DNA of 64,000 bases from Fibrobacter succinogenes (GTDB lineage: Bacteria; Fibrobacterota; Fibrobacteria; Fibrobacterales; Fibrobacteraceae), in NCBI RefSeq assembly GCF_902779965.1, contig NZ_CACZDK010000003.1:124001-188000 (forward strand), in the 5' to 3' direction. Below, piece after piece: positions 1 to 64,000 of this stretch. The position numbers and the translations under genes are program-made. The notes beneath the pieces were generated by a model. It saw nothing but the letters and a program-made list of their open reading frames with translations. It ran no database searches and had not been told where the DNA came from. The first letter of the stretch is position 1. The number at the start of each line of letters is the position of its first letter.

Positions 1-354
1 TACCATTCCGCCATCTCGTCAAGAATTTCATCGTTTGCATAAAGGACGAACGTGCACTTCGTGTCGCCGTTGAGCTGGAAAAAGATTTTATCGAAAAACG
101 GGATATTCGTGCCACCGAACAAGCTCGGCACAGCCGCATAGCTCACCTTGCCATAAAAAACATGCTCTGCAAGGAATCCCAGTTCTTCTGACATTCCGTA
201 TTCAAATGAGCCATCCGTCATTTCATAGGCTGAAAATTCTTTTGTAATAGTTCTTGCAAGCGGATAAATGTACCATGAAATCCAACTAGCCAGAAAAATA
301 AACAACAAACCGAAATTAATAAAGGCAACTTTACGGACACGGAAAAAAGACATT
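1..354 (-). CDS. Hypothetical membrane-anchored protein, C-terminus outside window
   Basis: The visible 118 codons start with ATG at 354 (MSFFRVRKVAFINFG) and run off the left edge. Residues about 9-28 form one hydrophobic segment after a basic N-terminus, so this is a signal anchor or uncleaved signal peptide with the rest of the protein outside the cytoplasm. The visible periplasmic part is mixed alpha/beta in composition and I recognise no domain. It lies 8 bp downstream of another leftward membrane protein gene (363-1109), so the two are very probably co-transcribed. Function unknown. Confidence 0.6.
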
Positions 355-362
355 TCAATTCC

Positions 363-1109
363 TTACTGTTTAGACTTGAATATAAAGAAGAACGTTGCAA
401 GCAAAAGGACTAGCGACAAGAAATAGAACGCTAGCGGGATATTTGCCGACAACGAAATTTCTTTGACGTTTTCCATCTGGAAAAAATGGAGCAGTTCGTC
501 ACTCGCGCTAAGCGTCTTGTCGTTGTCGAACTGGAGCCAGGCGTTATGCAAATCCAGATTCTTTTGGAGCAACAATTCTACGCGTCGATTAATCGACACG
601 GGCAAATCCAAATGGCTATCGGGCAATACAGCATACCCTGCCCTCGCGGAATCCAATTTACGCATAAGCGGCAATTCGACGCCAGCCGAATTCATTTCCA
701 TTAGGCGGTAAACTTTTTCAAGTTCGTCAAACCAGGCAGAACGTTCCGAAAGGTAACGCTGCAAGCAAGAAACTTTTGCAAGCACACTCGACTTGAAATT
801 GGCGACCGAAGCCTTAGTCGGAGCCGAGAACCCAGCCTGTTCCAACTTCTGGATGCCGCCTTCGAACGAAAGCGCCACTTCGCGAAGCGTCATCACCTGC
901 GCAAGGACTACCGCCGAATCCACCCCATAACCGCTCCGGACATGTTCCATCGAGCGCATCAGGCTCGCATCGGCATACTGGTAATCGCAAAGCGACTTGA
1001 CATACTGGGAATAAACAGCCACCTGCGGTTTTTGCGAAACATAGAACAACGCCGTGAGGCAAATCGTCAGCACAACGACGAGCCACACCCATGGCGTCTG
1101 GATTTTCAT
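363..1109 (-). CDS. Two-TM protein with an all-helical periplasmic region (DAHL-like, tentative)
   Basis: With the ATG at 1109 the product is 248 residues. A hydrophobic segment near residues 7-27, a long predicted-helical region and a second membrane segment near the C-terminus (about 222-244) give an N-in/C-in topology with a periplasmic helical bundle. The middle (DASLMRSMEHVRSGYG, then a VANFKSSVLAK segment) looks like double-helical sensory domains of the DAHL type, but the match is by eye only and no signalling output domain follows. A GTG at 1151 would add 14 residues and leave only 34 bp to the divergent gene at 1186, so I prefer 1109. It forms an operon with the gene ending off the left edge. 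Confidence 0.55.
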   Translation of the reverse strand: MKIQTPWVWLVVVLTICLTALFYVSQKPQVAVYSQYVKSLCDYQYADASLMRSMEHVRSGYGVDSAVVLAQVMTLREVALSFEGGIQKLEQAGFSAPTKASVANFKSSVLAKVSCLQRYLSERSAWFDELEKVYRLMEMNSAGVELPLMRKLDSARAGYAVLPDSHLDLPVSINRRVELLLQKNLDLHNAWLQFDNDKTLSASDELLHFFQMENVKEISLSANIPLAFYFLSLVLLLATFFFIFKSKQ

Positions 1110-1185
1110 GTGCAAAGTTTCTGCAATTATTTTTTTTGTTTGCTCGTTCACATCTAGAAATTACTTTTTTTCTACTTTACGAACA

Positions 1186-2574
1186 ATGAAGCTCCGTCAA
1201 TTAATCGCATTTTCTGCACTTTTATGCTATTTCGCCGGCTGTACTGTCGAGCGAGCCGAAGAACAAATCCTGGACAGGCACGTAAATGGTGTCAAAAAGA
1301 CCTCCATCTGGGTTTACCCGGACGGAACCGTTCTGAAACGCAATGAATGGTACAACGATGGTATCAAGGAATTCGAAATTCCTTATAAAGATGGTGAACC
1401 GCACGGCGAATTCAAGCGCTGGACGGGTTTTGGCGATGTTGCGATGATCGGCAATTACAACAAAGGGAAGAAAGACGGCAAGTGGACCATCTATTACCAG
1501 AACAAGAAAGTCGAAGCCGTCCAATATTACAAGGACGACCACCCTGTTGGCGACTGGGAAGGCTGGCACCACAACCAGAACAAAGCGTTCGAAGAGCATT
1601 ACGACGAGAACGGATTAGCGACTGGCGTGTGGAAAAAATGGCACGACAACGGCATACTCGCCGAAGAAAACAATTGCCATCAAAACGAACAGGGATTTTC
1701 CAAAGACGGCAAATACGAACCAATTGCGGGATTCATCAAACGCTATGGCCGCAACTGCAAAATCTTGGAAGAATTTGAATGCATCAACGGTCGTTTAGAC
1801 GGCTCTTACAAAAAATATTACGAATCATATGGAGAACCCGCCTCCACCGAAGAAGACTGCAACAAGTCTCAAATCATGGAAGAAGGCACATACTACGCCG
1901 ATGCCCTCATTCTCTCGCCAAGCTACTACAGAGCAGACGGTTCACTCATCAAGAGAATTGAATCTAATGAAATAGACGGCATCACCAAAATACAGTGGTT
2001 TGACGAGAACAGCAAAGTCATTCGCGAAAGCAACTTTATTCCGCAACGAACAGACGGTCCAACTGAAAGTTCCGGGATTTCTTATGGCACTTGTGAAAAC
2101 TCGTCTACACTATTCTGCGCCGAAACTTCGTTTGTCCGTTCCACGCTCCCAAGCGGAACACTCGATAGCTGCACCCTGAGTTTCAAAGACAAATACAAAC
2201 AAAACATCGGGAAACATCCCGCATCACTGCGTTATATCAAGGCAAAGCACAGCCTGTTGTACGAGGAATTATGGGAACTTGACAAAAAGAACGACGGCAC
2301 ATCCCACCTCATCGAAAGTCGCAGTTTTTATCCCGATAGCACAGGCGGCAAAATGGCTAGCGAAGGTTTTTGGATAGTAGGTCCAGAAGGCAAAGATAAA
2401 CCGCACGGCATCTGGCGCAATTGGTACCCCAATGGAGTTCTTCGCGACAGTCTCACTTATGTATTCGGCGAGCGCATCGGCGATCAGTTCAGCTACGACA
2501 GCACAGGAAAGCTCACGATACATAAAACAGAAGCCGGCAAGAACCGGCCCGTGATTATGCATTTATTGAAATAG
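1186..2574 (+). CDS. Lipoprotein with YwqK/MORN_2-type repeats
   Basis: The product is 462 residues from the ATG at 1186. An upstream in-frame start at 1054 would bury the signal peptide. The N-terminus MKLRQLIAFSALLCYFAGC ends in a lipobox with Cys 19, so it is a lipidated envelope protein. The body consists of repeated strands of the form DGKW-x-YYQNKK, GDWEGWHHNQN, GVWKKWHDNG and GIWRNWYPNG, typical of the MORN_2/YwqK repeat family, where tandem beta-hairpins make an elongated solenoid. Some YwqK proteins are called antitoxins, but no toxin gene is adjacent and the lipobox argues for a surface or periplasmic role. Its 3' end runs into heptad repeats. Confidence 0.75.
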   Translation: MKLRQLIAFSALLCYFAGCTVERAEEQILDRHVNGVKKTSIWVYPDGTVLKRNEWYNDGIKEFEIPYKDGEPHGEFKRWTGFGDVAMIGNYNKGKKDGKWTIYYQNKKVEAVQYYKDDHPVGDWEGWHHNQNKAFEEHYDENGLATGVWKKWHDNGILAEENNCHQNEQGFSKDGKYEPIAGFIKRYGRNCKILEEFECINGRLDGSYKKYYESYGEPASTEEDCNKSQIMEEGTYYADALILSPSYYRADGSLIKRIESNEIDGITKIQWFDENSKVIRESNFIPQRTDGPTESSGISYGTCENSSTLFCAETSFVRSTLPSGTLDSCTLSFKDKYKQNIGKHPASLRYIKAKHSLLYEELWELDKKNDGTSHLIESRSFYPDSTGGKMASEGFWIVGPEGKDKPHGIWRNWYPNGVLRDSLTYVFGERIGDQFSYDSTGKLTIHKTEAGKNRPVIMHLLK

Positions 2575-2592
2575 TTAATATGGGAAATTAAG

Positions 2593-2700
2593 TAGGAAGT
2601 AGTCAGTAGGAAGTTATATAATCGCGGCATGGTTCGGCAAGCTCACCAACCTAGTCAGGTCCCTGAGCCTGTCGAAGGGCTGCCTACTGTTTACTGTCTA
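2593..2700. repeat. Heptad repeats flanking a REP-like core
   Basis: Three heptads on the + strand (TAGGAAG, TAGTCAG, TAGGAAG; 2593-2613) and three on the - strand (TAGACAG, TAAACAG, TAGGCAG; 2680-2700) face each other. Between them lies CCCTGAGCCTGTCGAAGGG (2661-2679), a member of a REP-like family widespread in bacterial genomes. The element fills the gap between the convergent lipoprotein and pilin genes. Confidence 0.75.
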
Positions 2701-2717
2701 CTTTTTCGTTCTCTCAT

Positions 2718-3176
2718 CTATCGAATAACGCTAGAAACTTCGATGGATTGCTTGGAACCTTTGAAATTCCAGAAGACCGTAACCGTAACTTGCTTGGCGT
2801 AAATATGTGAAGCGAGCTCGAACGGAGCCGGAGTTTGCAGCGAATTACTGGACGTAGCCGCAACAGTCACCTGCGAAGAATATGTCACAGTAGCGGAATC
2901 GCCAAGGCCACGAGCCCACTTGCGATTGATTTTCTGGACATTAAAAGTTGTATCAGCTAGAGCCTTCGATGGAATCGATTCCACCCCAACAGATTTCAAA
3001 GAGTCCAAAACTTGCTGGGCAACTTCGACAGCACCATCGCGTCCTCGGATACGCAACAAAGCATCGCCGTTTCCGCCCAGATTCCGCATTGCCATATAGC
3101 TAAAACCAAGGAGCGCCACAACGACCAAGGATACAACAACACCGAAGCTTTTCTTATTTTTGAAGAGTTTCGCCAT
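2718..3176 (-). CDS. Minor-pilin-like membrane protein (PilV-like, tentative)
   Basis: This 152-residue protein has a short basic N-terminus (MAKLFKNKKSFG), one hydrophobic helix (about residues 11-29) and a periplasmic domain ending in WNFKGSKQSIEVSSVI. That ending resembles the closing strands of minor pilins such as PilV, where a Trp-containing strand precedes a hydrophobic C-terminus. It lacks the G-F-x5-E prepilin cleavage motif, so it may be an uncleaved accessory protein. Its start is 7 bp after the stop of the prepilin gene at 3184-3732, so the two form an operon. The assignment rests on context and shape and is moderate at best. Confidence 0.5.
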   Translation of the reverse strand: MAKLFKNKKSFGVVVSLVVVALLGFSYMAMRNLGGNGDALLRIRGRDGAVEVAQQVLDSLKSVGVESIPSKALADTTFNVQKINRKWARGLGDSATVTYSSQVTVAATSSNSLQTPAPFELASHIYAKQVTVTVFWNFKGSKQSIEVSSVIR

Positions 3177-3183
3177 AGTCTAC

Positions 3184-3732
3184 CTACAACTTGCTCCAGA
3201 AGTCTCCCGCTCTCCACATCGGAACAATCGCGTTATTGTTTTTCGTTTTTTCGATTAGCCCGTAAACATACTGGCCACCGTACTGCATACAAATATACCC
3301 TTCCGAAGGTGTAGCAGAAAGTCCTATACGCGGAACAAACATAGCTCCATTTTGAGCCCAATCTTTACCGCTAAAAATATCTAGATCAACATCATCACAG
3401 CTAAATTTTGCCGGAGATTCGATATTAAACACATCGTACAATGCATCAGGTTTATCTACGTCGCAAGAGCCTTCAACCGGTTCATAAACTTGAAGTTCCT
3501 GTTCATTACTACTAGACATTTTCACGCAAAGACGCTTCGACATTCGGTTTGCATCGTTAGCAATGCGTTCCAAAAAAGCAGCTGTATTTATAGCGCAATC
3601 TTTCATTCGACTATTGGCAACAGCCCCTCTCAGGCCAGCAACCCCCATCGTAGCCAAGACACCCATTATTGCTACGACAATAACAACTTCTACTAGGGTA
3701 AAGCCGCTTTTTTTAGAACAGTGATTCAACAT
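3184..3732 (-). CDS. Type IV pilin / pseudopilin (GspH/FimT-like)
   Basis: The 182-residue product has a textbook class III signal: a short leader (MLNHCSKKSG) followed by FTLVEVVIVVAIMGVLATMG. A prepilin peptidase would cut after Gly 10, with Glu at position +5 of the mature protein and a hydrophobic helix behind it. The rest is a cysteine-containing globular domain (pairs near residues 108-120 and 140-176), as in minor pilins or pseudopilins. A GGAG Shine-Dalgarno motif lies 9 bp before the ATG. No assembly ATPase or secretin is in the window, so type IV pilus and type II secretion cannot be told apart. Confidence 0.85.
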   Translation of the reverse strand: MLNHCSKKSGFTLVEVVIVVAIMGVLATMGVAGLRGAVANSRMKDCAINTAAFLERIANDANRMSKRLCVKMSSSNEQELQVYEPVEGSCDVDKPDALYDVFNIESPAKFSCDDVDLDIFSGKDWAQNGAMFVPRIGLSATPSEGYICMQYGGQYVYGLIEKTKNNNAIVPMWRAGDFWSKL

Positions 3733-3929
3733 ACAGAAATCTCCAAAGTGGACAACTCCAAAATTAACAATAAAAGTAATCCTCTTTTTAACTTTGGCCT
3801 AACTCGAAATATATATTAATGCACACTCAAAAGTAAATATTTGTAAACAGAAAATATTTTTTTAAGAAAAAATATGACTATTTCCACGCAATTTAGCACA
3901 ATTTTGTCATCGAGTCCGTTCAAATTTGC

Positions 3930-3935
3930 TATATT
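3930..3935 (+). promoter_or_regulatory. Candidate -10 box for tRNA-Leu
   Basis: TATATT lies 15 bp upstream of the tRNA 5' end. A TTGTCA at 3904-3909 could be the -35 element, but the 20-bp spacing is long, so the assignment is weak. Confidence 0.35.
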
Positions 3936-3950
3936 CTGCACGCACAACCT

Positions 3951-4033
<83 letters not shown>

Positions 4034-4071
4034 TTGTTTTTGTGCTTCAACTTCGCAGAAGGAGGTAGATC

Positions 4072-4497
4072 ATGATTGAATTCTATCCAAATAGCATATA
4101 TTATCCGCGCGAAGCGGTCGATGAAAAGCTGGCCAAAGGCGAGCTTGAAAAGACCAAAAATTACTTGATGGGCTGGACTGAACGCCACCGCCAAGAAATT
4201 TGGGAATGCGCTCACGAAGATGCTGAAATCCCTTCTGATGAAATTCTGCTCGACAACCTGCGTGCGTTGCTCCTTTGCAAAGGATCGCTCCAGCCAGCTG
4301 CCGAAATGGGCGCCATGATCCGCGAAATCACGAAAGAAGTCTGGTACCAGAACGAAAACGGTCCGAAAGATCCGGACATGATTGCCGTGGACTGGCAGAC
4401 GAAGTACCTGACCAAGTGGCGTGAAGCCCGCATGTTCGAAGCCTTCGTTCTCATCGAAAAGAACGCGAAAGAGCTCGTTGATATTCTCAGAGCGTAA
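4072..4497 (+). CDS. Conserved-looking hypothetical soluble protein
   Basis: A strong Shine-Dalgarno (AAGGAGG at about 4060) precedes the ATG. The 141-residue product is acidic, mostly helical in appearance and has no signal peptide or membrane segment. It begins MIEFYPNSIYYPREAVDEKL and carries many Trp, Glu and Lys residues. I recognise no domain. It sits just downstream of tRNA-Leu and is followed by a good intrinsic terminator, so it could be read with the tRNA or from its own promoter in the 38-bp gap. Confidence 0.65.
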   Translation: MIEFYPNSIYYPREAVDEKLAKGELEKTKNYLMGWTERHRQEIWECAHEDAEIPSDEILLDNLRALLLCKGSLQPAAEMGAMIREITKEVWYQNENGPKDPDMIAVDWQTKYLTKWREARMFEAFVLIEKNAKELVDILRA

Positions 4498-4557
4498 TAA
4501 CAATACGGGCCATGGGCGTACCCGCCTACGGCTCACTTTGAGCTACAAGCATTTTCG

Positions 4558-4589
4558 CCCCGGACTAAAAGTCTGGGGTATTTTTTTGT
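4558..4589 (+). terminator. Intrinsic terminator after the 4072-4497 gene
   Basis: Stem CCCCGGACT / AGTCTGGGG with an AAA loop, followed by a run of seven T. A copy of the CCTACGGC...CTTTGAG short repeat (about 4520-4543) lies just before it. Confidence 0.8.
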
Positions 4590-4611
4590 TCCCAAAAGGC
4601 GCGAATAGCGA

Positions 4612-4644
4612 CAAAAAAGGCGGTCGCAACATGCGATACCGCCT
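4612..4644 (-). terminator. Intrinsic terminator of the large surface-protein operon
   Basis: On the - strand, AGGCGG and CCGCCT close a hairpin followed by TTTTT. It stands downstream of the 43-codon ORF (4684-4815) and faces the rightward terminator at 4558-4589, so the two transcription units end back to back. Confidence 0.75.
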
Positions 4645-4683
4645 CGTAAATGGATAGAAAGACTTATTACAATTCTAGATTAT

Positions 4684-4815
4684 TTAGTCATCCAAAATGA
4701 TAATTCTCATTCTGTCCGGGTAGCTGGAATCAAGGAGTGCTCCCTGCACACGGATGGGAAACACCTTCATTTCAGGCCGTTTATATTTTCTCTTTTTCAA
4801 TTCTAATTTCGTCAT
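4684..4815 (-). CDS. Small 43-residue protein downstream of the surface protein
   Basis: An ATG at 4815, 12 bp after the stop of the 1463-residue gene, opens a 43-codon frame starting MTKLELKKRKYKRPEMKVF and ending RMRIIILDD. The basic K/R-Y-x-x-P-x-M stretch resembles short proteins often seen next to surface-protein genes in Bacteroidetes-type genomes. The ending resembles a segment of its neighbour (SMRIVIIDDEE) in the C-terminal region of the 1463-residue protein. The terminator comes only after this frame, which supports co-transcription. No clear Shine-Dalgarno is visible. It could be a real small protein or a remnant of a duplicated C-terminus. Confidence 0.45.
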   Translation of the reverse strand: MTKLELKKRKYKRPEMKVFPIRVQGALLDSSYPDRMRIIILDD

Positions 4816-4827
4816 TTTTCAACGGCT

Positions 4828-7800
4828 TTATTTCACAAACTTCTTTCCGTAGTAAGCTCCACGAGCCTTCTTTCCGTTGCTCACGATACGGCCCTTAAGG
4901 TCGTAAGTATGCGGCATAAAGTTCACACGGTACGGAGTCGTGCGGACATTGTGCTGCCCGATAACGGTCGTATGCTCTTCTTCGGTTTCTTCATCGTCGA
5001 TAATCACGATGCGCATAGACGCCGGGAGTTCGTCAATAGAGCTTGTCGTAGCCGTCTTGGCGATGGCACCGTTAGCACGGACAGCCGAAGCGGAAGGTTT
5101 CTTGACAAGGTAAGCACGCATCGGGTTAACCCATGCTCCTGCGGCAACCCTGACAAAATCACCCACTTCTACGCCGGCTTTTTTGTCTGCGTTGCCGGCA
5201 AATCCGTAAATGCTACCCAGTTCAGGATTGCCTTCTTCCCATTTCTTATAAGTCAAGCTTCCGCGGAATTCCCATTCCGAAGACTTGTTCGTACCATTGT
5301 CAACAGCATCCCTCGTGACTTCGAGCGTCACAGAGCCTTCGATATCGAACTTATCGCCATCCATCAAAACGATATACGGCGTGTAAGCGTTCAATGTCAC
5401 ATGTTCAGACGATGTGTTTTCCCAGACGACATGCATGCCGACAGCCTTTTGACCGTCTTCCACCACGATTTTGCTGAATGCAAGGACTTGCTTTAGACCC
5501 TTGATTTGGCTCGTGCTTACGCTGAACGGCAAGACGATGGTAGAACGAGATTCTTTCGTAAAGCTACGTTCGAACTTAACCGAATCGACCGTAATTTCTT
5601 CGTCAATATTCACAGTTCCGTCTTCACCATAATTAGCATCGATGGCTGCAATCGAAAGTCCATCCTCATCCTTGAAAATTCCGACTGAGGCGAAATCTGC
5701 AGTCCTTTCGAGGATAGCAAAGTGCTTTTCAATATCACCCCTATAATTACCCATGCCGGTGATTTTCACATAAGGCGCGGTCGAAGATTTTTCCACATTT
5801 TCAAAACATTCCACGGTGTAGTCCGTCTTGACTTTAAGCGTCTTTTTGCCATCCTTCACGACAACATCGGGGCAAACAGGATTACCCGTGTAAGCCTGAA
5901 TAGCAATGTCATCGACAACGATATCCTCACTGGTAATCCACTTTAGAGGGGTAAGCATCTTGCCACTGAGTGAAGATCCATAATAATTAATGGGTACAGG
6001 CTCATCATAAATATTGCCATCTTCATCCTTAAAAGCTTTACCTTTGGCAATATCAATGGCCATGGAGGGGCTAGAAGCTGCTATACGGAGTTCCTCTGCG
6101 GTAATATGATCATCGGTGGAATTCCAACCTAAAGTGACTGACCATCCTTCCATTAGTGATGCATCTACGGAGCCTCCATTTACCACTAAATCATAAGCAT
6201 AGATTCGACCTACGTTTATATTACCGCCATTGATTGTAGCCCCATCACCATCTGCCGCAATTTCATCAAAAGTGAAATTACCACCATAGATGCACAAATT
6301 CTCATAAATCCCAAGTTTTTTTGCATTGAACGAACCCGTGCCACGCGATTGCGTATGAATATAAAGAGCATCGAAATACATGTTTTGCGCTTCAACATTG
6401 AGTTTGGCGCCGTCAGCAAGGATAAGGTGAACATCATCACTGAATGAGAGAGCATTTAAAGCATCACTTGAGAAGGTCACTTCGCCTTGCACAACATACC
6501 ATCCACCGGTAAATCTTAAATAATGATTTTCATCAGGTTCACCGATATCGCTTGTAAGCAAGAAATATTCAGTCACTTTCTGCGTCTTGCCATTTTCATC
6601 GACATATTCAACAGGCTTCATATCGTCCCATATTGCATAGGCTGTTGTATGGCCAGAAATAGGGGCGGACCAGTCAAATACCTTGGAGCCTTCTTTCGTA
6701 GCAGCCCATCCAACGAATGTTGTACCTACACGGGTCGGATCTTCGGGCTTTGTAACGTGCGCTTCGCCATTTTCGTCAAAGGATGCAATAGTCTCTTTGG
6801 GCTGGAGGCCATCCTGATTATCAATGTACACGATATAGCATGGCACTATAGGTTTATCCTTAAAGGCGTTGTCAAATTCATAACGATGACAAATTTTGCC
6901 ATTTTCTTCCTTAAAGGTCTTGCCATTTGCAATAGAAAAACGATCCGCAGAACCTAAGGTATAACGGTCTTTTGCACTGCGCCAATCCAAGATAACATCA
7001 TAAACCTTGAGTGTATATTCAGGTTCTTCTGCATCGGTATTAGAGGAAATATTCACGATACCGCTGTTAATATAAATTCTTCCGGGATAATATTCGGTTT
7101 TTACAGCAGGGCGACCAGCTGCATGGCCATTTCTTACGGTTACGATTCCTCCGTTAAAGGTCACTTTTTGATGGGCGAGAATTGTACTGTTTGTTTCTGA
7201 CGAATCATAGGCCGTTAGCTTACCCGTGCCAAGCGTCTGAGCATAAAACGTCAAGTTGCCTGAAGATTGGATTACAGTCTTATCATATGCAACAGCTTTC
7301 AGTTCTGCGCCATCCGCAAGGATGATATGCGCATCCCCATTGAACGAGAGCGTGTAATCCTCAACATAAACGTCTACGCTATCGTAGAAAGTATTATGCA
7401 CCACATACCAAGCGCCCGGGAGGTTGACGACGCCTTCTTCTTCGTTGGCTTTGATAAGGTCGCTTGTGAGCACGGTATAACTATTTAGAGATTGAGATTG
7501 ACCATTTTCGTCAATATATTCAAGCCTGTCTTTGTTCCATTGAGCAAAGAGGGTCATATTTTCAGTGACAGGGATATTGAAAAAATATCCCCTTGTGCCA
7601 TCTTCAGTGGTGGACCAGCGATAAAACTTGGATCCGTTGCGGGTTGGAGCCGGCGGCTCAGCAATGTTGGCATAGCCTTGTTCGTTGAAGGTCGCTGCAG
7701 CAACCACAGGTTCCGTGCCGTTCAGCGCTTGGAATGTAACCGCATAGCACGGCTTAAGTGTCTTGCCGTTAAGCGAGCTTAAATATTCATCTTTTTCCCA

Positions 7801-9219
7801 TAGCGCATCATATACGGTTTCCGTCGAATAGACTTTACCGGTATAGGCTTTGCCGTCTTCATCTCCAAAAGCTTTGCCTTCGGCTATTTGAACAAAACTC
7901 CCCGGTTGATGACCACCAGCCACGATAAACATTCCAACTTTGATGGAATCAGTTTTTTTACGCCAATCCAAAGTGATTGAACCAGACTCAACTCTACCAA
8001 CATTGTAAGAACCACCGTTAAATATAACACGACCTTTACTAGCAAACAATTGACCACCTACTTTCACGGAAATTCCGTTTATAATAAGATCTTTATTCCT
8101 TCCTGCACCTATATCACCTTGTACGTATTCATAGCTACCCTTCTGACTATAAACATTCAATTTTCCAGAGCCATTCTTCTGACCATAAATATTCAAGTTT
8201 CCTTGGCTTTTTATACCGAAGAGAATATCCTTTTCATACTCCACAACGTTAAATTCGGCATTATCCGCAATGATAAGGTTAACATCCTCGTCCCCAAAGT
8301 CAATTTGGCCCTCAAAAGTTACACGATCGCTCACTACATACCAGCCACCCGGCAATTTCGTTGACTCCTTAATGTTCGGTAAAAGTGTATCGAGGATGAC
8401 ATAATCCTCAACACTTCGCTCGACTCCGTTTTCGTCCATGTAGAAGAAAGGAGTCTTTGCGGGCACAAGTGTTTTGTCTAGGATGCTATAAATATTGTCA
8501 ACAGATAATTGGCCGCTGTAAAATTTGCCGTTTTCATCCTTGACGTATAAATCATTCTTTATGGTGAAGGTGTTTGCATGAATTACATTGCGCACTCTAA
8601 AAGAATCTGTGGGATTTTTCCAACCAAGCGTAATCGATGTTGCGTCAAGTTCTTCTACATCGACATTACCACCATGAAATTCAAAATTTTGAACATCTAT
8701 GCGTACATTATCTTTATGACTATCGTTTTTAGGATTATTATAATCCGTTGTGACGTGACCGCCATAAATAGCTATAGAGACATTAGATGCTGTAGTAGGG
8801 TCAATACCATTTTTGACATTTAATACACCCGTACCTAAAATGGGTTTATTGTAGCTAGTTGATCCTACGAAAATGGATATAGAAGGAACATCTGAAAGTC
8901 CTAAATCTTTTTTATAATATAATTTGTTGCAGTTTAAATAAGCTCCATCCATTAAAATAATCTTGATACTACCCTCGAACCCGATATTCTTATCACCCAG
9001 ATCTACGGTGTCATATACCACATAAATACCGTTATTCTGCATAAGCGTCATATGGTCAATGTCTTTTGAGAGATAATTAAAAAGAGATACGGGCTCCCTT
9101 TCTCCGTTTTCGTCAATATAAAAGATATATCCCCACGAAGTTGCCGCCATAAGCAGGGTAAAGATGAGCACAAGCCCCAAACGGAGCGAACGTAATGAAT
9201 GAATTAGATGACTGGTCAT
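4828..9219 (-). CDS. Large modular secreted surface protein with InlB-type repeats and a T9SS-like C-terminal domain
   Basis: The 1463-residue product has a Sec signal peptide (hydrophobic residues about 13-30). Four related modules open with a Y-x-DENG motif (near residues 31, 257, 563 and 869) and continue with a WYVV strand and an LILADGA-like strand, as in beta-helix or adhesin scaffolds. Two InlB B-repeat (Listeria-Bacteroides) domains lie near 491-561 (ending TLFAQW) and 793-862 (ending TAYAIW). A DYTVECFEN...GMGNYRGD domain near 1091-1176 is the Ig-like repeat often found in such proteins. The C-terminus (TYDLKGRIV ... GAYYGKKFVK) looks like a type A type IX secretion sorting domain. 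It is therefore probably exported and cell-surface attached. Possible role: adhesion or substrate contact. The 119 bp upstream of its start hold a hairpin (AGCCCAAATGGGTT near 9296-9309) and no clear promoter. Confidence 0.8.
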   Translation of the reverse strand: MTSHLIHSLRSLRLGLVLIFTLLMAATSWGYIFYIDENGEREPVSLFNYLSKDIDHMTLMQNNGIYVVYDTVDLGDKNIGFEGSIKIILMDGAYLNCNKLYYKKDLGLSDVPSISIFVGSTSYNKPILGTGVLNVKNGIDPTTASNVSIAIYGGHVTTDYNNPKNDSHKDNVRIDVQNFEFHGGNVDVEELDATSITLGWKNPTDSFRVRNVIHANTFTIKNDLYVKDENGKFYSGQLSVDNIYSILDKTLVPAKTPFFYMDENGVERSVEDYVILDTLLPNIKESTKLPGGWYVVSDRVTFEGQIDFGDEDVNLIIADNAEFNVVEYEKDILFGIKSQGNLNIYGQKNGSGKLNVYSQKGSYEYVQGDIGAGRNKDLIINGISVKVGGQLFASKGRVIFNGGSYNVGRVESGSITLDWRKKTDSIKVGMFIVAGGHQPGSFVQIAEGKAFGDEDGKAYTGKVYSTETVYDALWEKDEYLSSLNGKTLKPCYAVTFQALNGTEPVVAAATFNEQGYANIAEPPAPTRNGSKFYRWSTTEDGTRGYFFNIPVTENMTLFAQWNKDRLEYIDENGQSQSLNSYTVLTSDLIKANEEEGVVNLPGAWYVVHNTFYDSVDVYVEDYTLSFNGDAHIILADGAELKAVAYDKTVIQSSGNLTFYAQTLGTGKLTAYDSSETNSTILAHQKVTFNGGIVTVRNGHAAGRPAVKTEYYPGRIYINSGIVNISSNTDAEEPEYTLKVYDVILDWRSAKDRYTLGSADRFSIANGKTFKEENGKICHRYEFDNAFKDKPIVPCYIVYIDNQDGLQPKETIASFDENGEAHVTKPEDPTRVGTTFVGWAATKEGSKVFDWSAPISGHTTAYAIWDDMKPVEYVDENGKTQKVTEYFLLTSDIGEPDENHYLRFTGGWYVVQGEVTFSSDALNALSFSDDVHLILADGAKLNVEAQNMYFDALYIHTQSRGTGSFNAKKLGIYENLCIYGGNFTFDEIAADGDGATINGGNINVGRIYAYDLVVNGGSVDASLMEGWSVTLGWNSTDDHITAEELRIAASSPSMAIDIAKGKAFKDEDGNIYDEPVPINYYGSSLSGKMLTPLKWITSEDIVVDDIAIQAYTGNPVCPDVVVKDGKKTLKVKTDYTVECFENVEKSSTAPYVKITGMGNYRGDIEKHFAILERTADFASVGIFKDEDGLSIAAIDANYGEDGTVNIDEEITVDSVKFERSFTKESRSTIVLPFSVSTSQIKGLKQVLAFSKIVVEDGQKAVGMHVVWENTSSEHVTLNAYTPYIVLMDGDKFDIEGSVTLEVTRDAVDNGTNKSSEWEFRGSLTYKKWEEGNPELGSIYGFAGNADKKAGVEVGDFVRVAAGAWVNPMRAYLVKKPSASAVRANGAIAKTATTSSIDELPASMRIVIIDDEETEEEHTTVIGQHNVRTTPYRVNFMPHTYDLKGRIVSNGKKARGAYYGKKFVK

Positions 9220-9338
9220 AGTATTTTAGCACCGTATTTGTTGAATAAACTTTTACAAAGTACAATGCTAAAAAAAACAAAGGAACAATACTATAGCCCA
9301 AATGGGTTATATTTTCATAATACTTTCGTAAGAAAGGA

Positions 9339-9857
9339 TTAATTTGCGTGGAAGCGAATGGGGATCCAGATTTCGAGTTTGCCCTGCTTGCTCGGCGGAA
9401 GGCGCCAAAAATATTCGACGTGCTTTAAGAGCTTCACTTTGAACACATCGTCATCGCTATCCGAGAACATAATCTTCGGATCCATGAATCGTCCAAGGCT
9501 ATCGAGCGTGAGGTGGAGTCCAAGGAACACATCGTCATCGGACTTAACGAACCTGTTCTCCTTGCGGTGCACCTTGACTTTTTTGAAATACTCCGATGAA
9601 AGGTAATGCAGCCCTGCAGCGCGACCTTCCAAGAACATCGCAAGCTTATTCAAATCGCGACCAGCCGTATTTTCAATCACGTATATCTCATCAATCGAGG
9701 GCATTTCGACACGCCCGACAAAAGCGTCCTCGACTGCACCACCTTCGTGGTCCGGAGCATCTACAATGGGGTCATACTGAGGAATACTGTAGACAAAGTA
9801 CAGCACGGACACAAAGACGAGTAAAAAGGCGAGCAGCGGAGCGTTTCGTTTTAACAT
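9339..9857 (-). CDS. TonB-like C-terminal domain protein
   Basis: I start at the ATG at 9857 (MLKRNAPLLAFLLVF). A longer frame reaches into recJ and gives an implausible N-terminus. The product is 172 residues, with one membrane anchor (about 7-26), a short linker containing an acidic QYDPIVDAPDHEGG stretch, and a C-terminal domain. The ending LHLTLDSLGRFMDPKI ... FWRLPPSKQGKLEIWI has the shape of TonB/AgmX C-terminal domains (a GxV-type strand, a stretch resembling Sxx-x-F, a final amphipathic strand). It starts 4 bp after the recJ stop, so it belongs to that operon. No ExbB/ExbD gene is adjacent. Moderate confidence in the fold. Confidence 0.55.
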   Translation of the reverse strand: MLKRNAPLLAFLLVFVSVLYFVYSIPQYDPIVDAPDHEGGAVEDAFVGRVEMPSIDEIYVIENTAGRDLNKLAMFLEGRAAGLHYLSSEYFKKVKVHRKENRFVKSDDDVFLGLHLTLDSLGRFMDPKIMFSDSDDDVFKVKLLKHVEYFWRLPPSKQGKLEIWIPIRFHAN

Positions 9858-9861
9858 GGCA

Positions 9862-11577
9862 CTACTCAATAGACTTGATGCAAAGTTGCACCGTCTTATT
9901 GTTGTTGTAATAATTCCAGATCGGTTCGAACACAACCGTTATCGGGCGAGAACGCCCGAGCAAGGCCTTGCTCTTGCGGAGGCCAAATGCAATCGCCGGA
10001 AAAACAGCGCTTCCCGCCTGCGAAATTTCCATTTGCAAATGCCCGCCGCGAAGTTCGCGCACACGATGCACGGTAACGCCTTCGGCGCGGAATGCTGGAT
10101 ACGGGAAGTTTCCGCCAAACGGTTCCAGCAAATCGATGTATTCAAGAATCGAGCGCTCGCGGATCGGATAGCGGCCCGTCGGGACTCGCGTTTCTACAGT
10201 CAGTTCACGTAGTGCAATCTTGATATCAAAGGGATACGATTCTTCGGTATTGATAACTTCACCCGTATAGCCTTGATCTCTCGCCGATTGCAACAAGCGC
10301 CCACGCAATTCTTCAATTTTCCCCGCTTCCAGCGAGAAACCAGCAGCGTTCGCATGGCCGCCCCAACGGTCAAAAAGTTCGCGGCTTTCGAAAAGCGCCT
10401 TGTGCCAGTTGAATCCCGGCACTGCACGAGCGCTCGCATGCGCCATGCCGTCAATAATCGAAAGCACTGCAGAAGGCCTGTGGAATTCCTGCGCAAGCTT
10501 TGCCGCCACAATGCCAATCACGCCCACATGCCAATTTTCACCGGCCACAACAATCACCGTCGGGATAGTTTCGCCATAAAGCGCCTTGACCTGCTCCATC
10601 GCCATTTCGGTGATTTCGGCTTCTTTATCTTTACGGCGTTTATTCCATTCTTTCAGTTCCGTAAGGAGCTGCGAAGCCTCGCTCTTGTTTTCGCACAAAA
10701 GAAGTTTAAGGGCCGGATCCGGCCGCTCCATACGTCCCGGAGCATTCAAAAGCGGAGCTAGCTTGTACATCACATCGATGCCACCCACACAGCTATGGGG
10801 TTTCATGAGGGACGAATACATTTCTTGCACGCCAGGCCAGCGGCTATTCTTCAAACACTCAAGCCCCGACCGCGTAAAATAACGGTTTTCAGGCGTCATC
10901 TGCACAAGGTCGGCAAGGGTTCCAAGCGCCACCAAATCCAAGTATTCCACCGGATTCGAAAGTCCAAGGCGGCTGTACAAGGCACAAATAAACTTATACG
11001 AAACGCCGACACCGCAAAGTTCCGGGTTCGGATAATCGTCCCCATCCTGGTGCGGGTCCAAAAGCACATCGCTTACCGGAAGCCCATCGCCCGAGGGCTG
11101 GTGGTGGTCCATAACCAAGACCGCCATGCCAAGTTCTTTGGCATGGGCAATTTCCAAATTTGCGGTAATACCCGTATCCACGGTAATCAAATTACGAGCG
11201 CCAGCCTCGTACATTTCATCGACAGCAGAAACCGAAAGTCCGTAACCATCGCCAAAGCGATTCGGGAGTCGCCATTCCGATTCAATGCCAACCTTCTTTA
11301 AGCAACGCGTCAAAAGCGTCACCGAGGTCATGCCATCCAGATCGTAGTCGCCAAAAATAAACACGCGCTCGCCACGTTCGCGAACGGCCAAAATCCATTC
11401 CACTGCCTTATCCATCCCCATCATGAGGAACGGGTCATGCACGTCGCTTTCGCTACAGCACAGCATGTGGTACGCATCGGACACCGTCTTAATGCCACGC
11501 GACACAAGGAATCTCGCGACCGCATGCGGAATCTTAAGCGTAGAGGATAATGTGGAGGCGACAAGATCTTCCATCAC
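9862..11577 (-). CDS. recJ: Single-stranded-DNA exonuclease RecJ
   Basis: The 571-residue protein carries the DHH-family motifs: FGDYDLDGMTSV (motif I, near residue 96), VDTGI, VMDHHQPSGD with the diagnostic DHH (near 155), and GGHANAAGFSLE of the DHHA1 domain (near 400), followed by the OB-fold region. It degrades ssDNA 5' to 3' in recombination and mismatch repair. The length matches bacterial RecJ. Its first codons overlap the end of holB by 4 bp, so it is translationally coupled within the ftsX-envC-holB-recJ run. Confidence 0.95.
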   Translation of the reverse strand: MMEDLVASTLSSTLKIPHAVARFLVSRGIKTVSDAYHMLCCSESDVHDPFLMMGMDKAVEWILAVRERGERVFIFGDYDLDGMTSVTLLTRCLKKVGIESEWRLPNRFGDGYGLSVSAVDEMYEAGARNLITVDTGITANLEIAHAKELGMAVLVMDHHQPSGDGLPVSDVLLDPHQDGDDYPNPELCGVGVSYKFICALYSRLGLSNPVEYLDLVALGTLADLVQMTPENRYFTRSGLECLKNSRWPGVQEMYSSLMKPHSCVGGIDVMYKLAPLLNAPGRMERPDPALKLLLCENKSEASQLLTELKEWNKRRKDKEAEITEMAMEQVKALYGETIPTVIVVAGENWHVGVIGIVAAKLAQEFHRPSAVLSIIDGMAHASARAVPGFNWHKALFESRELFDRWGGHANAAGFSLEAGKIEELRGRLLQSARDQGYTGEVINTEESYPFDIKIALRELTVETRVPTGRYPIRERSILEYIDLLEPFGGNFPYPAFRAEGVTVHRVRELRGGHLQMEISQAGSAVFPAIAFGLRKSKALLGRSRPITVVFEPIWNYYNNNKTVQLCIKSIE

Positions 11578-12713
11578 TTGTAGCCTTCAAAAAGTTTCAT
11601 CGAGAGGTTCTGGAGGCACATCACCGCCGCCATACGCCTAGAGGCGATTCTCGACATGGTCTCCTGGACGCACACGAGCGCAAGTTCCAAGGCCGAAGCC
11701 CCCACCTGCGGGAAGCGTTCGAGGTTCACGCGACCAGTAGCATCCGGAATGCGGAGCGGAGCGCCCGATTGTTGGCGCAGCAAATCCGAGATCAAGAACG
11801 ACAGGACTTCGAGGAAACGGTTCACGATAGCCGGGTCTTCAAGTTCGGCATCTTCAAGTTCAAAGAAGAGGTCCGTGTAGTCCTGCGAAAGCGATTTTTC
11901 AATAAAATCGACCGCAAGGGAGCACCAAGCTTTAGCATGTTCCGCATAATAAAGCGCCATGCCCGGAGAACCCACGGCAAGCCCGATGACATCATCGGTC
12001 AAAGTCGATTCGTCAAAATCTTCACCACCCACGCGAATGGCCTCAGCGCGAACTTCTTCGTCGGTAAGGGGCGGCAAGTGGAGCGCCAAGCAGCGCGAAC
12101 GAATCGTCTGCAAAAGTTTTTCGCGAGAGGACGTCGTTAAAATGAAGTAAGTGTTCGGCGGGACTTCTTCGAGAGTCTTGAGGAACGCATTTGCCGCAGA
12201 ATCGTTCATGCGGTCGGCCTCGGCGATAATCACCACGCGCACGCGGTCGCCCTTCATCGCAAAAGAGGCGGTCATCGTACGGATGAGTTCCACCGAAATA
12301 AGGGCGCCGGCACTGAAAATATCGACGCGGTACGGGTTCTTCGTGATTTCTTCGATGTAGGCCTGTTTAAAATCCTGGATAGTCTTTGCAGAACTCCCAG
12401 CAGAGACATCGGCCGCATTGCGGGCGCTTGCCTCTTTCGCTTCCATTGGAAGAACCCAGTTGTCCGTTACGCCGGTATCGGCGGCCATCTTGCAGCCAAA
12501 GCAATTACCGCAGGGGCGAACGCTGGGGTTCGTGCACTGCAACGCCTGGGCAATTTCCATCGCCAAGGCCTTTTTGCCAATACCCACAGGACCGTCAATC
12601 AGAATCGACTGCGGGAAGCGGTTCTCACGCAACGCCGCCATAAGACGAATGCGGATTCGTTCCTGGGAAGCAGGGCCATTCAAGCGATATTCAATCATTT
12701 TTGTTTTAACCAT
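11574..12713 (-). CDS. holB: DNA polymerase III delta' subunit (clamp loader)
   Basis: The 379-residue product has the clamp-loader layout: Walker A variant GPVGIGKKALA (near 41), a zinc module with cysteines in CTNPSVRPCGNCFGC (near 58-72), a sensor region (ADRMNDSAANAFLKTLEEVP) and an SRC motif (TIRSRCLALHLPP). These identify DnaX/HolB AAA+ proteins, and the length and lack of a long C-terminal tail point to delta' rather than tau/gamma. A serine/alanine-rich insert follows the zinc module (about residues 83-110). It overlaps envC-like by 19 bp and recJ by 4 bp. Confidence 0.88.
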   Translation of the reverse strand: MVKTKMIEYRLNGPASQERIRIRLMAALRENRFPQSILIDGPVGIGKKALAMEIAQALQCTNPSVRPCGNCFGCKMAADTGVTDNWVLPMEAKEASARNAADVSAGSSAKTIQDFKQAYIEEITKNPYRVDIFSAGALISVELIRTMTASFAMKGDRVRVVIIAEADRMNDSAANAFLKTLEEVPPNTYFILTTSSREKLLQTIRSRCLALHLPPLTDEEVRAEAIRVGGEDFDESTLTDDVIGLAVGSPGMALYYAEHAKAWCSLAVDFIEKSLSQDYTDLFFELEDAELEDPAIVNRFLEVLSFLISDLLRQQSGAPLRIPDATGRVNLERFPQVGASALELALVCVQETMSRIASRRMAAVMCLQNLSMKLFEGYK

Positions 12714-14008
12714 TGCAACGGGTCCACGGTTTGTGTCCCTTCGCTTACTTGAAAGTACAATTTAATTCCATTTAACGAAGCAATATCGCCCACTTCTCCA
12801 ATTTCTTCGCATTTCTTGACACTTTTTCCCTCTTGGACGTGGATTGCTTTCATGTGACCGTACACCGTGTACGTTCCATCTTCGTGTTCAATGATAACCG
12901 AAGGCCCGCGGCCATCAATTTCGGCAACCATCGCGACAGTTCCCGCGGCCGCAGCACGAACATGACCACCGCGCTTACCGCGGATTTCTACACCCAAGTT
13001 ACGCGTCATGATATGGAGCACCGGATGTTCTTGCAAACCATATTCGCTGATAATCGGACCATCGAGAGGCATGCACTTCGGCCCCTTGAATGGTTGCGCC
13101 TGAACCGTCTTTTTTGCCATTTCTGTCTGCTGGCGGGCCTTTTCCGCCTCACGCGCCTTCTCGGCTTCACGAATTTTTTCAGCCTCGCGCTTTTTCTCGG
13201 CATCACGTTCTTTTTTCTTGAGGGCAGCTAGGCGAGCGGCTTCGGCCTTTTTCGCTTCTTCAATTTCGCGCTTGCGGCGCTCTTCGAGCCTTTTGATAAG
13301 CGCAAGCATCGTCCTTTGGTTGCGTTCGAATTCCTTGAGCGCCATGCGCTGCACGGCCTTGTCGTGCTTGAGAGAATTCAGCATGCGTTCCTGACCGTTC
13401 ATCTGAGCCACAAGACCTCGCTCTTCAACCGCCTTGCGGGAGCGCAACCTAGAAAGTTCAGCCAAGTGTTTCTGTTGCGCCTGCTGTTTTTGCGAGCGTT
13501 CCGTCACGAGATTGCGGAGAGTTTCCACGTCCTCGCGGTCGCGGTTCAGCAAATGGTGAACCCAATAAACTTCACGTTCCGGGTTCCCGTTCTTGGTCAA
13601 AAGATCAAAAAGAATTTCGGCATCATTACTGCGACCATGTACATACAAATTACGAACACGCTTTCGCATAGCGCGCTTGCGATCCTTGATTTTCGTATCG
13701 AGCGAATCTATATCCATCACAAGTTGCTTTACCGCCCCTTGCAACATATCCTCATTGCGCGAAAGTTCCGACAAGTACGATCGCGTACGGTTCAAGTTCT
13801 GGTCCAAAAGCGAAATGGTATTGAGCACGCCTTTTTCTTCGGTTTCAAGAACCGCCAGTTCCTCGCGCTTTTTCGCCAAGTCGACTTCAAGTTTTTTCAA
13901 GGCATTCTTTTGTTCGTCAATCTGCGTATCAGTCCGTTTAAGAGGTGCCCCCCAAGCGGCAACCGCAAAGACGAAAAGCAAAAATGCAGACAAAGAAACA
14001 AGGCGCAT
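12695..14008 (-). CDS. envC: EnvC-like murein hydrolase activator (degenerate LytM/M23)
   Basis: The 437-residue protein has a signal peptide (cleaved after about AAWGAP), a long coiled coil (about 25-310, very rich in K, E, A and R, including EAEKIREAEKAREAEK) and a C-terminal LytM domain (about 335-437). Zinc ligands of active M23 peptidases are missing: the usual G-x-D is GVEI and the HxH region reads IKLYFQV. EnvC and related factors are inactive in the same way and instead stimulate amidases at the septum under FtsEX control. The start codon overlaps the ftsX stop (TAATG), as expected for partners. FtsE is not in the window. Confidence 0.87.
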   Translation of the reverse strand: MRLVSLSAFLLFVFAVAAWGAPLKRTDTQIDEQKNALKKLEVDLAKKREELAVLETEEKGVLNTISLLDQNLNRTRSYLSELSRNEDMLQGAVKQLVMDIDSLDTKIKDRKRAMRKRVRNLYVHGRSNDAEILFDLLTKNGNPEREVYWVHHLLNRDREDVETLRNLVTERSQKQQAQQKHLAELSRLRSRKAVEERGLVAQMNGQERMLNSLKHDKAVQRMALKEFERNQRTMLALIKRLEERRKREIEEAKKAEAARLAALKKKERDAEKKREAEKIREAEKAREAEKARQQTEMAKKTVQAQPFKGPKCMPLDGPIISEYGLQEHPVLHIMTRNLGVEIRGKRGGHVRAAAAGTVAMVAEIDGRGPSVIIEHEDGTYTVYGHMKAIHVQEGKSVKKCEEIGEVGDIASLNGIKLYFQVSEGTQTVDPLQWLKQK

Positions 14009-14895
14009 TAGTCTTGCTCACCTTTCTTTTCAAACAAGAAACTGCGCACCGTGCGGAAGCTGAAATAGCCAGCAAGAATCGTTTCTAGGAACACCGTAAA
14101 GAGTGCAACGATCAAAAAATATTCAACACCGGTTGCCACAATCGGGAACATTTTCACCACGGACTTAATCATAAGCCCAAGCAACAAGATAGCAGCGCTA
14201 CTCCCGACAAAACCTTGAGCAGCCCCTTCCAGCACAAACGGAAACTCGATGAACAGGTAACTGCCCCCGGCGTATTTCATATTCTCGACCAAGAGTTTAC
14301 GGGACATGAGCGAAAGGCGAACCGAATTGCAAATAATGAGCGAAAGCGTAATCAGCAAAAGGATACTGACGCAAATCGGCCAAAAGACCATCTTGAACTT
14401 CCACGAGGCAATTCGCGAGGCCCATTTTATCGGAGCCTGCACCTCTTCAAAGTAAGACTCTTCGGCGATTGCATGGCGCACTTCGGAAAGGTCCAGCGGG
14501 TTACGAGCCTCTTTACTCAGAGACACACGGAAAAACGCCGGGATGGGGTTCCCTTCGACAAGGTCCAACATGTCTGCAGAAAAATGATTGCGGAAATCGG
14601 CCAGCGCAGAATCCGCGCTCACAAACGACACCGATTCTACATGACGGGTATGTTCCAGCCGCGTCTTGATTACCGGAATGGAATCTTCGGGAACGTCCTC
14701 GCTCAAGAACGCTTCAACGACATACAATGATTTTTCGACAGAGATGAGCTTAAACGAAACGCCCAACGCCGTAAAAGAAGATGTCAAAAGGAGCGAGCAC
14801 AGAAAAATCGTCAAAAGAGACGGGAGAATCACCGTGCGGTGTTGCTTCCATCCTCGAAAAGATTCCGATATTAAGTAACCTAATTGTCCGAACAC
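14008..14895 (-). CDS. ftsX: Cell-division ABC transporter permease FtsX
   Basis: The 295-residue product has the FtsX topology: an N-terminal cytoplasmic segment, TM1 (about 24-46), a periplasmic loop of about 120 residues with VVEAFLSEDV, and three C-terminal membrane helices. The loop between TM1 and TM2 is the known contact for EnvC-type activators. FtsX works with the ATPase FtsE to transmit division signals to amidases. ftsE normally lies directly upstream but the gene before this one is divergent, so the ATPase must be encoded elsewhere. Confidence 0.87.
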   Translation of the reverse strand: MFGQLGYLISESFRGWKQHRTVILPSLLTIFLCSLLLTSSFTALGVSFKLISVEKSLYVVEAFLSEDVPEDSIPVIKTRLEHTRHVESVSFVSADSALADFRNHFSADMLDLVEGNPIPAFFRVSLSKEARNPLDLSEVRHAIAEESYFEEVQAPIKWASRIASWKFKMVFWPICVSILLLITLSLIICNSVRLSLMSRKLLVENMKYAGGSYLFIEFPFVLEGAAQGFVGSSAAILLLGLMIKSVVKMFPIVATGVEYFLIVALFTVFLETILAGYFSFRTVRSFLFEKKGEQD

Positions 14896-14940
14896 GCATG
14901 GAATATAATTAAATTTATAGAGGTTCTTTATGGGGCTTTT

Positions 14941-15921
14941 ATGGGAAACATCATATTAAAGATAACCGCATTGGTTTGCGCGATGGCCCTCTGGTTCTAC
15001 GTCATCTCGCTCAAGGACTTCCAACTGACGATGGAAGTTCCGCTTACATTCGTGAAGTTGCCCGAAGCGCTTGCGATAGCATCGAAACCGCCCAGCACCG
15101 TTTCCGTAACCGTCGAAGGAAAACCGCTCGACCTCATCCGTCTGCAATCGCAAAAGCAATCCGCGATGGTCGTCGATATGCACAACGCCGAACTCGGATC
15201 CAAGCGCATTCATCTGGACTCCAAGAATTTCGTCGCTCCGAACTTTGCATCGGTGCATTACATCGAGCCCGATAACCAATACCTCTTCATCGATATCGCC
15301 GTCGATACAAGAATCGAACGCAGCATTCCCATCAAGAACAATGTGACTTTCGGGGCAGCCCCGGGCTATGTCATCGTTCAGCAGCCCAAACTCATGCAAG
15401 AAGACCTCATGGTTTCTGGCGCAAGGAACGCCCTCACCCGCATTATCGACATTCCAACGGACTCCATCTTCAAAGACAGCATCAAGGAAAGCCAGACATT
15501 CTCTGTTGCGCTCGCAACCGATCAGCTCCCGCCGTTTGTAACGCCTAGCGATTCTGTCGCAAAGATTTTTGTCGATGTCCAAAAAATCAAGTCCAAGGAA
15601 TTCAAGAGTATCCCTATCCAGCTTATCGGCTTCTATGACCGCGCCTTGAACACGCTATCGCCGCAACAGGCAACCGTCGAAATCACAGGCGGTGAAAAAG
15701 TCATCGAAGCCATCAAGCACAGCGACATTGAACTTTTCATTGAATACAACCGCTTCGCTATTGAAGACGCCGACAGCCTTGCCCCGACCATCAAGTTGAA
15801 CTTGCCGCCAGACATCGACCGCAGCATGTCCATCAAGGCCGTTCTTGTCAAACCTGACAAGATCAAGCTCATCAAAACCCATACCGAAAGCGATGATAAA
15901 GACGAGGAATACGGAATATGA
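14941..15921 (+). CDS. YbbR-domain membrane protein (CdaR-like)
   Basis: From the ATG at 14941 the product is 326 residues and begins MGNIILKITALVCAMALWFY, the usual single N-terminal membrane helix of YbbR proteins. A TTG at 14884 would overlap ftsX and add 19 residues. Repeated beta-rich YbbR modules follow (for example VTVEGKPLDL, VSGARNALTRI, VEITGGEKVIEAI). YbbR/CdaR proteins regulate the diadenylate cyclase CdaA in Firmicutes, but no cdaA gene is adjacent. The last codons overlap tsaD by 4 bp. Confidence 0.8.
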   Translation: MGNIILKITALVCAMALWFYVISLKDFQLTMEVPLTFVKLPEALAIASKPPSTVSVTVEGKPLDLIRLQSQKQSAMVVDMHNAELGSKRIHLDSKNFVAPNFASVHYIEPDNQYLFIDIAVDTRIERSIPIKNNVTFGAAPGYVIVQQPKLMQEDLMVSGARNALTRIIDIPTDSIFKDSIKESQTFSVALATDQLPPFVTPSDSVAKIFVDVQKIKSKEFKSIPIQLIGFYDRALNTLSPQQATVEITGGEKVIEAIKHSDIELFIEYNRFAIEDADSLAPTIKLNLPPDIDRSMSIKAVLVKPDKIKLIKTHTESDDKDEEYGI

Positions 15922-16925
15922 TTTGGCTTGGAATTGAATCCAGCTGTGACGAAACCGCGTGCGCCGTTTTGCAGGACGACCCGCTCAAAGTCCTTTCGAA
16001 TCCGCTCTATAGCCAAATTGACGAACACGCGCTCTACGGAGGAGTTGTTCCCGAAATTGCAGCGCGTGCGCACCTGCAAAAGATTGCGCCCATTGCCGAA
16101 GCCGCCGTTAAAGAAGCAGGCATCGAGCTTAAAGACATCGACGCCATCGCTTACACCACAGGCCCTGGCCTTATGGGGCCGCTCCTCGTCGGCGCCAGTT
16201 TTGCCAAAGGACTCGCCCGCGACTTAAACATTCCGGCTTACGGCATGAACCATCTCGAAGGGCATCTTGCCGCCGCCTGGCTCTCTAACCCGGACATCGA
16301 ACCGCCGTTCTTAACACTCACCGTCTCGGGCGGCCACACGGAACTCGTGATGGAAGAACCGGGATTCAAGTACACAAGCATCGGGCGCACCCGCGACGAC
16401 GCTGCCGGTGAAGCATTTGACAAATGCGGAAAGCTCATTGGCCTCAAGTACCCCGCAGGCGCAACAATTAGCCGCCTCGGCAAAGACCACAACCGCAAAT
16501 TCGTAGAATTCCCACGTGCACTCCACACGCACGACAGCTGCGAATTTTCGTTCAGCGGCCTAAAGACCGCCGTACTCCGTTACACCGAAACCCACGACCC
16601 GGAATTTATCCAGCAGAACCTCGGCGACATCTGTGCCTCGCTCGAAGATGCCATTGTCGATAGCCTTGTTTCAAAGACCATCAACGCGCTCAAGAAAACG
16701 AAGATGAAAACGCTCGTGATGGGCGGTGGTGTAAGCGCCAACAGCTGGCTCCGTACGCGCCTGCAGGATTACTGCGATAAAAAGGGAATCCGTTTCTGCG
16801 TTCCGGACCGCAGCCTGAGTACAGACAACGGAGCGATGATTGCTGCCGCGGCCATCCGCCGCAAGTTGCAAGGCAAGCTCGAATCCATCGACGTAGTAAA
16901 ACCGTGGATGCCGCTGGCTATTTAG
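15918..16925 (+). CDS. tsaD: tRNA N6-adenosine threonylcarbamoyltransferase TsaD
   Basis: The 335-residue protein starts MIWLGIESSCDETACAVL, the hallmark of the Kae1/TsaD/YgjD family. It carries the metal-binding HLEGH motif (near residue 112), LTVSGGHTELV, and a C-terminal GGGVSANSWLR nucleotide loop. It transfers the threonylcarbamoyl group to A37 of ANN-decoding tRNAs together with TsaB and TsaE, which are not in this window. It is translationally coupled to the YbbR gene. The stop TAG at 16923-16925 closes a TATTTAG heptad that opens a long heptad array. Confidence 0.97.
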   Translation: MIWLGIESSCDETACAVLQDDPLKVLSNPLYSQIDEHALYGGVVPEIAARAHLQKIAPIAEAAVKEAGIELKDIDAIAYTTGPGLMGPLLVGASFAKGLARDLNIPAYGMNHLEGHLAAAWLSNPDIEPPFLTLTVSGGHTELVMEEPGFKYTSIGRTRDDAAGEAFDKCGKLIGLKYPAGATISRLGKDHNRKFVEFPRALHTHDSCEFSFSGLKTAVLRYTETHDPEFIQQNLGDICASLEDAIVDSLVSKTINALKKTKMKTLVMGGGVSANSWLRTRLQDYCDKKGIRFCVPDRSLSTDNGAMIAAAAIRRKLQGKLESIDVVKPWMPLAI

Positions 16926-16995
16926 TAGACAGTAGACAGTAGACGGTAGGAAGTAGGAAGTAGGAAGTTGGCAGAACTTAGAACTTAGTAGGAAA
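16926..16995 (+). repeat. Array of ten 7-bp repeats after tsaD
   Basis: In perfect phase the heptads read TAGACAG, TAGACAG, TAGACGG, three TAGGAAG, TTGGCAG, two AACTTAG, then TAGGAAA. The stop codon of tsaD is the last triplet of the preceding TATTTAG. Weaker heptads continue to about 17030. Confidence 0.9.
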
Positions 16996-17165
16996 TTGAT
17001 TTAGTTGGTTGAGCTTAGGACGAGTACGGACAAGTGGGGTATATAATACACTTCGCAGAACAAAAGCGTTGCATATACCATTTCGGCACTTTTTTAGCTG
17101 TATTTTCAGCAGCGCTTTTTAAAACGTTTTTGTTCTTTTGGCATTTTTCATTGTATATTGTAAAT

Positions 17166-17591
17166 ATGATTTTATCGTTCAAGCATAAGGTAATGTTATT
17201 CTTTTGTGCAACAGCATTCTGCTGGGCACAGGATTTGAGCAAACCTGTTAATGATGTTGACGTTTTCCGCCCTGAAAAGCGCGAAACAAAAGTTCAAATG
17301 GTCGATTCGTCGAAAACAAACGACCTTAAGTTGAACGTTGATATTTTTGCTGATGGATTTATCGGTTCGTACTACATTCTTTGGGACAATGTTGACTTGT
17401 CCGAAGACATCAAAAAGATGATCCAGAGCCGCAACTTTGCGCTCGACGAGTTCTTTATGCAAAACATCGACCGCGAGCAGTTCGAGCAGGAACGCATGTT
17501 GCAACTTTTCGAAGACCGCAAGCAGGAGTTCTTCAATATCTTTCCCGAAGAAGCTCTCAAGGAACTTCAAGAAAAGCAAGCGGATGAATAG
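17166..17591 (+). CDS. Small exported hypothetical protein
   Basis: From the ATG at 17166 the product is 141 residues. An in-frame start at 17034 would put a second hydrophobic stretch before the signal peptide. The N-terminus MILSFKHKVMLFFCATAFCWAQ reads as a cleavable signal peptide. The mature part is acidic and charged, with an FADGFIGSYYILWDNVDLSED segment and a helical C-terminus rich in E, Q and F. I recognise no domain. It lies between two heptad arrays. The A/T-rich stretch before it (17080-17165) could hold its promoter, but I see no convincing pair of boxes. Confidence 0.6.
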   Translation: MILSFKHKVMLFFCATAFCWAQDLSKPVNDVDVFRPEKRETKVQMVDSSKTNDLKLNVDIFADGFIGSYYILWDNVDLSEDIKKMIQSRNFALDEFFMQNIDREQFEQERMLQLFEDRKQEFFNIFPEEALKELQEKQADE

Positions 17592-17599
17592 AGCGGCAG

Positions 17600-17695
17600 T
17601 TAGCAGAACTTAGTCCGCTCTGCTCTTAGAACTTAGTTGGCAGTCCCTAGAGAAGAATAGCTAAGCTCTAAGCTCTAACAACTAGTAACTATCCG
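17600..17695. repeat. Facing heptad arrays abutting the birA start
   Basis: Heptads point right at 17600-17650 (TTAGCAG, AACTTAG, then after a phase slip CTCTTAG, AACTTAG, TTGGCAG, TCCCTAG). They point left at 17661-17695 (CTAAGCT twice, CTAACAA, CTAGTAA, CTATCCG). The last one ends directly at the birA ATG at 17696. Confidence 0.8.
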
Positions 17696-18646
17696 ATGAT
17701 TTCACAAGAACGTAATTTCACAGATTGGCAGCTTACAGGATTCAGTAGCGCACCGGCGTTTCTTTTCGAGACGATCGAAAGTACGCACAAGCTCATGAAG
17801 TCCATGGCAAGCGCCGGAGAGATTGCACCGGGCACACTCTTTGTTGCCGACTCGCAAAGCAACGGACACGGTCGCCACGAACGCACTTGGGACTCCCCCG
17901 CCGGAAAAAATCTCTACTTCAACATTTTAATCCCGCTCGAAGGAATCCCGGCCAATCGTTTTGCACAAATTACACAAGTCGCCGCACTCACATTTGCCGA
18001 AGTGTTCAATGGATTACAAGACTCCGCGATTCTTGAAAGTGCAGATGAAAAATGCGCGGTCCTCAAAAACTGCACAATTTCAACTAGCAACACAAATACT
18101 CCTCCACAAAAAATAACGGTCAAGTGGCCGAACGACATTCTCTACGGCAAAAGCAAGTTCTGCGGGATTTTAGCGGAAGTTGTTTACGCAAAGATCCCCA
18201 CCTCCACGGAGATGGCGAATGAAAGCGCAGGAATGACAATAGCCCCGGCCCTCAACATGGGTGTAGGCATCAACGTCAACAGCGATCCCGAAGATTACGC
18301 ACACATCGGCCGCGCCGTCACAACACTCAAAGCCATTTTCGGGCACACCATCAACCGCGAAAAGCTTTTGCAACAGCTTATCGGCAGCCTAGAACGCGCC
18401 ATCGGGCAGTTCAAAGCATTCGGCATTCGCCCTTGGGTCAAAGCATGGCGCAAAATGGACCAATTCATCGGCGCACGCGGCACCATTGTCGTAAACAATC
18501 GCTGCACCGATCAAAATCGCGAAACAGGTGAAGGTGCCATCAAAAAATCCGGCACCATCCTCGACATGCAAGAAGACGGCAGCCTCCTTTTCAAATGCGA
18601 TGACGGCACCATCGAAACTGTCATTTCCGCAGACTTAGAGATTTAG
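17696..18646 (+). CDS. birA: Biotin-[acetyl-CoA-carboxylase] ligase
   Basis: The 316-residue protein has the catalytic biotin-protein ligase fold without an N-terminal DNA-binding HTH, so it is likely an enzyme only and not a repressor. Motifs: STHKLMKS (substrate loop), SNGHGRHERTWDSP (equivalent of GRGRRGR, biotinyl-AMP loop, near residue 62), and KWPNDILYGKSKFCGILAE (Lys and lid, near 142). A C-terminal SH3-like domain follows. The ATG directly abuts a heptad array and has no visible Shine-Dalgarno. The middle part (about 108-140) carries an extra Cys- and Asn-rich loop. Confidence 0.9.
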   Translation: MISQERNFTDWQLTGFSSAPAFLFETIESTHKLMKSMASAGEIAPGTLFVADSQSNGHGRHERTWDSPAGKNLYFNILIPLEGIPANRFAQITQVAALTFAEVFNGLQDSAILESADEKCAVLKNCTISTSNTNTPPQKITVKWPNDILYGKSKFCGILAEVVYAKIPTSTEMANESAGMTIAPALNMGVGINVNSDPEDYAHIGRAVTTLKAIFGHTINREKLLQQLIGSLERAIGQFKAFGIRPWVKAWRKMDQFIGARGTIVVNNRCTDQNRETGEGAIKKSGTILDMQEDGSLLFKCDDGTIETVISADLEI

Positions 18647-18660
18647 TTTTCCGCGCATTT

Positions 18661-18726
18661 TGTGCACTTTTTTATGCACATTTCCCGCGCATTTTCAAAT
18701 GCAATTTCAAACGCTTTTTCAAAAGC
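18661..18726. promoter_or_regulatory. Three adjacent palindromes between birA and the FISUMP gene
   Basis: TGTGCA-8 nt-TGCACA (18661-18680), GCATTTTCAAATGC (18689-18702) and GCTTTTTCAAAAGC (18713-18726). The last two share the plan GC-N-TTT...AAA-N-GC and start 24 bp apart. They could be operator sites for the downstream lipoprotein gene, or they could act in ending birA transcription. Confidence 0.4.
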
Positions 18727-18878
18727 ACTTCACGCGCATTTTACGATTGCACCCAAAACACAAAAATTTTATCTGCACAAACGTACAACATTTTACAACA
18801 TTTCTTTTACACAGAAAAGTGTAACCATGCTCTTACAACAATAATATTTGTATATTGCGCCTAAAATAAGGAGGCAAT

Positions 18879-21800
18879 ATGCACATTTTTCAAAGTGCAT
18901 CCAGGAAGGCACTGTTTTCAGCGTGTCTAATTTTTCCGTTTTTCATGTACGCATGCGGCGGCGACAGCGGCAGCAGCGCAACAGAAGATGACTACACCGA
19001 CGAAGAAGATGACGAAGACAACCTTGGCGGTGAAGAATTCAAAGATTCCACCATTATAGGTAGTAATTACAAATCCAAAGCAGGCATCGCAACCATCATC
19101 AAAAGCGAAATCCTGGATACCAAAAGCGGAAACACCTACAAAACCATTCAATTCGGCCCTTACACTTGGATGGCCGAAAACGCCAACTACAAAGTCTCCC
19201 GCAGTTCCTGTTACGAAGAAGATTACGAAAATTGCGAATCCAAAGGCCGCTTGTATCAAAGCATGAATGCCGACCAAGCGTGCCCTAGCGGGTTCAAGAT
19301 TCCTACCGAAGCCGATTTCGAATACTTGGTCAACTTTGCCAACAACATCGCTGACCGCGATTTCGGATTCAACCTGCAAATGTCCGGTTACTGCGAAACC
19401 GTCAATGGCGATCTTCAATGCAGCCGCATGGACAAAGAAGCATACCTCCTTACCTCTGGTTTCAACGTATTCAGAGCCAATTCCAAGGGCAAATACGATT
19501 TTTCCGAAGCCAATTTCAGTGCCTATTACGCTCTCCGTTGCATGAAACTTTCGCATTTTGTGGAAAACGAAAATCAACTCCCCACTTGCGATTCCTCTAC
19601 CTACAAGACACTTGACGATTTCTTTGTGGCAAGCAAAGGCAAGAACTACTACTGCAATAAAAAGAAGTGGGTCAAGGACGACGAAAATTACTGTTCCTCT
19701 TCGGAAAGAGGCGAAAAGCACTATTACAAGGACACGTTGTTTATTTGTCGAAACAACACCTGGGAATACGCCACCATGAACGACGTCAGCGCAAGCTGCA
19801 CCAAGGAAAACCAGTGGGAAGTCCGCAAACTGAACGGTCAAAGCTACATCTGCGATGATTCCACTTGGCGCAAGCCCTCGGCCATCGAAACAGCAATCGG
19901 CCTTTGCAATTTGGACAGCCTCCAAAAAATGGGTACATACATCAACAAAAAGGAATCCACGGACTACATCTGCGATTCTACAGGTTGGCGCAAAACCGTG
20001 CTCACGGACTCCATCGGAACATGCACAGTCAAGAATCAATGGGCGCTCAAAATCAATTACGAACAAAAGTACGTCTGCGACGATTCCACTTGGCGCAAGC
20101 CCACCACCATCGAAGATTCCATTGGGCTTTGCACTCCCGACAGTTTAAAGAAAATGAAAACCTTAAAAACCAGATCGGATTCCACGCAGTACTTCTGCGA
20201 CACAACGGGCTGGCGCAAGGCGGTCCTCCTCGATTCCATCGGCCAATGCGTTAAAGACAGGCAATGGGAACAGAAGAAAAATTACGGAAAGAACTACCTC
20301 TGTAAGGATTCGAGCTGGCGCAAAGCTACCGCCCGCGAAGATTCCATCGGATTCTGCATTCCGAACAAAATCGGCATGATCGATTCACTCAAGAGCTACG
20401 GAAGCTACGAATCTTACTATTGCGACTCTACGGGCTGGCGCAGCACCGTCCTCACCGACTTCTATGGGAACTGCGATTCTACAAAGTTCTACAACGAGAT
20501 TGAATACAAGGGCACCACCTACGTTTGCCGTACCACCAAGAAATGGGATACGCTCTTCTCGACCGAAAAGAACTTCGGCATTTGCACACCAAAAATTTAC
20601 GGCAAAATTGACACGCTCAAGTCGAGCAGCACAAGCTATATATGCGATTCTACAGGTTGGCGCACAACAACTATTTACGATTACTACGGCAACTGCGATT
20701 CCACAAAGCTCTACACGACAAGAACGTACAACGGAACCACATACGGTTGCCAAACGCCAACCAAGTGGGAAAAACTCACGCACCCCACATCGGCTTTCGG
20801 ATTCTGCACGCCCAAGCTGAAAGGTACGCTAAAAACAGATAGCACCGGCCGCGATTACATTTGCGATTCACTTTGGCGCCAAGCCACAAAATCCGAAGTT
20901 CTCGGACTCTGCGACGATGACAGAGAAGGCTTTGAAAAGATTCATAACTCCGTCAAATATGCCTGTGCCAATGACGAATGGCGAACACTGACCAAATTGG
21001 AAAACACCTTGGGACTCTGCTACAAGGCCGTTTTGGACAAAGTTGCAAAATCTAACGACACCACTTACATCTGCAAAGAAAGCGGTTGGTCGAAATACTC
21101 CGTTGTCGATGCATTCGGTAACTGCACTTCCGCCATCGCCGGAAAGATTGTGGAATTCGGAAACATAAGCTACGGATGCAAAAATTCCAGCTGGAAAGTT
21201 CTTGATTCCATCGAAGTCGCCTTAGGAATTTGCACTACATCCAGCACCAAGGTATACGAATACAAAGGGAAATATTACTACTGTTCAGGTTCCACCTGGA
21301 GTATCGCTCCCGTCGGATACGTTCTAGAAAAGTGCACCGATGCACTGTTCGGTAAAATCGAAGTCTACCAAGACAAAAACTACTATTGCTCCGCCAGCAA
21401 TACATGGCAAGAGTACACCGATCTTGAAAAAGAACTGGGATTCTGCACCGGCAAAAACCAAAATGAAATTCACGAATACAAAGGGAAAAAATACGGTTGC
21501 ACCTATAAGAACATAAATAGTGAAACAAGATTCATTTGGCGTGAAGAAAATAATCTCGACAAAGAACTCGGTTTCTGCCACGGAACCGGTTTAACATGGA
21601 AAGAATACAATGGCAAGGATTACGCTTGTGCAAGAGGAAGTAGTGGAGAGTGGTATAATAGTTCATTCTGGAGTATGTACGGTAGGTGCAGTAGCTCTGA
21701 AACTCAAGCGCTTGGTTTAACAGTAGGTTTGAATGGACAACACTACTATTGCAACACCAACTTGAATAGCACTTCTTCAACATATAATTATGGTTGGTAC

Positions 21801-22658
21801 GCATTGCAAGCCATAGACAGCCTCAAAGGCCCTTGCTACAAAGACAAACTAGGCGACACTTTGACATTTAACGATTCCGCCTACTATTGCGGTACAAACA
21901 GCAATGGATATTACAGATGGGTTCAGGCAACAACATTGGCTCAATATCTCGGCCGATGCTCCGTAGCCAACGAAGGCTCATCGGCAATCTTTAACGGAAA
22001 GCGCCTTCAATGCTTCGATGGAAACTGGCGTAGAGACCCTGCCGATTACGGCACCATGACAGACGCTAGAGACGGTACCCAATACAAGACCATCAAAATT
22101 GGCAAGCAAGAATGGATGGCAGAAAACTTAAAATACGAAGTTGATGGCAGTTGGTGCGGCGGGAACGACAACGGATGCTCAACCTACGGCCGCCTGTACA
22201 GCTGGGACATGACCGTCGGCTTACCCAAGAATGCCAACCCCACTTTAGTTGAAATTTCCAATTCAGAATCACACCAAGGCATTTGCCCCAACGGATGGAG
22301 ACTCCCGACATCGGCAGACTGGGAAACCTTGCACAAATTATGCGACGATTCCGAGTTACGCAAAACCGACGACGGTTACGATGCTTCAAATACAGATATT
22401 TGTGGATTTTCATCATTGCCGGCAGGCTACATGAACGTCTTTTACAGAAACGGAATCGACTACAGCGAAACTCGCTCAGATTATTTTCTCTTAGACAACC
22501 ACTGGCCTTCAACCAATTTGACCACAGCTTACTGGACTTCAGAGCAAAAGTCAGATTCAACGGCGTTGATAATGAATTTTAAAATAGAAACACGAACAAA
22601 CCTTACATATTCAGTCCAAAAAAGAGTCGGATTATCCGTCCGCTGCATAAAGAAATAG
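18879..22658 (+). CDS. FISUMP-domain lipoprotein with 22 cysteine repeats
   Basis: A strong Shine-Dalgarno (AAGGAGG) precedes the ATG. The 1259-residue product has a lipoprotein signal (MYAC, Cys 26) and an acidic linker. A first Fibrobacter major paralogous (FISUMP) domain starts near residue 78 (TYKTIQFGPYTWMAEN) and a second one fills about 1057-1259 (QYKTIKIGKQEWMAEN, then CPNGWRLPTSADWETL). Between them, about residues 235-1055, I count 22 repeats of about 37 residues built as G-x-C ... Y-x-C-x(3-5)-W-R. Each carries two cysteines and a Trp, which suggests one disulfide per unit and a long stalk. FISUMP proteins are typical of Fibrobacter and are thought to act on the cell surface, with some linked to cellulose binding. 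A terminator follows at once. Confidence 0.88.
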   Translation: MHIFQSASRKALFSACLIFPFFMYACGGDSGSSATEDDYTDEEDDEDNLGGEEFKDSTIIGSNYKSKAGIATIIKSEILDTKSGNTYKTIQFGPYTWMAENANYKVSRSSCYEEDYENCESKGRLYQSMNADQACPSGFKIPTEADFEYLVNFANNIADRDFGFNLQMSGYCETVNGDLQCSRMDKEAYLLTSGFNVFRANSKGKYDFSEANFSAYYALRCMKLSHFVENENQLPTCDSSTYKTLDDFFVASKGKNYYCNKKKWVKDDENYCSSSERGEKHYYKDTLFICRNNTWEYATMNDVSASCTKENQWEVRKLNGQSYICDDSTWRKPSAIETAIGLCNLDSLQKMGTYINKKESTDYICDSTGWRKTVLTDSIGTCTVKNQWALKINYEQKYVCDDSTWRKPTTIEDSIGLCTPDSLKKMKTLKTRSDSTQYFCDTTGWRKAVLLDSIGQCVKDRQWEQKKNYGKNYLCKDSSWRKATAREDSIGFCIPNKIGMIDSLKSYGSYESYYCDSTGWRSTVLTDFYGNCDSTKFYNEIEYKGTTYVCRTTKKWDTLFSTEKNFGICTPKIYGKIDTLKSSSTSYICDSTGWRTTTIYDYYGNCDSTKLYTTRTYNGTTYGCQTPTKWEKLTHPTSAFGFCTPKLKGTLKTDSTGRDYICDSLWRQATKSEVLGLCDDDREGFEKIHNSVKYACANDEWRTLTKLENTLGLCYKAVLDKVAKSNDTTYICKESGWSKYSVVDAFGNCTSAIAGKIVEFGNISYGCKNSSWKVLDSIEVALGICTTSSTKVYEYKGKYYYCSGSTWSIAPVGYVLEKCTDALFGKIEVYQDKNYYCSASNTWQEYTDLEKELGFCTGKNQNEIHEYKGKKYGCTYKNINSETRFIWREENNLDKELGFCHGTGLTWKEYNGKDYACARGSSGEWYNSSFWSMYGRCSSSETQALGLTVGLNGQHYYCNTNLNSTSSTYNYGWYALQAIDSLKGPCYKDKLGDTLTFNDSAYYCGTNSNGYYRWVQATTLAQYLGRCSVANEGSSAIFNGKRLQCFDGNWRRDPADYGTMTDARDGTQYKTIKIGKQEWMAENLKYEVDGSWCGGNDNGCSTYGRLYSWDMTVGLPKNANPTLVEISNSESHQGICPNGWRLPTSADWETLHKLCDDSELRKTDDGYDASNTDICGFSSLPAGYMNVFYRNGIDYSETRSDYFLLDNHWPSTNLTTAYWTSEQKSDSTALIMNFKIETRTNLTYSVQKRVGLSVRCIKK

Positions 22659-22689
22659 CATTCAAAAAGATTATTCAAAATAATTAAGA

Positions 22690-22718
22690 CTTGGCGGTTC
22701 AACGGCCAAGCCTTTTTT
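22690..22718 (+). terminator. Intrinsic terminator after the FISUMP gene
   Basis: Stem CTTGGC / GCCAAG with a 9-nt loop, then CCTTTTTT. It lies against the 3' end of the convergent small membrane protein gene. Confidence 0.8.
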
Positions 22719-22940
22719 CTACCGCTTAAAATACATGCTGCCAATGAGCGAAACGGCTAGCATCACAATCATCGCGGTAAGGCCCATGTCCACCAATTCA
22801 CGATTTTGACCTGCGGCACCAGTTTCGAGGAGTATTACGCAAACAAGCGCCAAAACGGCAGCCACTCCTCCCATTTGGTGGAACATCTTCACTTTTTCTT
22901 CGTTCGTGAATTTTCCGTTCGGTCGATTAATAAAGGGCAT
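22719..22940 (-). CDS. Small two-TM membrane protein
   Basis: I choose the ATG at 22940 (MPFINRPNGKFTNEEK, 73 residues) because GGAGG lies 8 nt before it, inside the end of the prenyltransferase gene. The longer start at 22979 has no such site. The protein has a hydrophilic N-terminus and two hydrophobic helices (about 21-41 and 52-70) and ends MYFKR. I recognise no family. The 14-bp overlap with the prenyltransferase indicates translational coupling, so a role in the quinone pathway or in membrane maintenance is possible but unproven. Confidence 0.65.
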   Translation of the reverse strand: MPFINRPNGKFTNEEKVKMFHQMGGVAAVLALVCVILLETGAAGQNRELVDMGLTAMIVMLAVSLIGSMYFKR

Positions 22941-23817
22941 TAACATCACCTCCAAGGCAAATCCAAACAATAAGTCCAACCATCACGAGTGCGCTAATTG
23001 CAACATTCGCGAGGAAAAAATCGCGGTTCATGGCATCCAAATCATTGGATTTTCTGAACAAGTGAATGTAGACTATCGCAGCAGTCATGAGTCCCGTGAC
23101 AGTCCACCAAATCCAACCCATATCCCAGAAAAAGCCGAATACCACACAAAGCGCAAGCATTGCCAAATGGCTCGCAAGCGCAATGCGTAAAGCTTTTTCG
23201 AGGCCGAAGCGGGCCGGTACGGAATGCAGCCCTTGCTTACGGTCGATTTCGATATCCTGCGTCGCATAGATAATGTCAAAGCCGCCCATCCAGAGCATCA
23301 GAATGAACAAGAGGAAAATCGGGAACACCGCAAATTCGCCACGCACGGCAATCCAGGCGCCGAGCGGGCTCATTCCAATAGCAAAGCCGAGGAACCAATG
23401 GCAAAGCCACGAGAAACGTTTCCAGTAAGAATATGAAAGAAGCAATAGCCACACCGGGAATGCGAGCGCGCCCGCGAGGGGCTGGAGCATCCAAGCGAAA
23501 GCGACAAATAAGACTCCGTTCAAAGCGAGAAACGCAATCACCGATTTGCGGCTCAGGCGACCAGCCGGCAAATGGCGTTTTGCCGTACGCGGATTTTCAG
23601 CATCGAACTTGGCATCGGCAATGCGGTTAAAGCTCATGGCGCTGTTACGGGCGGTCACCATGCAAAGGACAATCAGAACGATAATGCGGGCCGTTTCGTA
23701 AGCGCTCATATCGCGGAATCCGTTTGCAGCAACCCACATAGAACCAAGCGCAAAAGGCATCGCAAACAACGAATGGCTTAAACGAACAAGATGTGTAAAT
23801 TCGAGAAGTTTATTCAT
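22927..23817 (-). CDS. mqnP: UbiA-family prenyltransferase (likely MqnP of the futalosine pathway)
   Basis: The 296-residue membrane protein carries both Asp-rich prenyl-diphosphate motifs of the UbiA family: NRIADAKFDAENPRTAKR (near residue 65) and YATQDIEIDRKQG (near 184), with about eight membrane helices. The first motif in this form is typical of 4-hydroxybenzoate polyprenyltransferase-like enzymes, which attach the prenyl tail to naphthoate in futalosine-type menaquinone synthesis. MqnD and MqnB elsewhere in the window (50.1-51.7 kb) support that reading over ubiquinone synthesis. UbiX and MenG lie just upstream on the same strand. Confidence 0.85.
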   Translation of the reverse strand: MNKLLEFTHLVRLSHSLFAMPFALGSMWVAANGFRDMSAYETARIIVLIVLCMVTARNSAMSFNRIADAKFDAENPRTAKRHLPAGRLSRKSVIAFLALNGVLFVAFAWMLQPLAGALAFPVWLLLLSYSYWKRFSWLCHWFLGFAIGMSPLGAWIAVRGEFAVFPIFLLFILMLWMGGFDIIYATQDIEIDRKQGLHSVPARFGLEKALRIALASHLAMLALCVVFGFFWDMGWIWWTVTGLMTAAIVYIHLFRKSNDLDAMNRDFFLANVAISALVMVGLIVWICLGGDVNALY

Positions 23818-23824
23818 AATTTAG

Positions 23825-24094
23825 TAGACAGTAGGAAGTTAGAAGTAGGACAAATGCATAGGTCGAGCGTCGCGGCCAAGCTTGCTTGGACATGACCGAG
23901 GCCAGCATTGAACGCCAAGGCGTTCGTGACTGCAATTATGACATATCAAAATACAAGTACTTTGCTGCGTCATAACCTTGCGCACTATTGGCACTTGAAC
24001 GAAGTGAAAGTGCAAGTAGGAAGTGGTTAGTGGTTAGTGATTGGTCGCTAGTTGTCATCCTGAGCGAAGTGCGCAGCACGCAGTCGAAGGATCC
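23825..24094. repeat. Heptad arrays with REP-like core between ubiX and the prenyltransferase gene
   Basis: Heptads TAGACAG, TAGGAAG, TTAGAAG, TAGGACA (23825-23852) and TAGGAAG, TGGTTAG twice, TGATTGG, TCGCTAG, TTGTCAT (24017-24058) are followed by a core GTCATCCTGAGCGAAG...CGAAGGATCC (24054-24094). A GCACTT/AAGTGC hairpin lies at about 23991-24013. The gap of about 290 bp has no gene. Confidence 0.8.
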
Positions 24095-24110
24095 AGTTAA
24101 GGTTCGAGCA

Positions 24111-24677
24111 TTAAGCATTCTTGCTCCAGACTCTCGCAACTTGCGCAACAAGCGATTGCTCCACGCCCAAGTGTTTCAAGATTTTCGCAACGACGGTATC
24201 GACAAGTTCTTCCATTGTCGCAGGCTTGCTATAGAATTGCGGCGAAGCCGGAATCACGACCGCCCCCGCCAAGGTCACACGCTTCATATTCTCGATATGA
24301 ATCAAGTTGTACGGCATTTCACGCGGCACAATCACAAGCGGGCGGCGTTCCTTGAGGCAAACATCAGCCGCGCGCACAAGCAAATTGTCCGACGTTCCGG
24401 CGGCAATGCGCCCAAGCGTTCCCATAGAGCACGGCACCACAGCCATTCCCGCATAATTGGCGCTACCGCTTGCACATTCCGCAAAGAACTCATCGACATT
24501 GCACACGTCTTTGCAATAGTCATAAAGCGCATTCTGGCCTTCATATTCCAGCACCTGCTTTCCAGGGTGCGTCACGATAAGCGTGACATCGTGACCACAG
24601 CGATGCAAATGCATCGCTGTGCGCGTGGCATAAATGCCACCGCTCGCACCCGTAACGCCTAGCACATATCGACTCAT
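24111..24677 (-). CDS. ubiX: Flavin prenyltransferase UbiX-type
   Basis: The 188-residue protein starts MSRYVLGVTGASGGIYATR, the FMN-binding GxTGASG loop, and carries CSMGTLGRIAAGTSDNLLVR and RPLVIVPREMPYN, the standard UbiX motifs. It makes prenylated FMN, the cofactor of UbiD-type decarboxylases, and a UbiX/UbiD pair is used in the futalosine route for the naphthoate decarboxylation. UbiD is not in this window. It overlaps menG by 4 bp. Confidence 0.95.
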   Translation of the reverse strand: MSRYVLGVTGASGGIYATRTAMHLHRCGHDVTLIVTHPGKQVLEYEGQNALYDYCKDVCNVDEFFAECASGSANYAGMAVVPCSMGTLGRIAAGTSDNLLVRAADVCLKERRPLVIVPREMPYNLIHIENMKRVTLAGAVVIPASPQFYSKPATMEELVDTVVAKILKHLGVEQSLVAQVARVWSKNA

Positions 24678-25546
24678 GATGCACTCACAGGCTTATGCAA
24701 AAACACGCCAAAAGAAATTCCACCATCGAACATCTTGACTTTCTTGACTTCAAAACCGCATTCTTCGGCCATCTTGCAAAAATCATCGACCGGCAAGAAT
24801 CGGATAATCGAATTCACCAAGTATTCGTAAGCGTCACGCTTGCCACTAAAAAACGCACCCATTACCGGGATAAAAAGCGGCGCGAGCACTTTGTAAAAGA
24901 ACTTATTGAACAAGTTCCTCGGCGAGAAAAATTCCAAAACACAAAGGTATCCGCCAGCATCCAGCACACGGTACGATTCCAGCAAGGCGCCGCGCGCATC
25001 GGGCACATTGCGCATGCCAAAGCCGTTCAGAATCACATCGAATTGACGCTCCGCAAACGGCATTTTCATGGCATCGAGCTGCACCGCATGCGCGTCAATC
25101 TTTTTCGGTTTGACTTCGGCGAGCATCCCATACGAAAAATCGCCAATCACCGCCGGGTCTACAACAAATTCGCGCGCAGTCCCCTTTTGCGACAAAAATT
25201 GCGCAGTCCCTTTCTGAGGATACGCTTTCGCAGAGCAGCAAGCACATCCGCCTTCAAAAATCTTGCGGAACGTGTTTGCAAAATCACCCGTGCCACCGCA
25301 CAAGTCCAACAAGCGAACCTTCCGCGCATTTTCTACCGCATTGTCTGCAACCTTCGGCCCTTTACTCGTCATGCAACCGGCATTTTCCGGTGCAATTCCA
25401 TCCACCGCCATCAACTTTTTCAAGTACTTGCAGCAATACCTGCGCCACAGCACATCCTGATAACAGCTCAAGAAATGATTCAAGAAATCGTAACGGCTCG
25501 CAATGCCATCGAACATATGACGCACAGGACTTTTCATAAAAGACAA
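24674..25546 (-). CDS. menG: Demethylmenaquinone methyltransferase (UbiE/MenG) with two inserts
   Basis: The 290-residue protein begins MSFMKSPVRHMFDGIASRYD and has SAM motif I (LLDLCGGTGDF, near residue 78), the NGFGMRNVPD motif of UbiE/MenG and a C-terminal GGISFGVFLHKP. It methylates demethylmenaquinone. Compared with typical enzymes of about 235-250 residues it is long. One insert (about 48-72) precedes motif I. A second (about 92-125) follows it and holds a peptide duplication, QKGTAQF ... QKGTAREF, encoded by a near-direct DNA repeat around GGGACTGCGC. The inserts look like in-frame repeat DNA. Confidence 0.9.
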   Translation of the reverse strand: MSFMKSPVRHMFDGIASRYDFLNHFLSCYQDVLWRRYCCKYLKKLMAVDGIAPENAGCMTSKGPKVADNAVENARKVRLLDLCGGTGDFANTFRKIFEGGCACCSAKAYPQKGTAQFLSQKGTAREFVVDPAVIGDFSYGMLAEVKPKKIDAHAVQLDAMKMPFAERQFDVILNGFGMRNVPDARGALLESYRVLDAGGYLCVLEFFSPRNLFNKFFYKVLAPLFIPVMGAFFSGKRDAYEYLVNSIIRFLPVDDFCKMAEECGFEVKKVKMFDGGISFGVFLHKPVSAS

Positions 25547-25650
25547 TTTAGAAATTATTTCGATTACCGCTTCACAACTTTATAGCCAAAGAGAACGGAG
25601 TCAAGCAAGGCATCAAATCCCTTAACCCACCGGTCCTTTTCATACATACA

Positions 25651-25681
25651 AAAATCCCCGCAAATCAATCAGATTGCGGGG
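25651..25681 (-). terminator. Intrinsic terminator of the CotH lipoprotein gene
   Basis: Stem CCCCGCAA / TTGCGGGG (25656-25681) followed on the - strand by TTTTT (25655-25651). It ends transcription of the gene at 25714-28212. Confidence 0.85.
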
Positions 25682-25713
25682 AAAAATCAAGATGCCGCGT
25701 TACAGCAAACTTT

Positions 25714-28212
25714 TTACTTGAATTGAGCCGTGAAGCTTGCGCCTTCCTTCACATCCACCAAACGCGGATTGTCCGTCACGCCATCGTTCCATCCAGTAAA
25801 CACAGCTCCATTATCAGGAACTGCCTTGAGTTCCATTTTAACGCCAACAAAGAACTTGCCCTTGAAATCCTTGCTCGGGAGTTTTGCACCTTCCATAAGC
25901 ACGGAACCGTTTCCAGAAGCACTGATGCTCACAGAAGCCGTACCGCTCAAGCCAAATTCTTCCTGGTATTCCTGAAGGACCACCGGATCGCGATCTTTAG
26001 CCCATTTCTTCAAGCATGAGCCAGTCTTGCTGAAGCCATTGTCATCAGGACAAGAGTTGTGATAGTACCTTTCATTCTGCTTGAACTTTTCAAGGTCGCG
26101 GTTCATTTCGTTATTGTCAATCGTTGCAACCATGGCATCGACAATCTTTTCAACATTCTTAGCGTTCGTATAGCTATTGAACATCAATGCAGAGCGGTTG
26201 ATGAACATACGCTTGAATTCCGGGTTCTTGATAAGCTGGATATAGAGGTTAGCAAAGCAACCTTCTTCCTTGCACGGCTTATTTCCGCCGCCCTTCTTAA
26301 TCCAAGCAAACATGTTGCTGCCTTGGGCAAATTCACCGCCATTTACGCCCCAAGTCCAGTCAAAACCATGATCAAGGTCATAAACCATGAACTTCCACGG
26401 GTGTTCCGGAGCAGACCATGCACGAACGTTGTTGTTCGGCCAGTCGCCATTGTGCATATAAATTTCAGCAGCCATGTAATCCGCCAAGTTACCCACGTCA
26501 AGCATCAACTTTGCCGAAGCGTAATTGGCATTGTTTTCGCCAGAAAAATCATTTGTAGCCACAAAATGAAGCATGTTCTTGTAGGCGTCAATCGTACCAT
26601 TGCTGGCTTCAACTTCTTTCCCCAAGTGCTTGATGAAGTTCACCGAGTTGGCATCAATCTTGTAGTTCGTTTCTACGTAATGCTTGTTGAAACGTTCACG
26701 CATGTCATGGATGCCATAGTACTTGCCGTTGTAGAACACCACCACTTGGCGGCTTCTCTGGTAATCCACGCTTGTCCCTTCAAGGAGCGCGCCACCCATA
26801 GCATCTTCAATGTAGTCACTCACAAAGCGGTTACCGTTATTGCGGAGGTTGAATGCTTTATACTTGTCATTCACGCCCTTGCGAGTTTCGAACAACGGAT
26901 AATTGATGCTACCTTCTTCATATTCTTCACGGAGGCGGATGGCAACGGACTTCTTGTCATTCAAGCGACTATAGCCACCCATCAAAGAAATACCGGCATC
27001 CTTTTCCCATGTAGAGCCATCCTTAGTCGAAGAACCCTTTTCGAAATATTCAACATGAACCGGGTATTCCACATCGGCATAAAGACCGACGCTGTCCGGA
27101 CAACCCTTCGGGGCATCGCACTTCGTCTTAATATAATGTTCACGGAAGAAGCTGGAGTCAACGCTGATCGCAACAATCGGCATCTTCACAGCTTCTTCAT
27201 CAACGAAGAACGTACGGGTCGTTACTTTACTCGAAAGTGCACCCTTCTTAAACGAAGCGCAACGGAAAGCCACGCTATGGTCAATACGTTTCGGAGAATT
27301 GAATTCCGGAGAATTTTCGGTCGGCACAGAGCCGTCCGTCGTGCAGCGGAGCTTGACACCTTCATCAAGAGAAGGCGGATTCAAAGTAAATGCTTCGCTA
27401 TAGAAACCGGACTTGAGGCCGCTCATGTCAGCAGAAGGAGCAACTTCATCATAAGATTTTGTCGTATTCGGTTTTTCCGGAGTCGCTTTTTCAAAGTACT
27501 TCCAATAGCCGCCATCGACAATGCCCCAGCTGAGACCGGCAGTCAATTCAGGGTATGCCACCGAGTCACGGATTCCGTTAAACCTGTCGACCAAGTAAAG
27601 CGTACCCCCATTCTTATCTAGCTTCCAATTCGTATGCGGACGCGTATGACGGTTATCGTTATCAGCAACAGCTACTGCAGAAATATTTTTCTTATCGCAG
27701 AATATAACTCTAAAAGATTTAGCCTTGAGAATATCATGGCCAAAGACCCACTTGCGCAAGTTCTTCAAATTCTCAACAAGTGTATAGCCTTCAAGATCGA
27801 TGTCCTGATCACTGGAGTTGTAGATTTCAACCCAAGACGGATCATTGCCTTCTTCATCGTACCAATCCATATTCAACGGAGAAATTTCCGTTATACGCAA
27901 AGCCGATTGTCCAATCCAACGAAGAGCGGTATCGGGCGGAAGCTGGACATAAATAGGGACCCAAACAGTATCGTTACTGGAATTAATAATTTTTATGTAT
28001 TCCGTACTTGAGGAATACGGAATCGTCGCACTAGAAGAAGAGCCCGTTTTATTTTGATCACAACCATTAGTGTTCAAGCACTGACTTCCGGGTTCATCAG
28101 GTTTTGTAAAATTACCATCATCATTGTCATCAGCACAGCCAACAACAAAAGCTGTACCAAGAACCGCAGCCAGAGAAAGAATCTCTTTAATCCATTTTTT
28201 TGAGCGAATCAC
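25714..28212 (-). CDS. CotH-kinase-family surface lipoprotein with lamin-tail domain
   Basis: The GTG at 28212 is chosen because AGGTGG lies 5 nt before it. The 832-residue product has a lipobox (VVGC), a Ser/Asn-rich linker, a lamin-tail domain (about 104-217, ITEISPLNMDWYDEEGNDPS), a chitobiase-like domain (about 245-340, LRCTTDGSVPTEN), and a CotH kinase-like domain (about 345-720) containing KAFNLRNNGN, GIHDMRERFN and the metal-binding YDLDHGFDW. A divergent InlB-type repeat closes it (FTGWNDGVTDNPR). CotH proteins are secreted protein kinases in spore formers. In fibre-degrading bacteria related proteins sit beside cellulosomal or surface proteins. Single-gene unit with its own terminator. 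Confidence 0.88.
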   Translation of the reverse strand: MIRSKKWIKEILSLAAVLGTAFVVGCADDNDDGNFTKPDEPGSQCLNTNGCDQNKTGSSSSATIPYSSSTEYIKIINSSNDTVWVPIYVQLPPDTALRWIGQSALRITEISPLNMDWYDEEGNDPSWVEIYNSSDQDIDLEGYTLVENLKNLRKWVFGHDILKAKSFRVIFCDKKNISAVAVADNDNRHTRPHTNWKLDKNGGTLYLVDRFNGIRDSVAYPELTAGLSWGIVDGGYWKYFEKATPEKPNTTKSYDEVAPSADMSGLKSGFYSEAFTLNPPSLDEGVKLRCTTDGSVPTENSPEFNSPKRIDHSVAFRCASFKKGALSSKVTTRTFFVDEEAVKMPIVAISVDSSFFREHYIKTKCDAPKGCPDSVGLYADVEYPVHVEYFEKGSSTKDGSTWEKDAGISLMGGYSRLNDKKSVAIRLREEYEEGSINYPLFETRKGVNDKYKAFNLRNNGNRFVSDYIEDAMGGALLEGTSVDYQRSRQVVVFYNGKYYGIHDMRERFNKHYVETNYKIDANSVNFIKHLGKEVEASNGTIDAYKNMLHFVATNDFSGENNANYASAKLMLDVGNLADYMAAEIYMHNGDWPNNNVRAWSAPEHPWKFMVYDLDHGFDWTWGVNGGEFAQGSNMFAWIKKGGGNKPCKEEGCFANLYIQLIKNPEFKRMFINRSALMFNSYTNAKNVEKIVDAMVATIDNNEMNRDLEKFKQNERYYHNSCPDDNGFSKTGSCLKKWAKDRDPVVLQEYQEEFGLSGTASVSISASGNGSVLMEGAKLPSKDFKGKFFVGVKMELKAVPDNGAVFTGWNDGVTDNPRLVDVKEGASFTAQFK

Positions 28213-28335
28213 GGCGACCACCTAAAATAAAGAATACACTTCCCATAGATTTTACCATGGGACACCTTTGTTCCATCCAACACAACTAAATTTAGTAGTT
28301 TTTTTAAAAAAATAACAGTAATATTCTCTTTACCC

Positions 28336-28364
28336 TTGACAAGTGTGAAATATTAAACTATCTT
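28336..28364 (+). promoter_or_regulatory. Sigma-70 promoter of tRNA-Phe
   Basis: TTGACA (28336-28341) and TATCTT (28359-28364) are spaced by 17 bp, and the tRNA begins 15 bp after the -10 box. Confidence 0.8.
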
Positions 28365-28378
28365 TGGGTCATCGAAAT

Positions 28379-28451
28379 GGTTCTGTAGCTCAGTTGGTAG
28401 AGCAGTGGACTGAAAATCCGCGTGTCGTTGGTTCAATTCCAATCGGAACCA
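28379..28451 (+). tRNA. tRNA-Phe (anticodon GAA)
   Basis: A 73-nt cloverleaf GGTTCTG...CGGAACC plus discriminator A. The anticodon loop CTGAAAA gives GAA. The T-loop is TTCAATT. CCA is not encoded. Confidence 0.96.
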
Positions 28452-28456
28452 CGAAG

Positions 28457-28483
28457 AAACCTCGGTGAAAACCGAGGTTTTTT
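28457..28483 (+). terminator. Terminator of tRNA-Phe
   Basis: Stem AACCTCGG / CCGAGGTT followed by TTTTTC, only 6 bp after the tRNA. Confidence 0.85.
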
Positions 28484-28514
28484 CTTTATTTTCGGCAATT
28501 TTCCGAGAAAAGCA

Positions 28515-28547
28515 CAAAAAAAGCCTCATCATAAAAAAAGACGAGGC
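28515..28547 (-). terminator. Terminator of the GAF/HD-GYP gene
   Basis: On the - strand GCCTCGTC / GATGAGGC with an A/T loop is followed by TTTTTTT. It lies about 70 bp after the stop at 28619. Confidence 0.75.
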
Positions 28548-28618
28548 ATCGAAAAAATTTTCTTTCGTCTCTCGTCTGTAGCCGCTACGTGGCATTCTCT
28601 GATCTGATTAAATGTGAT

Positions 28619-29791
28619 TTATTTCACACGCGGTAAGAGACCTTTTTTGACAAAAGCACCATCAGGCCTATAGCAAGAATAAAATTCTTCCCAATGTTCA
28701 ATCAATATATTAATGAGTTCCGGCTGGAAATGCGTCCCGCTATTTTTTTTCATTTCTTCTTTGACGCTTTCTTCCGACCAGGCTTTTTTGTAACAGCGGG
28801 GGCAAACAAGGGCATCGAATACATCAGCCACAGAGCAAATGCGGGCCGCCAGCGGAATATTTTCCCCTTCAAGCCCATCCGGATATCCAGACCCGTCCCA
28901 ACGTTCATGATGCGCCCCCGCAATATCAGCGGCCACGCGCAACAACTCCGTCTTGGAATCGCGAAGAAGAGTACGGCCAATAACAGCGTGGCTTTTCATC
29001 TGGACATACTCACTATCCGTCAAGCGCCCTTCTTTCTTCAGCACCTCATCAGGAATGCCCACCTTGCCCAAATCATGGAGAAGCGATGCATAGTAAATCA
29101 AGTCCTGCTCTTTGGCCGATAAGCCATAATGACGCGCAAACATTTTGGCCAATTCAGAAACGCGATGAATGTGATCACCCACTTCCTGGCTGCGGAATTC
29201 AGAAACTTCACCCAAAATGCGGATGAGCTCCATGTGTGCCGATTCAAGTTCCTTAGCCTTGCGTTCCAGTTCCTGAGCGCGAATAGCCGATTCAATCGTC
29301 TTTGCGGAATAAACCGATATGAGCTTTAGATGTTCCAAGTCCGATTGAGAAAAGAACACATTGTTACCAATCTTGTTTATGGCCTGGAACACCCCCATCA
29401 CGCGCCCTTCGCTTTCCATAGGCATTGTCATCACGGATGTCGTGTGATAACCGTTCTTGATATCACTACGGCGGTCAAACCTGGAATCTTGATAGGCGTC
29501 TTCGACTAAAACAGGCTGACCCGTCTTGAGAGAATACCCGACAAATCCAGCCGTGAGAGGAATACGAAGTTCATCCACACCATGAGCCACCTTGGTCCAC
29601 AATTCATTGCGCTCTTCGTCAATAAGCCACAACGAACAACGGTCGGCCTGAACGATTCGCCTACCCAAGTCCGCCATGAGCAACAGAAGACTATCCGTAT
29701 GGTACTCTGCTGCGATTTTTGGCATGTACTCGAACAAAAGGGCAGCGACTTGACTGTCCCCAAGATCAGAATCGTTGACTTCGTATGCCAT
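28619..29791 (-). CDS. GAF and HD-GYP domain protein (cyclic-di-nucleotide phosphodiesterase)
   Basis: The 390-residue soluble protein has an N-terminal GAF domain (about 25-175, with QADRCSLWLIDEERNELW and NKIGNNVFFSQSDLEHL), a helical linker (about 170-195) and an HD-GYP domain (about 195-370). The latter shows HDLGKVGIPDEVL, AHHERWDGSGYPDGLEGE and ICSVADVFDAL, the metal-binding and GYP motifs of phosphodiesterases that hydrolyse c-di-GMP (or cGAMP). A Cys pair in CPRCYK is unusual for the domain. It is a single-gene unit between tRNA-Phe and tRNA-Ser. No GGDEF protein is in the window. Confidence 0.92.
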   Translation of the reverse strand: MAYEVNDSDLGDSQVAALLFEYMPKIAAEYHTDSLLLLMADLGRRIVQADRCSLWLIDEERNELWTKVAHGVDELRIPLTAGFVGYSLKTGQPVLVEDAYQDSRFDRRSDIKNGYHTTSVMTMPMESEGRVMGVFQAINKIGNNVFFSQSDLEHLKLISVYSAKTIESAIRAQELERKAKELESAHMELIRILGEVSEFRSQEVGDHIHRVSELAKMFARHYGLSAKEQDLIYYASLLHDLGKVGIPDEVLKKEGRLTDSEYVQMKSHAVIGRTLLRDSKTELLRVAADIAGAHHERWDGSGYPDGLEGENIPLAARICSVADVFDALVCPRCYKKAWSEESVKEEMKKNSGTHFQPELINILIEHWEEFYSCYRPDGAFVKKGLLPRVK

Positions 29792-29836
29792 GATATGTAA
29801 AAAAATAATTAATTCAGCACAAAATGCAAAGTATCG

Positions 29837-29866
29837 TTGACGAGATCGGAGTATTTTTTCTATTCT
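29837..29866 (+). promoter_or_regulatory. Promoter of tRNA-Ser
   Basis: TTGACG (29837-29842) and TATTCT (29861-29866) are spaced by 18 bp, and the tRNA begins 14 bp later. Confidence 0.7.
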
Positions 29867-29879
29867 TTGCGCACCAATT

Positions 29880-29960
29880 GGAGGAATAGGCTAATTGGTA
29901 AGTCAGCGGTCTTGAAAACCGCCGCCGTAAGGCTTGGGGGTTCGAGTCCCTCTTCCTCCG
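29880..29960 (+). tRNA. tRNA-Ser (anticodon TGA)
   Basis: An 81-nt cloverleaf GGAGGAA...TTCCTCC with discriminator G, typical of serine tRNAs, and a long variable arm. The anticodon loop CTTGAAA gives TGA. CCA is not encoded. Confidence 0.93.
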
Positions 29961-29961
29961 T

Positions 29962-29988
29962 AAAAAGCTCCCTTCGGGGAGCTTTTTT
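29962..29988 (+). terminator. Terminator of tRNA-Ser
   Basis: Stem AGCTCCC / GGGGAGCT with a TTC-type loop and TTTTTT, directly after the tRNA. Confidence 0.88.
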
Positions 29989-30033
29989 GTTTGGCTGAAC
30001 TTTGACATTTGCTTTTAGAGCGAAAGGAATGTT

Positions 30034-30061
30034 CTAAGTTCTACCAACTGCCTACTGCCTA
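30034..30061 (-). repeat. Heptad repeats overlapping the comF stop codon
   Basis: On the - strand two TAGGCAG, one TTGGTAG and one AACTTAG in perfect phase. The first heptads encode the last residues and the stop TAG (30052-30054) of comF. Confidence 0.85.
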
Positions 30062-30780
30062 CCGCGAAGCCCGTCCCAGTCCGCCCTACAATCAGCAGCA
30101 TAGTCGGCAGCCGCAGATGCCGGTTCATCGTAAATCAAAGTACAGACCTTCAGCGGTAGCGGGAAATCGGCACCAAACGCAGCCAAGCACGCCGAAGTTG
30201 TCGCTCCCGTCGTAAACACATCATCCACGACAACGACACTCCCCCGCTCAGGCATTTTATGCGGAAAATCCGCAACAAACGCACCTGCCACATTCAATTC
30301 GCGATCCTCCTTCGAAAGCTTCGTCTGCGAAACCACGAACGTCTTGCGCTTTAGCCAACGGCAGATCCTACCACCAGTCGCAGTCGCCAGTGCCGCCGCC
30401 AACAACGCCGCCTGATTATAGCCCCGCTCGCGATACCTCGCCCTGTGCAGCGGCACCGGCACAAAATAAAGCGGTTGCGCAAGCATCGAAAGCTCTTGCC
30501 CCACCGCACCTCGCTTCACCGCCGACGAATGACGCACCAAGTACGAAGCCAAACCAGGAATATTGCGGTACTTGAGCGCATGCACAAGGCGCCTCGTCAA
30601 AGGCCGCATCGGGAATAGGCAAAACGCATCATCGCTCGGGAACGAGGGCGAAAGTGCTTCGCGCGCAAGTTCAGCCGCACATGCCGGACACAGCCACGGA
30701 TCCAACCTCTCCGACGAAGTCCCGCACCCCAAGCATTCCATCCCAAAAACAAAATTTGCAACAGTCCGCAAAACGTCCAT
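30052..30780 (-). CDS. comF: ComF-family phosphoribosyltransferase-like protein
   Basis: The 242-residue protein has the N-terminal zinc finger of ComF/GntX (CLGCGTSS ... CPACAAEL) and a C-terminal phosphoribosyltransferase domain with the PRPP loop VVVVDDVFTTGATTSAC (near residue 185) and RERGYNQAALLA before it. In naturally competent bacteria ComF helps DNA entering the cytoplasm. Elsewhere its role is unclear. It has an unusually Ala- and Arg-rich C-terminus, and its last codons (RGRQ and stop) are made of heptad repeat DNA, which shows that the repeat has spread into the gene end. Confidence 0.85.
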   Translation of the reverse strand: MDVLRTVANFVFGMECLGCGTSSERLDPWLCPACAAELAREALSPSFPSDDAFCLFPMRPLTRRLVHALKYRNIPGLASYLVRHSSAVKRGAVGQELSMLAQPLYFVPVPLHRARYRERGYNQAALLAAALATATGGRICRWLKRKTFVVSQTKLSKEDRELNVAGAFVADFPHKMPERGSVVVVDDVFTTGATTSACLAAFGADFPLPLKVCTLIYDEPASAAADYAADCRADWDGLRGRQ

Positions 30781-30872
30781 TCAAGCCTCCTGCTATAAAG
30801 GTGACGCAAAACGCGCCCCATCTCTATAACACGCTTTTTTCAGACATTTGGACTGTAATTTTTTGTCAACAT

Positions 30873-31185
30873 GATTTAGGCGTTAAGTTTTAGGAATTAG
30901 GGATGCAAGAAGTTCCGTATCTACAGTCAGAACTGTATGGATTCCCGCCCCTATCGTGCTACGCACTCCAGGGTCGAGAATGACTCACAAAGGAATCAAG
31001 CGAGAGGCAACTTGTGGACTCGCATTTGTCCTACTTCCTACCGTCTATTTCCTACTAAGCTCTAAGTTCTAAGTTCTGCCAACTAAAACTTCACTGGATC
31101 CTTCACACTACGCGTTCAGGATGACTTCACCAATTTCTAAGTTTTGCCAACTAAGTTCTACCAACTGCCTACTTCCTACTGCCTA
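30873..31185. repeat. Composite heptad/REP-like region between comF and rodA
   Basis: Rightward heptads GATTTAG, GCGTTAA, GTTTTAG, GAATTAG (30873-30900) are followed by a core TGGATTCCCGCCC...GAGAATGAC (30938-30984). Leftward heptads come next (31034-31089, eight units such as CTTCCTA, CCGTCTA, CTAAGTT), then a second core ACTGGATCCTTC...TTCAGGATGAC (31093-31125) and a second leftward array (31137-31185, seven units). No gene lies in this gap of about 410 bp. Confidence 0.85.
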
Positions 31186-31192
31186 CCAACAA

Positions 31193-32440
31193 TCACTTAT
31201 TCCCCTGATACCTGAGGCACATCAATAGCCCCACGAGGAACATACACACCAACGCAAACGAACCGCCGTAAGAGAGGAACGGAAGCGGAAGCCCCGTCAC
31301 CGGCATAAGGCCAATCGTCATTGCGATATTCACCGTAATGTGGAACAAGAAAATCGTCGAAGCGCCCATCGTCACGAGCGTCACAAACGGGTCGTCATTA
31401 GTCCTGCAAATCGACGAGGCGCGCCACAGAAATAGCGTAAACAGCACGAGAACCGCAGCACACCCGACAAAACCAAACTGTTCCCCAAGCACACTAAAAA
31501 TAAAATCCGTATGTTCTTCGGGCAAAAACGAGAGGTTCGTCTGCGAGCCATTCCCAAAGCCCTTGCCACCAATGCCACCGCTACCAATTGCCGTCAACGA
31601 TTGCAACACTTGATAACCATCGCCAAGCGGATCACTCATCGGATCAAGGAAAGTGTTCACTCGCTTTTGCTGGTGAGGTTCCAACATGTTCCACACCATC
31701 GAGCTTGCGTACCCAGCCAAAATGTTCGTTGCGATAATCACACCCGAAAGCTTCTTGGACAAATGCCTACGGAGCACCGAAAATACGACAACACAAATCA
31801 GCATACCCCACAGCACTTGAAACACCATGGACTGCGAATGCAAGAACAGCACCGATAGCACAGGGCTTACAATCAAGAACAAGTCCGTAAAAGTCAGCCC
31901 CGCAAAAAAGAATCCGACAAAAGTCATCGCCGTAAACACAAGCGCGGTACTCAAATCCGGTTGCTTTAGCACCAGCAAGAACGGCACAATAAAAAGTCCA
32001 AGCGGCACCAAAAACGTCTTGAGGTTATGCAAGCTCACCGGGTGTTTCGAAAGCCAATACGATATCGTAATCAGGTATGCAATCTTTGCAAATTCCGAAG
32101 GCTGGAGCTTTATGACTTTCAAGTCAATCCAACGCCCTGCGCCCTTCACATCGCCCGCAAAAATAAGCACGAACACTAGCAAAAGAAGCGCAAACACATA
32201 AGACGGAACAGCAGCGCGCTTGAGCCAATCAATCTTTACAAATACAAGTCCAATCGCAATGGCAATTCCCGTCACAAAGTAAAGAATTTGTCTAAACCAA
32301 CGGGCATCATAAAACACCATTTCTTCATTCATGGTTGCCGAGTACACAAGAAACACGCCAAACGTCATGAGCGTGAGCGTAACTCCGATAAAGAACCAAT
32401 CAAATTTTAGGGACTTGTCCGAAATGCGCTCGTTACTCAT
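31193..32440 (-). CDS. rodA: Peptidoglycan glycosyltransferase RodA
   Basis: The 415-residue SEDS-family membrane protein has about ten helices and the family motifs KQPDLSTALVF, FGNGSQTNLSFLPEEHTDFIF and the C-terminal GLPLPFLSYGGS. It polymerises glycan strands for lateral wall growth together with PBP2, whose gene overlaps its start by 4 bp. Last gene of the mreBCD-mrdA-rodA operon. A heptad array begins 7 bp after its stop. Confidence 0.95.
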   Translation of the reverse strand: MSNERISDKSLKFDWFFIGVTLTLMTFGVFLVYSATMNEEMVFYDARWFRQILYFVTGIAIAIGLVFVKIDWLKRAAVPSYVFALLLLVFVLIFAGDVKGAGRWIDLKVIKLQPSEFAKIAYLITISYWLSKHPVSLHNLKTFLVPLGLFIVPFLLVLKQPDLSTALVFTAMTFVGFFFAGLTFTDLFLIVSPVLSVLFLHSQSMVFQVLWGMLICVVVFSVLRRHLSKKLSGVIIATNILAGYASSMVWNMLEPHQQKRVNTFLDPMSDPLGDGYQVLQSLTAIGSGGIGGKGFGNGSQTNLSFLPEEHTDFIFSVLGEQFGFVGCAAVLVLFTLFLWRASSICRTNDDPFVTLVTMGASTIFLFHITVNIAMTIGLMPVTGLPLPFLSYGGSFALVCMFLVGLLMCLRYQGNK

Positions 32441-34287
32441 TGTTCTTCTTCCTCCTCCTTACCAAAGAAGGTCATTAACACTTTGTGTGCAATCGGGGCA
32501 GCCACGGTACCACCGCCACCGCCTGCTTCTATAATCACAGAAACAGCTATTTGCGGATCATCCAGAGGAGCTACCGCTGCAAACCAGGCGTGAGTCTTCT
32601 GCCCTTTTTTCCATTCGCCAGAGCCAGTCTTTCCGCCCACGCGAATCCCAGGAACGGCGCCCTTCTTTCCCGTGCCACCCGGATGGTTCACCACGGAATC
32701 CATCGCATTCAAAAGCACACGGTGCGTTTCGGGTTTCATCGTTCCCGGACGGATGATTTTTGGTTCATAACGGCGCACCACATTGCCCTGCGCGTCCTGC
32801 AATTCCTTCATAAAGTGTGGCCGATAAACGCCCTTGTTCGTCGCCAAGGAGCCAATAAACACGGCCTGCTGGAGCGGTGTCACCATCTGTCCTTGCCCAA
32901 TCGAAAGGTTCAGAATAAGCCCGCGCGCCCAACGCCAGCCCAAGCGCTTGTTCCTTTGGTTGAACGAAGCCGAATCTGGGAGCCAGCCCGCGCGTTCGCC
33001 AGGAATATCCACACCCAAAAGTTTTTCACCATAGCCAAAGCGTCGAGCAAATTCATTGATACGCGCCATGTCAATTTCTAGGCCGGCCTGATAAAAATAC
33101 ACATCGCACGAAAGGCGAAGCGCATGCACCACGTTCAAGTTTCCATGCACGCCCCAGCACCTTTGGTAACGCGCCCCGTACTGATAACCGCCCGTACAGG
33201 CCTTCGGATAATACTTTGTCTCCGAAATAATACCGCTTTCAAGTCCAGCACCCGACGTCACCAGCTTAAAAATGGATGCCGGCGGGTAAACACCCGAAAT
33301 AGCGCGGTTCGTGAGCGGCCTCATGGAATCAAGCGCCACATGAGCCCACCCCTTGTTGCGTTCACGTTTTTTAAGAGAGAATATATTCGGGTCTAGCCTC
33401 GGCGAAGATACCATTGCTAGAATTTCACCATTGCGCGGGTCAAGCGCCACCAAAGCCCCCTTCACCGAATCGGGAATCGCAGCCTCGGCAGCTTTCTGCA
33501 ACTTCAAGTCAATCGTCGAAACCATGTGCAAGCCAGGCTCCGGCGCAATAAAGCCACCCACATCCGAAAGCGTTCGAACCTCGCGTCCCGAGGCATTCAC
33601 TTCCACAAGCTTGAGCCCGTTTTTCCCGCGGAACTCCTTATCGTATTCTTGTTCCAATCCCTTTTGCCCAATGCGATCGCCCTGCGAATAAGAGGCGTAT
33701 TCCGGAAGCTTCAACTGCTCTTCCGAAATTTCACTCGTGTAGCCAAGCACATGCGATGCAAGCGTCCCGTACGGGTACTCGCGGCGAGACTCGATAATCA
33801 CGGAAACGCCGGGCAACTCCGTCGAATGCTCTTCGATCACCGCGACCTGCTCCATTGTGGCATCTTCCAGAATGCGGACCGGACGCGTGCGCACCCAACG
33901 AATCCTCTGGAACGCGGTATCGAGCGAAAGCGAATCGAAAAGACGCGCGCCCGAAGCATCGCAAATATTCAGCAAGCGCTGGAAAACAGAATCTCGCCCC
34001 GCCTTCTTGCGGGGCATTTCGAGGGCCTGGAGCGCTATTTGGTACGAGGGGCGGTTACGCACCAGCACTTGACCATTACGATCGTAAATGTAACCGCGAT
34101 CGGCAATCAGCTCGATTCTGCGCAAGCGGTTGTTTTCGGAACGCTGGAAATTTTCTTCGTAATGGATGTACTGTAACGAAAACAGCCTGAACAAAATCAC
34201 CGTAAAAAGGATGACCGTCGCCGCCAAGAAAATCAAGACGTTCCAATTTCTGCGTACCCTCGCTTCATTTTCGGCGTCGCTATACAT
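32437..34287 (-). CDS. mrdA: Penicillin-binding protein 2 (transpeptidase)
   Basis: The start is the ATG at 34287 (MYSDAENEARVRRNW, 616 residues), and a longer frame from 34371 would invade mreD. One N-terminal helix (about 18-38) is followed by the PBP dimerisation domain (DRGYIYDRNGQVL) and the transpeptidase domain with SIFK (active-site Ser), SCD and KTGSGEW motifs. It cross-links lateral-wall peptidoglycan in the elongasome with RodA. It overlaps mreD by 8 bp and rodA by 4 bp. The C-terminal EEEEEQ tail is acidic. Confidence 0.95.
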   Translation of the reverse strand: MYSDAENEARVRRNWNVLIFLAATVILFTVILFRLFSLQYIHYEENFQRSENNRLRRIELIADRGYIYDRNGQVLVRNRPSYQIALQALEMPRKKAGRDSVFQRLLNICDASGARLFDSLSLDTAFQRIRWVRTRPVRILEDATMEQVAVIEEHSTELPGVSVIIESRREYPYGTLASHVLGYTSEISEEQLKLPEYASYSQGDRIGQKGLEQEYDKEFRGKNGLKLVEVNASGREVRTLSDVGGFIAPEPGLHMVSTIDLKLQKAAEAAIPDSVKGALVALDPRNGEILAMVSSPRLDPNIFSLKKRERNKGWAHVALDSMRPLTNRAISGVYPPASIFKLVTSGAGLESGIISETKYYPKACTGGYQYGARYQRCWGVHGNLNVVHALRLSCDVYFYQAGLEIDMARINEFARRFGYGEKLLGVDIPGERAGWLPDSASFNQRNKRLGWRWARGLILNLSIGQGQMVTPLQQAVFIGSLATNKGVYRPHFMKELQDAQGNVVRRYEPKIIRPGTMKPETHRVLLNAMDSVVNHPGGTGKKGAVPGIRVGGKTGSGEWKKGQKTHAWFAAVAPLDDPQIAVSVIIEAGGGGGTVAAPIAHKVLMTFFGKEEEEEQ

Positions 34288-34765
34288 TCGACTTTTTCCC
34301 CGAAGTGAGGTAAAACAAAATACCACCGATAACGACGGTGTAAATGCACTCCGGCACAGTCCTTGTGACAAAAAGCGTCGTCACGACATCTTTTTCAAGG
34401 CCTGTAATGAGGAAATAGAACATATCGTTTACGAAAAACGCAAGGCCAAGGACTCCAACCTTTGGAGGCAAGTTGAGCGTCAAGAAATGCTCTTCGAGCT
34501 GCCCCACGGCAAAGCCCACAATCGTCATCGCAATCGCGTTTGCACCAAGCCATTCCACCGGAGCATAGACATCCAGCGTAAAACCAGCCAAGAAGCCCCA
34601 GAAACAGCCCGTAGCGGCCCCATGACGCAAAGCCACGGACACAATAAAGATGACCACAAAATCAGGCCCGACATCCAGAATCTTCAGCCAATCGCCAACA
34701 GAAGACTGCATGGCAAAGGCAGCGACAAACATGAGAAACGTCTTTAACCATCCGTAGTTACTCAT
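34280..34765 (-). CDS. mreD: Rod-shape protein MreD
   Basis: The 161-residue integral membrane protein has about five helices and sits between mreC and mrdA. The sequence is typical of the weakly conserved MreD family (DVGPDFVVIFIVSVALRHG, GFLAGFTLDVY). It is a membrane partner of MreC in the elongation complex. Identification rests on both sequence shape and position. It overlaps mreC and mrdA by 8 bp each. Confidence 0.9.
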   Translation of the reverse strand: MSNYGWLKTFLMFVAAFAMQSSVGDWLKILDVGPDFVVIFIVSVALRHGAATGCFWGFLAGFTLDVYAPVEWLGANAIAMTIVGFAVGQLEEHFLTLNLPPKVGVLGLAFFVNDMFYFLITGLEKDVVTTLFVTRTVPECIYTVVIGGILFYLTSGKKSNV

Positions 34766-35585
34766 TCAGCAACTCCTGGATAATCCAATCCGGTTCCTTC
34801 TGCATCACGAACACTTCTTCCAGCGTTGAAAATTCCTGAAACGGCTGCACATCCATCAGGCTCATCACGTCCAAATCCGCCTTACGAACCTTGTGCACTG
34901 TGCCCACAGGAATTCCCTTCGGGAAAATGCCGCCAAGCCCCGACGTAATGAGCGTATCGCCTTCGGCAACGCCCGCATGCGAGGGAATCATCGCCGAGAG
35001 CAAATGACCATCCACAGATTCCAAAAAGCCCACCACGCGCGTACGGCGTTCAAGCACAGAGAGTTTCAGGTTCGGGTCCACCAAGAGCTGTACGCGGGAA
35101 TGCGTGAGCATCGCCTTCGAAATCTTCCCCACAAGCCCGTTCATCGAGAACACCGGCATATTGTCCTTGACTCCATGATGCGTTCCGCGATTGATGACAA
35201 GCGTTGTCAGAAAGCGCCCAGGGTTATGCCCCACCACGCGAGACGTCACAATCGGGAAATCCCACTTGTCGTCAAAACGCACCAGCGTATGGAGCCTAGC
35301 CAACTCCTGCAGGCCTTCGCTTGCATGGTACGTTTCCTGACGCAACCGCGCATTTTCTTCCTTCAGATGCTCGTTCTCGGCCTGCAACGACTTAAAGTCA
35401 TTCACGGACGATACCAGCAACTGTACCGGATAAAACACCGACGACAGCGCCGTAGAGACAATACTCTCGCGTACCGCCGTCGAAGACGCATGCATCAATA
35501 TGCCTAAAACGAGAAAAAAGGCAAAAGCGACAACGCCATGCCTTTGGGTAAACAAATCGACAATAAAGCGAAAAGCTCTAAGCAT
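34758..35585 (-). CDS. mreC: Rod-shape protein MreC
   Basis: The 275-residue product has an N-terminal membrane helix (about 17-38), a coiled coil (about 60-95, SLQAENEHLKEENARLRQE) and a beta-rich periplasmic domain with TSRVVGHNPGRFLTTLVINRG, GVAEGDTLITSGLGGIFP and GIPVGTV, the classical MreC signatures. It scaffolds the elongasome in the periplasm and activates PBP2. It starts 20 bp after the mreB stop. Confidence 0.95.
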   Translation of the reverse strand: MLRAFRFIVDLFTQRHGVVAFAFFLVLGILMHASSTAVRESIVSTALSSVFYPVQLLVSSVNDFKSLQAENEHLKEENARLRQETYHASEGLQELARLHTLVRFDDKWDFPIVTSRVVGHNPGRFLTTLVINRGTHHGVKDNMPVFSMNGLVGKISKAMLTHSRVQLLVDPNLKLSVLERRTRVVGFLESVDGHLLSAMIPSHAGVAEGDTLITSGLGGIFPKGIPVGTVHKVRKADLDVMSLMDVQPFQEFSTLEEVFVMQKEPDWIIQELLNE

Positions 35586-35605
35586 CGAAGTGCAATTTCA
35601 AAAAA

Positions 35606-36628
35606 TTACGTAGAAGAAGCGACCAAAACAGGACGGTACTTGTCCAAGTCTTCGAGAATGCGAGCAGCACCCTTGCAAACGCAAGTCATCGGATCGTCAA
35701 TCACGTTGACCGAGAGGCCCGTTTCCTTGCGGATACGTTCGTCAAGGCCGCGCAGCTGGGAGCCGCCACCCGTGAGGATAATGCCCTTGTCGTAAATATC
35801 GGCAGAAAGTTCCGGGAGAGTCATGCTCAAAGCCTGCTTTACCGCTTCGATAATGGCAGTCACCGGTTCATTGATGGCTTCGCGGATTTCGGCACTTCCA
35901 ACCGGAATCGTGCGCGGCATACCAGCAATAAAGTCAAGGCCCTTGACTTCCATCGTCAATTCTTCTTCGAGCGGATTTGCAGAACCAATCTGAATCTTGA
36001 TCTGTTCGGCAGTGCTTTCACCGACGCAGAGGTTGTACATGGTACGCAAGTAACGCACAATCGCTTCGTCCATTTCGTCACCGCCCACGCGCACAGAGCC
36101 GTTGCAGTCGGACTTGTTCAAAGCAATCACGGCAATATCGGACGTACCGCCGCCAATATCCACAATCATGTTACCGACAGGTTCTTCAACCGGAATGCCC
36201 ATACCAATTGCAGCAGCCATCGGTTCATGGACCAAGTGGACTTCCTTTGCACCCGTCATCTTGATAGCATCAATCACGGCGCGCGTTTCCACTTCGGTAA
36301 TTCCGTTCGGAACGCCAACCACCACACGCGGTTTCGCCATCCACATCGGATAGCGCTGAACGCGCCTGATAAAGGTAGTCAAAAGTTTTTCAACAAGCTC
36401 AAAATCAGCAATAACACCGTCTCGCATCGGACGAATAGCACGACTTTCACCAGACGTACGGCCAAGCATTTTCTTAGCCTCAGCACCAATAGCTGTAATG
36501 CGATTGCTCTTGCGGTCTACCGCAATCACCGTCGGTTCATTAATGACAATGCCCTGCCCAGCCACATGGACAAGCGTATTTGCGGTACCCAAATCGATAC
36601 CGATATCACAAGAGAAAAGTCCGAACAA
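35606..36628 (-). CDS. mreB: Rod-shape actin homologue MreB
   Basis: The 340-residue protein begins MFGLFSCDIGIDLGTANTLV and has the actin-fold phosphate and adenosine motifs (VGNMIVDIGGGTSDIAVI, ILTGGGSQLRGL). It polymerises on the inner membrane and positions the wall-synthesis complex. The start codon is TTG at 36626-36628, preceded by GAGGG at a 7-nt spacing. It is the first gene of the mreBCD-mrdA-rodA operon, with a TATAAT-like box just upstream. Confidence 0.97.
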   Translation of the reverse strand: MFGLFSCDIGIDLGTANTLVHVAGQGIVINEPTVIAVDRKSNRITAIGAEAKKMLGRTSGESRAIRPMRDGVIADFELVEKLLTTFIRRVQRYPMWMAKPRVVVGVPNGITEVETRAVIDAIKMTGAKEVHLVHEPMAAAIGMGIPVEEPVGNMIVDIGGGTSDIAVIALNKSDCNGSVRVGGDEMDEAIVRYLRTMYNLCVGESTAEQIKIQIGSANPLEEELTMEVKGLDFIAGMPRTIPVGSAEIREAINEPVTAIIEAVKQALSMTLPELSADIYDKGIILTGGGSQLRGLDERIRKETGLSVNVIDDPMTCVCKGAARILEDLDKYRPVLVASST

Positions 36629-36641
36629 AATTTAACCCTCT

Positions 36642-36647
36642 ATTATA
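36642..36647 (-). promoter_or_regulatory. -10 box of the mre operon
   Basis: On the - strand TATAAT lies 13 bp before the TTG start of mreB. The -35 region is poorly conserved, with GTTATA at a 17-bp spacing. Confidence 0.5.
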
Positions 36648-36691
36648 GAATTCCCACTCGAAAATATAACTAAAATAGATAAATATTTTAT

Positions 36692-37054
36692 CTATGGATT
36701 TTTATCTTTACCAAATTTCAGAACCTTAGAATAACGGTCCCAATGCCTACCATGGACCTCGTAACGGTACTTACGTTTTTCGTAAATGGCAATGTCCTTA
36801 TAGATATAAAAATCAACTTCAGCATAAGCCGCATAAATTTCGGCTTCGGCGCCTTCGAACAACCTAAAATCGCGAATCTTGTAATACGGTTCATCGAGCA
36901 AGTCTTGTTTGGTAGCCTTTGCATTCAAGGTTTCCGCCACCATGAACTTCAAGTCTTCTTGCAAGTACGGCAAGAGTTTCCTTTCAATACGCTCCGTCGG
37001 TTCGGAACAAGACGAAAGCAAAACGAGGAATATGAGGGATAAAATTTTCTTCAT
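36692..37054 (-). CDS. Small lipoprotein of unknown function
   Basis: From the ATG at 37054 the product is 120 residues and starts MKKILSLIFLVLLSSCSEP, with a clear lipobox (Cys 16). An ATG at 37060 would add two residues. The mature part is acidic and rich in aromatic residues (YYKIRDFRLFEGAEAEIYAAY). I recognise no domain. The start lies only 6-20 bp after a strong terminator hairpin and its T-run (37061-37099), so there is no room for a normal promoter or Shine-Dalgarno. Expression probably depends on readthrough from the outer-membrane protein gene. Confidence 0.7.
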   Translation of the reverse strand: MKKILSLIFLVLLSSCSEPTERIERKLLPYLQEDLKFMVAETLNAKATKQDLLDEPYYKIRDFRLFEGAEAEIYAAYAEVDFYIYKDIAIYEKRKYRYEVHGRHWDRYSKVLKFGKDKNP

Positions 37055-37060
37055 GTCCAT

Positions 37061-37099
37061 AAAATAAAAAAAGAAACGCACCCAAGTGGAATGCGTTTC
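37061..37099 (-). terminator. Terminator between the OMP gene and the small lipoprotein gene
   Basis: On the - strand GAAACGCA / TGCGTTTC with an 11-nt loop, then TTTTTTTATTTT that reaches the start codon of the next gene. Confidence 0.85.
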
Positions 37100-37107
37100 G
37101 AAAATTG

Positions 37108-37207
37108 TTGCTAGTGATTAGTGGCTAGTGGTTGGTGGTCAGGAATGCAATAAGAACATTTTTATCGCGTTCCTGTTTACTAGCCACTGTTTACTAACCA
37201 CTACTAC
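37108..37207. repeat. Facing heptad arrays after the OMP gene
   Basis: Five rightward heptads (TTGCTAG, TGATTAG, TGGCTAG, TGGTTGG, TGGTCAG; 37108-37142) and five leftward units (37173-37207) flank CAGGAATGC...GCGTTCCTG. The whole 100 bp can fold as one long imperfect hairpin. Confidence 0.85.
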
Positions 37208-37210
37208 CAA

Positions 37211-38518
37211 TTAGAACGAGTACGTTGCAGAAATTCTGGAGAAGAGGCGGCCTTCACCCTGGAACGGATTCCTAAAGAGGAGGTCTTCAGCAACGGTCAC
37301 GTCAATCTTCAACTTTTCTTCGATGTTGATACCGAAACCGAAGCCGACATGGTCCTTGGAAGTGCCGTCTGCAAGCGGGTTCGTGCTGAAGAAGTTGCCG
37401 TCATCCTTACAAATGCCATATTCATTATTTTTCTTATATCTGTCGATGTTCTTATTATGAACATTGCAATCCGTGTAAAGGATAGACTTCTGACCGCCAA
37501 CGCGAATCACGAACCAGTCCCACCAGATGTTACGTTCGATACCGAAGCTGATCATGCCACCGATATCGGTACGTTCATCCCAATACTTATGGTCTTCATT
37601 ACGGGAATCATAAGTCCAGGTCTTGCTAGCGACATCAAAAATAATGTCATGAGCCTTTCTCTTGTTATAGATAAAGTCCAAGCCCATCCAGAAGAAGCCT
37701 CGATCGAGAGCGACGTTCACGCCGACACCCACCTGAGCATGAGTATCTTCCTGACCCGGAGCTTCAATGAACTTGAGGTTCAAGGCCGGAACGAGTTCAC
37801 CGTTGATGGCATCCAGCGTAAAGAATGCACGGGACTTGATGAGCCAAGAGAAATTACCGTCATCAAAGAAGTTGTGGTGTTCCGGACCATACTGGATACG
37901 AGCCAAAGCCAAAGAAAATTCCAAATCAAAGTAGTTCGTGAACTGGAAGTTCATACCACCGCCAGCCTGCACTATAGAAGCGTAGGAATCGTCATTGACC
38001 TGGTAGTTACCATCTTCGTCCAAATCACCGCCGTCTTGCTGAGCAATATAGACATGCAAGCCCCAAGCGTTGCCGTTCGAAAGCGTACCGCCCAAGAAAC
38101 CGTCGAAGTTAGTCACAGTTTCAGGAACCTTGGTTGTTTTTCCATTATCGCCAATCACAGCATTCGGCAAATACTGGATAAGGTCAGCATCGATACGGCC
38201 AAAGAGACCACCGATAGAAATACGCGGGTCCGGATTGTTATCGCCGCCAATGGCAATGGAGAAAATACCACCGAAGTTCGGATGCTGCGGATCACGGTTT
38301 GCGCCCACATCAACACGGTCCGTATAAGGGCCAAATTCACCAATCAAGTAGTTGGAGTAGAGGTTGATGTTAGCCGGGTTATCAAAGATGCTCACATCAT
38401 CCATGATGTAAGTCGTATTCTTACCCATAGATTCGATACGGGCGAATGTTGCAAACGCAGAACCGACACCAAAAATTCCGATTGCGGTGCCAACTGCAGC
38501 TACGGTTTTTAAGTTCAT
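37211..38518 (-). CDS. Outer-membrane beta-barrel protein
   Basis: The 435-residue protein has a cleavable signal peptide (cut near SAFATF) and a beta-rich body. Amphipathic strands such as WFVIRVGGQKSILY and GFGFGINIEEKLKIDV alternate with Asp/Asn/Gly loops, and the last residue is Phe in RISATYSF, the usual outer-membrane assembly signal. AGGAGTTATT precedes the ATG. A Cys pair (DCNVHN ... YGICKDD) could form a loop disulfide. It follows the AgmX-type gene after a terminator, so it is a separate unit that may be strongly expressed. Ligand unknown. Confidence 0.75.
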   Translation of the reverse strand: MNLKTVAAVGTAIGIFGVGSAFATFARIESMGKNTTYIMDDVSIFDNPANINLYSNYLIGEFGPYTDRVDVGANRDPQHPNFGGIFSIAIGGDNNPDPRISIGGLFGRIDADLIQYLPNAVIGDNGKTTKVPETVTNFDGFLGGTLSNGNAWGLHVYIAQQDGGDLDEDGNYQVNDDSYASIVQAGGGMNFQFTNYFDLEFSLALARIQYGPEHHNFFDDGNFSWLIKSRAFFTLDAINGELVPALNLKFIEAPGQEDTHAQVGVGVNVALDRGFFWMGLDFIYNKRKAHDIIFDVASKTWTYDSRNEDHKYWDERTDIGGMISFGIERNIWWDWFVIRVGGQKSILYTDCNVHNKNIDRYKKNNEYGICKDDGNFFSTNPLADGTSKDHVGFGFGINIEEKLKIDVTVAEDLLFRNPFQGEGRLFSRISATYSF

Positions 38519-38630
38519 GGAATAACTCCTATTGAAAATTCATTTATAAAGTTAGTTTTATAAAAGAAAAAACGCAACAAAATTTTAACGAAACCCCATT
38601 TTTTTTGACATTCTTCTTAATTACATCATA

Positions 38631-38662
38631 AAAAAAGGCCAGACTTTCGTCTGGTCTTTTTT
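38631..38662 (-). terminator. Terminator of the TolQ-ExbD-AgmX operon
   Basis: Stem GGCCAGAC / GTCTGGTC with a TTTC loop, A/T-rich on both sides (AAAAAA and TTTTTT), 18 bp after the stop of the gene at 38680. Confidence 0.85.
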
Positions 38663-38679
38663 CAAGCTTTCCAAGTGAA

Positions 38680-39606
38680 TTATTCGGAGAACGTGAACGG
38701 AATCGTAACCGTCGTGTTACCGGACTTCACCTTGCTGAAGGTCCAGCGGCTGACGGCGTTCTTGATTTCGCTATCGAATTCGCTGAAACCGGTCGTGGAA
38801 GACACAGTGGAAATGCTGATGATTTCGCCACCCGGAGCGATCGTGAATCTCAAGGTAACCTTACCCTGGAATCCCGGTTTCTTCTTCAGGCACTTGTTAT
38901 AGATGTGGCGAAGACCCGGAGTACGCTGGCGGACAACCTTCATGATGTCTGCTGCGGAACGGGAACCACCACCGGCACCCATGTCGATATCGCGCATAGA
39001 CGGAGTCTTGATGGAGCCCTTAGCCTTAGTAGCGATACCACCGCCACCACCGCCAAGGAGGCCAGCAAGGCCGTCACCGATACCACCGGAACCACCTTCT
39101 GCGTAACCTTCGTTGAAGCCACCATTAGCCTTACCGCGACGGCCACCGAGAACGGTCTTACCCGTAGTCTGGAGACCAGCAACGTCCTTGAGCACCTTAT
39201 CGATGTCCTTGGTGAACTTCTGGTTCTTCATCAAGTCATAAGCAGCAGCAGAGGCATTCTTGGTCTGTGCAGTGAGGAGCTTGAGCACGCCGCGAGTCTG
39301 CGGAGCGTTCGGCTGGCCCTTACCGCGCGGCTTACCACCACCACCAGCTTTCTTACGAGGCTTTTTCGGTTCAGGCTTCTTCTTTTCTTCCTTCTTTTCT
39401 TCCTTCTGCTCAATCTGCATGGAAGTAGTAAGGTCCACGGAATCAGCGTTGTCGAATACGACTTCAGCAACGACCTGTTCGTACATGGAAGCCCAAATAC
39501 ACATAGCCAAAGCGATCACAAGAGAGACACCGGCGATTGCGCCCATCTTCTTGTCGGATTCCGGCATGAGCGACGCAATAAACGGATCTATGTTCTTCTT
39601 AGCCAT
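38680..39606 (-). CDS. AgmX/PglI C-terminal domain (TonB-like) protein
   Basis: The 308-residue protein has one membrane helix (about 21-42), a Lys/Glu/Pro-rich linker (KEEKKEEKKKPEPKKPRKK), a Gly-rich region of about 60 residues (GGSGGIGDGLAGLLGGGGGG) and a C-terminal AgmX/PglI-type domain (LRHIYNKCLKKKPGFQGKVT ... FTIAPGGEIISI ... RWTFSKV). The layout matches TonB-class energy transducers and AgmX/GltJ of myxobacterial gliding motors. It sits 3 bp after the ExbD gene, so it is the transducer of the same motor. The Cys in KKCLKKKPG is a family feature. Confidence 0.88.
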   Translation of the reverse strand: MAKKNIDPFIASLMPESDKKMGAIAGVSLVIALAMCIWASMYEQVVAEVVFDNADSVDLTTSMQIEQKEEKKEEKKKPEPKKPRKKAGGGGKPRGKGQPNAPQTRGVLKLLTAQTKNASAAAYDLMKNQKFTKDIDKVLKDVAGLQTTGKTVLGGRRGKANGGFNEGYAEGGSGGIGDGLAGLLGGGGGGIATKAKGSIKTPSMRDIDMGAGGGSRSAADIMKVVRQRTPGLRHIYNKCLKKKPGFQGKVTLRFTIAPGGEIISISTVSSTTGFSEFDSEIKNAVSRWTFSKVKSGNTTVTIPFTFSE

Positions 39607-39609
39607 TGA

Positions 39610-40104
39610 TTATTCCTCCCCGCCGTTCTTCTGCATCACGGCGAATGCGATGTTCGTGTATCCGGAGAAGCCACAAGTAGCCATGACCTTATACATCGCA
39701 TCATACGGGATGTTCTTGTCAATCTGAACAATGATGTGACCGGCTTCGTCAGCAGGAAGGCCCATCTTGAGAGCGTGTTCCTGTTCGATTGCGCGACGAT
39801 CCTTCAAGATTTCGTCCACCTTCGTAACGAGGAGGTCTTCCTGAGCGAGAACGTCAGCGGTCGGCACGACCTTTTCATTGTCAACGATAACGTAGTTAGC
39901 ATCGACCACGACAGTCAGAGACACTTCCTTCGGCTGAACCTTAGAGGTAGAGATCGGAAGAATCAAGTTTTCTGCCTGGGTCAAGAGCTGACCTTCAGCG
40001 TCCATGTTCTTAATCATGAACACCAAGATGATGGTCATCATGTCCATCATGGACGTTAAGGAGAAAGGTACGTCTTCGCTATACTTACGAGATTTTCTAG
40101 CCAT
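39610..40104 (-). CDS. ExbD/TolR-type protein (with proton-pathway Asp)
   Basis: The 164-residue product has a short cytoplasmic N-terminus, one membrane helix SLTSMMDMMTIILVFMI (about 15-33) with the Asp that relays protons in ExbD/TolR, and a periplasmic domain ending in IPYDAMYKVMATCGFSGYTN, as in TolR dimers. It lies 2 bp after the second ExbD-like gene and before the AgmX gene, in an operon with the TolQ-like protein. Confidence 0.9.
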   Translation of the reverse strand: MARKSRKYSEDVPFSLTSMMDMMTIILVFMIKNMDAEGQLLTQAENLILPISTSKVQPKEVSLTVVVDANYVIVDNEKVVPTADVLAQEDLLVTKVDEILKDRRAIEQEHALKMGLPADEAGHIIVQIDKNIPYDAMYKVMATCGFSGYTNIAFAVMQKNGGEE

Positions 40105-40106
40105 GA

Positions 40107-40997
40107 TTAACCTCCCAACTTAGCAAGGTTGATCTTGCTGAAACCAGCTTCCTTAGCACGGTCCATGAGCTGGATGATCTTATCGAACTGAGTATCGTCG
40201 TTTGCAACGATGATGATGTTATCAACGTCGTCCAAGTCGATGAACTGAGTATGGATAGCGATCAAGTCCTTAGCAATGAGATCGTATGCGGAAAGCGGAT
40301 AAACCATAGTCTTGTCACCCGGCTTGAGAGTACGGGCAGAGTTCGGCTGAAGCGTTGCGAGAGCCATGCCAGGAGTCGGAGCCTTGAGAGCAGCCGGCTT
40401 CTGAAGACCACCTACGCCTTCACCCGGAAGAGACAAGAAGTTGTTAGCGCCATCTACGAAAGCACTGTCAGCGTGAGCTTCTTCAGCACTTCCGTCGTTC
40501 TTATAAGCGGCCCAAATGACCTTACCCGGGTCTTCTTCAGATTCCTTCTGAATAGCCCAAAGTTCGATGGTTTCGATTTCATAGAGATACTTCTCTTTAT
40601 CCATTTCGGAACCATCTTTGCACTTCGGTCCATGTCCACTTTCAACAGCCGACTTCACGTCTTCCATCGCATAGGTAACGAGCTGAGCATCAGACTTGCA
40701 ACGGAACGTCCACATTTCCTTGAAATAGACGTTCGGCTGGAAACCACCGCGTGCACCGATAACAAGGTAGTTGTTAGCGATAGCGAGTGACAAGTTCAAT
40801 GCCTGCTCATCAGGTGGAGGCGGCACGTCATTGTCCATGATCATCTGGCTGCGTTCAGGCAGATTCACTTCGACAATGGCAAGTTTGGAGAAAGCAGTCA
40901 TGGTCAGAAGCATAGGAATCAAGATGGTGAACAAGCCCATCGCCGGAAGCAAATCCGGTTCTTCGACCTTTCCTGGTTTCTTGATTTGTTTTGCCAT
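40107..40997 (-). CDS. Divergent ExbD-like protein lacking the proton-pathway Asp
   Basis: The 296-residue protein starts like an ExbD (MAKQIKKPGKVEEPDLLPAM) and has one membrane helix (about 18-38, MGLFTILIPMLLTMTAFS). The helix has no acidic residue at the place of the ExbD/TolR Asp, although an Asp (EEPD) lies just before it. The periplasmic part (about 60-296) is much larger than normal, includes a Cys pair (TFRCKSD ... GPKCKDG) and an Ala/Pro-rich stretch, and ends like ExbD (DLDDVDNIIIVANDD ... MDRAKEAGFSKINL). It probably assembles with the other ExbD and TolQ. Confidence 0.75.
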   Translation of the reverse strand: MAKQIKKPGKVEEPDLLPAMGLFTILIPMLLTMTAFSKLAIVEVNLPERSQMIMDNDVPPPPDEQALNLSLAIANNYLVIGARGGFQPNVYFKEMWTFRCKSDAQLVTYAMEDVKSAVESGHGPKCKDGSEMDKEKYLYEIETIELWAIQKESEEDPGKVIWAAYKNDGSAEEAHADSAFVDGANNFLSLPGEGVGGLQKPAALKAPTPGMALATLQPNSARTLKPGDKTMVYPLSAYDLIAKDLIAIHTQFIDLDDVDNIIIVANDDTQFDKIIQLMDRAKEAGFSKINLAKLGG

Positions 40998-41035
40998 GTT
41001 TTTAAACTCCAGTTAAAATTAAACTCTCTGAATGA

Positions 41036-41674
41036 TTAAGCGAGGGAGTTGATAATCTTGAGGCCCTTTTCTTCCATTTCCTGGATGAGGCGTTCGGAGT
41101 TCATGTTGAGAAGACCGACAATAACGAGGAGAGGAACTGCAGAGAGAAGTCCGAGGAGCGTAGTACCCATAGCGATAGCAATACCATCAGCAAGAGCCTT
41201 AGCACGTTCAGAAGCCGGCTTGTTAGCAACAGCGTCGAAGGTGTAGATCAGACCGTAAATCGTACCCATAAGTCCGAGCAACGTGGAGATGGAAGCCATA
41301 ACGGAAATGATGGAGATGTAGCGAGTGAGGCGCGGAGCTTCAGTGAGGAACACAGCGTCAGAAGCAGCAGTCATCATGTCACGAGCCTTGTCAGCATCCT
41401 TGCAGTTGAGCTTTGCACCGACGATAGCGTCCATGACCTTAGCGATCGGGAGCTTGGAGCTCTTAGCGAACTGGAGAGCCTGTTCGAGCTGGTTCTGCAT
41501 AACGAGCTTACCGAAATCAGCCATAAACTTAGCGCGGCCCTTGGAGCTCTTAATCATAATGTAGGTAACACGTTCCAGGGAGAAGCCAAGGCCGATGATG
41601 AACACGACCAAGATGATCCACATGAACTGGTAACCATCAGATTCAGGGCTGAAGGATTGAAGCAATTTAGACAT
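41036..41674 (-). CDS. TolQ/ExbB-type proton-channel protein
   Basis: The 212-residue protein has the MotA/TolQ/ExbB layout: an N-terminal helix (about 15-36), a cytoplasmic helical domain, and a helical pair with the conserved Thr positions in SISTLLGLMGTIYGLIYTF and IAIAMGTTLLGLLSAVPLL. With two ExbD-like proteins and an AgmX protein downstream it forms a proton-motive-force motor. No TolA, TolB or Pal gene is beside it, so it is not a normal Tol-Pal system. Confidence 0.92.
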   Translation of the reverse strand: MSKLLQSFSPESDGYQFMWIILVVFIIGLGFSLERVTYIMIKSSKGRAKFMADFGKLVMQNQLEQALQFAKSSKLPIAKVMDAIVGAKLNCKDADKARDMMTAASDAVFLTEAPRLTRYISIISVMASISTLLGLMGTIYGLIYTFDAVANKPASERAKALADGIAIAMGTTLLGLLSAVPLLVIVGLLNMNSERLIQEMEEKGLKIINSLA

Positions 41675-41819
41675 TAGAGACTCCTTTAATTGAGTTATTG
41701 TTTTTTTGTTGTTTTTGATAATCTTCGTTCATATTTATTTTTTTTTTGAGCATTGTGGGAAATTTTAGTAGTAAAACTTTCTTTACCGCACTCAAATCGC
41801 TCTCAAGCCCAATAAAATA

Positions 41820-41846
41820 GGGGAATCCCATGAACCAGGATTCCCC
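41820..41846 (-). terminator. Terminator after the giant TPR gene
   Basis: Stem GGGGAATCC / GGATTCCCC with a 9-nt loop, then TATTTTATT on the - strand. Confidence 0.75.
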
Positions 41847-41864
41847 GTAAAATAGTTTTTACCG

Positions 41865-44800
41865 CTATTTTTTCTTGCCTTTTTTGGCTTTTTTCTTGGC
41901 TTTCTTGGATTCAGCCTTGGCTTTTTTGCCTTTCTTGCCCTTCTTCGGCGTATCTTCAACGGCTTCGTCGTCGCTAGAAGATTCAGAAGTAGATTCAACG
42001 CCTCTTTCAGAAGCCGGGATCTGGCTCGGATCAGCCATCCACTGCTTCAGCTTGGCAAGCTCTTCTTCGAGCTTTGTACGATCGTCCTTAGTTTCCTTGA
42101 CGATGTTGCGGAAGGTGGCAACCTTTTCTTCAAGAGTCATAGCGTCAGACTGTTCGATTTGTTCGATACGAGCCTTCATCTTGAAGTAAGTCGGGTCAGC
42201 AAAGAGCGTAGACGGGTCGAACTTTTCAATCTGGGTATTGAGATCTTCGTTGCTTTCGTCCAAAGTTCTCAAGGTTTCGAAGAGCTTCTTCGTCCATTCG
42301 TTGTCGATACCGTAGTGAGCAGAAGCCTTGATACCGGTTGCGCACTGCGGGATAGCGAGCTGCTTAGCGGCATCAGAACGGCTGTTCAATTCTTCGCGGT
42401 AAGCTTCCAAGTCTTCGTGAGCAGCCATGATAGCGTCATCCTTCACCATGCCCTGGCCCACGTATTCGCGGACGATCAAAGCACTATCCGGAAGCGGAGA
42501 GTTGGCGAATGCATCGGCAACTTCGACGAACACAGCGCAGCCCTGGTAGTACATTTCGATGTAGCCCATTTCTGCAGCAATCACGTCCTTGTTGTAGAAG
42601 CCCTGGTCACGAGCAAGGTCGATGTTCTTCTGGAAGATCGGACGAGCCTGTTCGTAGTAAGACGGGAGCTGTTGCACGATACCGATACGTTCGGCGAACT
42701 TTTCTTCTTCCTTCTTACCGTTGAGCTGCTGTTCACGAATCTTTGCAGCCATCGTCACGAAGAGCATACCCATCTTGTTAGTGGCACGGAAGGTCCACTT
42801 TTCAGATGCATAGGCAGCAGACTTGGAGTAGTGACCCATAGCCTTCTGGAGGATTTCGACCAAGCTCTTGATGATCTTAGCCTTTTCCTTTTCCTTACCC
42901 TTCAAGACAACCGGAGTCATCTTGTTGTATTCGTATTCACCCATGTAGAAAGCAGCTTCAGCCGGAATAGCAGCGTCTGCGTTCTTGATCTGCAAACCGT
43001 ACTTGTCGTAAGCTTCAAGAGTCTTCTTGTAAGCGTCAACAGAGTTTTCCATGTCCTTCACATTGCGGTAAGCGCGAGCGATACCGATGTAAGCGGCAAT
43101 GAGCTTTTCCTTGTCTTCCTGGTACATCTTGATGAAGTTGCGATATTCCTGGATGGCGAGGTCCCACTTCTTAGCGTTAGCGTATGCCATCGGGATAGAG
43201 AAGGCAGCGTCAACAGCGTAAGAGCTCTTCGGATAGTCGCGGACGAGGTCCTTGGAGCAGCGGATAGCTTCGTTAGTCATCTTAGCTTCGTCATAACTCA
43301 AGCATGCGCTATAGAGGAAGGACGGAGTTTCTTCGTTCTGCGGGTAACGCTTGTAAGCAAGTTCGAAGGTAATAGCGGCCTGCTTCTTGTCCGGGATGGA
43401 GTCGTAGGTCTGAGCAGCAAAGCCGATTGCCGGGAAGGCCATAGAATCCTGCGGGAAGTTATCCGTAATGAACAAGAACGTCTTGGCAGCTTGTACCGGC
43501 TGCTTGTCCTTCTTGTAGTTGCTTGCAGCACGCAAGATACCCTTAACAGTGAGCGGAGACTTAGCATAGCTCTTCGGGAGGAGCATGAAGGTTTCAGCAG
43601 CCTTCTTGTACTGGTTGGTGGCTTCGTAAGCGGCAGCAGCTTCGAAGATTGCCTTGTCAGCAATGTCGATGTTCGGGTAGCGCTTTACGAGGTCCAAGTA
43701 AGCCTTGGCGCCAGCTTCATTCTTACCAGCCTTGACAGAAGATTCAGCCTTCTGGAAGAGAACGTAAGCGATAGCCTTTTCGATTTCAGCAGCCATGGAG
43801 TCGTTGCGAGTTTCCTTGGCCTTGTACTGCTTGAGGAGCCATTCGAATTCCGTGAGGGATTCATCGAGCTGGTTGGATTCCAAGAGAGACTGAGCAAGCA
43901 TACGGCTGATGAGCAAAATGTACTGGTGTTTCGGGAAGTCCTTCTTGAGCTTGCGGAGAACGTTCACAGCAACACTGAACTGCTTAGCATCGTAATGAAC
44001 GATAGCGGCGTTGTATGCAAGTTCTGCAGCTTCCTTATTCTTACCGAACTTAGCCATGTACTTATCGACCTGGTCGAAGTATGCCTTAGTTTCCGGCAAG
44101 TTGTAAGCCTGAACAGCATCATCGTTAGCCTTGGACTTGCGAGCATTTTCGCGAGCCTGGTCCATCATGAGAACGGCGTTATAACCAGCTTCATCCTTGG
44201 AGAGGAGAGCGGCAGAACCCATTTCGCGACGGCCGTAACGAGTCGTATCGGTATCAACGATCCAGTTGAACATCTTGGCAGCGTTAGCATGCTGGCCCAT
44301 TTCCTGATAAACGAGAGCGAGGTTGATGTGAACCTTGTATTCGTCCCAAGTCGGTTCCTTGGCATAGCGCTTGAGGAAGGCTTCGTAAGCTTCGATAGCC
44401 TTTACATACTGTCTCTTGCCACCTTCGATATCACCTTCCTTGGTGAGCTTAGCAGCCTGAGCGTGATGGTACTGCGGAATGTCGAGCATAGCGCCACGGA
44501 TAGCAGCTTCAGCATTCTTCACAGATTCCGGATACTTCTGGTTCTTCTTGTACCAAGAAGAATTGCGGTCGTAACGCTTCACCACTTCGTAGCGGTGAGC
44601 CTGAGCATCTTCGAACTTCTGCTGAACGATCAAGATTTCGATCATAGCAATATCGGCGAGCGGAGCGTCGATATAGTCCGGGTTGATGTTCATCAAGCGC
44701 TTGAAGGACTGGACAGCTTCTTCGTTACGGTCATGGTCCTTGTTCTTCATACCGATACGGTAGTAAACAGAGTCCTTGAACGCAACCTTCTTGTCCTTCA

Positions 44801-45743
44801 AGAAAGCTTCAGCTTCCTGAACGCCACCACCTTCCAAGTCAGAGAAGGAGGCTGCCATGAAGTCCATAGCTTCAGCGCGCAAGTCGTTCGGATATTTACC
44901 CTTGTCAGCACCGACGATGTAGTCGAAGTACTGCTTAGCAGCGATTTCGTATTCAGCAGTGTTGTAGTAAGATTCTGCCAAGTGGTACATGGCAAGTGCA
45001 GCTTCCTTACCCGTGAGGTTTTCGAAGCCAGTCACTTTCTTATAAGCAGTGATAGCATCCTTGAACTTACGGTTCATGAAGTGGTATTCTGCAATACGGA
45101 GCCATGCCTTCGGCACAAGACCGTTGTCCGGGAAGTCGCGGACGAGCTGCATACGGAGCTTGTATGCCTTGTCGTCTTCGCCGCTAGCTTCCTGCACAGC
45201 TGCAGCCTGGTAAATCACGGTCGGAGCCTTAGCTTCCTTCGGATACTTGTCGATGTATTCAAGGAAGTAACCCAAGGACTTCTGGTGATCCGGCTTCGGG
45301 AACTGGCCGATGTTAGCGCACTTTGCCGGCTTGTTATCACGGTCAGCGCACCAAGCAACATCTTCTTCGTATTGGGCGTTCTTGTCGAGGAACTGCTTTT
45401 CTTCGAGCTGGAACTGATAGTGGCCAAGTTGCTGCAAGGAGCTAGCGCAACGGTTACTAATCTTGCCGGCGCAGCGGTCAACCTGCTTTTGCCACTGTTC
45501 AATTGCTTTACGCATGCCATCTTCATCAAGGCCACCAGAACGGCATGCCTGTTCAGCCTGGTTCTTAATCACTCTATAGGAGCTAGCGCACTGATCATAA
45601 CCAGCATTGCCTTTTCCGATAGACTTGCACTTTGCGTAAAGATTCTTTGCTTCGGTCGTTTTTTCCTTACACGGATCCGATGCAGCAAAAGAAGTTCCAA
45701 CCATGGAGCATACAATTGCTGAGACGAGCAATAGATTTTTCAT
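41865..45743 (-). CDS. Giant exported TPR-repeat protein with a Lys-rich tail
   Basis: The 1292-residue protein has a cleavable signal peptide (cut near SFAAS), an N-terminal Cys-rich segment (six Cys in about 75 residues) and then a very long array of helical tetratricopeptide-type repeats (for example AWLRIAEYHFMNRKFKDAI, ALVYQEMGQHANAAKMF, ALAMYHLAESYYNTAEYEIA). A Ser/Asp/Glu-rich linker follows and the last 30 residues are almost all Lys, Ala and Gly. It is predicted periplasmic. Such proteins (for example GltE and GltI in myxobacteria) scaffold envelope machines. The strong codon bias suggests high expression. Confidence 0.82.
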   Translation of the reverse strand: MKNLLLVSAIVCSMVGTSFAASDPCKEKTTEAKNLYAKCKSIGKGNAGYDQCASSYRVIKNQAEQACRSGGLDEDGMRKAIEQWQKQVDRCAGKISNRCASSLQQLGHYQFQLEEKQFLDKNAQYEEDVAWCADRDNKPAKCANIGQFPKPDHQKSLGYFLEYIDKYPKEAKAPTVIYQAAAVQEASGEDDKAYKLRMQLVRDFPDNGLVPKAWLRIAEYHFMNRKFKDAITAYKKVTGFENLTGKEAALAMYHLAESYYNTAEYEIAAKQYFDYIVGADKGKYPNDLRAEAMDFMAASFSDLEGGGVQEAEAFLKDKKVAFKDSVYYRIGMKNKDHDRNEEAVQSFKRLMNINPDYIDAPLADIAMIEILIVQQKFEDAQAHRYEVVKRYDRNSSWYKKNQKYPESVKNAEAAIRGAMLDIPQYHHAQAAKLTKEGDIEGGKRQYVKAIEAYEAFLKRYAKEPTWDEYKVHINLALVYQEMGQHANAAKMFNWIVDTDTTRYGRREMGSAALLSKDEAGYNAVLMMDQARENARKSKANDDAVQAYNLPETKAYFDQVDKYMAKFGKNKEAAELAYNAAIVHYDAKQFSVAVNVLRKLKKDFPKHQYILLISRMLAQSLLESNQLDESLTEFEWLLKQYKAKETRNDSMAAEIEKAIAYVLFQKAESSVKAGKNEAGAKAYLDLVKRYPNIDIADKAIFEAAAAYEATNQYKKAAETFMLLPKSYAKSPLTVKGILRAASNYKKDKQPVQAAKTFLFITDNFPQDSMAFPAIGFAAQTYDSIPDKKQAAITFELAYKRYPQNEETPSFLYSACLSYDEAKMTNEAIRCSKDLVRDYPKSSYAVDAAFSIPMAYANAKKWDLAIQEYRNFIKMYQEDKEKLIAAYIGIARAYRNVKDMENSVDAYKKTLEAYDKYGLQIKNADAAIPAEAAFYMGEYEYNKMTPVVLKGKEKEKAKIIKSLVEILQKAMGHYSKSAAYASEKWTFRATNKMGMLFVTMAAKIREQQLNGKKEEEKFAERIGIVQQLPSYYEQARPIFQKNIDLARDQGFYNKDVIAAEMGYIEMYYQGCAVFVEVADAFANSPLPDSALIVREYVGQGMVKDDAIMAAHEDLEAYREELNSRSDAAKQLAIPQCATGIKASAHYGIDNEWTKKLFETLRTLDESNEDLNTQIEKFDPSTLFADPTYFKMKARIEQIEQSDAMTLEEKVATFRNIVKETKDDRTKLEEELAKLKQWMADPSQIPASERGVESTSESSSDDEAVEDTPKKGKKGKKAKAESKKAKKKAKKGKKK

Positions 45744-45785
45744 CGTTCTCTATCCACCTATGATTTTCTTAAAAATAAAAGTGAC

Positions 45786-45808
45786 GGGCCCAGCTTTATA
45801 CTGGGTCC
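45786..45808 (-). terminator. Terminator between the PorV-TPR and giant TPR genes
   Basis: Stem GGGCCCAG / CTGGGTCC with a short A/T loop, followed by ACTTTTATTTTTA on the - strand. Confidence 0.7.
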
Positions 45809-45821
45809 GAATTATACTCGA

Positions 45822-48053
45822 TTAGAGGTCGTCTTCCAATTCAACAGGAGGAAGATCCGGTTTCTTTCCACCGCCTGCACCACCAATCTTAGACATGATG
45901 GTAGCCTTGGTAAAGCCTGCGTCTTCCAAAATGCGCTTACGATTAGATTCAAAGCGGTCACTCTGGATAGCTCTCTGCATGAACGTTGCGTAATCTTCAA
46001 TAGCCTGGTTAGCCTTGTTGAATGTCGGACGCAAAGCTTCGCGTTTGCTTTCCACACGCGGAGTCGGCAACTGGCGAGCGAGATCCAAGGCAAGAACCTG
46101 AACGGAGTCGAACTGGCTCTGCATGGAATCGTAAGCCTGACGAGCACTGTCGCGAGAAGCAACGGACACAATCGGCTGTTCCGTACGAGATTCAGCCTGG
46201 GTCAAAGCGTCAAGAGCGTTCTGGTAGTCTTTCTTCATGAAGTAGCAGTAACCCATAACGAGGTATGCTTCAGACACGAGGAAGGATTCCGGAAGATTGC
46301 TGATAATCCACTTGGCCGGCTTGATAGCTTCATCCGGCTTGTTGACCTTGAGGAAGGACCATGCAATACCGAGCATAGCTTCGTCGTACACCGGAGATTG
46401 CTTCTGGACCTGGCCATACATCTGAGCAGCTGCTGCGATGTCCGGCTTTTCACCAGAGAAGAAGAGGTGGCCGAGCTTAACTCTTGCAGCGTCCTGAAGG
46501 TCGCGTTCAGACTGGTTGGAAACCGGCTGTTCCGTAATATCACGGAAGCAGTTTTCAGCTTCGTCGAACTTGCTCATACGGCTGTGTGCGATACCCATGG
46601 TATAGCGAGCGTAGAAGTAGTTGGCGTTACCCGGAAGAATGGAAGCAAGCAGGTCAACAGATTCCTGATAGAGGCCCTGTTCGAACTTGATCTGGCCAGC
46701 AACGTAGTCAGCGTCAGCCTTCACGTCACTTTCACCGAACTTCTGAGCAATATTCTGGTACTTGTTCAAAGCTTCCGTGTACTTGCCTTCCTTATAGTCG
46801 ATGTTCATCAACTGGAAGTGATACTTGGCGCGTTGGTCACTCTGCGGATAGCGCTTGATAGCGTCTTCGTAGACGTTCTTAGCAGCCTTGTGCATACGGA
46901 GGTTTTCGAAAGACTTTGCCTTGTAGAAAGCAGCCTGGTCAACAAGGTGGAATGCCGGGTACTTGGTCTGAACCTTACCGAAGGCATAAGCAGCTTCGAG
47001 GAACTGACGGTTCAAGTACAGACGCATTGCAGCACGGTAGTCGTTTTCAGGTTCGATCTTCAAACGGCGATAACGTTCTTCACCAATCTTCTCTTCACGG
47101 GTATCACCGAAGCGAGAAGTCAGCTTGACAGCCCACACAAAGCCACGGTTCTTCTTAGCCCAGAGGTCGTCGTGAGACATTTCGAGGTCAAGAGCGAGGT
47201 AACGGAAGATGCTGACATCCTTAACGTTAACCGTAGCACCGATAACCGGGTAGCCTTCCTTAGTAAAGCGGCCACGGACACCGAGGTGAGAAGAAAGATA
47301 ATAGGTCAAGGAGAAGCTCATTTCGAGGTTGCAGCCCTTACCACCTTCCTTAGAATCGTGGATAAGGTCAATCACGGAGAGTTCGGCCTTGAATTCGAGA
47401 AGACGGTTGAATCCGCGATAGAACAAAGAGAGGTTCAAGTTCGTCGGAATCTTGTAAGCATCGGCAGCGCCCATGAACACGAACTTGAAGCTACCGTCAC
47501 CATCAGCTTCGCTGACAGCCGGAGCAAGGAGGTTCTGCACGGCAACGCCAATGAGCAAGTAACCATACTTCGAAGAAGCGAGCGGGTTCCAGCTCAAACC
47601 TACGTCGGCACCAATCGTGAGCTGCTTGAGTTCATCAAACTGGTTGATGTACAAGACAGAGAGGTCAACACCGAGAGAGAGCAAGTGGAAGAGTCTATAA
47701 GCGTAACCGAACTGAACGGCAATTTCGCTATAGGATTCGCCACCTTCGATGGAAGCACCGTTTTCGAAAAGGGAGAAGCCCAAAGTGTGCTTGTAGTCAA
47801 TCGGGTATGTCAAGCTGACATATTCCTGGCTAGCTTCGCCACTAATGGTGCTAAAGAAAGCAGCACTGAATTCGAGCTGATCAGTTTCAGAAATACCAGC
47901 CGGGTTCACATACATCGCGGTGTTACCACCATATTCGGCAAACCAGTCATTCTGCTGATACTTATTCGGCGTGTAGGTTGCCTCTGCAAACAAAGAAGTG
48001 CTGGCTACGGCAAGTCCGAGAGCGGACGTCTTGATGAAACTAGTACGCAACAT
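45822..48053 (-). CDS. PorV/PorQ-like barrel fused to TPR repeats
   Basis: The ATG at 48053 has GGAG six nt upstream, giving 743 residues. After a signal peptide (cut near SLFAEA) the N-terminal third (about 25-320) reads like PorV/PorQ barrels: YGGNTAMYVNPAG near residue 42, then amphipathic strands (YAYRLFHLLSLGVDLSVLY). The rest (about 340-660) is a TPR array (FYARYTMGIAHSRMSKF, LVSEAYLVMGYCYFMKKD), followed by a helical and Gly-rich tail with a PPVELEDDL end. A barrel with a periplasmic TPR arm suits a docking site for the giant TPR protein downstream. It starts 11 bp after the OmpA-type gene. Confidence 0.78.
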   Translation of the reverse strand: MLRTSFIKTSALGLAVASTSLFAEATYTPNKYQQNDWFAEYGGNTAMYVNPAGISETDQLEFSAAFFSTISGEASQEYVSLTYPIDYKHTLGFSLFENGASIEGGESYSEIAVQFGYAYRLFHLLSLGVDLSVLYINQFDELKQLTIGADVGLSWNPLASSKYGYLLIGVAVQNLLAPAVSEADGDGSFKFVFMGAADAYKIPTNLNLSLFYRGFNRLLEFKAELSVIDLIHDSKEGGKGCNLEMSFSLTYYLSSHLGVRGRFTKEGYPVIGATVNVKDVSIFRYLALDLEMSHDDLWAKKNRGFVWAVKLTSRFGDTREEKIGEERYRRLKIEPENDYRAAMRLYLNRQFLEAAYAFGKVQTKYPAFHLVDQAAFYKAKSFENLRMHKAAKNVYEDAIKRYPQSDQRAKYHFQLMNIDYKEGKYTEALNKYQNIAQKFGESDVKADADYVAGQIKFEQGLYQESVDLLASILPGNANYFYARYTMGIAHSRMSKFDEAENCFRDITEQPVSNQSERDLQDAARVKLGHLFFSGEKPDIAAAAQMYGQVQKQSPVYDEAMLGIAWSFLKVNKPDEAIKPAKWIISNLPESFLVSEAYLVMGYCYFMKKDYQNALDALTQAESRTEQPIVSVASRDSARQAYDSMQSQFDSVQVLALDLARQLPTPRVESKREALRPTFNKANQAIEDYATFMQRAIQSDRFESNRKRILEDAGFTKATIMSKIGGAGGGKKPDLPPVELEDDL

Positions 48054-48064
48054 CACCTACTCCT

Positions 48065-49582
48065 TTACTTAATATCCGTGCGGATGAACTCAATACGACG
48101 GTTCTGCGCACGTCCTTCAGGTGTTTTGTTGGATGCAACAGGCTTAGTATCGCCCAAGCCCTTTGTAGTCATACGGCTTTCGGCAATGCCTTTTTCGACA
48201 AGGAAGTTCTTCACAGAGTTCGCACGATCTGCGGAGAGAGTCATGTTCTTGTCCTTGTTACCGATGTTATCGGTATGGCCCACAATTTCGAAAGTAGCTT
48301 CCGGGAAGGTTTCCATGATATCGACAACCTTCATCAAGGAGATGTAGGAGTCCTGAGTGATGGTAGCCTTACCAGATTCAAAGTTCACACCTTCAAGAAC
48401 GAAGACTTTCTTCGGCGGCTGCGGAACTTCATCCGGGCAACCATCGTCGTCCTTGTAGTTGTTCAAAGATTCAGACTGTTCCGGGCAGAGGTCCACACCC
48501 TTACAGATGTGAGCGAACTGAGGGAGCAAGCCCTTAGCTTCAACCCACGGGTCGCAGAGACCGTCGCGGTCGTTGTCCGGATCCGGGCAACCATCGTCGT
48601 CCTGGAAACCGTCGAAGTCTTCAGCTTCTTCCGGGCAGTTATCAAAGCCCGTGCAAGTGCCGGCGTACTTTTCGGAGAGACCTTCTTCAGAAACCCACGG
48701 ATCGCAGAGACCATCACCATCGGTATCCGGATTACGTGTTTCTTCGACAGCTTCTTCTTCCTTGACGACGTCAGTTGCAGTAAGACCGATATCCAACTTG
48801 CCCTTACCGCGCTTGAGCATCGGGGAAGTGGACTGGCAGAAGAAGTTCGGATTTCCGAGAGACGGATTGTTGAACTTCGGGTCCAAAGAAACGTTCGTGC
48901 GGTTCACCTTGATGAACTGGTTGAACGGATAGTAGTTCTTGTAGATGTTGTTGTATTCCACCTTCGTCTGACCGGCAGCCGGGTCAGCAAACACACCGTA
49001 GTAGTGGTTTTCCATGAAGATGTTGTTACGGGCGACCAAGTTGGTCGGGCCCTTCAAAGCAAGACCAGAGTAGCCATTGCGGAGCACGACGTTCTGTTCG
49101 ATGTAAGCATCGAGAGACTTAGCACCCCAAGCAAGAATACCAGACCAGCGGTTGCCATAGACCACGTTGTTGCGGAGCCAAGGCAGAGAAATAAAAGCAC
49201 CGATACCCGTTGCATGGTTATCGATCACATAGCAATGATGAATGTAAGGGGCTGCGTTTTCGCAAAGGATACCTTCAAGACCGTTCCTCACCGTGAAGTG
49301 CGACATTTCGGCGCCTGAAGTACCCATGACGGTCGGACCACGGCGGCCACCATCGATAATGGTAGACAATGGGTCCTCGCCCTTAAGAACAACACCCATG
49401 ATCAAGGTGATGTTTTCATTATAAACACCGCGTTTGACAAGGATTGTATCCCCGGCATCCGCATTTCCGAGAGCATCTGCAATCTTTGCGAAATCGCCAG
49501 GCACGTTGATATTCTTTGCCATGGCGGTTCCAGAAAGAAGCATCGCCCCGGCCGTAATTAAGACCAGTTTCTTTAGGGTCAT
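48065..49582 (-). CDS. OmpA-family protein with beta-helix and thrombospondin-type Ca repeats
   Basis: From the ATG at 49582 the product is 505 residues. A signal peptide (cut near TAMAKN) is followed by a right-handed beta-helix (about 28-230, NITLIMGVVLKGEDP, YIEQNVVLRNGYSGLALKG) and two thrombospondin type 3 repeats rich in Asp and Cys (DTDGDGLCDPW, NDRDGLCDPW), each with DDDGCPD ends. An OmpA peptidoglycan-binding domain (about 390-505, GHTDNIGNKDKN, RANSVKNFL) closes it. It anchors the wall to the outer membrane with an extra surface beta-helix. First gene of the three-gene run with PorV-TPR and TPR. Confidence 0.88.
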   Translation of the reverse strand: MTLKKLVLITAGAMLLSGTAMAKNINVPGDFAKIADALGNADAGDTILVKRGVYNENITLIMGVVLKGEDPLSTIIDGGRRGPTVMGTSGAEMSHFTVRNGLEGILCENAAPYIHHCYVIDNHATGIGAFISLPWLRNNVVYGNRWSGILAWGAKSLDAYIEQNVVLRNGYSGLALKGPTNLVARNNIFMENHYYGVFADPAAGQTKVEYNNIYKNYYPFNQFIKVNRTNVSLDPKFNNPSLGNPNFFCQSTSPMLKRGKGKLDIGLTATDVVKEEEAVEETRNPDTDGDGLCDPWVSEEGLSEKYAGTCTGFDNCPEEAEDFDGFQDDDGCPDPDNDRDGLCDPWVEAKGLLPQFAHICKGVDLCPEQSESLNNYKDDDGCPDEVPQPPKKVFVLEGVNFESGKATITQDSYISLMKVVDIMETFPEATFEIVGHTDNIGNKDKNMTLSADRANSVKNFLVEKGIAESRMTTKGLGDTKPVASNKTPEGRAQNRRIEFIRTDIK

Positions 49583-49723
49583 ACTGCTACGTTTCTCCAA
49601 TCATAGAACACTTAAATTCGTTAAACATACGCTTGCCAGTTTGGCAAACACAAAACCCATGTGGGAATATACCTTCATAAATGGCTTTAGTCAAATACTT
49701 TTCGTCAAAAATGCCATTTTTCG

Positions 49724-49738
49724 TGTAAAAATTACACA
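49724..49738. promoter_or_regulatory. Palindrome upstream of the OmpA-type gene
   Basis: GTGTAA-AAA-TTACAC, a perfect 6-bp inverted repeat in the gap between the Hc1-like gene and the OmpA-type gene. It could be an operator. Nothing in the sequence proves this. Confidence 0.25.
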
Positions 49739-49767
49739 GGTATAGCCATTTGGGGATAACTTATCTG

Positions 49768-49968
49768 TCAATCCTCACTCGGAAGATCGTCCTTCTCCTC
49801 CTCCTTCTTTGCACCTTGAATTGAAACACGGATCTCTTGGCAGGTCTTTTTGATATTCTGCAAGACCTTGCGAGCGCGCGTGCCCGCAGACTTGTTGCCG
49901 CGTTCGAACTTCTCGTATTCGCGTTTGAAATTTTCAATTTCTAGTTCAAGATCGTTTACTAAACTCAT
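49768..49968 (-). CDS. Hc1-like histone protein
   Basis: From the ATG at 49968, with GGAG seven nt upstream, the product is 66 residues. A longer frame from 50040 would add a hydrophobic tract that does not fit. The sequence (MSLVNDLELEIENFKREYE, then GNKSAGTRARKVLQNIKKTC and a Lys-rich tail) resembles the short histone H1-like Hc1 family of Chlamydia and of Bacteroidetes-type bacteria, which bind DNA without sequence preference. The acidic tail (KKEEEKDDLPSED) is unusual for the family. It sits between mqnD and the OmpA cluster. Confidence 0.75.
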   Translation of the reverse strand: MSLVNDLELEIENFKREYEKFERGNKSAGTRARKVLQNIKKTCQEIRVSIQGAKKEEEKDDLPSED

Positions 49969-50095
49969 AAGCAAACTCCAAAAAAAGATGCTTTTTGGAA
50001 AATAAATTAAAGTTTTTGCTAAAAATTCGCTGTTTTGCAAAATTACGTTTACGTTTACAAACTATTACATAGGTTTTGGATAATTCAACAACTTA

Positions 50096-50887
50096 TTAAC
50101 AATGTGATAACCGCCACAGATTTTCTAGAGCCCTCCAACCAGCGTCGCCAACATTTTCTGAAAAATCATTGACGAACATTGCAATGTGCGACTTGATGAC
50201 TTCTTCGTCATCGATTTGCGCTTTTTCGACGATAAAGGGCGTCACCGGGTTCTTTCTTTGGCGGGCCATTTGCAAACTGCGGCGGATTTCGCGCTCGACC
50301 GCTTCGATTTCGGCAAAGCCAAGTTCCTTTTTGGCAACCGCAATCCCGAGAGGAATCGGGGAACCGGTTTCTTGCTCCCAGAAGGCACCCAAGTCTTGCA
50401 AAAGATGGAGACCATCACGTTTCCACGTAAAACGATGCTCGTGGATGGTAACGCCCTGGGGGGCGCTCTTGTTCAGGAGTCGCTGATAAACCTCGTTAAA
50501 GAGCGCGTAATCGAGTTTTGGAGCGTTTTTGAACTTGTGGGAGTACCAGAACTTGAAAAGGAGCGCTGCGGTCGTATTTGCGCCCGGAAGGGTCGTCGAG
50601 AGCTCGGAATCGAACGTATTTGCCGAGGAAGAGAGCAAAAGCGGGCCACAGCCGTACCCGATAGCACCACCGCAACCGAGACAGCGATATGCTTCTCGGA
50701 TTTGCGGATAGACCTGCGCACTGATTTTTGCCACGTCAAGTTCGCCGCGCAAGACCATTTCGTTGAGCGTCTGAACGTCGGCATACGTCACTTTCCATTC
50801 AAACGGAGAATTTTCGAGTCCGTGGACCAAGGCTTCGTAAATGAAGGTGTCGTTAGGGCAAGTGGAGATACCGAGAGATAATTGCAT
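50096..50887 (-). CDS. mqnD: 1,4-dihydroxy-6-naphthoate synthase MqnD
   Basis: The 263-residue protein starts MQLSLGISTCPNDTFIYEAL and carries CGGAIGYGCGPLLLSS and FTWKRDGLHLLQDLGAFWE, typical of MqnD, a periplasmic-binding-protein-like enzyme that splits cyclic dehypoxanthinyl futalosine. With mqnB and the UbiA/UbiX genes at 22.9-24.7 kb it supports the futalosine route for menaquinone. It lies 145 bp after mqnB, on the same strand, behind a repeat region with a terminator-like hairpin. Confidence 0.93.
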   Translation of the reverse strand: MQLSLGISTCPNDTFIYEALVHGLENSPFEWKVTYADVQTLNEMVLRGELDVAKISAQVYPQIREAYRCLGCGGAIGYGCGPLLLSSSANTFDSELSTTLPGANTTAALLFKFWYSHKFKNAPKLDYALFNEVYQRLLNKSAPQGVTIHEHRFTWKRDGLHLLQDLGAFWEQETGSPIPLGIAVAKKELGFAEIEAVEREIRRSLQMARQRKNPVTPFIVEKAQIDDEEVIKSHIAMFVNDFSENVGDAGWRALENLWRLSHC

Positions 50888-50890
50888 AGG

Positions 50891-50948
50891 GGTATGAGGT
50901 CGCGCCTACGGCGCTTTGAGGTATGGGGTCGGGCCTACGGCCCTCTGA
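50891..50948. repeat. Tandem pair of 29-bp repeats
   Basis: Two 29-bp units (50891-50919 and 50920-50948) share GGTATG-x-GGTCG-x-GCCTACGGC-x-CT-x-TGA with four differences. Related single copies of CCTACGGC...CTTTGAG occur at about 4520-4543 and, shorter, at 55024-55047. Confidence 0.75.
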
Positions 50949-50972
50949 GGTTAAGCAATTAGAAATTAGCAA

Positions 50973-51018
50973 AAAAGCCCGAAGCGAAGCGAGCCCGAAG
51001 GGGCTTTAGCCCCGAGCT
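50973..51018 (-). terminator. Hairpin region after mqnB
   Basis: On the - strand GGGGCTAAAGCCCC is followed by CTTCGGGC...TTCGGGC and TTTTTTG, enough for a stem and T-run. The duplicated GCCCGAAG units make several foldings possible. Confidence 0.5.
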
Positions 51019-51032
51019 CATAGCTCATTGCC

Positions 51033-51749
51033 TCAAAGCGAGTTTACGAGCGATTGCAATGCGGCAAGGGCATCCTTGATCCGCCAGGTGGATTTGTCGC
51101 GGTCGGTCGCAAGATTACTCACCGCTCGGATTTCGTAGCAGGGCATGCCGAATGCAGCGCAAATCGAGAAGCAGGCAGCCCCTTCCATAGACTCGACATC
51201 AACATCGAAATTTTGGACACGTTCTGCGGCCATAGCGGCTGTTCCCGTGCAACAGTTGACAGTAAGCCCCGCAACCGATTTTAAGCCCGTAAGCCACGCA
51301 GGAACGCCACGAAGCGGAGACGACTCGTAGACCTGCGCAGAAGCAGGCGAAGAAACTGCCGAATTTTCCGCGCCCCCTTTGCAAACTTTGTGCCACGGCG
51401 TAAACGAACCATCGCGCTCGACAACGCCCAAATCCCCGACCCTTTCGGAATCGACACGAACAACATCGCCGATGTTCAATCCGCAGCCCGGATAGGCGCC
51501 ACAAATCCCCGTAAGCACCACATGCGTAAACGGGCCTTCAACCGAAAAGCGGGAAAGCAGAATAGATAAATTTGTTGCAAATTCAAGAAGCCCAACGCCG
51601 AGAACTACAGCAAAACCGCGCCCTTCGGGCAGTTCGACAATTTCGCCTTTGCGAATATCTTTTCGAACAAATGCATTACATTCAGGAAAGACGCCAAAGA
51701 ATTCCAAGTTTGACGCAAAGGCAAACAAAGGAACAAAGTCGTTTTCCAT
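51033..51749 (-). CDS. mqnB: Futalosine hydrolase MqnB
   Basis: The 238-residue protein has the nucleoside phosphorylase fold: a GICGAYPGCGLNIGDVV motif near residue 78, VESMEGAACFSICAAFGMPC (substrate Glu and Met) near residue 184, and a C-terminal IRAVSNLATDRDKSTW. It cleaves futalosine into hypoxanthine and dehypoxanthinyl futalosine. It lies 10 bp after the PfkB-family kinase gene and upstream of mqnD. A stretch of about 25 residues (NSAVSSPASAQVYESSPLRG) in the middle looks like a linker insert. Confidence 0.88.
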   Translation of the reverse strand: MENDFVPLFAFASNLEFFGVFPECNAFVRKDIRKGEIVELPEGRGFAVVLGVGLLEFATNLSILLSRFSVEGPFTHVVLTGICGAYPGCGLNIGDVVRVDSERVGDLGVVERDGSFTPWHKVCKGGAENSAVSSPASAQVYESSPLRGVPAWLTGLKSVAGLTVNCCTGTAAMAAERVQNFDVDVESMEGAACFSICAAFGMPCYEIRAVSNLATDRDKSTWRIKDALAALQSLVNSL

Positions 51750-51759
51750 AGCAGAGCCC

Positions 51760-52716
51760 TTACTCTAAGCGTTCGACCTTTGTGGCAAGTTCGTTTTCGA
51801 ATTCAGCAACGCGGTCCAGGCTCAAGTTCCACGGGCGTTCGACTTCGCAGCGAGCGCTTGCAACAGCCGTTGCCTTAGCCAAACAATTTTCAAAGCTCAA
51901 GTTTTGTTCGAAAGCATAAAGCCAGCCAGCAAAGAACGAGTCTCCAGCGCCAATATCGTTTTTTACCGTGATTGTAGGCGGCTGGAGCTGGATGCCCTGG
52001 AACTTTTTTTCCATGAGGCGGAATGCACGAACCGGAGAATCTTCCTCGGTCACGACAAGGTTCTTGATCGGAAGGCGTTCGAGAACAGCCGTTGCCGTCA
52101 TCTTCCAGAACTGCGGACTCGACTTGACCAACGGAATGCTCAAGCGTTCGAGTAACTTGCAGTATTCCTGCATATTGATTTTCAAAAGATCAACCCCTTT
52201 TACAAGGAGGTCATCAATTCCATCAATAGCATCCACAAAGATGTGCTTGCCGCTAAAGTCAAGGTCATTGAACATCTTGGCGTTAAAGCCTTGCGGGAAC
52301 GTTCCGCAAAGAGCTACATACTGTGTGGAATCCCAATGGTCGTTTAGCGTTTGTGTAAAATCATCGTTCTCGGAATCGGCAAGCATCGGAGACGGTTCGA
52401 CAAGTTCTGTCGTATCGCCATTGCAGGCAATCGTCGTGCAGATGCGCGTATTTTCGCGAATCCAAATCGGAACTTGCTGAATGCCACAAGACGAAAGTTC
52501 GTCAAAAATTTTCTCGCCATGCCCAGTACCCAAGAAATGCATCAAGCGAGGAGAGCCCCCCAAAAGCTGCAACACACGGCAGCAGTTGATGCCCTTGCCC
52601 GAAGCATATTCCTTGACCTTGGAGATGCGGTGCACTTCGCCTGGAGTAAACTTATCCAGAAAGAACACCCTCTGCCAAGCAGGATTGAGACCGAGAACTA
52701 AGATTTCCCTTGACAT
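51760..52716 (-). CDS. PfkB-family sugar kinase (1-phosphofructokinase-like)
   Basis: The 318-residue protein has the PfkB motifs: YASGKGINCCRVLQLLGG (near residue 37) and DIGAGDSFFAGWLYAFE (near 247, with the catalytic Asp). The overall layout matches 1-phosphofructokinase (FruK) and tagatose-6-phosphate kinase (LacC). The substrate cannot be settled from sequence, but the GKGIN-type motif favours a phosphosugar. It starts 8 bp after the tyrS stop and is followed by mqnB, so it shares a transcript with unrelated housekeeping genes. No PTS gene is adjacent. Confidence 0.85.
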   Translation of the reverse strand: MSREILVLGLNPAWQRVFFLDKFTPGEVHRISKVKEYASGKGINCCRVLQLLGGSPRLMHFLGTGHGEKIFDELSSCGIQQVPIWIRENTRICTTIACNGDTTELVEPSPMLADSENDDFTQTLNDHWDSTQYVALCGTFPQGFNAKMFNDLDFSGKHIFVDAIDGIDDLLVKGVDLLKINMQEYCKLLERLSIPLVKSSPQFWKMTATAVLERLPIKNLVVTEEDSPVRAFRLMEKKFQGIQLQPPTITVKNDIGAGDSFFAGWLYAFEQNLSFENCLAKATAVASARCEVERPWNLSLDRVAEFENELATKVERLE

Positions 52717-52724
52717 TGCTTACC

Positions 52725-53942
52725 TTAGAAGTTCACCTTAAAGAACTTGCGCTTGCCCACCTGAACGACGAGCTGATCACCGCCCTTGATTTCAATCTGG
52801 GCTTGCGGGTCTGCAAGCTTTTCGCCACCAATCTTAACGCCACCGTTCTGCACCATGCGGCGAGCTTCGCCCTTGGAAGCAAAAGCCTTGATGTTCACGA
52901 GGAGGTCAAGAGCGCCATAAGAGCCTGCATCGACAGAGCATTCGGCAGCATCGCTCGGGATGGCGTTACCGCTGTGGATTTCGCGTTCCTTAGCGGCAGC
53001 GGCTTCGGCAGCTTCGGCACCGTAGTACTGCGTCACGATGTCGATAGCGAGGCGGTGCTTAGCATCGTTCGGGTTCATCTTGCCGGCAGCAATGTCAGCC
53101 ATCATCTGCTTGACTTCTTCGAGCGGGATGTTGGTCAAAAGTTCGAACCAGTTCTCGACAATGTTGTCGGAGAGGCTGTAAATCTTGTGGTACATCACGT
53201 CGGCAGGCTCATTAAGACCAACGTAGTTGCCAATGGACTTACTCATCTTGACCTTGCCATCTGTACCGAGGAGAATCGGCATGAAGAGACCAATCTGCGG
53301 TTCCATGCCTTCGAAAAGCTGGAGGTCGCGACCACGGAGCACGTTGAACTTCTGGTCCGTGCCACCGAGTTCCACATCGCTCTTGATGGCGACAGAATCG
53401 TAGCCCTGCATCATCGGGTACATGAATTCGTGGAGGCTGATCGGCGTGTTGGCGGCGTAGCGGTTGTGGAAGTCTTCGCGTTCGAGCATCTGGGCGACAG
53501 TGAACTGGCCCATGAGTTCCGTGACCTTGCTGAACGGAAGCTTGGAGAACCATTCGCCGTTGTAATGGATTTCGACCTGATCGCGGCGGACGACCTTGAA
53601 GAACTGTTCCTGATATTCCTTTGCGTTTTCGAGCACCTGTTCGTGCGTAAGGCGCGGACGAGCCTTGTTGCGGCCGCTGGGGTCACCAATCTGAGCCGTG
53701 TAGTCGCCCACAATGAGCACAACAGTATGGCCGAGATCCTGGAACTGGCGGAGCTTGCGCATCACGACCGTATGGCCAAAATGGACATCCGGAGCCGTCG
53801 GGTCCACACCCATCTTGATACGGAGTGGAACGCCGGTGTCGTAAGACTTCTGGAGTTTCTTTTCGAGTTCATCTTGCGGCACAATGTCGGTAACGCCGCG
53901 CATCAAAATTTCAAGCTGTTCTTTTACAGGACGGAATTGCAT
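52725..53942 (-). CDS. tyrS: Tyrosyl-tRNA synthetase
   Basis: The 405-residue class I synthetase has the HIGH-type motif (HFGHTVVMRKL near residue 53), GDYTAQIGDPSG, and KMSKSIGN (near 234). It ends with an S4 RNA-binding domain (GEARRMVQNGGVKIGGEKL). It charges tRNA-Tyr. The sequence (MGVDPTAPDVHFGHTVV) places it with the TyrZ-type enzymes. A heptad array begins at its start codon (TTTTTAG at 53942). Confidence 0.97.
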   Translation of the reverse strand: MQFRPVKEQLEILMRGVTDIVPQDELEKKLQKSYDTGVPLRIKMGVDPTAPDVHFGHTVVMRKLRQFQDLGHTVVLIVGDYTAQIGDPSGRNKARPRLTHEQVLENAKEYQEQFFKVVRRDQVEIHYNGEWFSKLPFSKVTELMGQFTVAQMLEREDFHNRYAANTPISLHEFMYPMMQGYDSVAIKSDVELGGTDQKFNVLRGRDLQLFEGMEPQIGLFMPILLGTDGKVKMSKSIGNYVGLNEPADVMYHKIYSLSDNIVENWFELLTNIPLEEVKQMMADIAAGKMNPNDAKHRLAIDIVTQYYGAEAAEAAAAKEREIHSGNAIPSDAAECSVDAGSYGALDLLVNIKAFASKGEARRMVQNGGVKIGGEKLADPQAQIEIKGGDQLVVQVGKRKFFKVNF

Positions 53943-54054
53943 TTTTAGTTACTAGTTAATAGTTATTAGTTAATAGTTAATTTACGAGGTAAAGATAGTA
54001 ATTAGTAGGAAATTAGAAGTTGGAAGTTGGAAGTTGATAGCAGGCTGCAGGCGG
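53942..54054 (+). repeat. Heptad arrays upstream of tyrS
   Basis: Five units (TTTTTAG, TTACTAG, TTAATAG, TTATTAG, TTAATAG) run from 53942 to 53976. After a short phase slip, nine more run from 53992 to 54054 (AAGATAG, TAATTAG, TAGGAAA, TTAGAAG, two TTGGAAG, TTGATAG, CAGGCTG, CAGGCGG). Confidence 0.85.
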
Positions 54055-54087
54055 TAAAACGGGGAAACCTAGGCCATCCGCGCAAAA

Positions 54088-54978
54088 TTATTTTTGTTTT
54101 TTAGATTGTCGTTGCAAAATATACTTTGTCAAAAAGTTGTAAAACTGTTCTGTTTTGGAATTGTCCTGCTTGTTACGGCGGAGCGAAATCACGATATCGC
54201 GCTTAAAATCCGTGTCGGTAATTTCAAGAAGACGGACGCGCTTGTGGTCCATTTTGCCCCACGAAAGTTCTGGCCAAAAACCGACGCCAATGCCAGCAGC
54301 GATGGCTTCTTTAACAACGGCCGTATTATCGCTTTCAAAAGTCACATTCGTATGGAAACCAATGCTATCACAAAGTTCGTTACAGATTGTGCGGTACTGT
54401 TTTGAACCGTAAAGGCGTATAAATTTTTCGTCTTTCAAATCGAACAGCGAAATGGAATCCATTTTTTTGTACTGCGCTGTATTCGGAACCGCTAGATAAA
54501 TTTTTTCGGAATGGACAAAAGTTTCATCGCTTTCTGTATTGTCGAGTTCCGGTCTGTAAATGGCATAAGTGCGCACGCAGATATCAAAGACGCTCGTTTC
54601 TTCGTTCTGCACAATATCCACGTCGATATCAGAATTACTTCGTCTGTACTCAATCACAGCACCTGTAATGAGTGTAGATGCCGCAAGAACGTTCAGCTTG
54701 ATGTTGTTATTCTGCTTGTCCGCGGTCTCTTTTAAAAGTCCTGGAAGCGCCATCATGTTTTCGTAGAGTGGCTGCAATTTTTCGTAAAAGAACTTTCCGC
54801 TATCGGTGAGTTTGATGTTACGCCCGGAATTTTTGAACAGTGAAACTCCTAGTTCATCTTCGAGCTTGTGGATAGCTTGCGTGAGCGCCGGCTGGACGAT
54901 GCAGAGGTTCTTTGCACTTTGCGTTACATGCTCCGTGCGCGCCACCTCCAAAAAATATTTGAGCTGAGTGAGTTCCAT
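54088..54978 (-). CDS. LysR-family transcriptional regulator
   Basis: The 296-residue protein has an N-terminal winged helix (about 1-60, MELTQLKYFLEVARTEHVTQ, SLFKNSGRNIKLTDSG) and a LysR substrate-binding domain (about 90-290, IYLAVPNTAQYKK, AAGIGVGFWPELSW). It follows the CynR/CysB-like group in form. Its target cannot be read from the sequence, since the genes next to it are separated by repeat DNA. Confidence 0.92.
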   Translation of the reverse strand: MELTQLKYFLEVARTEHVTQSAKNLCIVQPALTQAIHKLEDELGVSLFKNSGRNIKLTDSGKFFYEKLQPLYENMMALPGLLKETADKQNNNIKLNVLAASTLITGAVIEYRRSNSDIDVDIVQNEETSVFDICVRTYAIYRPELDNTESDETFVHSEKIYLAVPNTAQYKKMDSISLFDLKDEKFIRLYGSKQYRTICNELCDSIGFHTNVTFESDNTAVVKEAIAAGIGVGFWPELSWGKMDHKRVRLLEITDTDFKRDIVISLRRNKQDNSKTEQFYNFLTKYILQRQSKKQK

Positions 54979-55039
54979 GTGTGCAATTATAGCAAATGAG
55001 CGTTGAGCACGCTCGTAAACTCGCTATGAGGTCGCTACG

Positions 55040-55209
55040 CTTTGAGGATTCAGGTATCAGGGGACAGGTTTCAGGCGTCAGGTGTTAGACTTTAGGTCGT
55101 TTTTTCTAATGTCACTGGATCCTTCCCCTATCATGCTACGCATTCCTGGGTCAGGATGACGCATGACTGCGACACAGCCTACTTCCTACCGTCTACTTCC
55201 TACTATTTA
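55040..55209. repeat. Heptads, REP-like core and heptads between the LysR and bEBP-like genes
   Basis: Eight rightward heptads (CTTTGAG, GATTCAG, GTATCAG, GGGACAG, GTTTCAG, GCGTCAG, GTGTTAG, ACTTTAG; 55040-55095) are followed by a core CACTGGATCCTTCC...GGTCAGGATGACGC (55113-55162). Five leftward heptads (55175-55209) close it, and the stop codon of the next gene (55203-55205) lies inside the last ones. Confidence 0.9.
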
Positions 55210-56735
55210 CTAAAGGCGGCGAGGTCGATGCCGAGTTGTTTGATTTTGTAAGTGAGAATGCGCGGGGTGGTCGAAAGGCTACGGGCGGCAGCGGCCATTT
55301 TGCCCTTGCTGCTCTTGAGCGCATCGCAAATGATGTCGCGTTCGTACGCCTCCACCATCAGCTTGAGGTTTCCGCTCACGGGTGTTCCGCTCGTTTCGTC
55401 CGTCTGGATGGTCGGCGGAAAATGATGCGGATAGATGACGTCTTCTTCGGTCAACAAGACCGCACGTTCAATGGCGTTTTCAAGTTCGCGAACATTGCCA
55501 GGCCACGGATAGCTCATGAGCATTTCGATTGTACCGCGAGCAAGACGACGAACATTCTTGCCAACCAATCGGCAGTAATGTTCAACAAAGTAATCCGCTA
55601 AGAGTACAATGTCGGTGCGGCGCTTGCGAAGAGGCGGAACATAAATCGGAACAATGTGGAGCTGGTAATACAAGTCTTCGCGGAAAGTTCCATCAGAAAC
55701 CATCTGCAACAAGTTCTTGGTCGTCGCGCAGATTACGCGCACGTTCACTTTTTTCGGGAAGCGAGCGCCCACGCGTTCCATTTCGCCTTGCTGCAAAAGT
55801 CGGAGCAACTTTATCTGCAAGTTCGGGGTAAGTTCTGCGACTTCATCAAGGAATAGCGTGCCGCCTTCGGCTTGTTCCACGCGGCCCGGCGCCTCGTTGA
55901 CGACGCCAACCAAGGCGCCCTTTTCGCTACCGAAAAGTTCCCGGTCCAATACGGACTCCGGGAGGGCCGCGCAATGCACTCGCACGAACGGCCCTAAATT
56001 ACGGTCAGAACGGAAATGAATAGCTTCTGCCACAAGTCCCTTGCCTGTCCCCACTTCGCCCACAATTAGCGCAGGAAGCGGGCTTCGAGCCACCTGGTCG
56101 ATTTGCGTGTAAACCTGTTGCATTTCAGGCGTTTTACCGATGATATTGTCCGGCTGGAAACGCGCCTTAAGCTCCATCGCCATGCGTTCGTTTTCGGCCT
56201 TGAGGATTTCGTTTTCTTCTCGGGCCTGGCGGCGGAGTTTCACTGCAGTCGCAAGCATCTGCGCGATGATTTCGAGCAAATGAATTTGGTCGTTGAGGTT
56301 TGCCTCGTCGGGATTGTGTTCGTCTGCACTCAAGGCGCCAACGACTTCCTGTTCCATGATAATCGGGACGCAAAGGAACGCCTTGTCTTCGGTCTTACCA
56401 CGGCCCGTACGGTCCAAGAAATCCGGGTCTTTTGCAACAGACGGGATGATAATGGGCTTACCCGTTTCGACGACGCGGCCGGTAATACCTTCACCCACCT
56501 TATAGCGCCCCTTGCTCGCCTGACGGCTGCTCAGGCCTTCAGCAATTTCAATGGAGATTTCGCCCGTGTGACGGTTGTACAAAGTGAGAGTCGCGTGCTC
56601 GACACCCATCACCGATTCGACGGTCTGCAATACGGGGTGCGCAACCGTCTCAAAATCAAGACTCTGGTTCAAAATGGAGCTGATCTTGTAGAGCAGCTCC
56701 AGTTCTTGTATTCGTCTTTCTTCACCAGAAGTCAT
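55203..56735 (-). CDS. NifA-like regulator with a GAF domain and altered GAFTGA loop
   Basis: The 510-residue protein has an N-terminal GAF domain (about 10-175), an AAA+ domain (about 205-440) and a Fis-type helix-turn-helix (about 465-505, GKMAAAARSLSTTPRILTYK). The AAA+ part has Walker A VGEVGTGKGLVAEA and Walker B GGTLFLDEVAEL, but the sigma-54 contact loop that normally reads GAFTGA is GALVGV (SEKGALVGVVNEAPG). The Thr that contacts sigma-54 is replaced, so activation of sigma-54 by the usual route is doubtful. It could act on another polymerase form. The last codons lie in a heptad array. Confidence 0.88.
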   Translation of the reverse strand: MTSGEERRIQELELLYKISSILNQSLDFETVAHPVLQTVESVMGVEHATLTLYNRHTGEISIEIAEGLSSRQASKGRYKVGEGITGRVVETGKPIIIPSVAKDPDFLDRTGRGKTEDKAFLCVPIIMEQEVVGALSADEHNPDEANLNDQIHLLEIIAQMLATAVKLRRQAREENEILKAENERMAMELKARFQPDNIIGKTPEMQQVYTQIDQVARSPLPALIVGEVGTGKGLVAEAIHFRSDRNLGPFVRVHCAALPESVLDRELFGSEKGALVGVVNEAPGRVEQAEGGTLFLDEVAELTPNLQIKLLRLLQQGEMERVGARFPKKVNVRVICATTKNLLQMVSDGTFREDLYYQLHIVPIYVPPLRKRRTDIVLLADYFVEHYCRLVGKNVRRLARGTIEMLMSYPWPGNVRELENAIERAVLLTEEDVIYPHHFPPTIQTDETSGTPVSGNLKLMVEAYERDIICDALKSSKGKMAAAARSLSTTPRILTYKIKQLGIDLAAFSK

Positions 56736-56771
56736 TGATTTTTTTCAGTAAATACGTTTTGAGTAAACGGA

Positions 56772-57494
56772 TTAATGGTTAAAAACCTTGTTTAAATCTA
56801 CTTTTTCATCCCATTTTTTACAAGATTCTTTTTCCACTCGCAAATCGCTAATTTCACATTCAATAGCCTTTTTACCCCTTTCGGAATATATGGTATATGT
56901 CCCATTATATCTAGAAGCACCATCAGTATCATTTAAAAATTCACCTCGATATTCGGACATGACTTGACCATCATCATAATATTCTAATTCATACTTTTTT
57001 TCAACATCCATGTCATAAATAATTTTGTCACCAATACGACGCATCAGCCTCGTGACGCGTCCATCAATGTACCATAAATCATAAACAGCTTTCAGTTTTT
57101 CACGCAAAGAATCATCTTTTTCTCCACCATAATTCACATGCACCAAATAAACCGTGGCATTTTCGTCATCATCCTTTTTCATGACGGCATCCATAATAAA
57201 GCCTTCAACCAAATTAAACTTCAGATATTTTTTGTAATCAAATTCATCTTTCTGAATAAATTCTAAAAGAAAATCTCGTACCGCAGGATGTGTTTTCTCT
57301 TGAATTTGTTCAATGGTCATTCCACCTGCGCCAACATTGTAAACTGTATCAAGCCCTATATTTTTTTTGTAGGCGTCAGAAAGAGATGGCGCAAACGTCG
57401 TTTTTTCCAACGAATTCATGCGATAAGCCAAGCCCAAGCAACCAGTCAACTGAATGGCGAACACAACCAACATGAAAAAAGATAATTTGCGCAT
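56772..57494 (-). CDS. Lipoprotein of unknown function
   Basis: From the ATG at 57494, with AAAGG eight nt before it, the product is 240 residues and starts MRKLSFFMLVVFAIQLTGC, a lipobox with Cys 19. The mature part is rich in charged and aromatic residues (EKKYELEYYDDGQVMSEYRG, YTIYSERGKKAIECE), and its C-terminal half resembles the beta-hairpin style of YwqK/MORN proteins. A single upstream gap with no clear promoter leaves its control unknown. Confidence 0.7.
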   Translation of the reverse strand: MRKLSFFMLVVFAIQLTGCLGLAYRMNSLEKTTFAPSLSDAYKKNIGLDTVYNVGAGGMTIEQIQEKTHPAVRDFLLEFIQKDEFDYKKYLKFNLVEGFIMDAVMKKDDDENATVYLVHVNYGGEKDDSLREKLKAVYDLWYIDGRVTRLMRRIGDKIIYDMDVEKKYELEYYDDGQVMSEYRGEFLNDTDGASRYNGTYTIYSERGKKAIECEISDLRVEKESCKKWDEKVDLNKVFNH

Positions 57495-57577
57495 AAAGCA
57501 AACCTTTGGATATTTCAATGAATTACAACAAATGATTGATGAAGGAAATATAATTTTTTAGAACCGTATAAAACGGA

Positions 57578-57714
57578 GATGCCCGCACGGAGGCGGGCAT
57601 GACAGCGAGGCGTTGCGGGGCCGACGTCTGAGGCCACGCTAGAAGGGGTGACGAGTCACGAAGTACGAGTCAGGGGACAACGTTCCCCTCCTACTTTCTA
57701 CCGCCTACTTCCGA
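57578..57714. repeat. REP-like core and facing heptads after yqeY
   Basis: A core GATGCCCGCACGGAGGCGG...CATGAC (57578-57603), rightward heptads TGACGAG, TCACGAA, GTACGAG, TCAGGGG (57649-57676) and leftward heptads (57687-57714). The yqeY stop (57715-57717) is the next heptad. This fills most of the gap to the lipoprotein gene. Confidence 0.8.
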
Positions 57715-58185
57715 CTATTTCAATGCTTCTTGAACGAGAGCGGATGCGCGCTTGGAATCAAAGCGGCCCTTGACCTTCGGGGAGAGTTCCTTCATGATCT
57801 TTCCCATGTCCTTGGGAGAAGAGGCGCCCGTTGCAGCCTTGATTTCGGCAATGAGGGCCTTGACTTCTTCTTCGCTCATTTCGGCAGGCATGTACTTGCG
57901 GTACAAGGCGATGCAAGCTTCTTCTTCAGGAATCTTGTCCAAGAGACCGCCCTTCTTGAGGATTTCGATGGCTTCCTGCTTCTGTTTTACGCTCTTGGCA
58001 AGAACGTCAATGCACATGGCATCCGTAATGGTATCCATGATTTGAGCCGGAGCGGCACCAGCCTTCATAGCTTCGTTCTTGATATCAGAATGGAGCGTAC
58101 GGAGCGTTCCGAGTGTTGCGGCATCGTGAGCCTTCATGGCGGTCTTGATGTCGTCAAGAATCTGAGTAAGCAAAGCACAACTCAT
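57715..58185 (-). CDS. yqeY: GatB/YqeY-domain protein
   Basis: The 156-residue helical protein has the YqeY/GatB layout: an N-terminal MSCALLTQILDDIKTAMKAH, a middle KKGGLLDKIPEEEACIALYR, and a C-terminal MGKIMKELSPKVKGRFDSKRASALVQEAL, which resembles the tRNA-contacting tail of GatB. Its function outside GatCAB is unclear. It follows rpsU by about 120 bp on the same strand, a pairing common in bacteria. Its stop codon is part of a heptad repeat. A TCAGC/GCTGA hairpin lies in the gap (near 58248-58273). Confidence 0.9.
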   Translation of the reverse strand: MSCALLTQILDDIKTAMKAHDAATLGTLRTLHSDIKNEAMKAGAAPAQIMDTITDAMCIDVLAKSVKQKQEAIEILKKGGLLDKIPEEEACIALYRKYMPAEMSEEEVKALIAEIKAATGASSPKDMGKIMKELSPKVKGRFDSKRASALVQEALK

Positions 58186-58309
58186 ATTGACCCCGAGCGA
58201 TTAGAAACGCCTCGCCCAAGCGATGAAGTTTTATAAAACACCTAACGAGTCATCAGCCACTGCTGACAACTCATTAAAGCTTAGCAAATTATCCGACTAA
58301 TGAATCGAA

Positions 58310-58519
58310 TTAGTAGAGACGCTTGCGGTTCTGGTCAGCAATCTCTTTGAGACGCTTGCGACGAGCAGCCGTTTCAATACGCTTCTTTTCTTCGGAGGGC
58401 TTTTCGAAACGCTGACGCTTCTTGACGTCGGAAATGATACCATTCTTTTCGCAAGACTTGGTGAAACGCTTGAGAGCGCGTTCGAAAGGTTCGTTGGACT
58501 TAACAATAACGCCGATCAC
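58310..58519 (-). CDS. rpsU: 30S ribosomal protein S21
   Basis: The 69-residue basic protein (MIGVIVKSNEPFERALKRFT, then a Lys/Arg-rich helix ending NRKRLY) matches bS21 in length and sequence. It sits at the 3' end of 16S rRNA in the 30S subunit. It is followed by yqeY. Confidence 0.95.
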   Translation of the reverse strand: MIGVIVKSNEPFERALKRFTKSCEKNGIISDVKKRQRFEKPSEEKKRIETAARRKRLKEIADQNRKRLY

Positions 58520-58628
58520 GATAATCCTTTGGTTAAAAATTCAATTTTTTGATAGCCAAATATACCTAAATATTTAAAATCTGTCAAGGGTAACATTTTG
58601 CAAGCACTTTCTGCAAGTGCTTTTCCGC

Positions 58629-60563
58629 TTAAAGAGCATCACCCCCTTTATATTCCATAGCGAGCATGGTAATGTCGTCGAACTGCGAAGTATTTTTCGT
58701 AAACGCATCGATTTGACGTTTAACAAAGCGGCAAGTTTCTTCCGTCCCCTTACCACCGCCCTGAGCCAGCGCCTCAAGCAGCCGGTCGTTACCAAACAGC
58801 TCTTCGTGCTCGTTCGTCGCTTCCGTTACGCCGTCCGTATAGAGGAACAGCGTATCACCCGGCGCAAGGTCGAGCGTTTGCAACTTGTACCGCGAGTTCT
58901 CCATCGCCGCAAGAACAATCCCCGCCTTACTCTTCGCAAACCCAACCGAGCCATCCTTGTGCCGGATTACAGGCGGATTGTGCCCTGCCGAAGCAAATTC
59001 CACATGCCCCGTTTTCAAGTCGATAAAGCCCATCCACACCGTCACAAACATATTGGCGCGGTTACGTCTGGCAAGCTCATAATTTGACTTTTCCAAAGTT
59101 TCCACCACAGATTTCAAGTTCTGCGCCATGGTCCGCAGCACAATTCGAGAAACCATCATAAACAACGCCGCAGGCACACCCTTTCCAGAAACATCGCCCA
59201 CGACCACACACAAGCGTCCATCGTCCAGCTTGAAGAAATCGTAGAAATCACCGCCAACTTCCTTCGCCGGAAGCATGAACGGAGTCAGCTCATGATAAGC
59301 ATCTTCCGAGCCCTCTTCTTTTTCGTCCATCGAGAGGAACCCGAGCTGGATGTCCTTTGCAAAATCGAGCTCGCTTTCGATGCGGTCCAGGTCCTTTTGC
59401 TTTTCCATGTGTTCCTTGAGCGATGTGCGCATGTTCAAGAACGCCCACGCAAATTGCGCAATTTCATCACGCCCAGAAAGATGCGGGATCGCCACGTCAA
59501 AGTCGCCTTGCCCCAATTTTCTTGCAGCAACGGCAAGTTCTTTAAGCGGACGTGACACCCTGGACGAGATAAAGAATATCAAGACAAGCATAATAACATA
59601 ACCAGCAACGCTCATCCACGCAAACATTTTTTCCAAGGAACGCTGGCTTTCCATGAATTCATGCGCGGGCCACACGATCATGAACGTCCAGCCGTTGGAT
59701 TCCATCGCCTTGAAGTAAATGACGGCTTCATCGCCATCGGGCGTTGTTCCCATGAAGAGTCCCTTTTTCATGCTATGCACGGTTTTTTCGAACTCCGAGA
59801 TGGTCTGCACCCCCATCCCCCAAGAGAGGTTAGAAAAGTTTTCCTTGAAAACAACTTCGTTCCTGGGGTGAGCAATTACAGTATTGTTTGCAGACAAAAT
59901 GACAACGTAGCCCGAATCCGATACGGGAATCGAAGCGACAGTCTCCTTGAGAAAAGCTATCGACATATCCACGCAAAGAACACCCGCAAAAACGGTATTC
60001 CCATATTCATCCTTCTGGAAAATCGGAGCAGTGTAAATGGCAATTGGCTCCTTGATAAAGTCTCCGACAAACGGTTCCTGCCAGAGCCCTTTCTGCAAAT
60101 TCTTCGTGCTCTTGTACCAAGTCTTTTCAAGATAGTCGCTACCCTTAATCAGCTTGATTTCGGCACCCGAATATTGAGCAAGACGCATTATTTCCTGATG
60201 CCACTTGGACTTTGGAGCCATCCCCGGTTCGTACGCGACAACAACAGCCAGCACCTGCGGAAGCGTTTGCCGCGCATCAAAAACCGCCTGGGTCAAAAAA
60301 TCATCCAGATCCTTACCCGACAGCATTTCCTTGCCAAGGACTTCGGCATATTCATCGCCGAGCCTTTTTCCTTTTTCAAACAGCTTTTCAATAATGGCAA
60401 CGTTAGAAAGGCTAATCTCTTCGCCCTTTTCCGTAAGTAGCGTCGAAAGTTTGCTCTGCACTTGGAAACTGAGAACCCCGAACAGCACCGCAAACACGAT
60501 GCTGAATCCAACAAGGGTCATCATGGACTGTTTAAACGCCAGTCCGTGCACATTAAAGCCCAT
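58629..60563 (-). CDS. Cache-HAMP-PP2C phosphatase (SpoIIE/RsbU-type)
   Basis: The 644-residue protein has an N-terminal membrane helix (about 12-32), a periplasmic Cache-type sensor (about 35-310, IPVSDSGYVVILSANNTVI), a second helix (about 313-333), a HAMP-like linker (about 335-385) and a PP2C-type phosphatase (about 420-644, EVGGDFYDFFKLDDGRLCVV, GDVSGKGVPAALFMMV, LFLYTDGVTEATN). It is an envelope sensor whose phosphatase output probably acts on an anti-sigma antagonist or similar protein. No partner is adjacent. It precedes a gap of about 390 bp with a duplicated TTTTTACTACAAA sequence (60576-60605). Confidence 0.9.
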   Translation of the reverse strand: MGFNVHGLAFKQSMMTLVGFSIVFAVLFGVLSFQVQSKLSTLLTEKGEEISLSNVAIIEKLFEKGKRLGDEYAEVLGKEMLSGKDLDDFLTQAVFDARQTLPQVLAVVVAYEPGMAPKSKWHQEIMRLAQYSGAEIKLIKGSDYLEKTWYKSTKNLQKGLWQEPFVGDFIKEPIAIYTAPIFQKDEYGNTVFAGVLCVDMSIAFLKETVASIPVSDSGYVVILSANNTVIAHPRNEVVFKENFSNLSWGMGVQTISEFEKTVHSMKKGLFMGTTPDGDEAVIYFKAMESNGWTFMIVWPAHEFMESQRSLEKMFAWMSVAGYVIMLVLIFFISSRVSRPLKELAVAARKLGQGDFDVAIPHLSGRDEIAQFAWAFLNMRTSLKEHMEKQKDLDRIESELDFAKDIQLGFLSMDEKEEGSEDAYHELTPFMLPAKEVGGDFYDFFKLDDGRLCVVVGDVSGKGVPAALFMMVSRIVLRTMAQNLKSVVETLEKSNYELARRNRANMFVTVWMGFIDLKTGHVEFASAGHNPPVIRHKDGSVGFAKSKAGIVLAAMENSRYKLQTLDLAPGDTLFLYTDGVTEATNEHEELFGNDRLLEALAQGGGKGTEETCRFVKRQIDAFTKNTSQFDDITMLAMEYKGGDAL

Positions 60564-60898
60564 AAAAACCTTTTCTTTTTACTACAAAAATCGTTTTTAC
60601 TACAAATAGAAATAAATCAACAACCTGTCAAAGCAAAATATCCTGATTTTCCATGTTTTGGGGCATAATTTCACGACCATTCAAGACAAATCCCCCCAAA
60701 AGAGACAATAAACCCCATAAGCAAGCAGCGCCAAAGCGCCCCCTAAAGGGGCCGCCAGCGGCATACCGAAGCCTCGAATAACGCACACATTGTTAGTAAA
60801 GTAATGTTTACAAAATATTATTTTATTACATATCACTCATTTATTTACAATTTTACACACAACAGTTTATATTCAGTCTATCATTTTGTTGTTCAAAA

Positions 60899-60907
60899 TG
60901 GTATAAT
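60899..60907 (+). promoter_or_regulatory. Extended -10 promoter of the subtilase gene
   Basis: TGGTATAAT is an extended -10 (TG-N-TATAAT). No clear -35 box is visible, as is common for extended -10 promoters. The start codon is 48 bp away. Confidence 0.6.
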
Positions 60908-60955
60908 AAAATAAAAACAGGAAAAAACACACATTATTACCAAAGGGGTAAATAA

Positions 60956-62821
60956 ATGAATACCAATATTCTATTGGCATTTTCGCTTGCTGCTGTTGCG
61001 TCAGTTCAGGCGGGAACCGAAGAAAACTATCTAGACCGATTGTCACCCAAGGCAAGAGAATTTGTCGAAAAGTACAATGCGGAAAAGTCAGCCAAAAAGG
61101 CAAATGGCAACATACAAACAAAAAAAGTCGTCCTCAAGAACGACGTTCTTGGCAGAAAACTAAAGAAAGGTCAAGTCAAGGATTCCACAGTTTACCTCGT
61201 CAAGGATGAAGCTGAACCGAAAATGGAAGTCATCGTGAACGACTTGACCGTGGAAGATTCAGACATAGAGCCACTGGGCCCTGTCCACTATTCCTACAAC
61301 GACGAAACCAAGAAAGAAGCCTTTTGGTTGAACGGAAAGCAAATTGACAAAGCATCTTTCTTGAAAAAAACAGAAGACTGGGAAAATCGCCGCATCAAGA
61401 AGATAAAGCCGCTCAAGAAGCCGTACAAGGCTCTTTTGACGCCTTCCGAAATGGTAGCAAAGCTGCAATCTTCGGAAGACCTCTATATTGAAGACGAAAA
61501 GCCTGTAGCAGAGCCTAACTATTATTCGGGATCATTAAGCACCCGCGGTTACGGCACCTACACAGTCTATTATGCAACACGTGACGAAGCGCTCCAAACA
61601 TCACAGCTCAAAAGAGCTCATAACGATGGATACAAAGGAAACGACATCGGCATTTATTTTATGGAACTTGGCTGTGCCAATTCGTCGCAAATTCCGTACC
61701 GCTCCAGATACACATCCAAGAATTGCGGCGGCAAGACCGACCTTCACGCCACTGGAGTAACCGACGTACTTCAGCTATTTGCACCGTCCGCCACAGTCTA
61801 CGGCTACGATTCCGACCATATTTCCTCAACAGGAGGCCCCGACAATCCAATGTCGTCCTCGTTCAGCCCGAAGATTTACATCGGGACTGTATCCCTCGGT
61901 TATGCTTACGACAACAAATACACCAACAAATACGAAAGCGTCGATGCCGCATTCGACAACTACATCTACAACACCGGCGTTACAGCGTTTATCAATGCTG
62001 GAAACCTTCAGAACGACGCTGACAGGCAACCGAAGGCCACAATCCACTCCCCCGGTAAAGCAGCTAACGCCATTACCGTCGGTGCCGCGGACCCATATTT
62101 GCAATACAGTCCGACAGGATCGCTCGGTTACAACTACCTGCAATACAGCTGCCACATAAATCCTGAAACCGGAGCTCCAAAGCCAGAAATCATGAACTTG
62201 GCCGGTTTCTACGACGCCGTATTCCCATCTGAATACGGTCATACGTTCAACGGAACGAGTTCTTCCACGCCGTTCTCTGCCGCCATGGCTGCAGTCTTAA
62301 TGAGCAAGAGCTCATTCATTAAAGGACATCCCGAAGTGGTCAAGCCCATATTCCTGACATCGACAGCGGGCCACGTCTTCAACAATAGAGATACCGATGG
62401 CGGTGCTGCACCGGGCATTCCGTCATTCGATCTCATGGCATACAGCAAGAGCTATTCTGGCTACTGGCCCAAAGGCAATGATCAGACCTTATTCAAGGAC
62501 GGCAACGGAAATAGCAAAAATCTGGAAGTCACCCTCAACAACCTCGTGGCCGGGGAAAAATACAAGTTGGCAGTTGCTTACTTAACGAAGGGCAGCACAG
62601 TCAAAAAGTTAAAAAAGCTGCCGCTAAACTGGAACGTCTCCGTATATCAAAACGGCAAGTCCATCAGCAGTTACACAGCCAACAACAACAATCAGCAATA
62701 TATCATGCAAACATTCACGGTACCGAAATCGGGAAGCGTCACGATCCGCATCAAGCGTAATTCCAACGCCGCTCCGGATGACAAGATTGCTATCGGTTAC
62801 CATATGGTGAAGGTACCCTAA
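60956..62821 (+). CDS. Divergent secreted subtilase (S8 family)
   Basis: AAAGGGG precedes the ATG. The 621-residue protein has a signal peptide (cut near VQAGT), a propeptide-like region (about 20-185), a subtilisin domain (about 195-500) and a beta-rich C-terminal domain (about 505-621). The catalytic Ser motif is GTSSSTPFSAAMAA (near 432). The His motif is DLHATGVTDVL in place of HGT. The first motif, which should hold the Asp, reads IGIYFMELGC. Glu replaces Asp, or the site is lost, so catalytic activity is uncertain. Seven cysteines in the mature part allow disulfides. Terminator at 62862-62887. Confidence 0.8.
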   Translation: MNTNILLAFSLAAVASVQAGTEENYLDRLSPKAREFVEKYNAEKSAKKANGNIQTKKVVLKNDVLGRKLKKGQVKDSTVYLVKDEAEPKMEVIVNDLTVEDSDIEPLGPVHYSYNDETKKEAFWLNGKQIDKASFLKKTEDWENRRIKKIKPLKKPYKALLTPSEMVAKLQSSEDLYIEDEKPVAEPNYYSGSLSTRGYGTYTVYYATRDEALQTSQLKRAHNDGYKGNDIGIYFMELGCANSSQIPYRSRYTSKNCGGKTDLHATGVTDVLQLFAPSATVYGYDSDHISSTGGPDNPMSSSFSPKIYIGTVSLGYAYDNKYTNKYESVDAAFDNYIYNTGVTAFINAGNLQNDADRQPKATIHSPGKAANAITVGAADPYLQYSPTGSLGYNYLQYSCHINPETGAPKPEIMNLAGFYDAVFPSEYGHTFNGTSSSTPFSAAMAAVLMSKSSFIKGHPEVVKPIFLTSTAGHVFNNRDTDGGAAPGIPSFDLMAYSKSYSGYWPKGNDQTLFKDGNGNSKNLEVTLNNLVAGEKYKLAVAYLTKGSTVKKLKKLPLNWNVSVYQNGKSISSYTANNNNQQYIMQTFTVPKSGSVTIRIKRNSNAAPDDKIAIGYHMVKVP

Positions 62822-62861
62822 CGCGACTAGATCTATAGAGTCTTTTTCATTCTAACTCACT

Positions 62862-62887
62862 AAGCCCCGGAAGAAATTCCGGGGCTT
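62862..62887 (+). terminator. Terminator after the subtilase gene
   Basis: Stem AAGCCCCGG / CCGGGGCTT with an 8-nt loop. The T-run is short (TTT). Confidence 0.65.
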
Positions 62888-63140
62888 TCCCGCATACCGC
62901 AAATCAAACGGCATATCTATATCTTGGAATCAACAAGCAAGCAACAACAGCTCATCTTCATAAACATTTGAGCACTAAATATATCTAAAAAATTAAAAAT
63001 TCCTCGTATTTTTTTGTAAAATTTCAACTTTTTTCACAAAAATAAATCTTCATAACTTGCGAAGTATCAAAGAGTTATGTATATTCTTTGTAAGATTATT
63101 CCAATTTGCCGGAGAAAATTTTTCAATGTGGAGTTCACCC

Positions 63141-63704
63141 ATGAAACTGCAATCGGTATCTTTACTCGGGGCAATTACCCTTTCCTGCGCCTTGCTTTCC
63201 GCCTGCGGTAGCAAGGAAGAACAACCTGCGCCTCAGGCACAGGCCAAACCCGTTGCCGAAGCCCCTGTTCCAGCCCCAAAACCGGCTCCAGCACCGGAAC
63301 CAGTACAAGAAGAACCGGCATTGGTCCCCATTCAATCCCTTTCAGAAGCTGACGACAAGCCCTCTCTCGTCGAGAGCCGTAACTTTGCTTCTTCCGGTGC
63401 AAGTGTCGAACAGGAATCTTCGGGTCCGTTCGTAATCCAGGTGAGCATCCAGCCTTCTAGAAGAGCCGCAAACAGCGTTGTAAGCAAGCTCTCCGACCAG
63501 GGCATCAAGGCATACGTTGCCGAAGTCGAAAATCCGGGTGAACTCGAAGGCACATTCTACCGCGTACGCGTTGGATACTTCTCCTCTATCGCAAACGCAC
63601 AGCAATTCGGCAAGGAAGTTCTCGCACCGCAGGGATACGCCGGTTGGGTGGACAACCGCAAGAACGACCGCATTGGCCAGCCCAGCGCTAGCGAAGACAT
63701 GTAG
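63141..63704 (+). CDS. SPOR-domain lipoprotein
   Basis: From the ATG at 63141, with GTGGAG before it, the product is 187 residues and begins with a lipobox (LLSAC). A Pro/Ala-rich linker (about 25-70) leads to a C-terminal SPOR domain (about 100-170, FVIQVSIQPSRRAANSVVSK, YRVRVGYFSSIANAQQFGKE). SPOR domains bind denuded peptidoglycan at the division site. The linker spans the periplasm from the lipid anchor. Like DedD or RlpA-type proteins it may act in cell division. Confidence 0.9.
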   Translation: MKLQSVSLLGAITLSCALLSACGSKEEQPAPQAQAKPVAEAPVPAPKPAPAPEPVQEEPALVPIQSLSEADDKPSLVESRNFASSGASVEQESSGPFVIQVSIQPSRRAANSVVSKLSDQGIKAYVAEVENPGELEGTFYRVRVGYFSSIANAQQFGKEVLAPQGYAGWVDNRKNDRIGQPSASEDM

Positions 63705-63731
63705 TTTTTACAATAGCAACGAACTGTTAAA

Positions 63732-63757
63732 GGCCCCGCATCCGCGGAGCCTTTTTT
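63732..63757 (+). terminator. Terminator after the SPOR gene
   Basis: Stem GGCCCCGC / GCGGAGCC with an ATCC loop and TTTTTT. Confidence 0.85.
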
Positions 63758-63779
63758 GATTTTCAAGCAATTTTCATCA

Positions 63780-64000
63780 TCAGATGAGCATGTCAATTTC
63801 GCCGTTTTTCAGGCGGCGCTTCTGATCTTCGCACCAGGACTTGTAATACTCCTCAAAGCCGTCAACGCCCCAACCAAACTCATCCTTGACCTTCTTGGTC
63901 ACCACGACGTTTTTGCCAGAACATTCAACCTTGTACAGCGGGTCATTGGAATCTTCGGCCTCTTCCTTTTGATCATAGCATTCTTCGGCAGCATCTTCAG
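63780..64000 (-). CDS. Partial gene, unknown protein
   Basis: A leftward frame enters from the right edge and stops at 63780-63782. The visible 73 residues end GEIDMLI and are acidic with three cysteines (EECYDQKEEAED, KVECSGKN, SWCEDQKRR). The start lies outside the window. I recognise no domain. Confidence 0.55.
   Translation of the reverse strand, partial: EDAAEECYDQKEEAEDSNDPLYKVECSGKNVVVTKKVKDEFGWGVDGFEEYYKSWCEDQKRRLKNGEIDMLI

Follow-up and report, generated by a model that had tools for sequence, protein, structure and literature searches.

The window analyzed here, 64,000 nucleotides long, comes from a genome (G000; 4.09 Mb, 97% complete) of Fibrobacter, a gut bacterium that degrades fiber. 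On its forward strand, positions 18,879–22,658 carry a gene for a predicted lipoprotein of 1,259 amino acids, in which 22 cysteine-tryptophan (CW) units lie between two FISUMP domains. An AAGGAGG sequence abuts the ATG on its upstream side. Relatives of this gene sit downstream of birA, and homologs of menA/ubiX/ubiE are also present in several of these neighborhoods. The intergenic stretch between birA and the FISUMP gene holds a 24-base short tandem repeat (18,674–18,742). Just past the stop codon, at 22,690–22,718, a CTTGGC...GCCAAG stem followed by a T run appears terminator-like by eye; a promoter and terminator scan of the locus returned nothing above shuffles, the 9-base loop of this stem exceeding the limits of the scan. 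Also nearby, on the reverse strand (25,714–28,221), is a gene for an 835-residue CotH kinase/lamin-tail-domain protein that is 81% identical in one relative.

The start of the product (18,879–18,956) reads as a signal peptide ending in a putative lipidated cysteine, Cys26 (FFMYAC-GG), and is similar to the lipobox in relatives. An acidic linker follows (DDYTDEEDDEDN...; 18,957–19,094), and in a Fibrobacter protein it may recall the surface lipoprotein export signal (LES), which in its Bacteroidota type consists of K-(D/E)2 or Q-A-(D/E)2 near the lipid-bearing cysteine (PMC5080379). Neither motif was found directly after Cys26, where only an acidic stretch is present. In 29 array proteins, the stretch after the lipid-bearing cysteine is rich in acidic residues (25% Asp/Glu versus 13% elsewhere, with an upstream cysteine taken as the start in a few of the 29). 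The linker is a possible Fibrobacter variant of the LES, and on these sequence features the protein is probably lipid-anchored on the cell surface.

TIGR02145 matched two stretches of the protein, one at each end, with 222.9 bits (NCBIfam cut-off 41.65). By that criterion the product is a FISUMP domain protein, in agreement with the original prediction that the array lies between two such domains. The membrane-proximal domain spans 19,095–19,553 (residues ~73–225) and the C-terminal domain 22,053–22,652 (residues ~1059–1258). With 6 cysteines in each FISUMP domain and 44 in the array, every part of the mature protein contains an even number (6+44+6). FISUMP genes are expanded in the source genome, with 94 matched places. 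A model of the C-terminal FISUMP domain together with two units was poor (pLDDT 72.7), and a fold search of the PDB with this model gave nothing significant, listing C-type lectins at E values of about 0.6–2; the best E value in a PDB profile search was 0.52. Nevertheless, FISUMP may by analogy be a C-type-lectin-like, putative ligand-binding domain, because diversity-generating retroelements (DGRs) target Fib_succ_major, a domain with similarity to DUF1566, and the variable regions of DUF1566 may be like those of TvpA/Mtd (PMC4159848).

The array occupies positions 19,587–22,052 (residues 237–1058). Parsing by the first cysteine (C1), the second cysteine (C2), and the anchor tryptophan divides its 822 residues into exactly 22 units of 32–49 residues (mean 37.4), each containing a single C1, C2, and anchor Trp, for a total of 44 Cys and 22 anchor Trp. 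The unit regular expression matched 20 times in the array compared to a maximum of 3 (mean 0.19) in 2000 residue shuffles, and the predicted 22 units with two cysteines and a tryptophan each are thus borne out. The finer signature that had been proposed, Y-x-C-x(3–5)-W-R, holds in part. C1 and C2 are 17–22 positions apart, and C2 and the Trp 4–6 apart in units 1–17 and 22, but 8–15 apart in the diverged units 18–21 (21,444–21,956), where loops of 7–14 residues separate them; the loops of this region are longer in relatives too. The tyrosine before C2 is replaced in unit 2 (F-x-C) and unit 22 (L-x-C), and W-R occurs in only about half of the units. The cysteines at aligned positions are conserved in four relatives. 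No Pfam model (at E ≤ 1) or NCBIfam model matched the CW array, and TIGR02145 and PF09603 leave its 822 residues uncovered.

The units are ordered in pairs along much of the array. From unit 2 to unit 17 (19,692–21,443), the linker from the Trp to the next C1 alternates between 11 and 12 residues without exception, becoming irregular afterward, and across units 3–15 the nearest other unit within the protein always has the same parity. The predicted odd/even alternation therefore extends through unit 15 by similarity and through unit 17 by linker length and breaks down in the last units. Among 61 arrays, adjacent linkers alternated in 468 of 578 cases compared to 299 (s.d. 11) when linkers were shuffled within arrays, a count over arrays that share ancestry and not a tally of independent events. 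Comparison of repeat number between relatives showed that a close relative in another assembly (L081) matches one to one in 22 of 22 units, while two others (L078 and L079) correspond at every unit save for one inserted pair after unit 9. Tandem Repeats Finder did not detect the array at the DNA level, which indicates that the duplications are old, makes misassembly of reads implausible, and led us to reject recent slippage. An assembly artifact was also rejected, since identity between units does not exceed 66% and the unit-by-unit match holds across relatives assembled separately. Taken together, the parity-preserving similarity, the exact two-unit indel, and the family-wide 11/12 alternation argue that the predicted growth by duplicated pairs is right for the first two-thirds of the array. 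On these comparisons, growth by pair duplication is well supported, and the pairing predates this species.

Absence of the repeat from other genomes had been named as grounds for doubting the array, and this was not the case. A repeat profile matched 85 of 168 genomes in the phylum, made up of 75 of the 80 genomes of the genus, a further eight from the family, and two from the order. The repeat family is therefore real, widespread in Fibrobacter, and missing from the domain libraries searched. It is nearly always accompanied by FISUMP, in the layouts FISUMP-(CW)n-FISUMP, FISUMP-(CW)n, and (CW)n-FISUMP, with n of about 5–24 and usually behind a lipobox. Most arrays have a FISUMP domain at the membrane-proximal end, and many end without a C-terminal one. 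CW-array genes often stand two or three side by side, and a second gene in the source genome has about five units (L096). A search for the repeat outside FISUMP proteins, which had also been suggested, found one example (L113:3428–5167), a lipoprotein of about 10 CW units in which no FISUMP domain was detected and whose gene adjoins a CW-FISUMP gene. Beyond the phylum, we searched phage, plasmid, and viral contig collections and made one pattern-based scan of species genomes. The array had zero matches in the phage, plasmid, and viral contig collections, and a phage or plasmid origin was rejected on this basis.

To model the repeat, as the original prediction had proposed for two to four units, AlphaFold2 was run on units 3–6 (19,797–20,246) with an input alignment of 25 in-register four-unit segments, giving a mean pLDDT of 92.5 and a pTM of 0.67. 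Each modeled unit runs from C1 through a short helix, a strand, a second strand with Y-x-C2, and a third strand with the Trp to a helix that leads into the next C1. The arrangement of one unit against the next is uncertain given the pTM. The model suggests that each CW module folds on its own as a small unit. A Foldseek search of the PDB with the unit model gave nothing at E ≤ 0.001 (best E 0.011, TM 0.16), and a sequence-profile search with the repeat found no PDB relative. Among viral models, one Foldseek match reached E 9e-4, but its TM of 0.15 and rmsd of 28.6 show that it is not a fold match.

The protein diverges unevenly along its length. Identity to relatives is 71–78% in the N-terminal FISUMP domain, 69–85% in units 1–4, 35–56% in units 13–22, and 56–62% in the C-terminal FISUMP domain, and the neighboring TsaD is ~98% identical in relatives whose CW protein is 48–59% identical. 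The fall in identity toward the distal end would be expected if that end were exposed and subject to changing selection, and relaxed constraint would give the same picture. Fast divergence and long loops in the distal units also fit an alternative in which the CW array itself binds polysaccharide multivalently through its aromatics, in the manner of choline- or glucan-binding repeats, with the FISUMP domains as accessories. Across units of the family, the Tyr is kept in 87% and the Trp in 99%, several arrays lack the C-terminal FISUMP domain, and the unit model bears a weak likeness to the hairpin repeats of choline- and glucan-binding proteins. However, that likeness is not significant at the Foldseek values above, and Tyr, Cys, and Trp, the most invariant positions, lie on strands beside the putative disulfide, as fits residues of a core. 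We consider binding by the array fairly unlikely and favor a structural role, in which the array would act as a spacer.

In the 61 arrays, 858 units have a left neighbor that could be defined. Exactly one C1 plus a C2 is present in 831 of them, and the units scored as having C2 without C1 are mostly false matches inside FISUMP. Another 10 of the 858 lack both cysteines although the C2 before them and the C1 after them persist, and in 11 of 11 cases where C2 is missing the C1 of the next unit is still there. These ten double losses and the retention of the next C1 indicate that losses couple the C1 and C2 of one unit. The Cys-free units are confined to three arrays (L098, L099, and L117), apparently one divergent group, so there were few independent co-loss events. 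In these arrays, Cys-bearing units and Cys-free units, with Y in place of C2 and C1 lost, are interspersed. Some extra cysteines in relatives also occur as twos within one unit, as in L082 (CSC...C...C). The within-unit co-loss supports the predicted single disulfide per unit, and each module probably contains one intra-unit C1–C2 bond.

Fibrobacter is a strict anaerobe. This, and the finding that neither DsbB nor VKOR was detected in any of 44 near-complete Fibrobacter genomes (control genomes matched as expected), would suit cysteines that are reduced and bind metal or that pair between units (C2 bonded to the following C1). Against such cross-unit disulfides and four-Cys metal sites, co-loss is always within a unit and never involves the next unit's C1. 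Additionally, two-Cys units flanked by Cys-free ones in L098, L099, and L117 could not form a four-Cys site, and cross-unit pairing would orphan both ends of an array that opens with C1 and closes with C2. A DsbA-family protein was found in all 44 genomes, which speaks against reduced cysteines; the source genome encodes its copy, a CPYC-containing lipoprotein, outside the window (G000:C17:112641–113060; L122 1075–1953). Reduced or cross-unit cysteines are consequently very improbable, and we retain the intra-unit disulfide. Either a partner that we did not recognize recharges the DsbA-like protein, or the cysteines are oxidized another way. If the 44 cysteines are oxidized, the genus must form many disulfides without a recognizable DsbB or VKOR, a proposition that is directly testable.

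These features lead us to propose, with a probability of roughly 0.6, that the protein is a lipid-anchored, disulfide-braced spacer that presents its distal FISUMP domain, probably for adhesion. From the anchor in the envelope, the order would be acidic linker, FISUMP, 22 CW modules, and FISUMP. Each module of ~37 residues would fold as a short helix, a three-stranded meander, and a helix around an internal C1–C2 disulfide, and the modules would follow one another as A/B pairs joined by linkers of 12 and 11 residues. As a whole, the array would form a proteolysis-resistant, perhaps rod-like spacer carrying the distal FISUMP domain away from the membrane, where that domain would attach to the plant cell wall (most likely) or to a partner protein. 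The stalk of the original prediction, long, stiff, and tipped with FISUMP, is plausible, with the tip reading qualified because a second FISUMP domain sits at the base and many relatives have no C-terminal one. Published work lends a fiber-related role indirect support: a FISUMP protein has been reported in the envelope of F. succinogenes S85 on cellulose and not on glucose (PMC4619616).

A FISUMP domain at each end of the protein, and tandem paralogous genes in many genomes, might instead point to a scaffold, with the FISUMP domains serving as docking sites in the manner of cohesins and the array spacing out bound enzymes or further FISUMP proteins. The literature has suggested TIGR02145 as an analog of cohesin (PMC4704652, PMC3625147); however, clostridial-like cohesin/dockerin modules were not found in Fibrobacteres genomes (PMC4704652). 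We judge a scaffold unlikely, below binding by the array itself, and keep to the adhesin-like spacer. Cellulose digestion by Fibrobacter requires close contact with the fiber and proceeds without cellulosomes (PMC3079729, PMC4704652). Its attachment machinery is poorly defined, and these genus-wide, fast-changing, long, Cys-rich FISUMP lipoproteins are a concrete candidate, for the bulk of which the CW repeat supplies a definable module. A bolder version holds that CW is an undescribed disulfide fold restricted to Fibrobacterota, that its A/B pair is obligatory and forms the repeating structural element in a family of stalk adhesins, and that in this strict anaerobe the modules are oxidized by a DsbA-like lipoprotein recharged by some system other than DsbB or VKOR; this is possible but rather doubtful as a whole.

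Several known systems share features with this protein. Its two ends belong with the FISUMP/Fib_succ_major proteins (TIGR02145, PF09603), from which it differs in the CW array that falls outside both models. It resembles the DGR target lipoproteins (PMC4159848) in joining a terminal Fib_succ_major domain to a longer lipoprotein body, but no reverse transcriptase is present at the CW-array locus. A linked reverse transcriptase with a TR/VR pair was not found, the single reverse transcriptase match of the genome being on contig C28 and the window on C3, and DGR target identity was rejected for this gene. The match itself (L131; G000:C28 near 7958–8653) belongs to an apparent DGR that is not linked to the FISUMP gene of the window, in which the Asn-rich, template-like start of the reverse transcriptase ORF matches the end of the adjacent ORF, apparently the variable repeat.

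Choline- and glucan-binding repeats are likewise short tandem units with conserved aromatics and β hairpins, but the Foldseek match of the CW unit model to them is not significant and no choline- or glucan-binding Pfam model matched in the array (E ≤ 1). These families are not known to have a disulfide in each unit. Finally, FNI and CCP entries appear low down in the Foldseek list for the unit model. No Pfam model or significant PDB match places the two-Cys units among the EGF, sushi/CCP, or fibronectin type I families, from which CW differs in having one probable disulfide per ~37-residue unit, A/B pairing, and helical linkers. CW modules would nonetheless work as the rods of these families do, as small Cys-stabilized modules repeated in tandem to form an extracellular spacer, here in what appears from its sequence to be an adhesin-like lipoprotein whose repeat is missing from the libraries searched.
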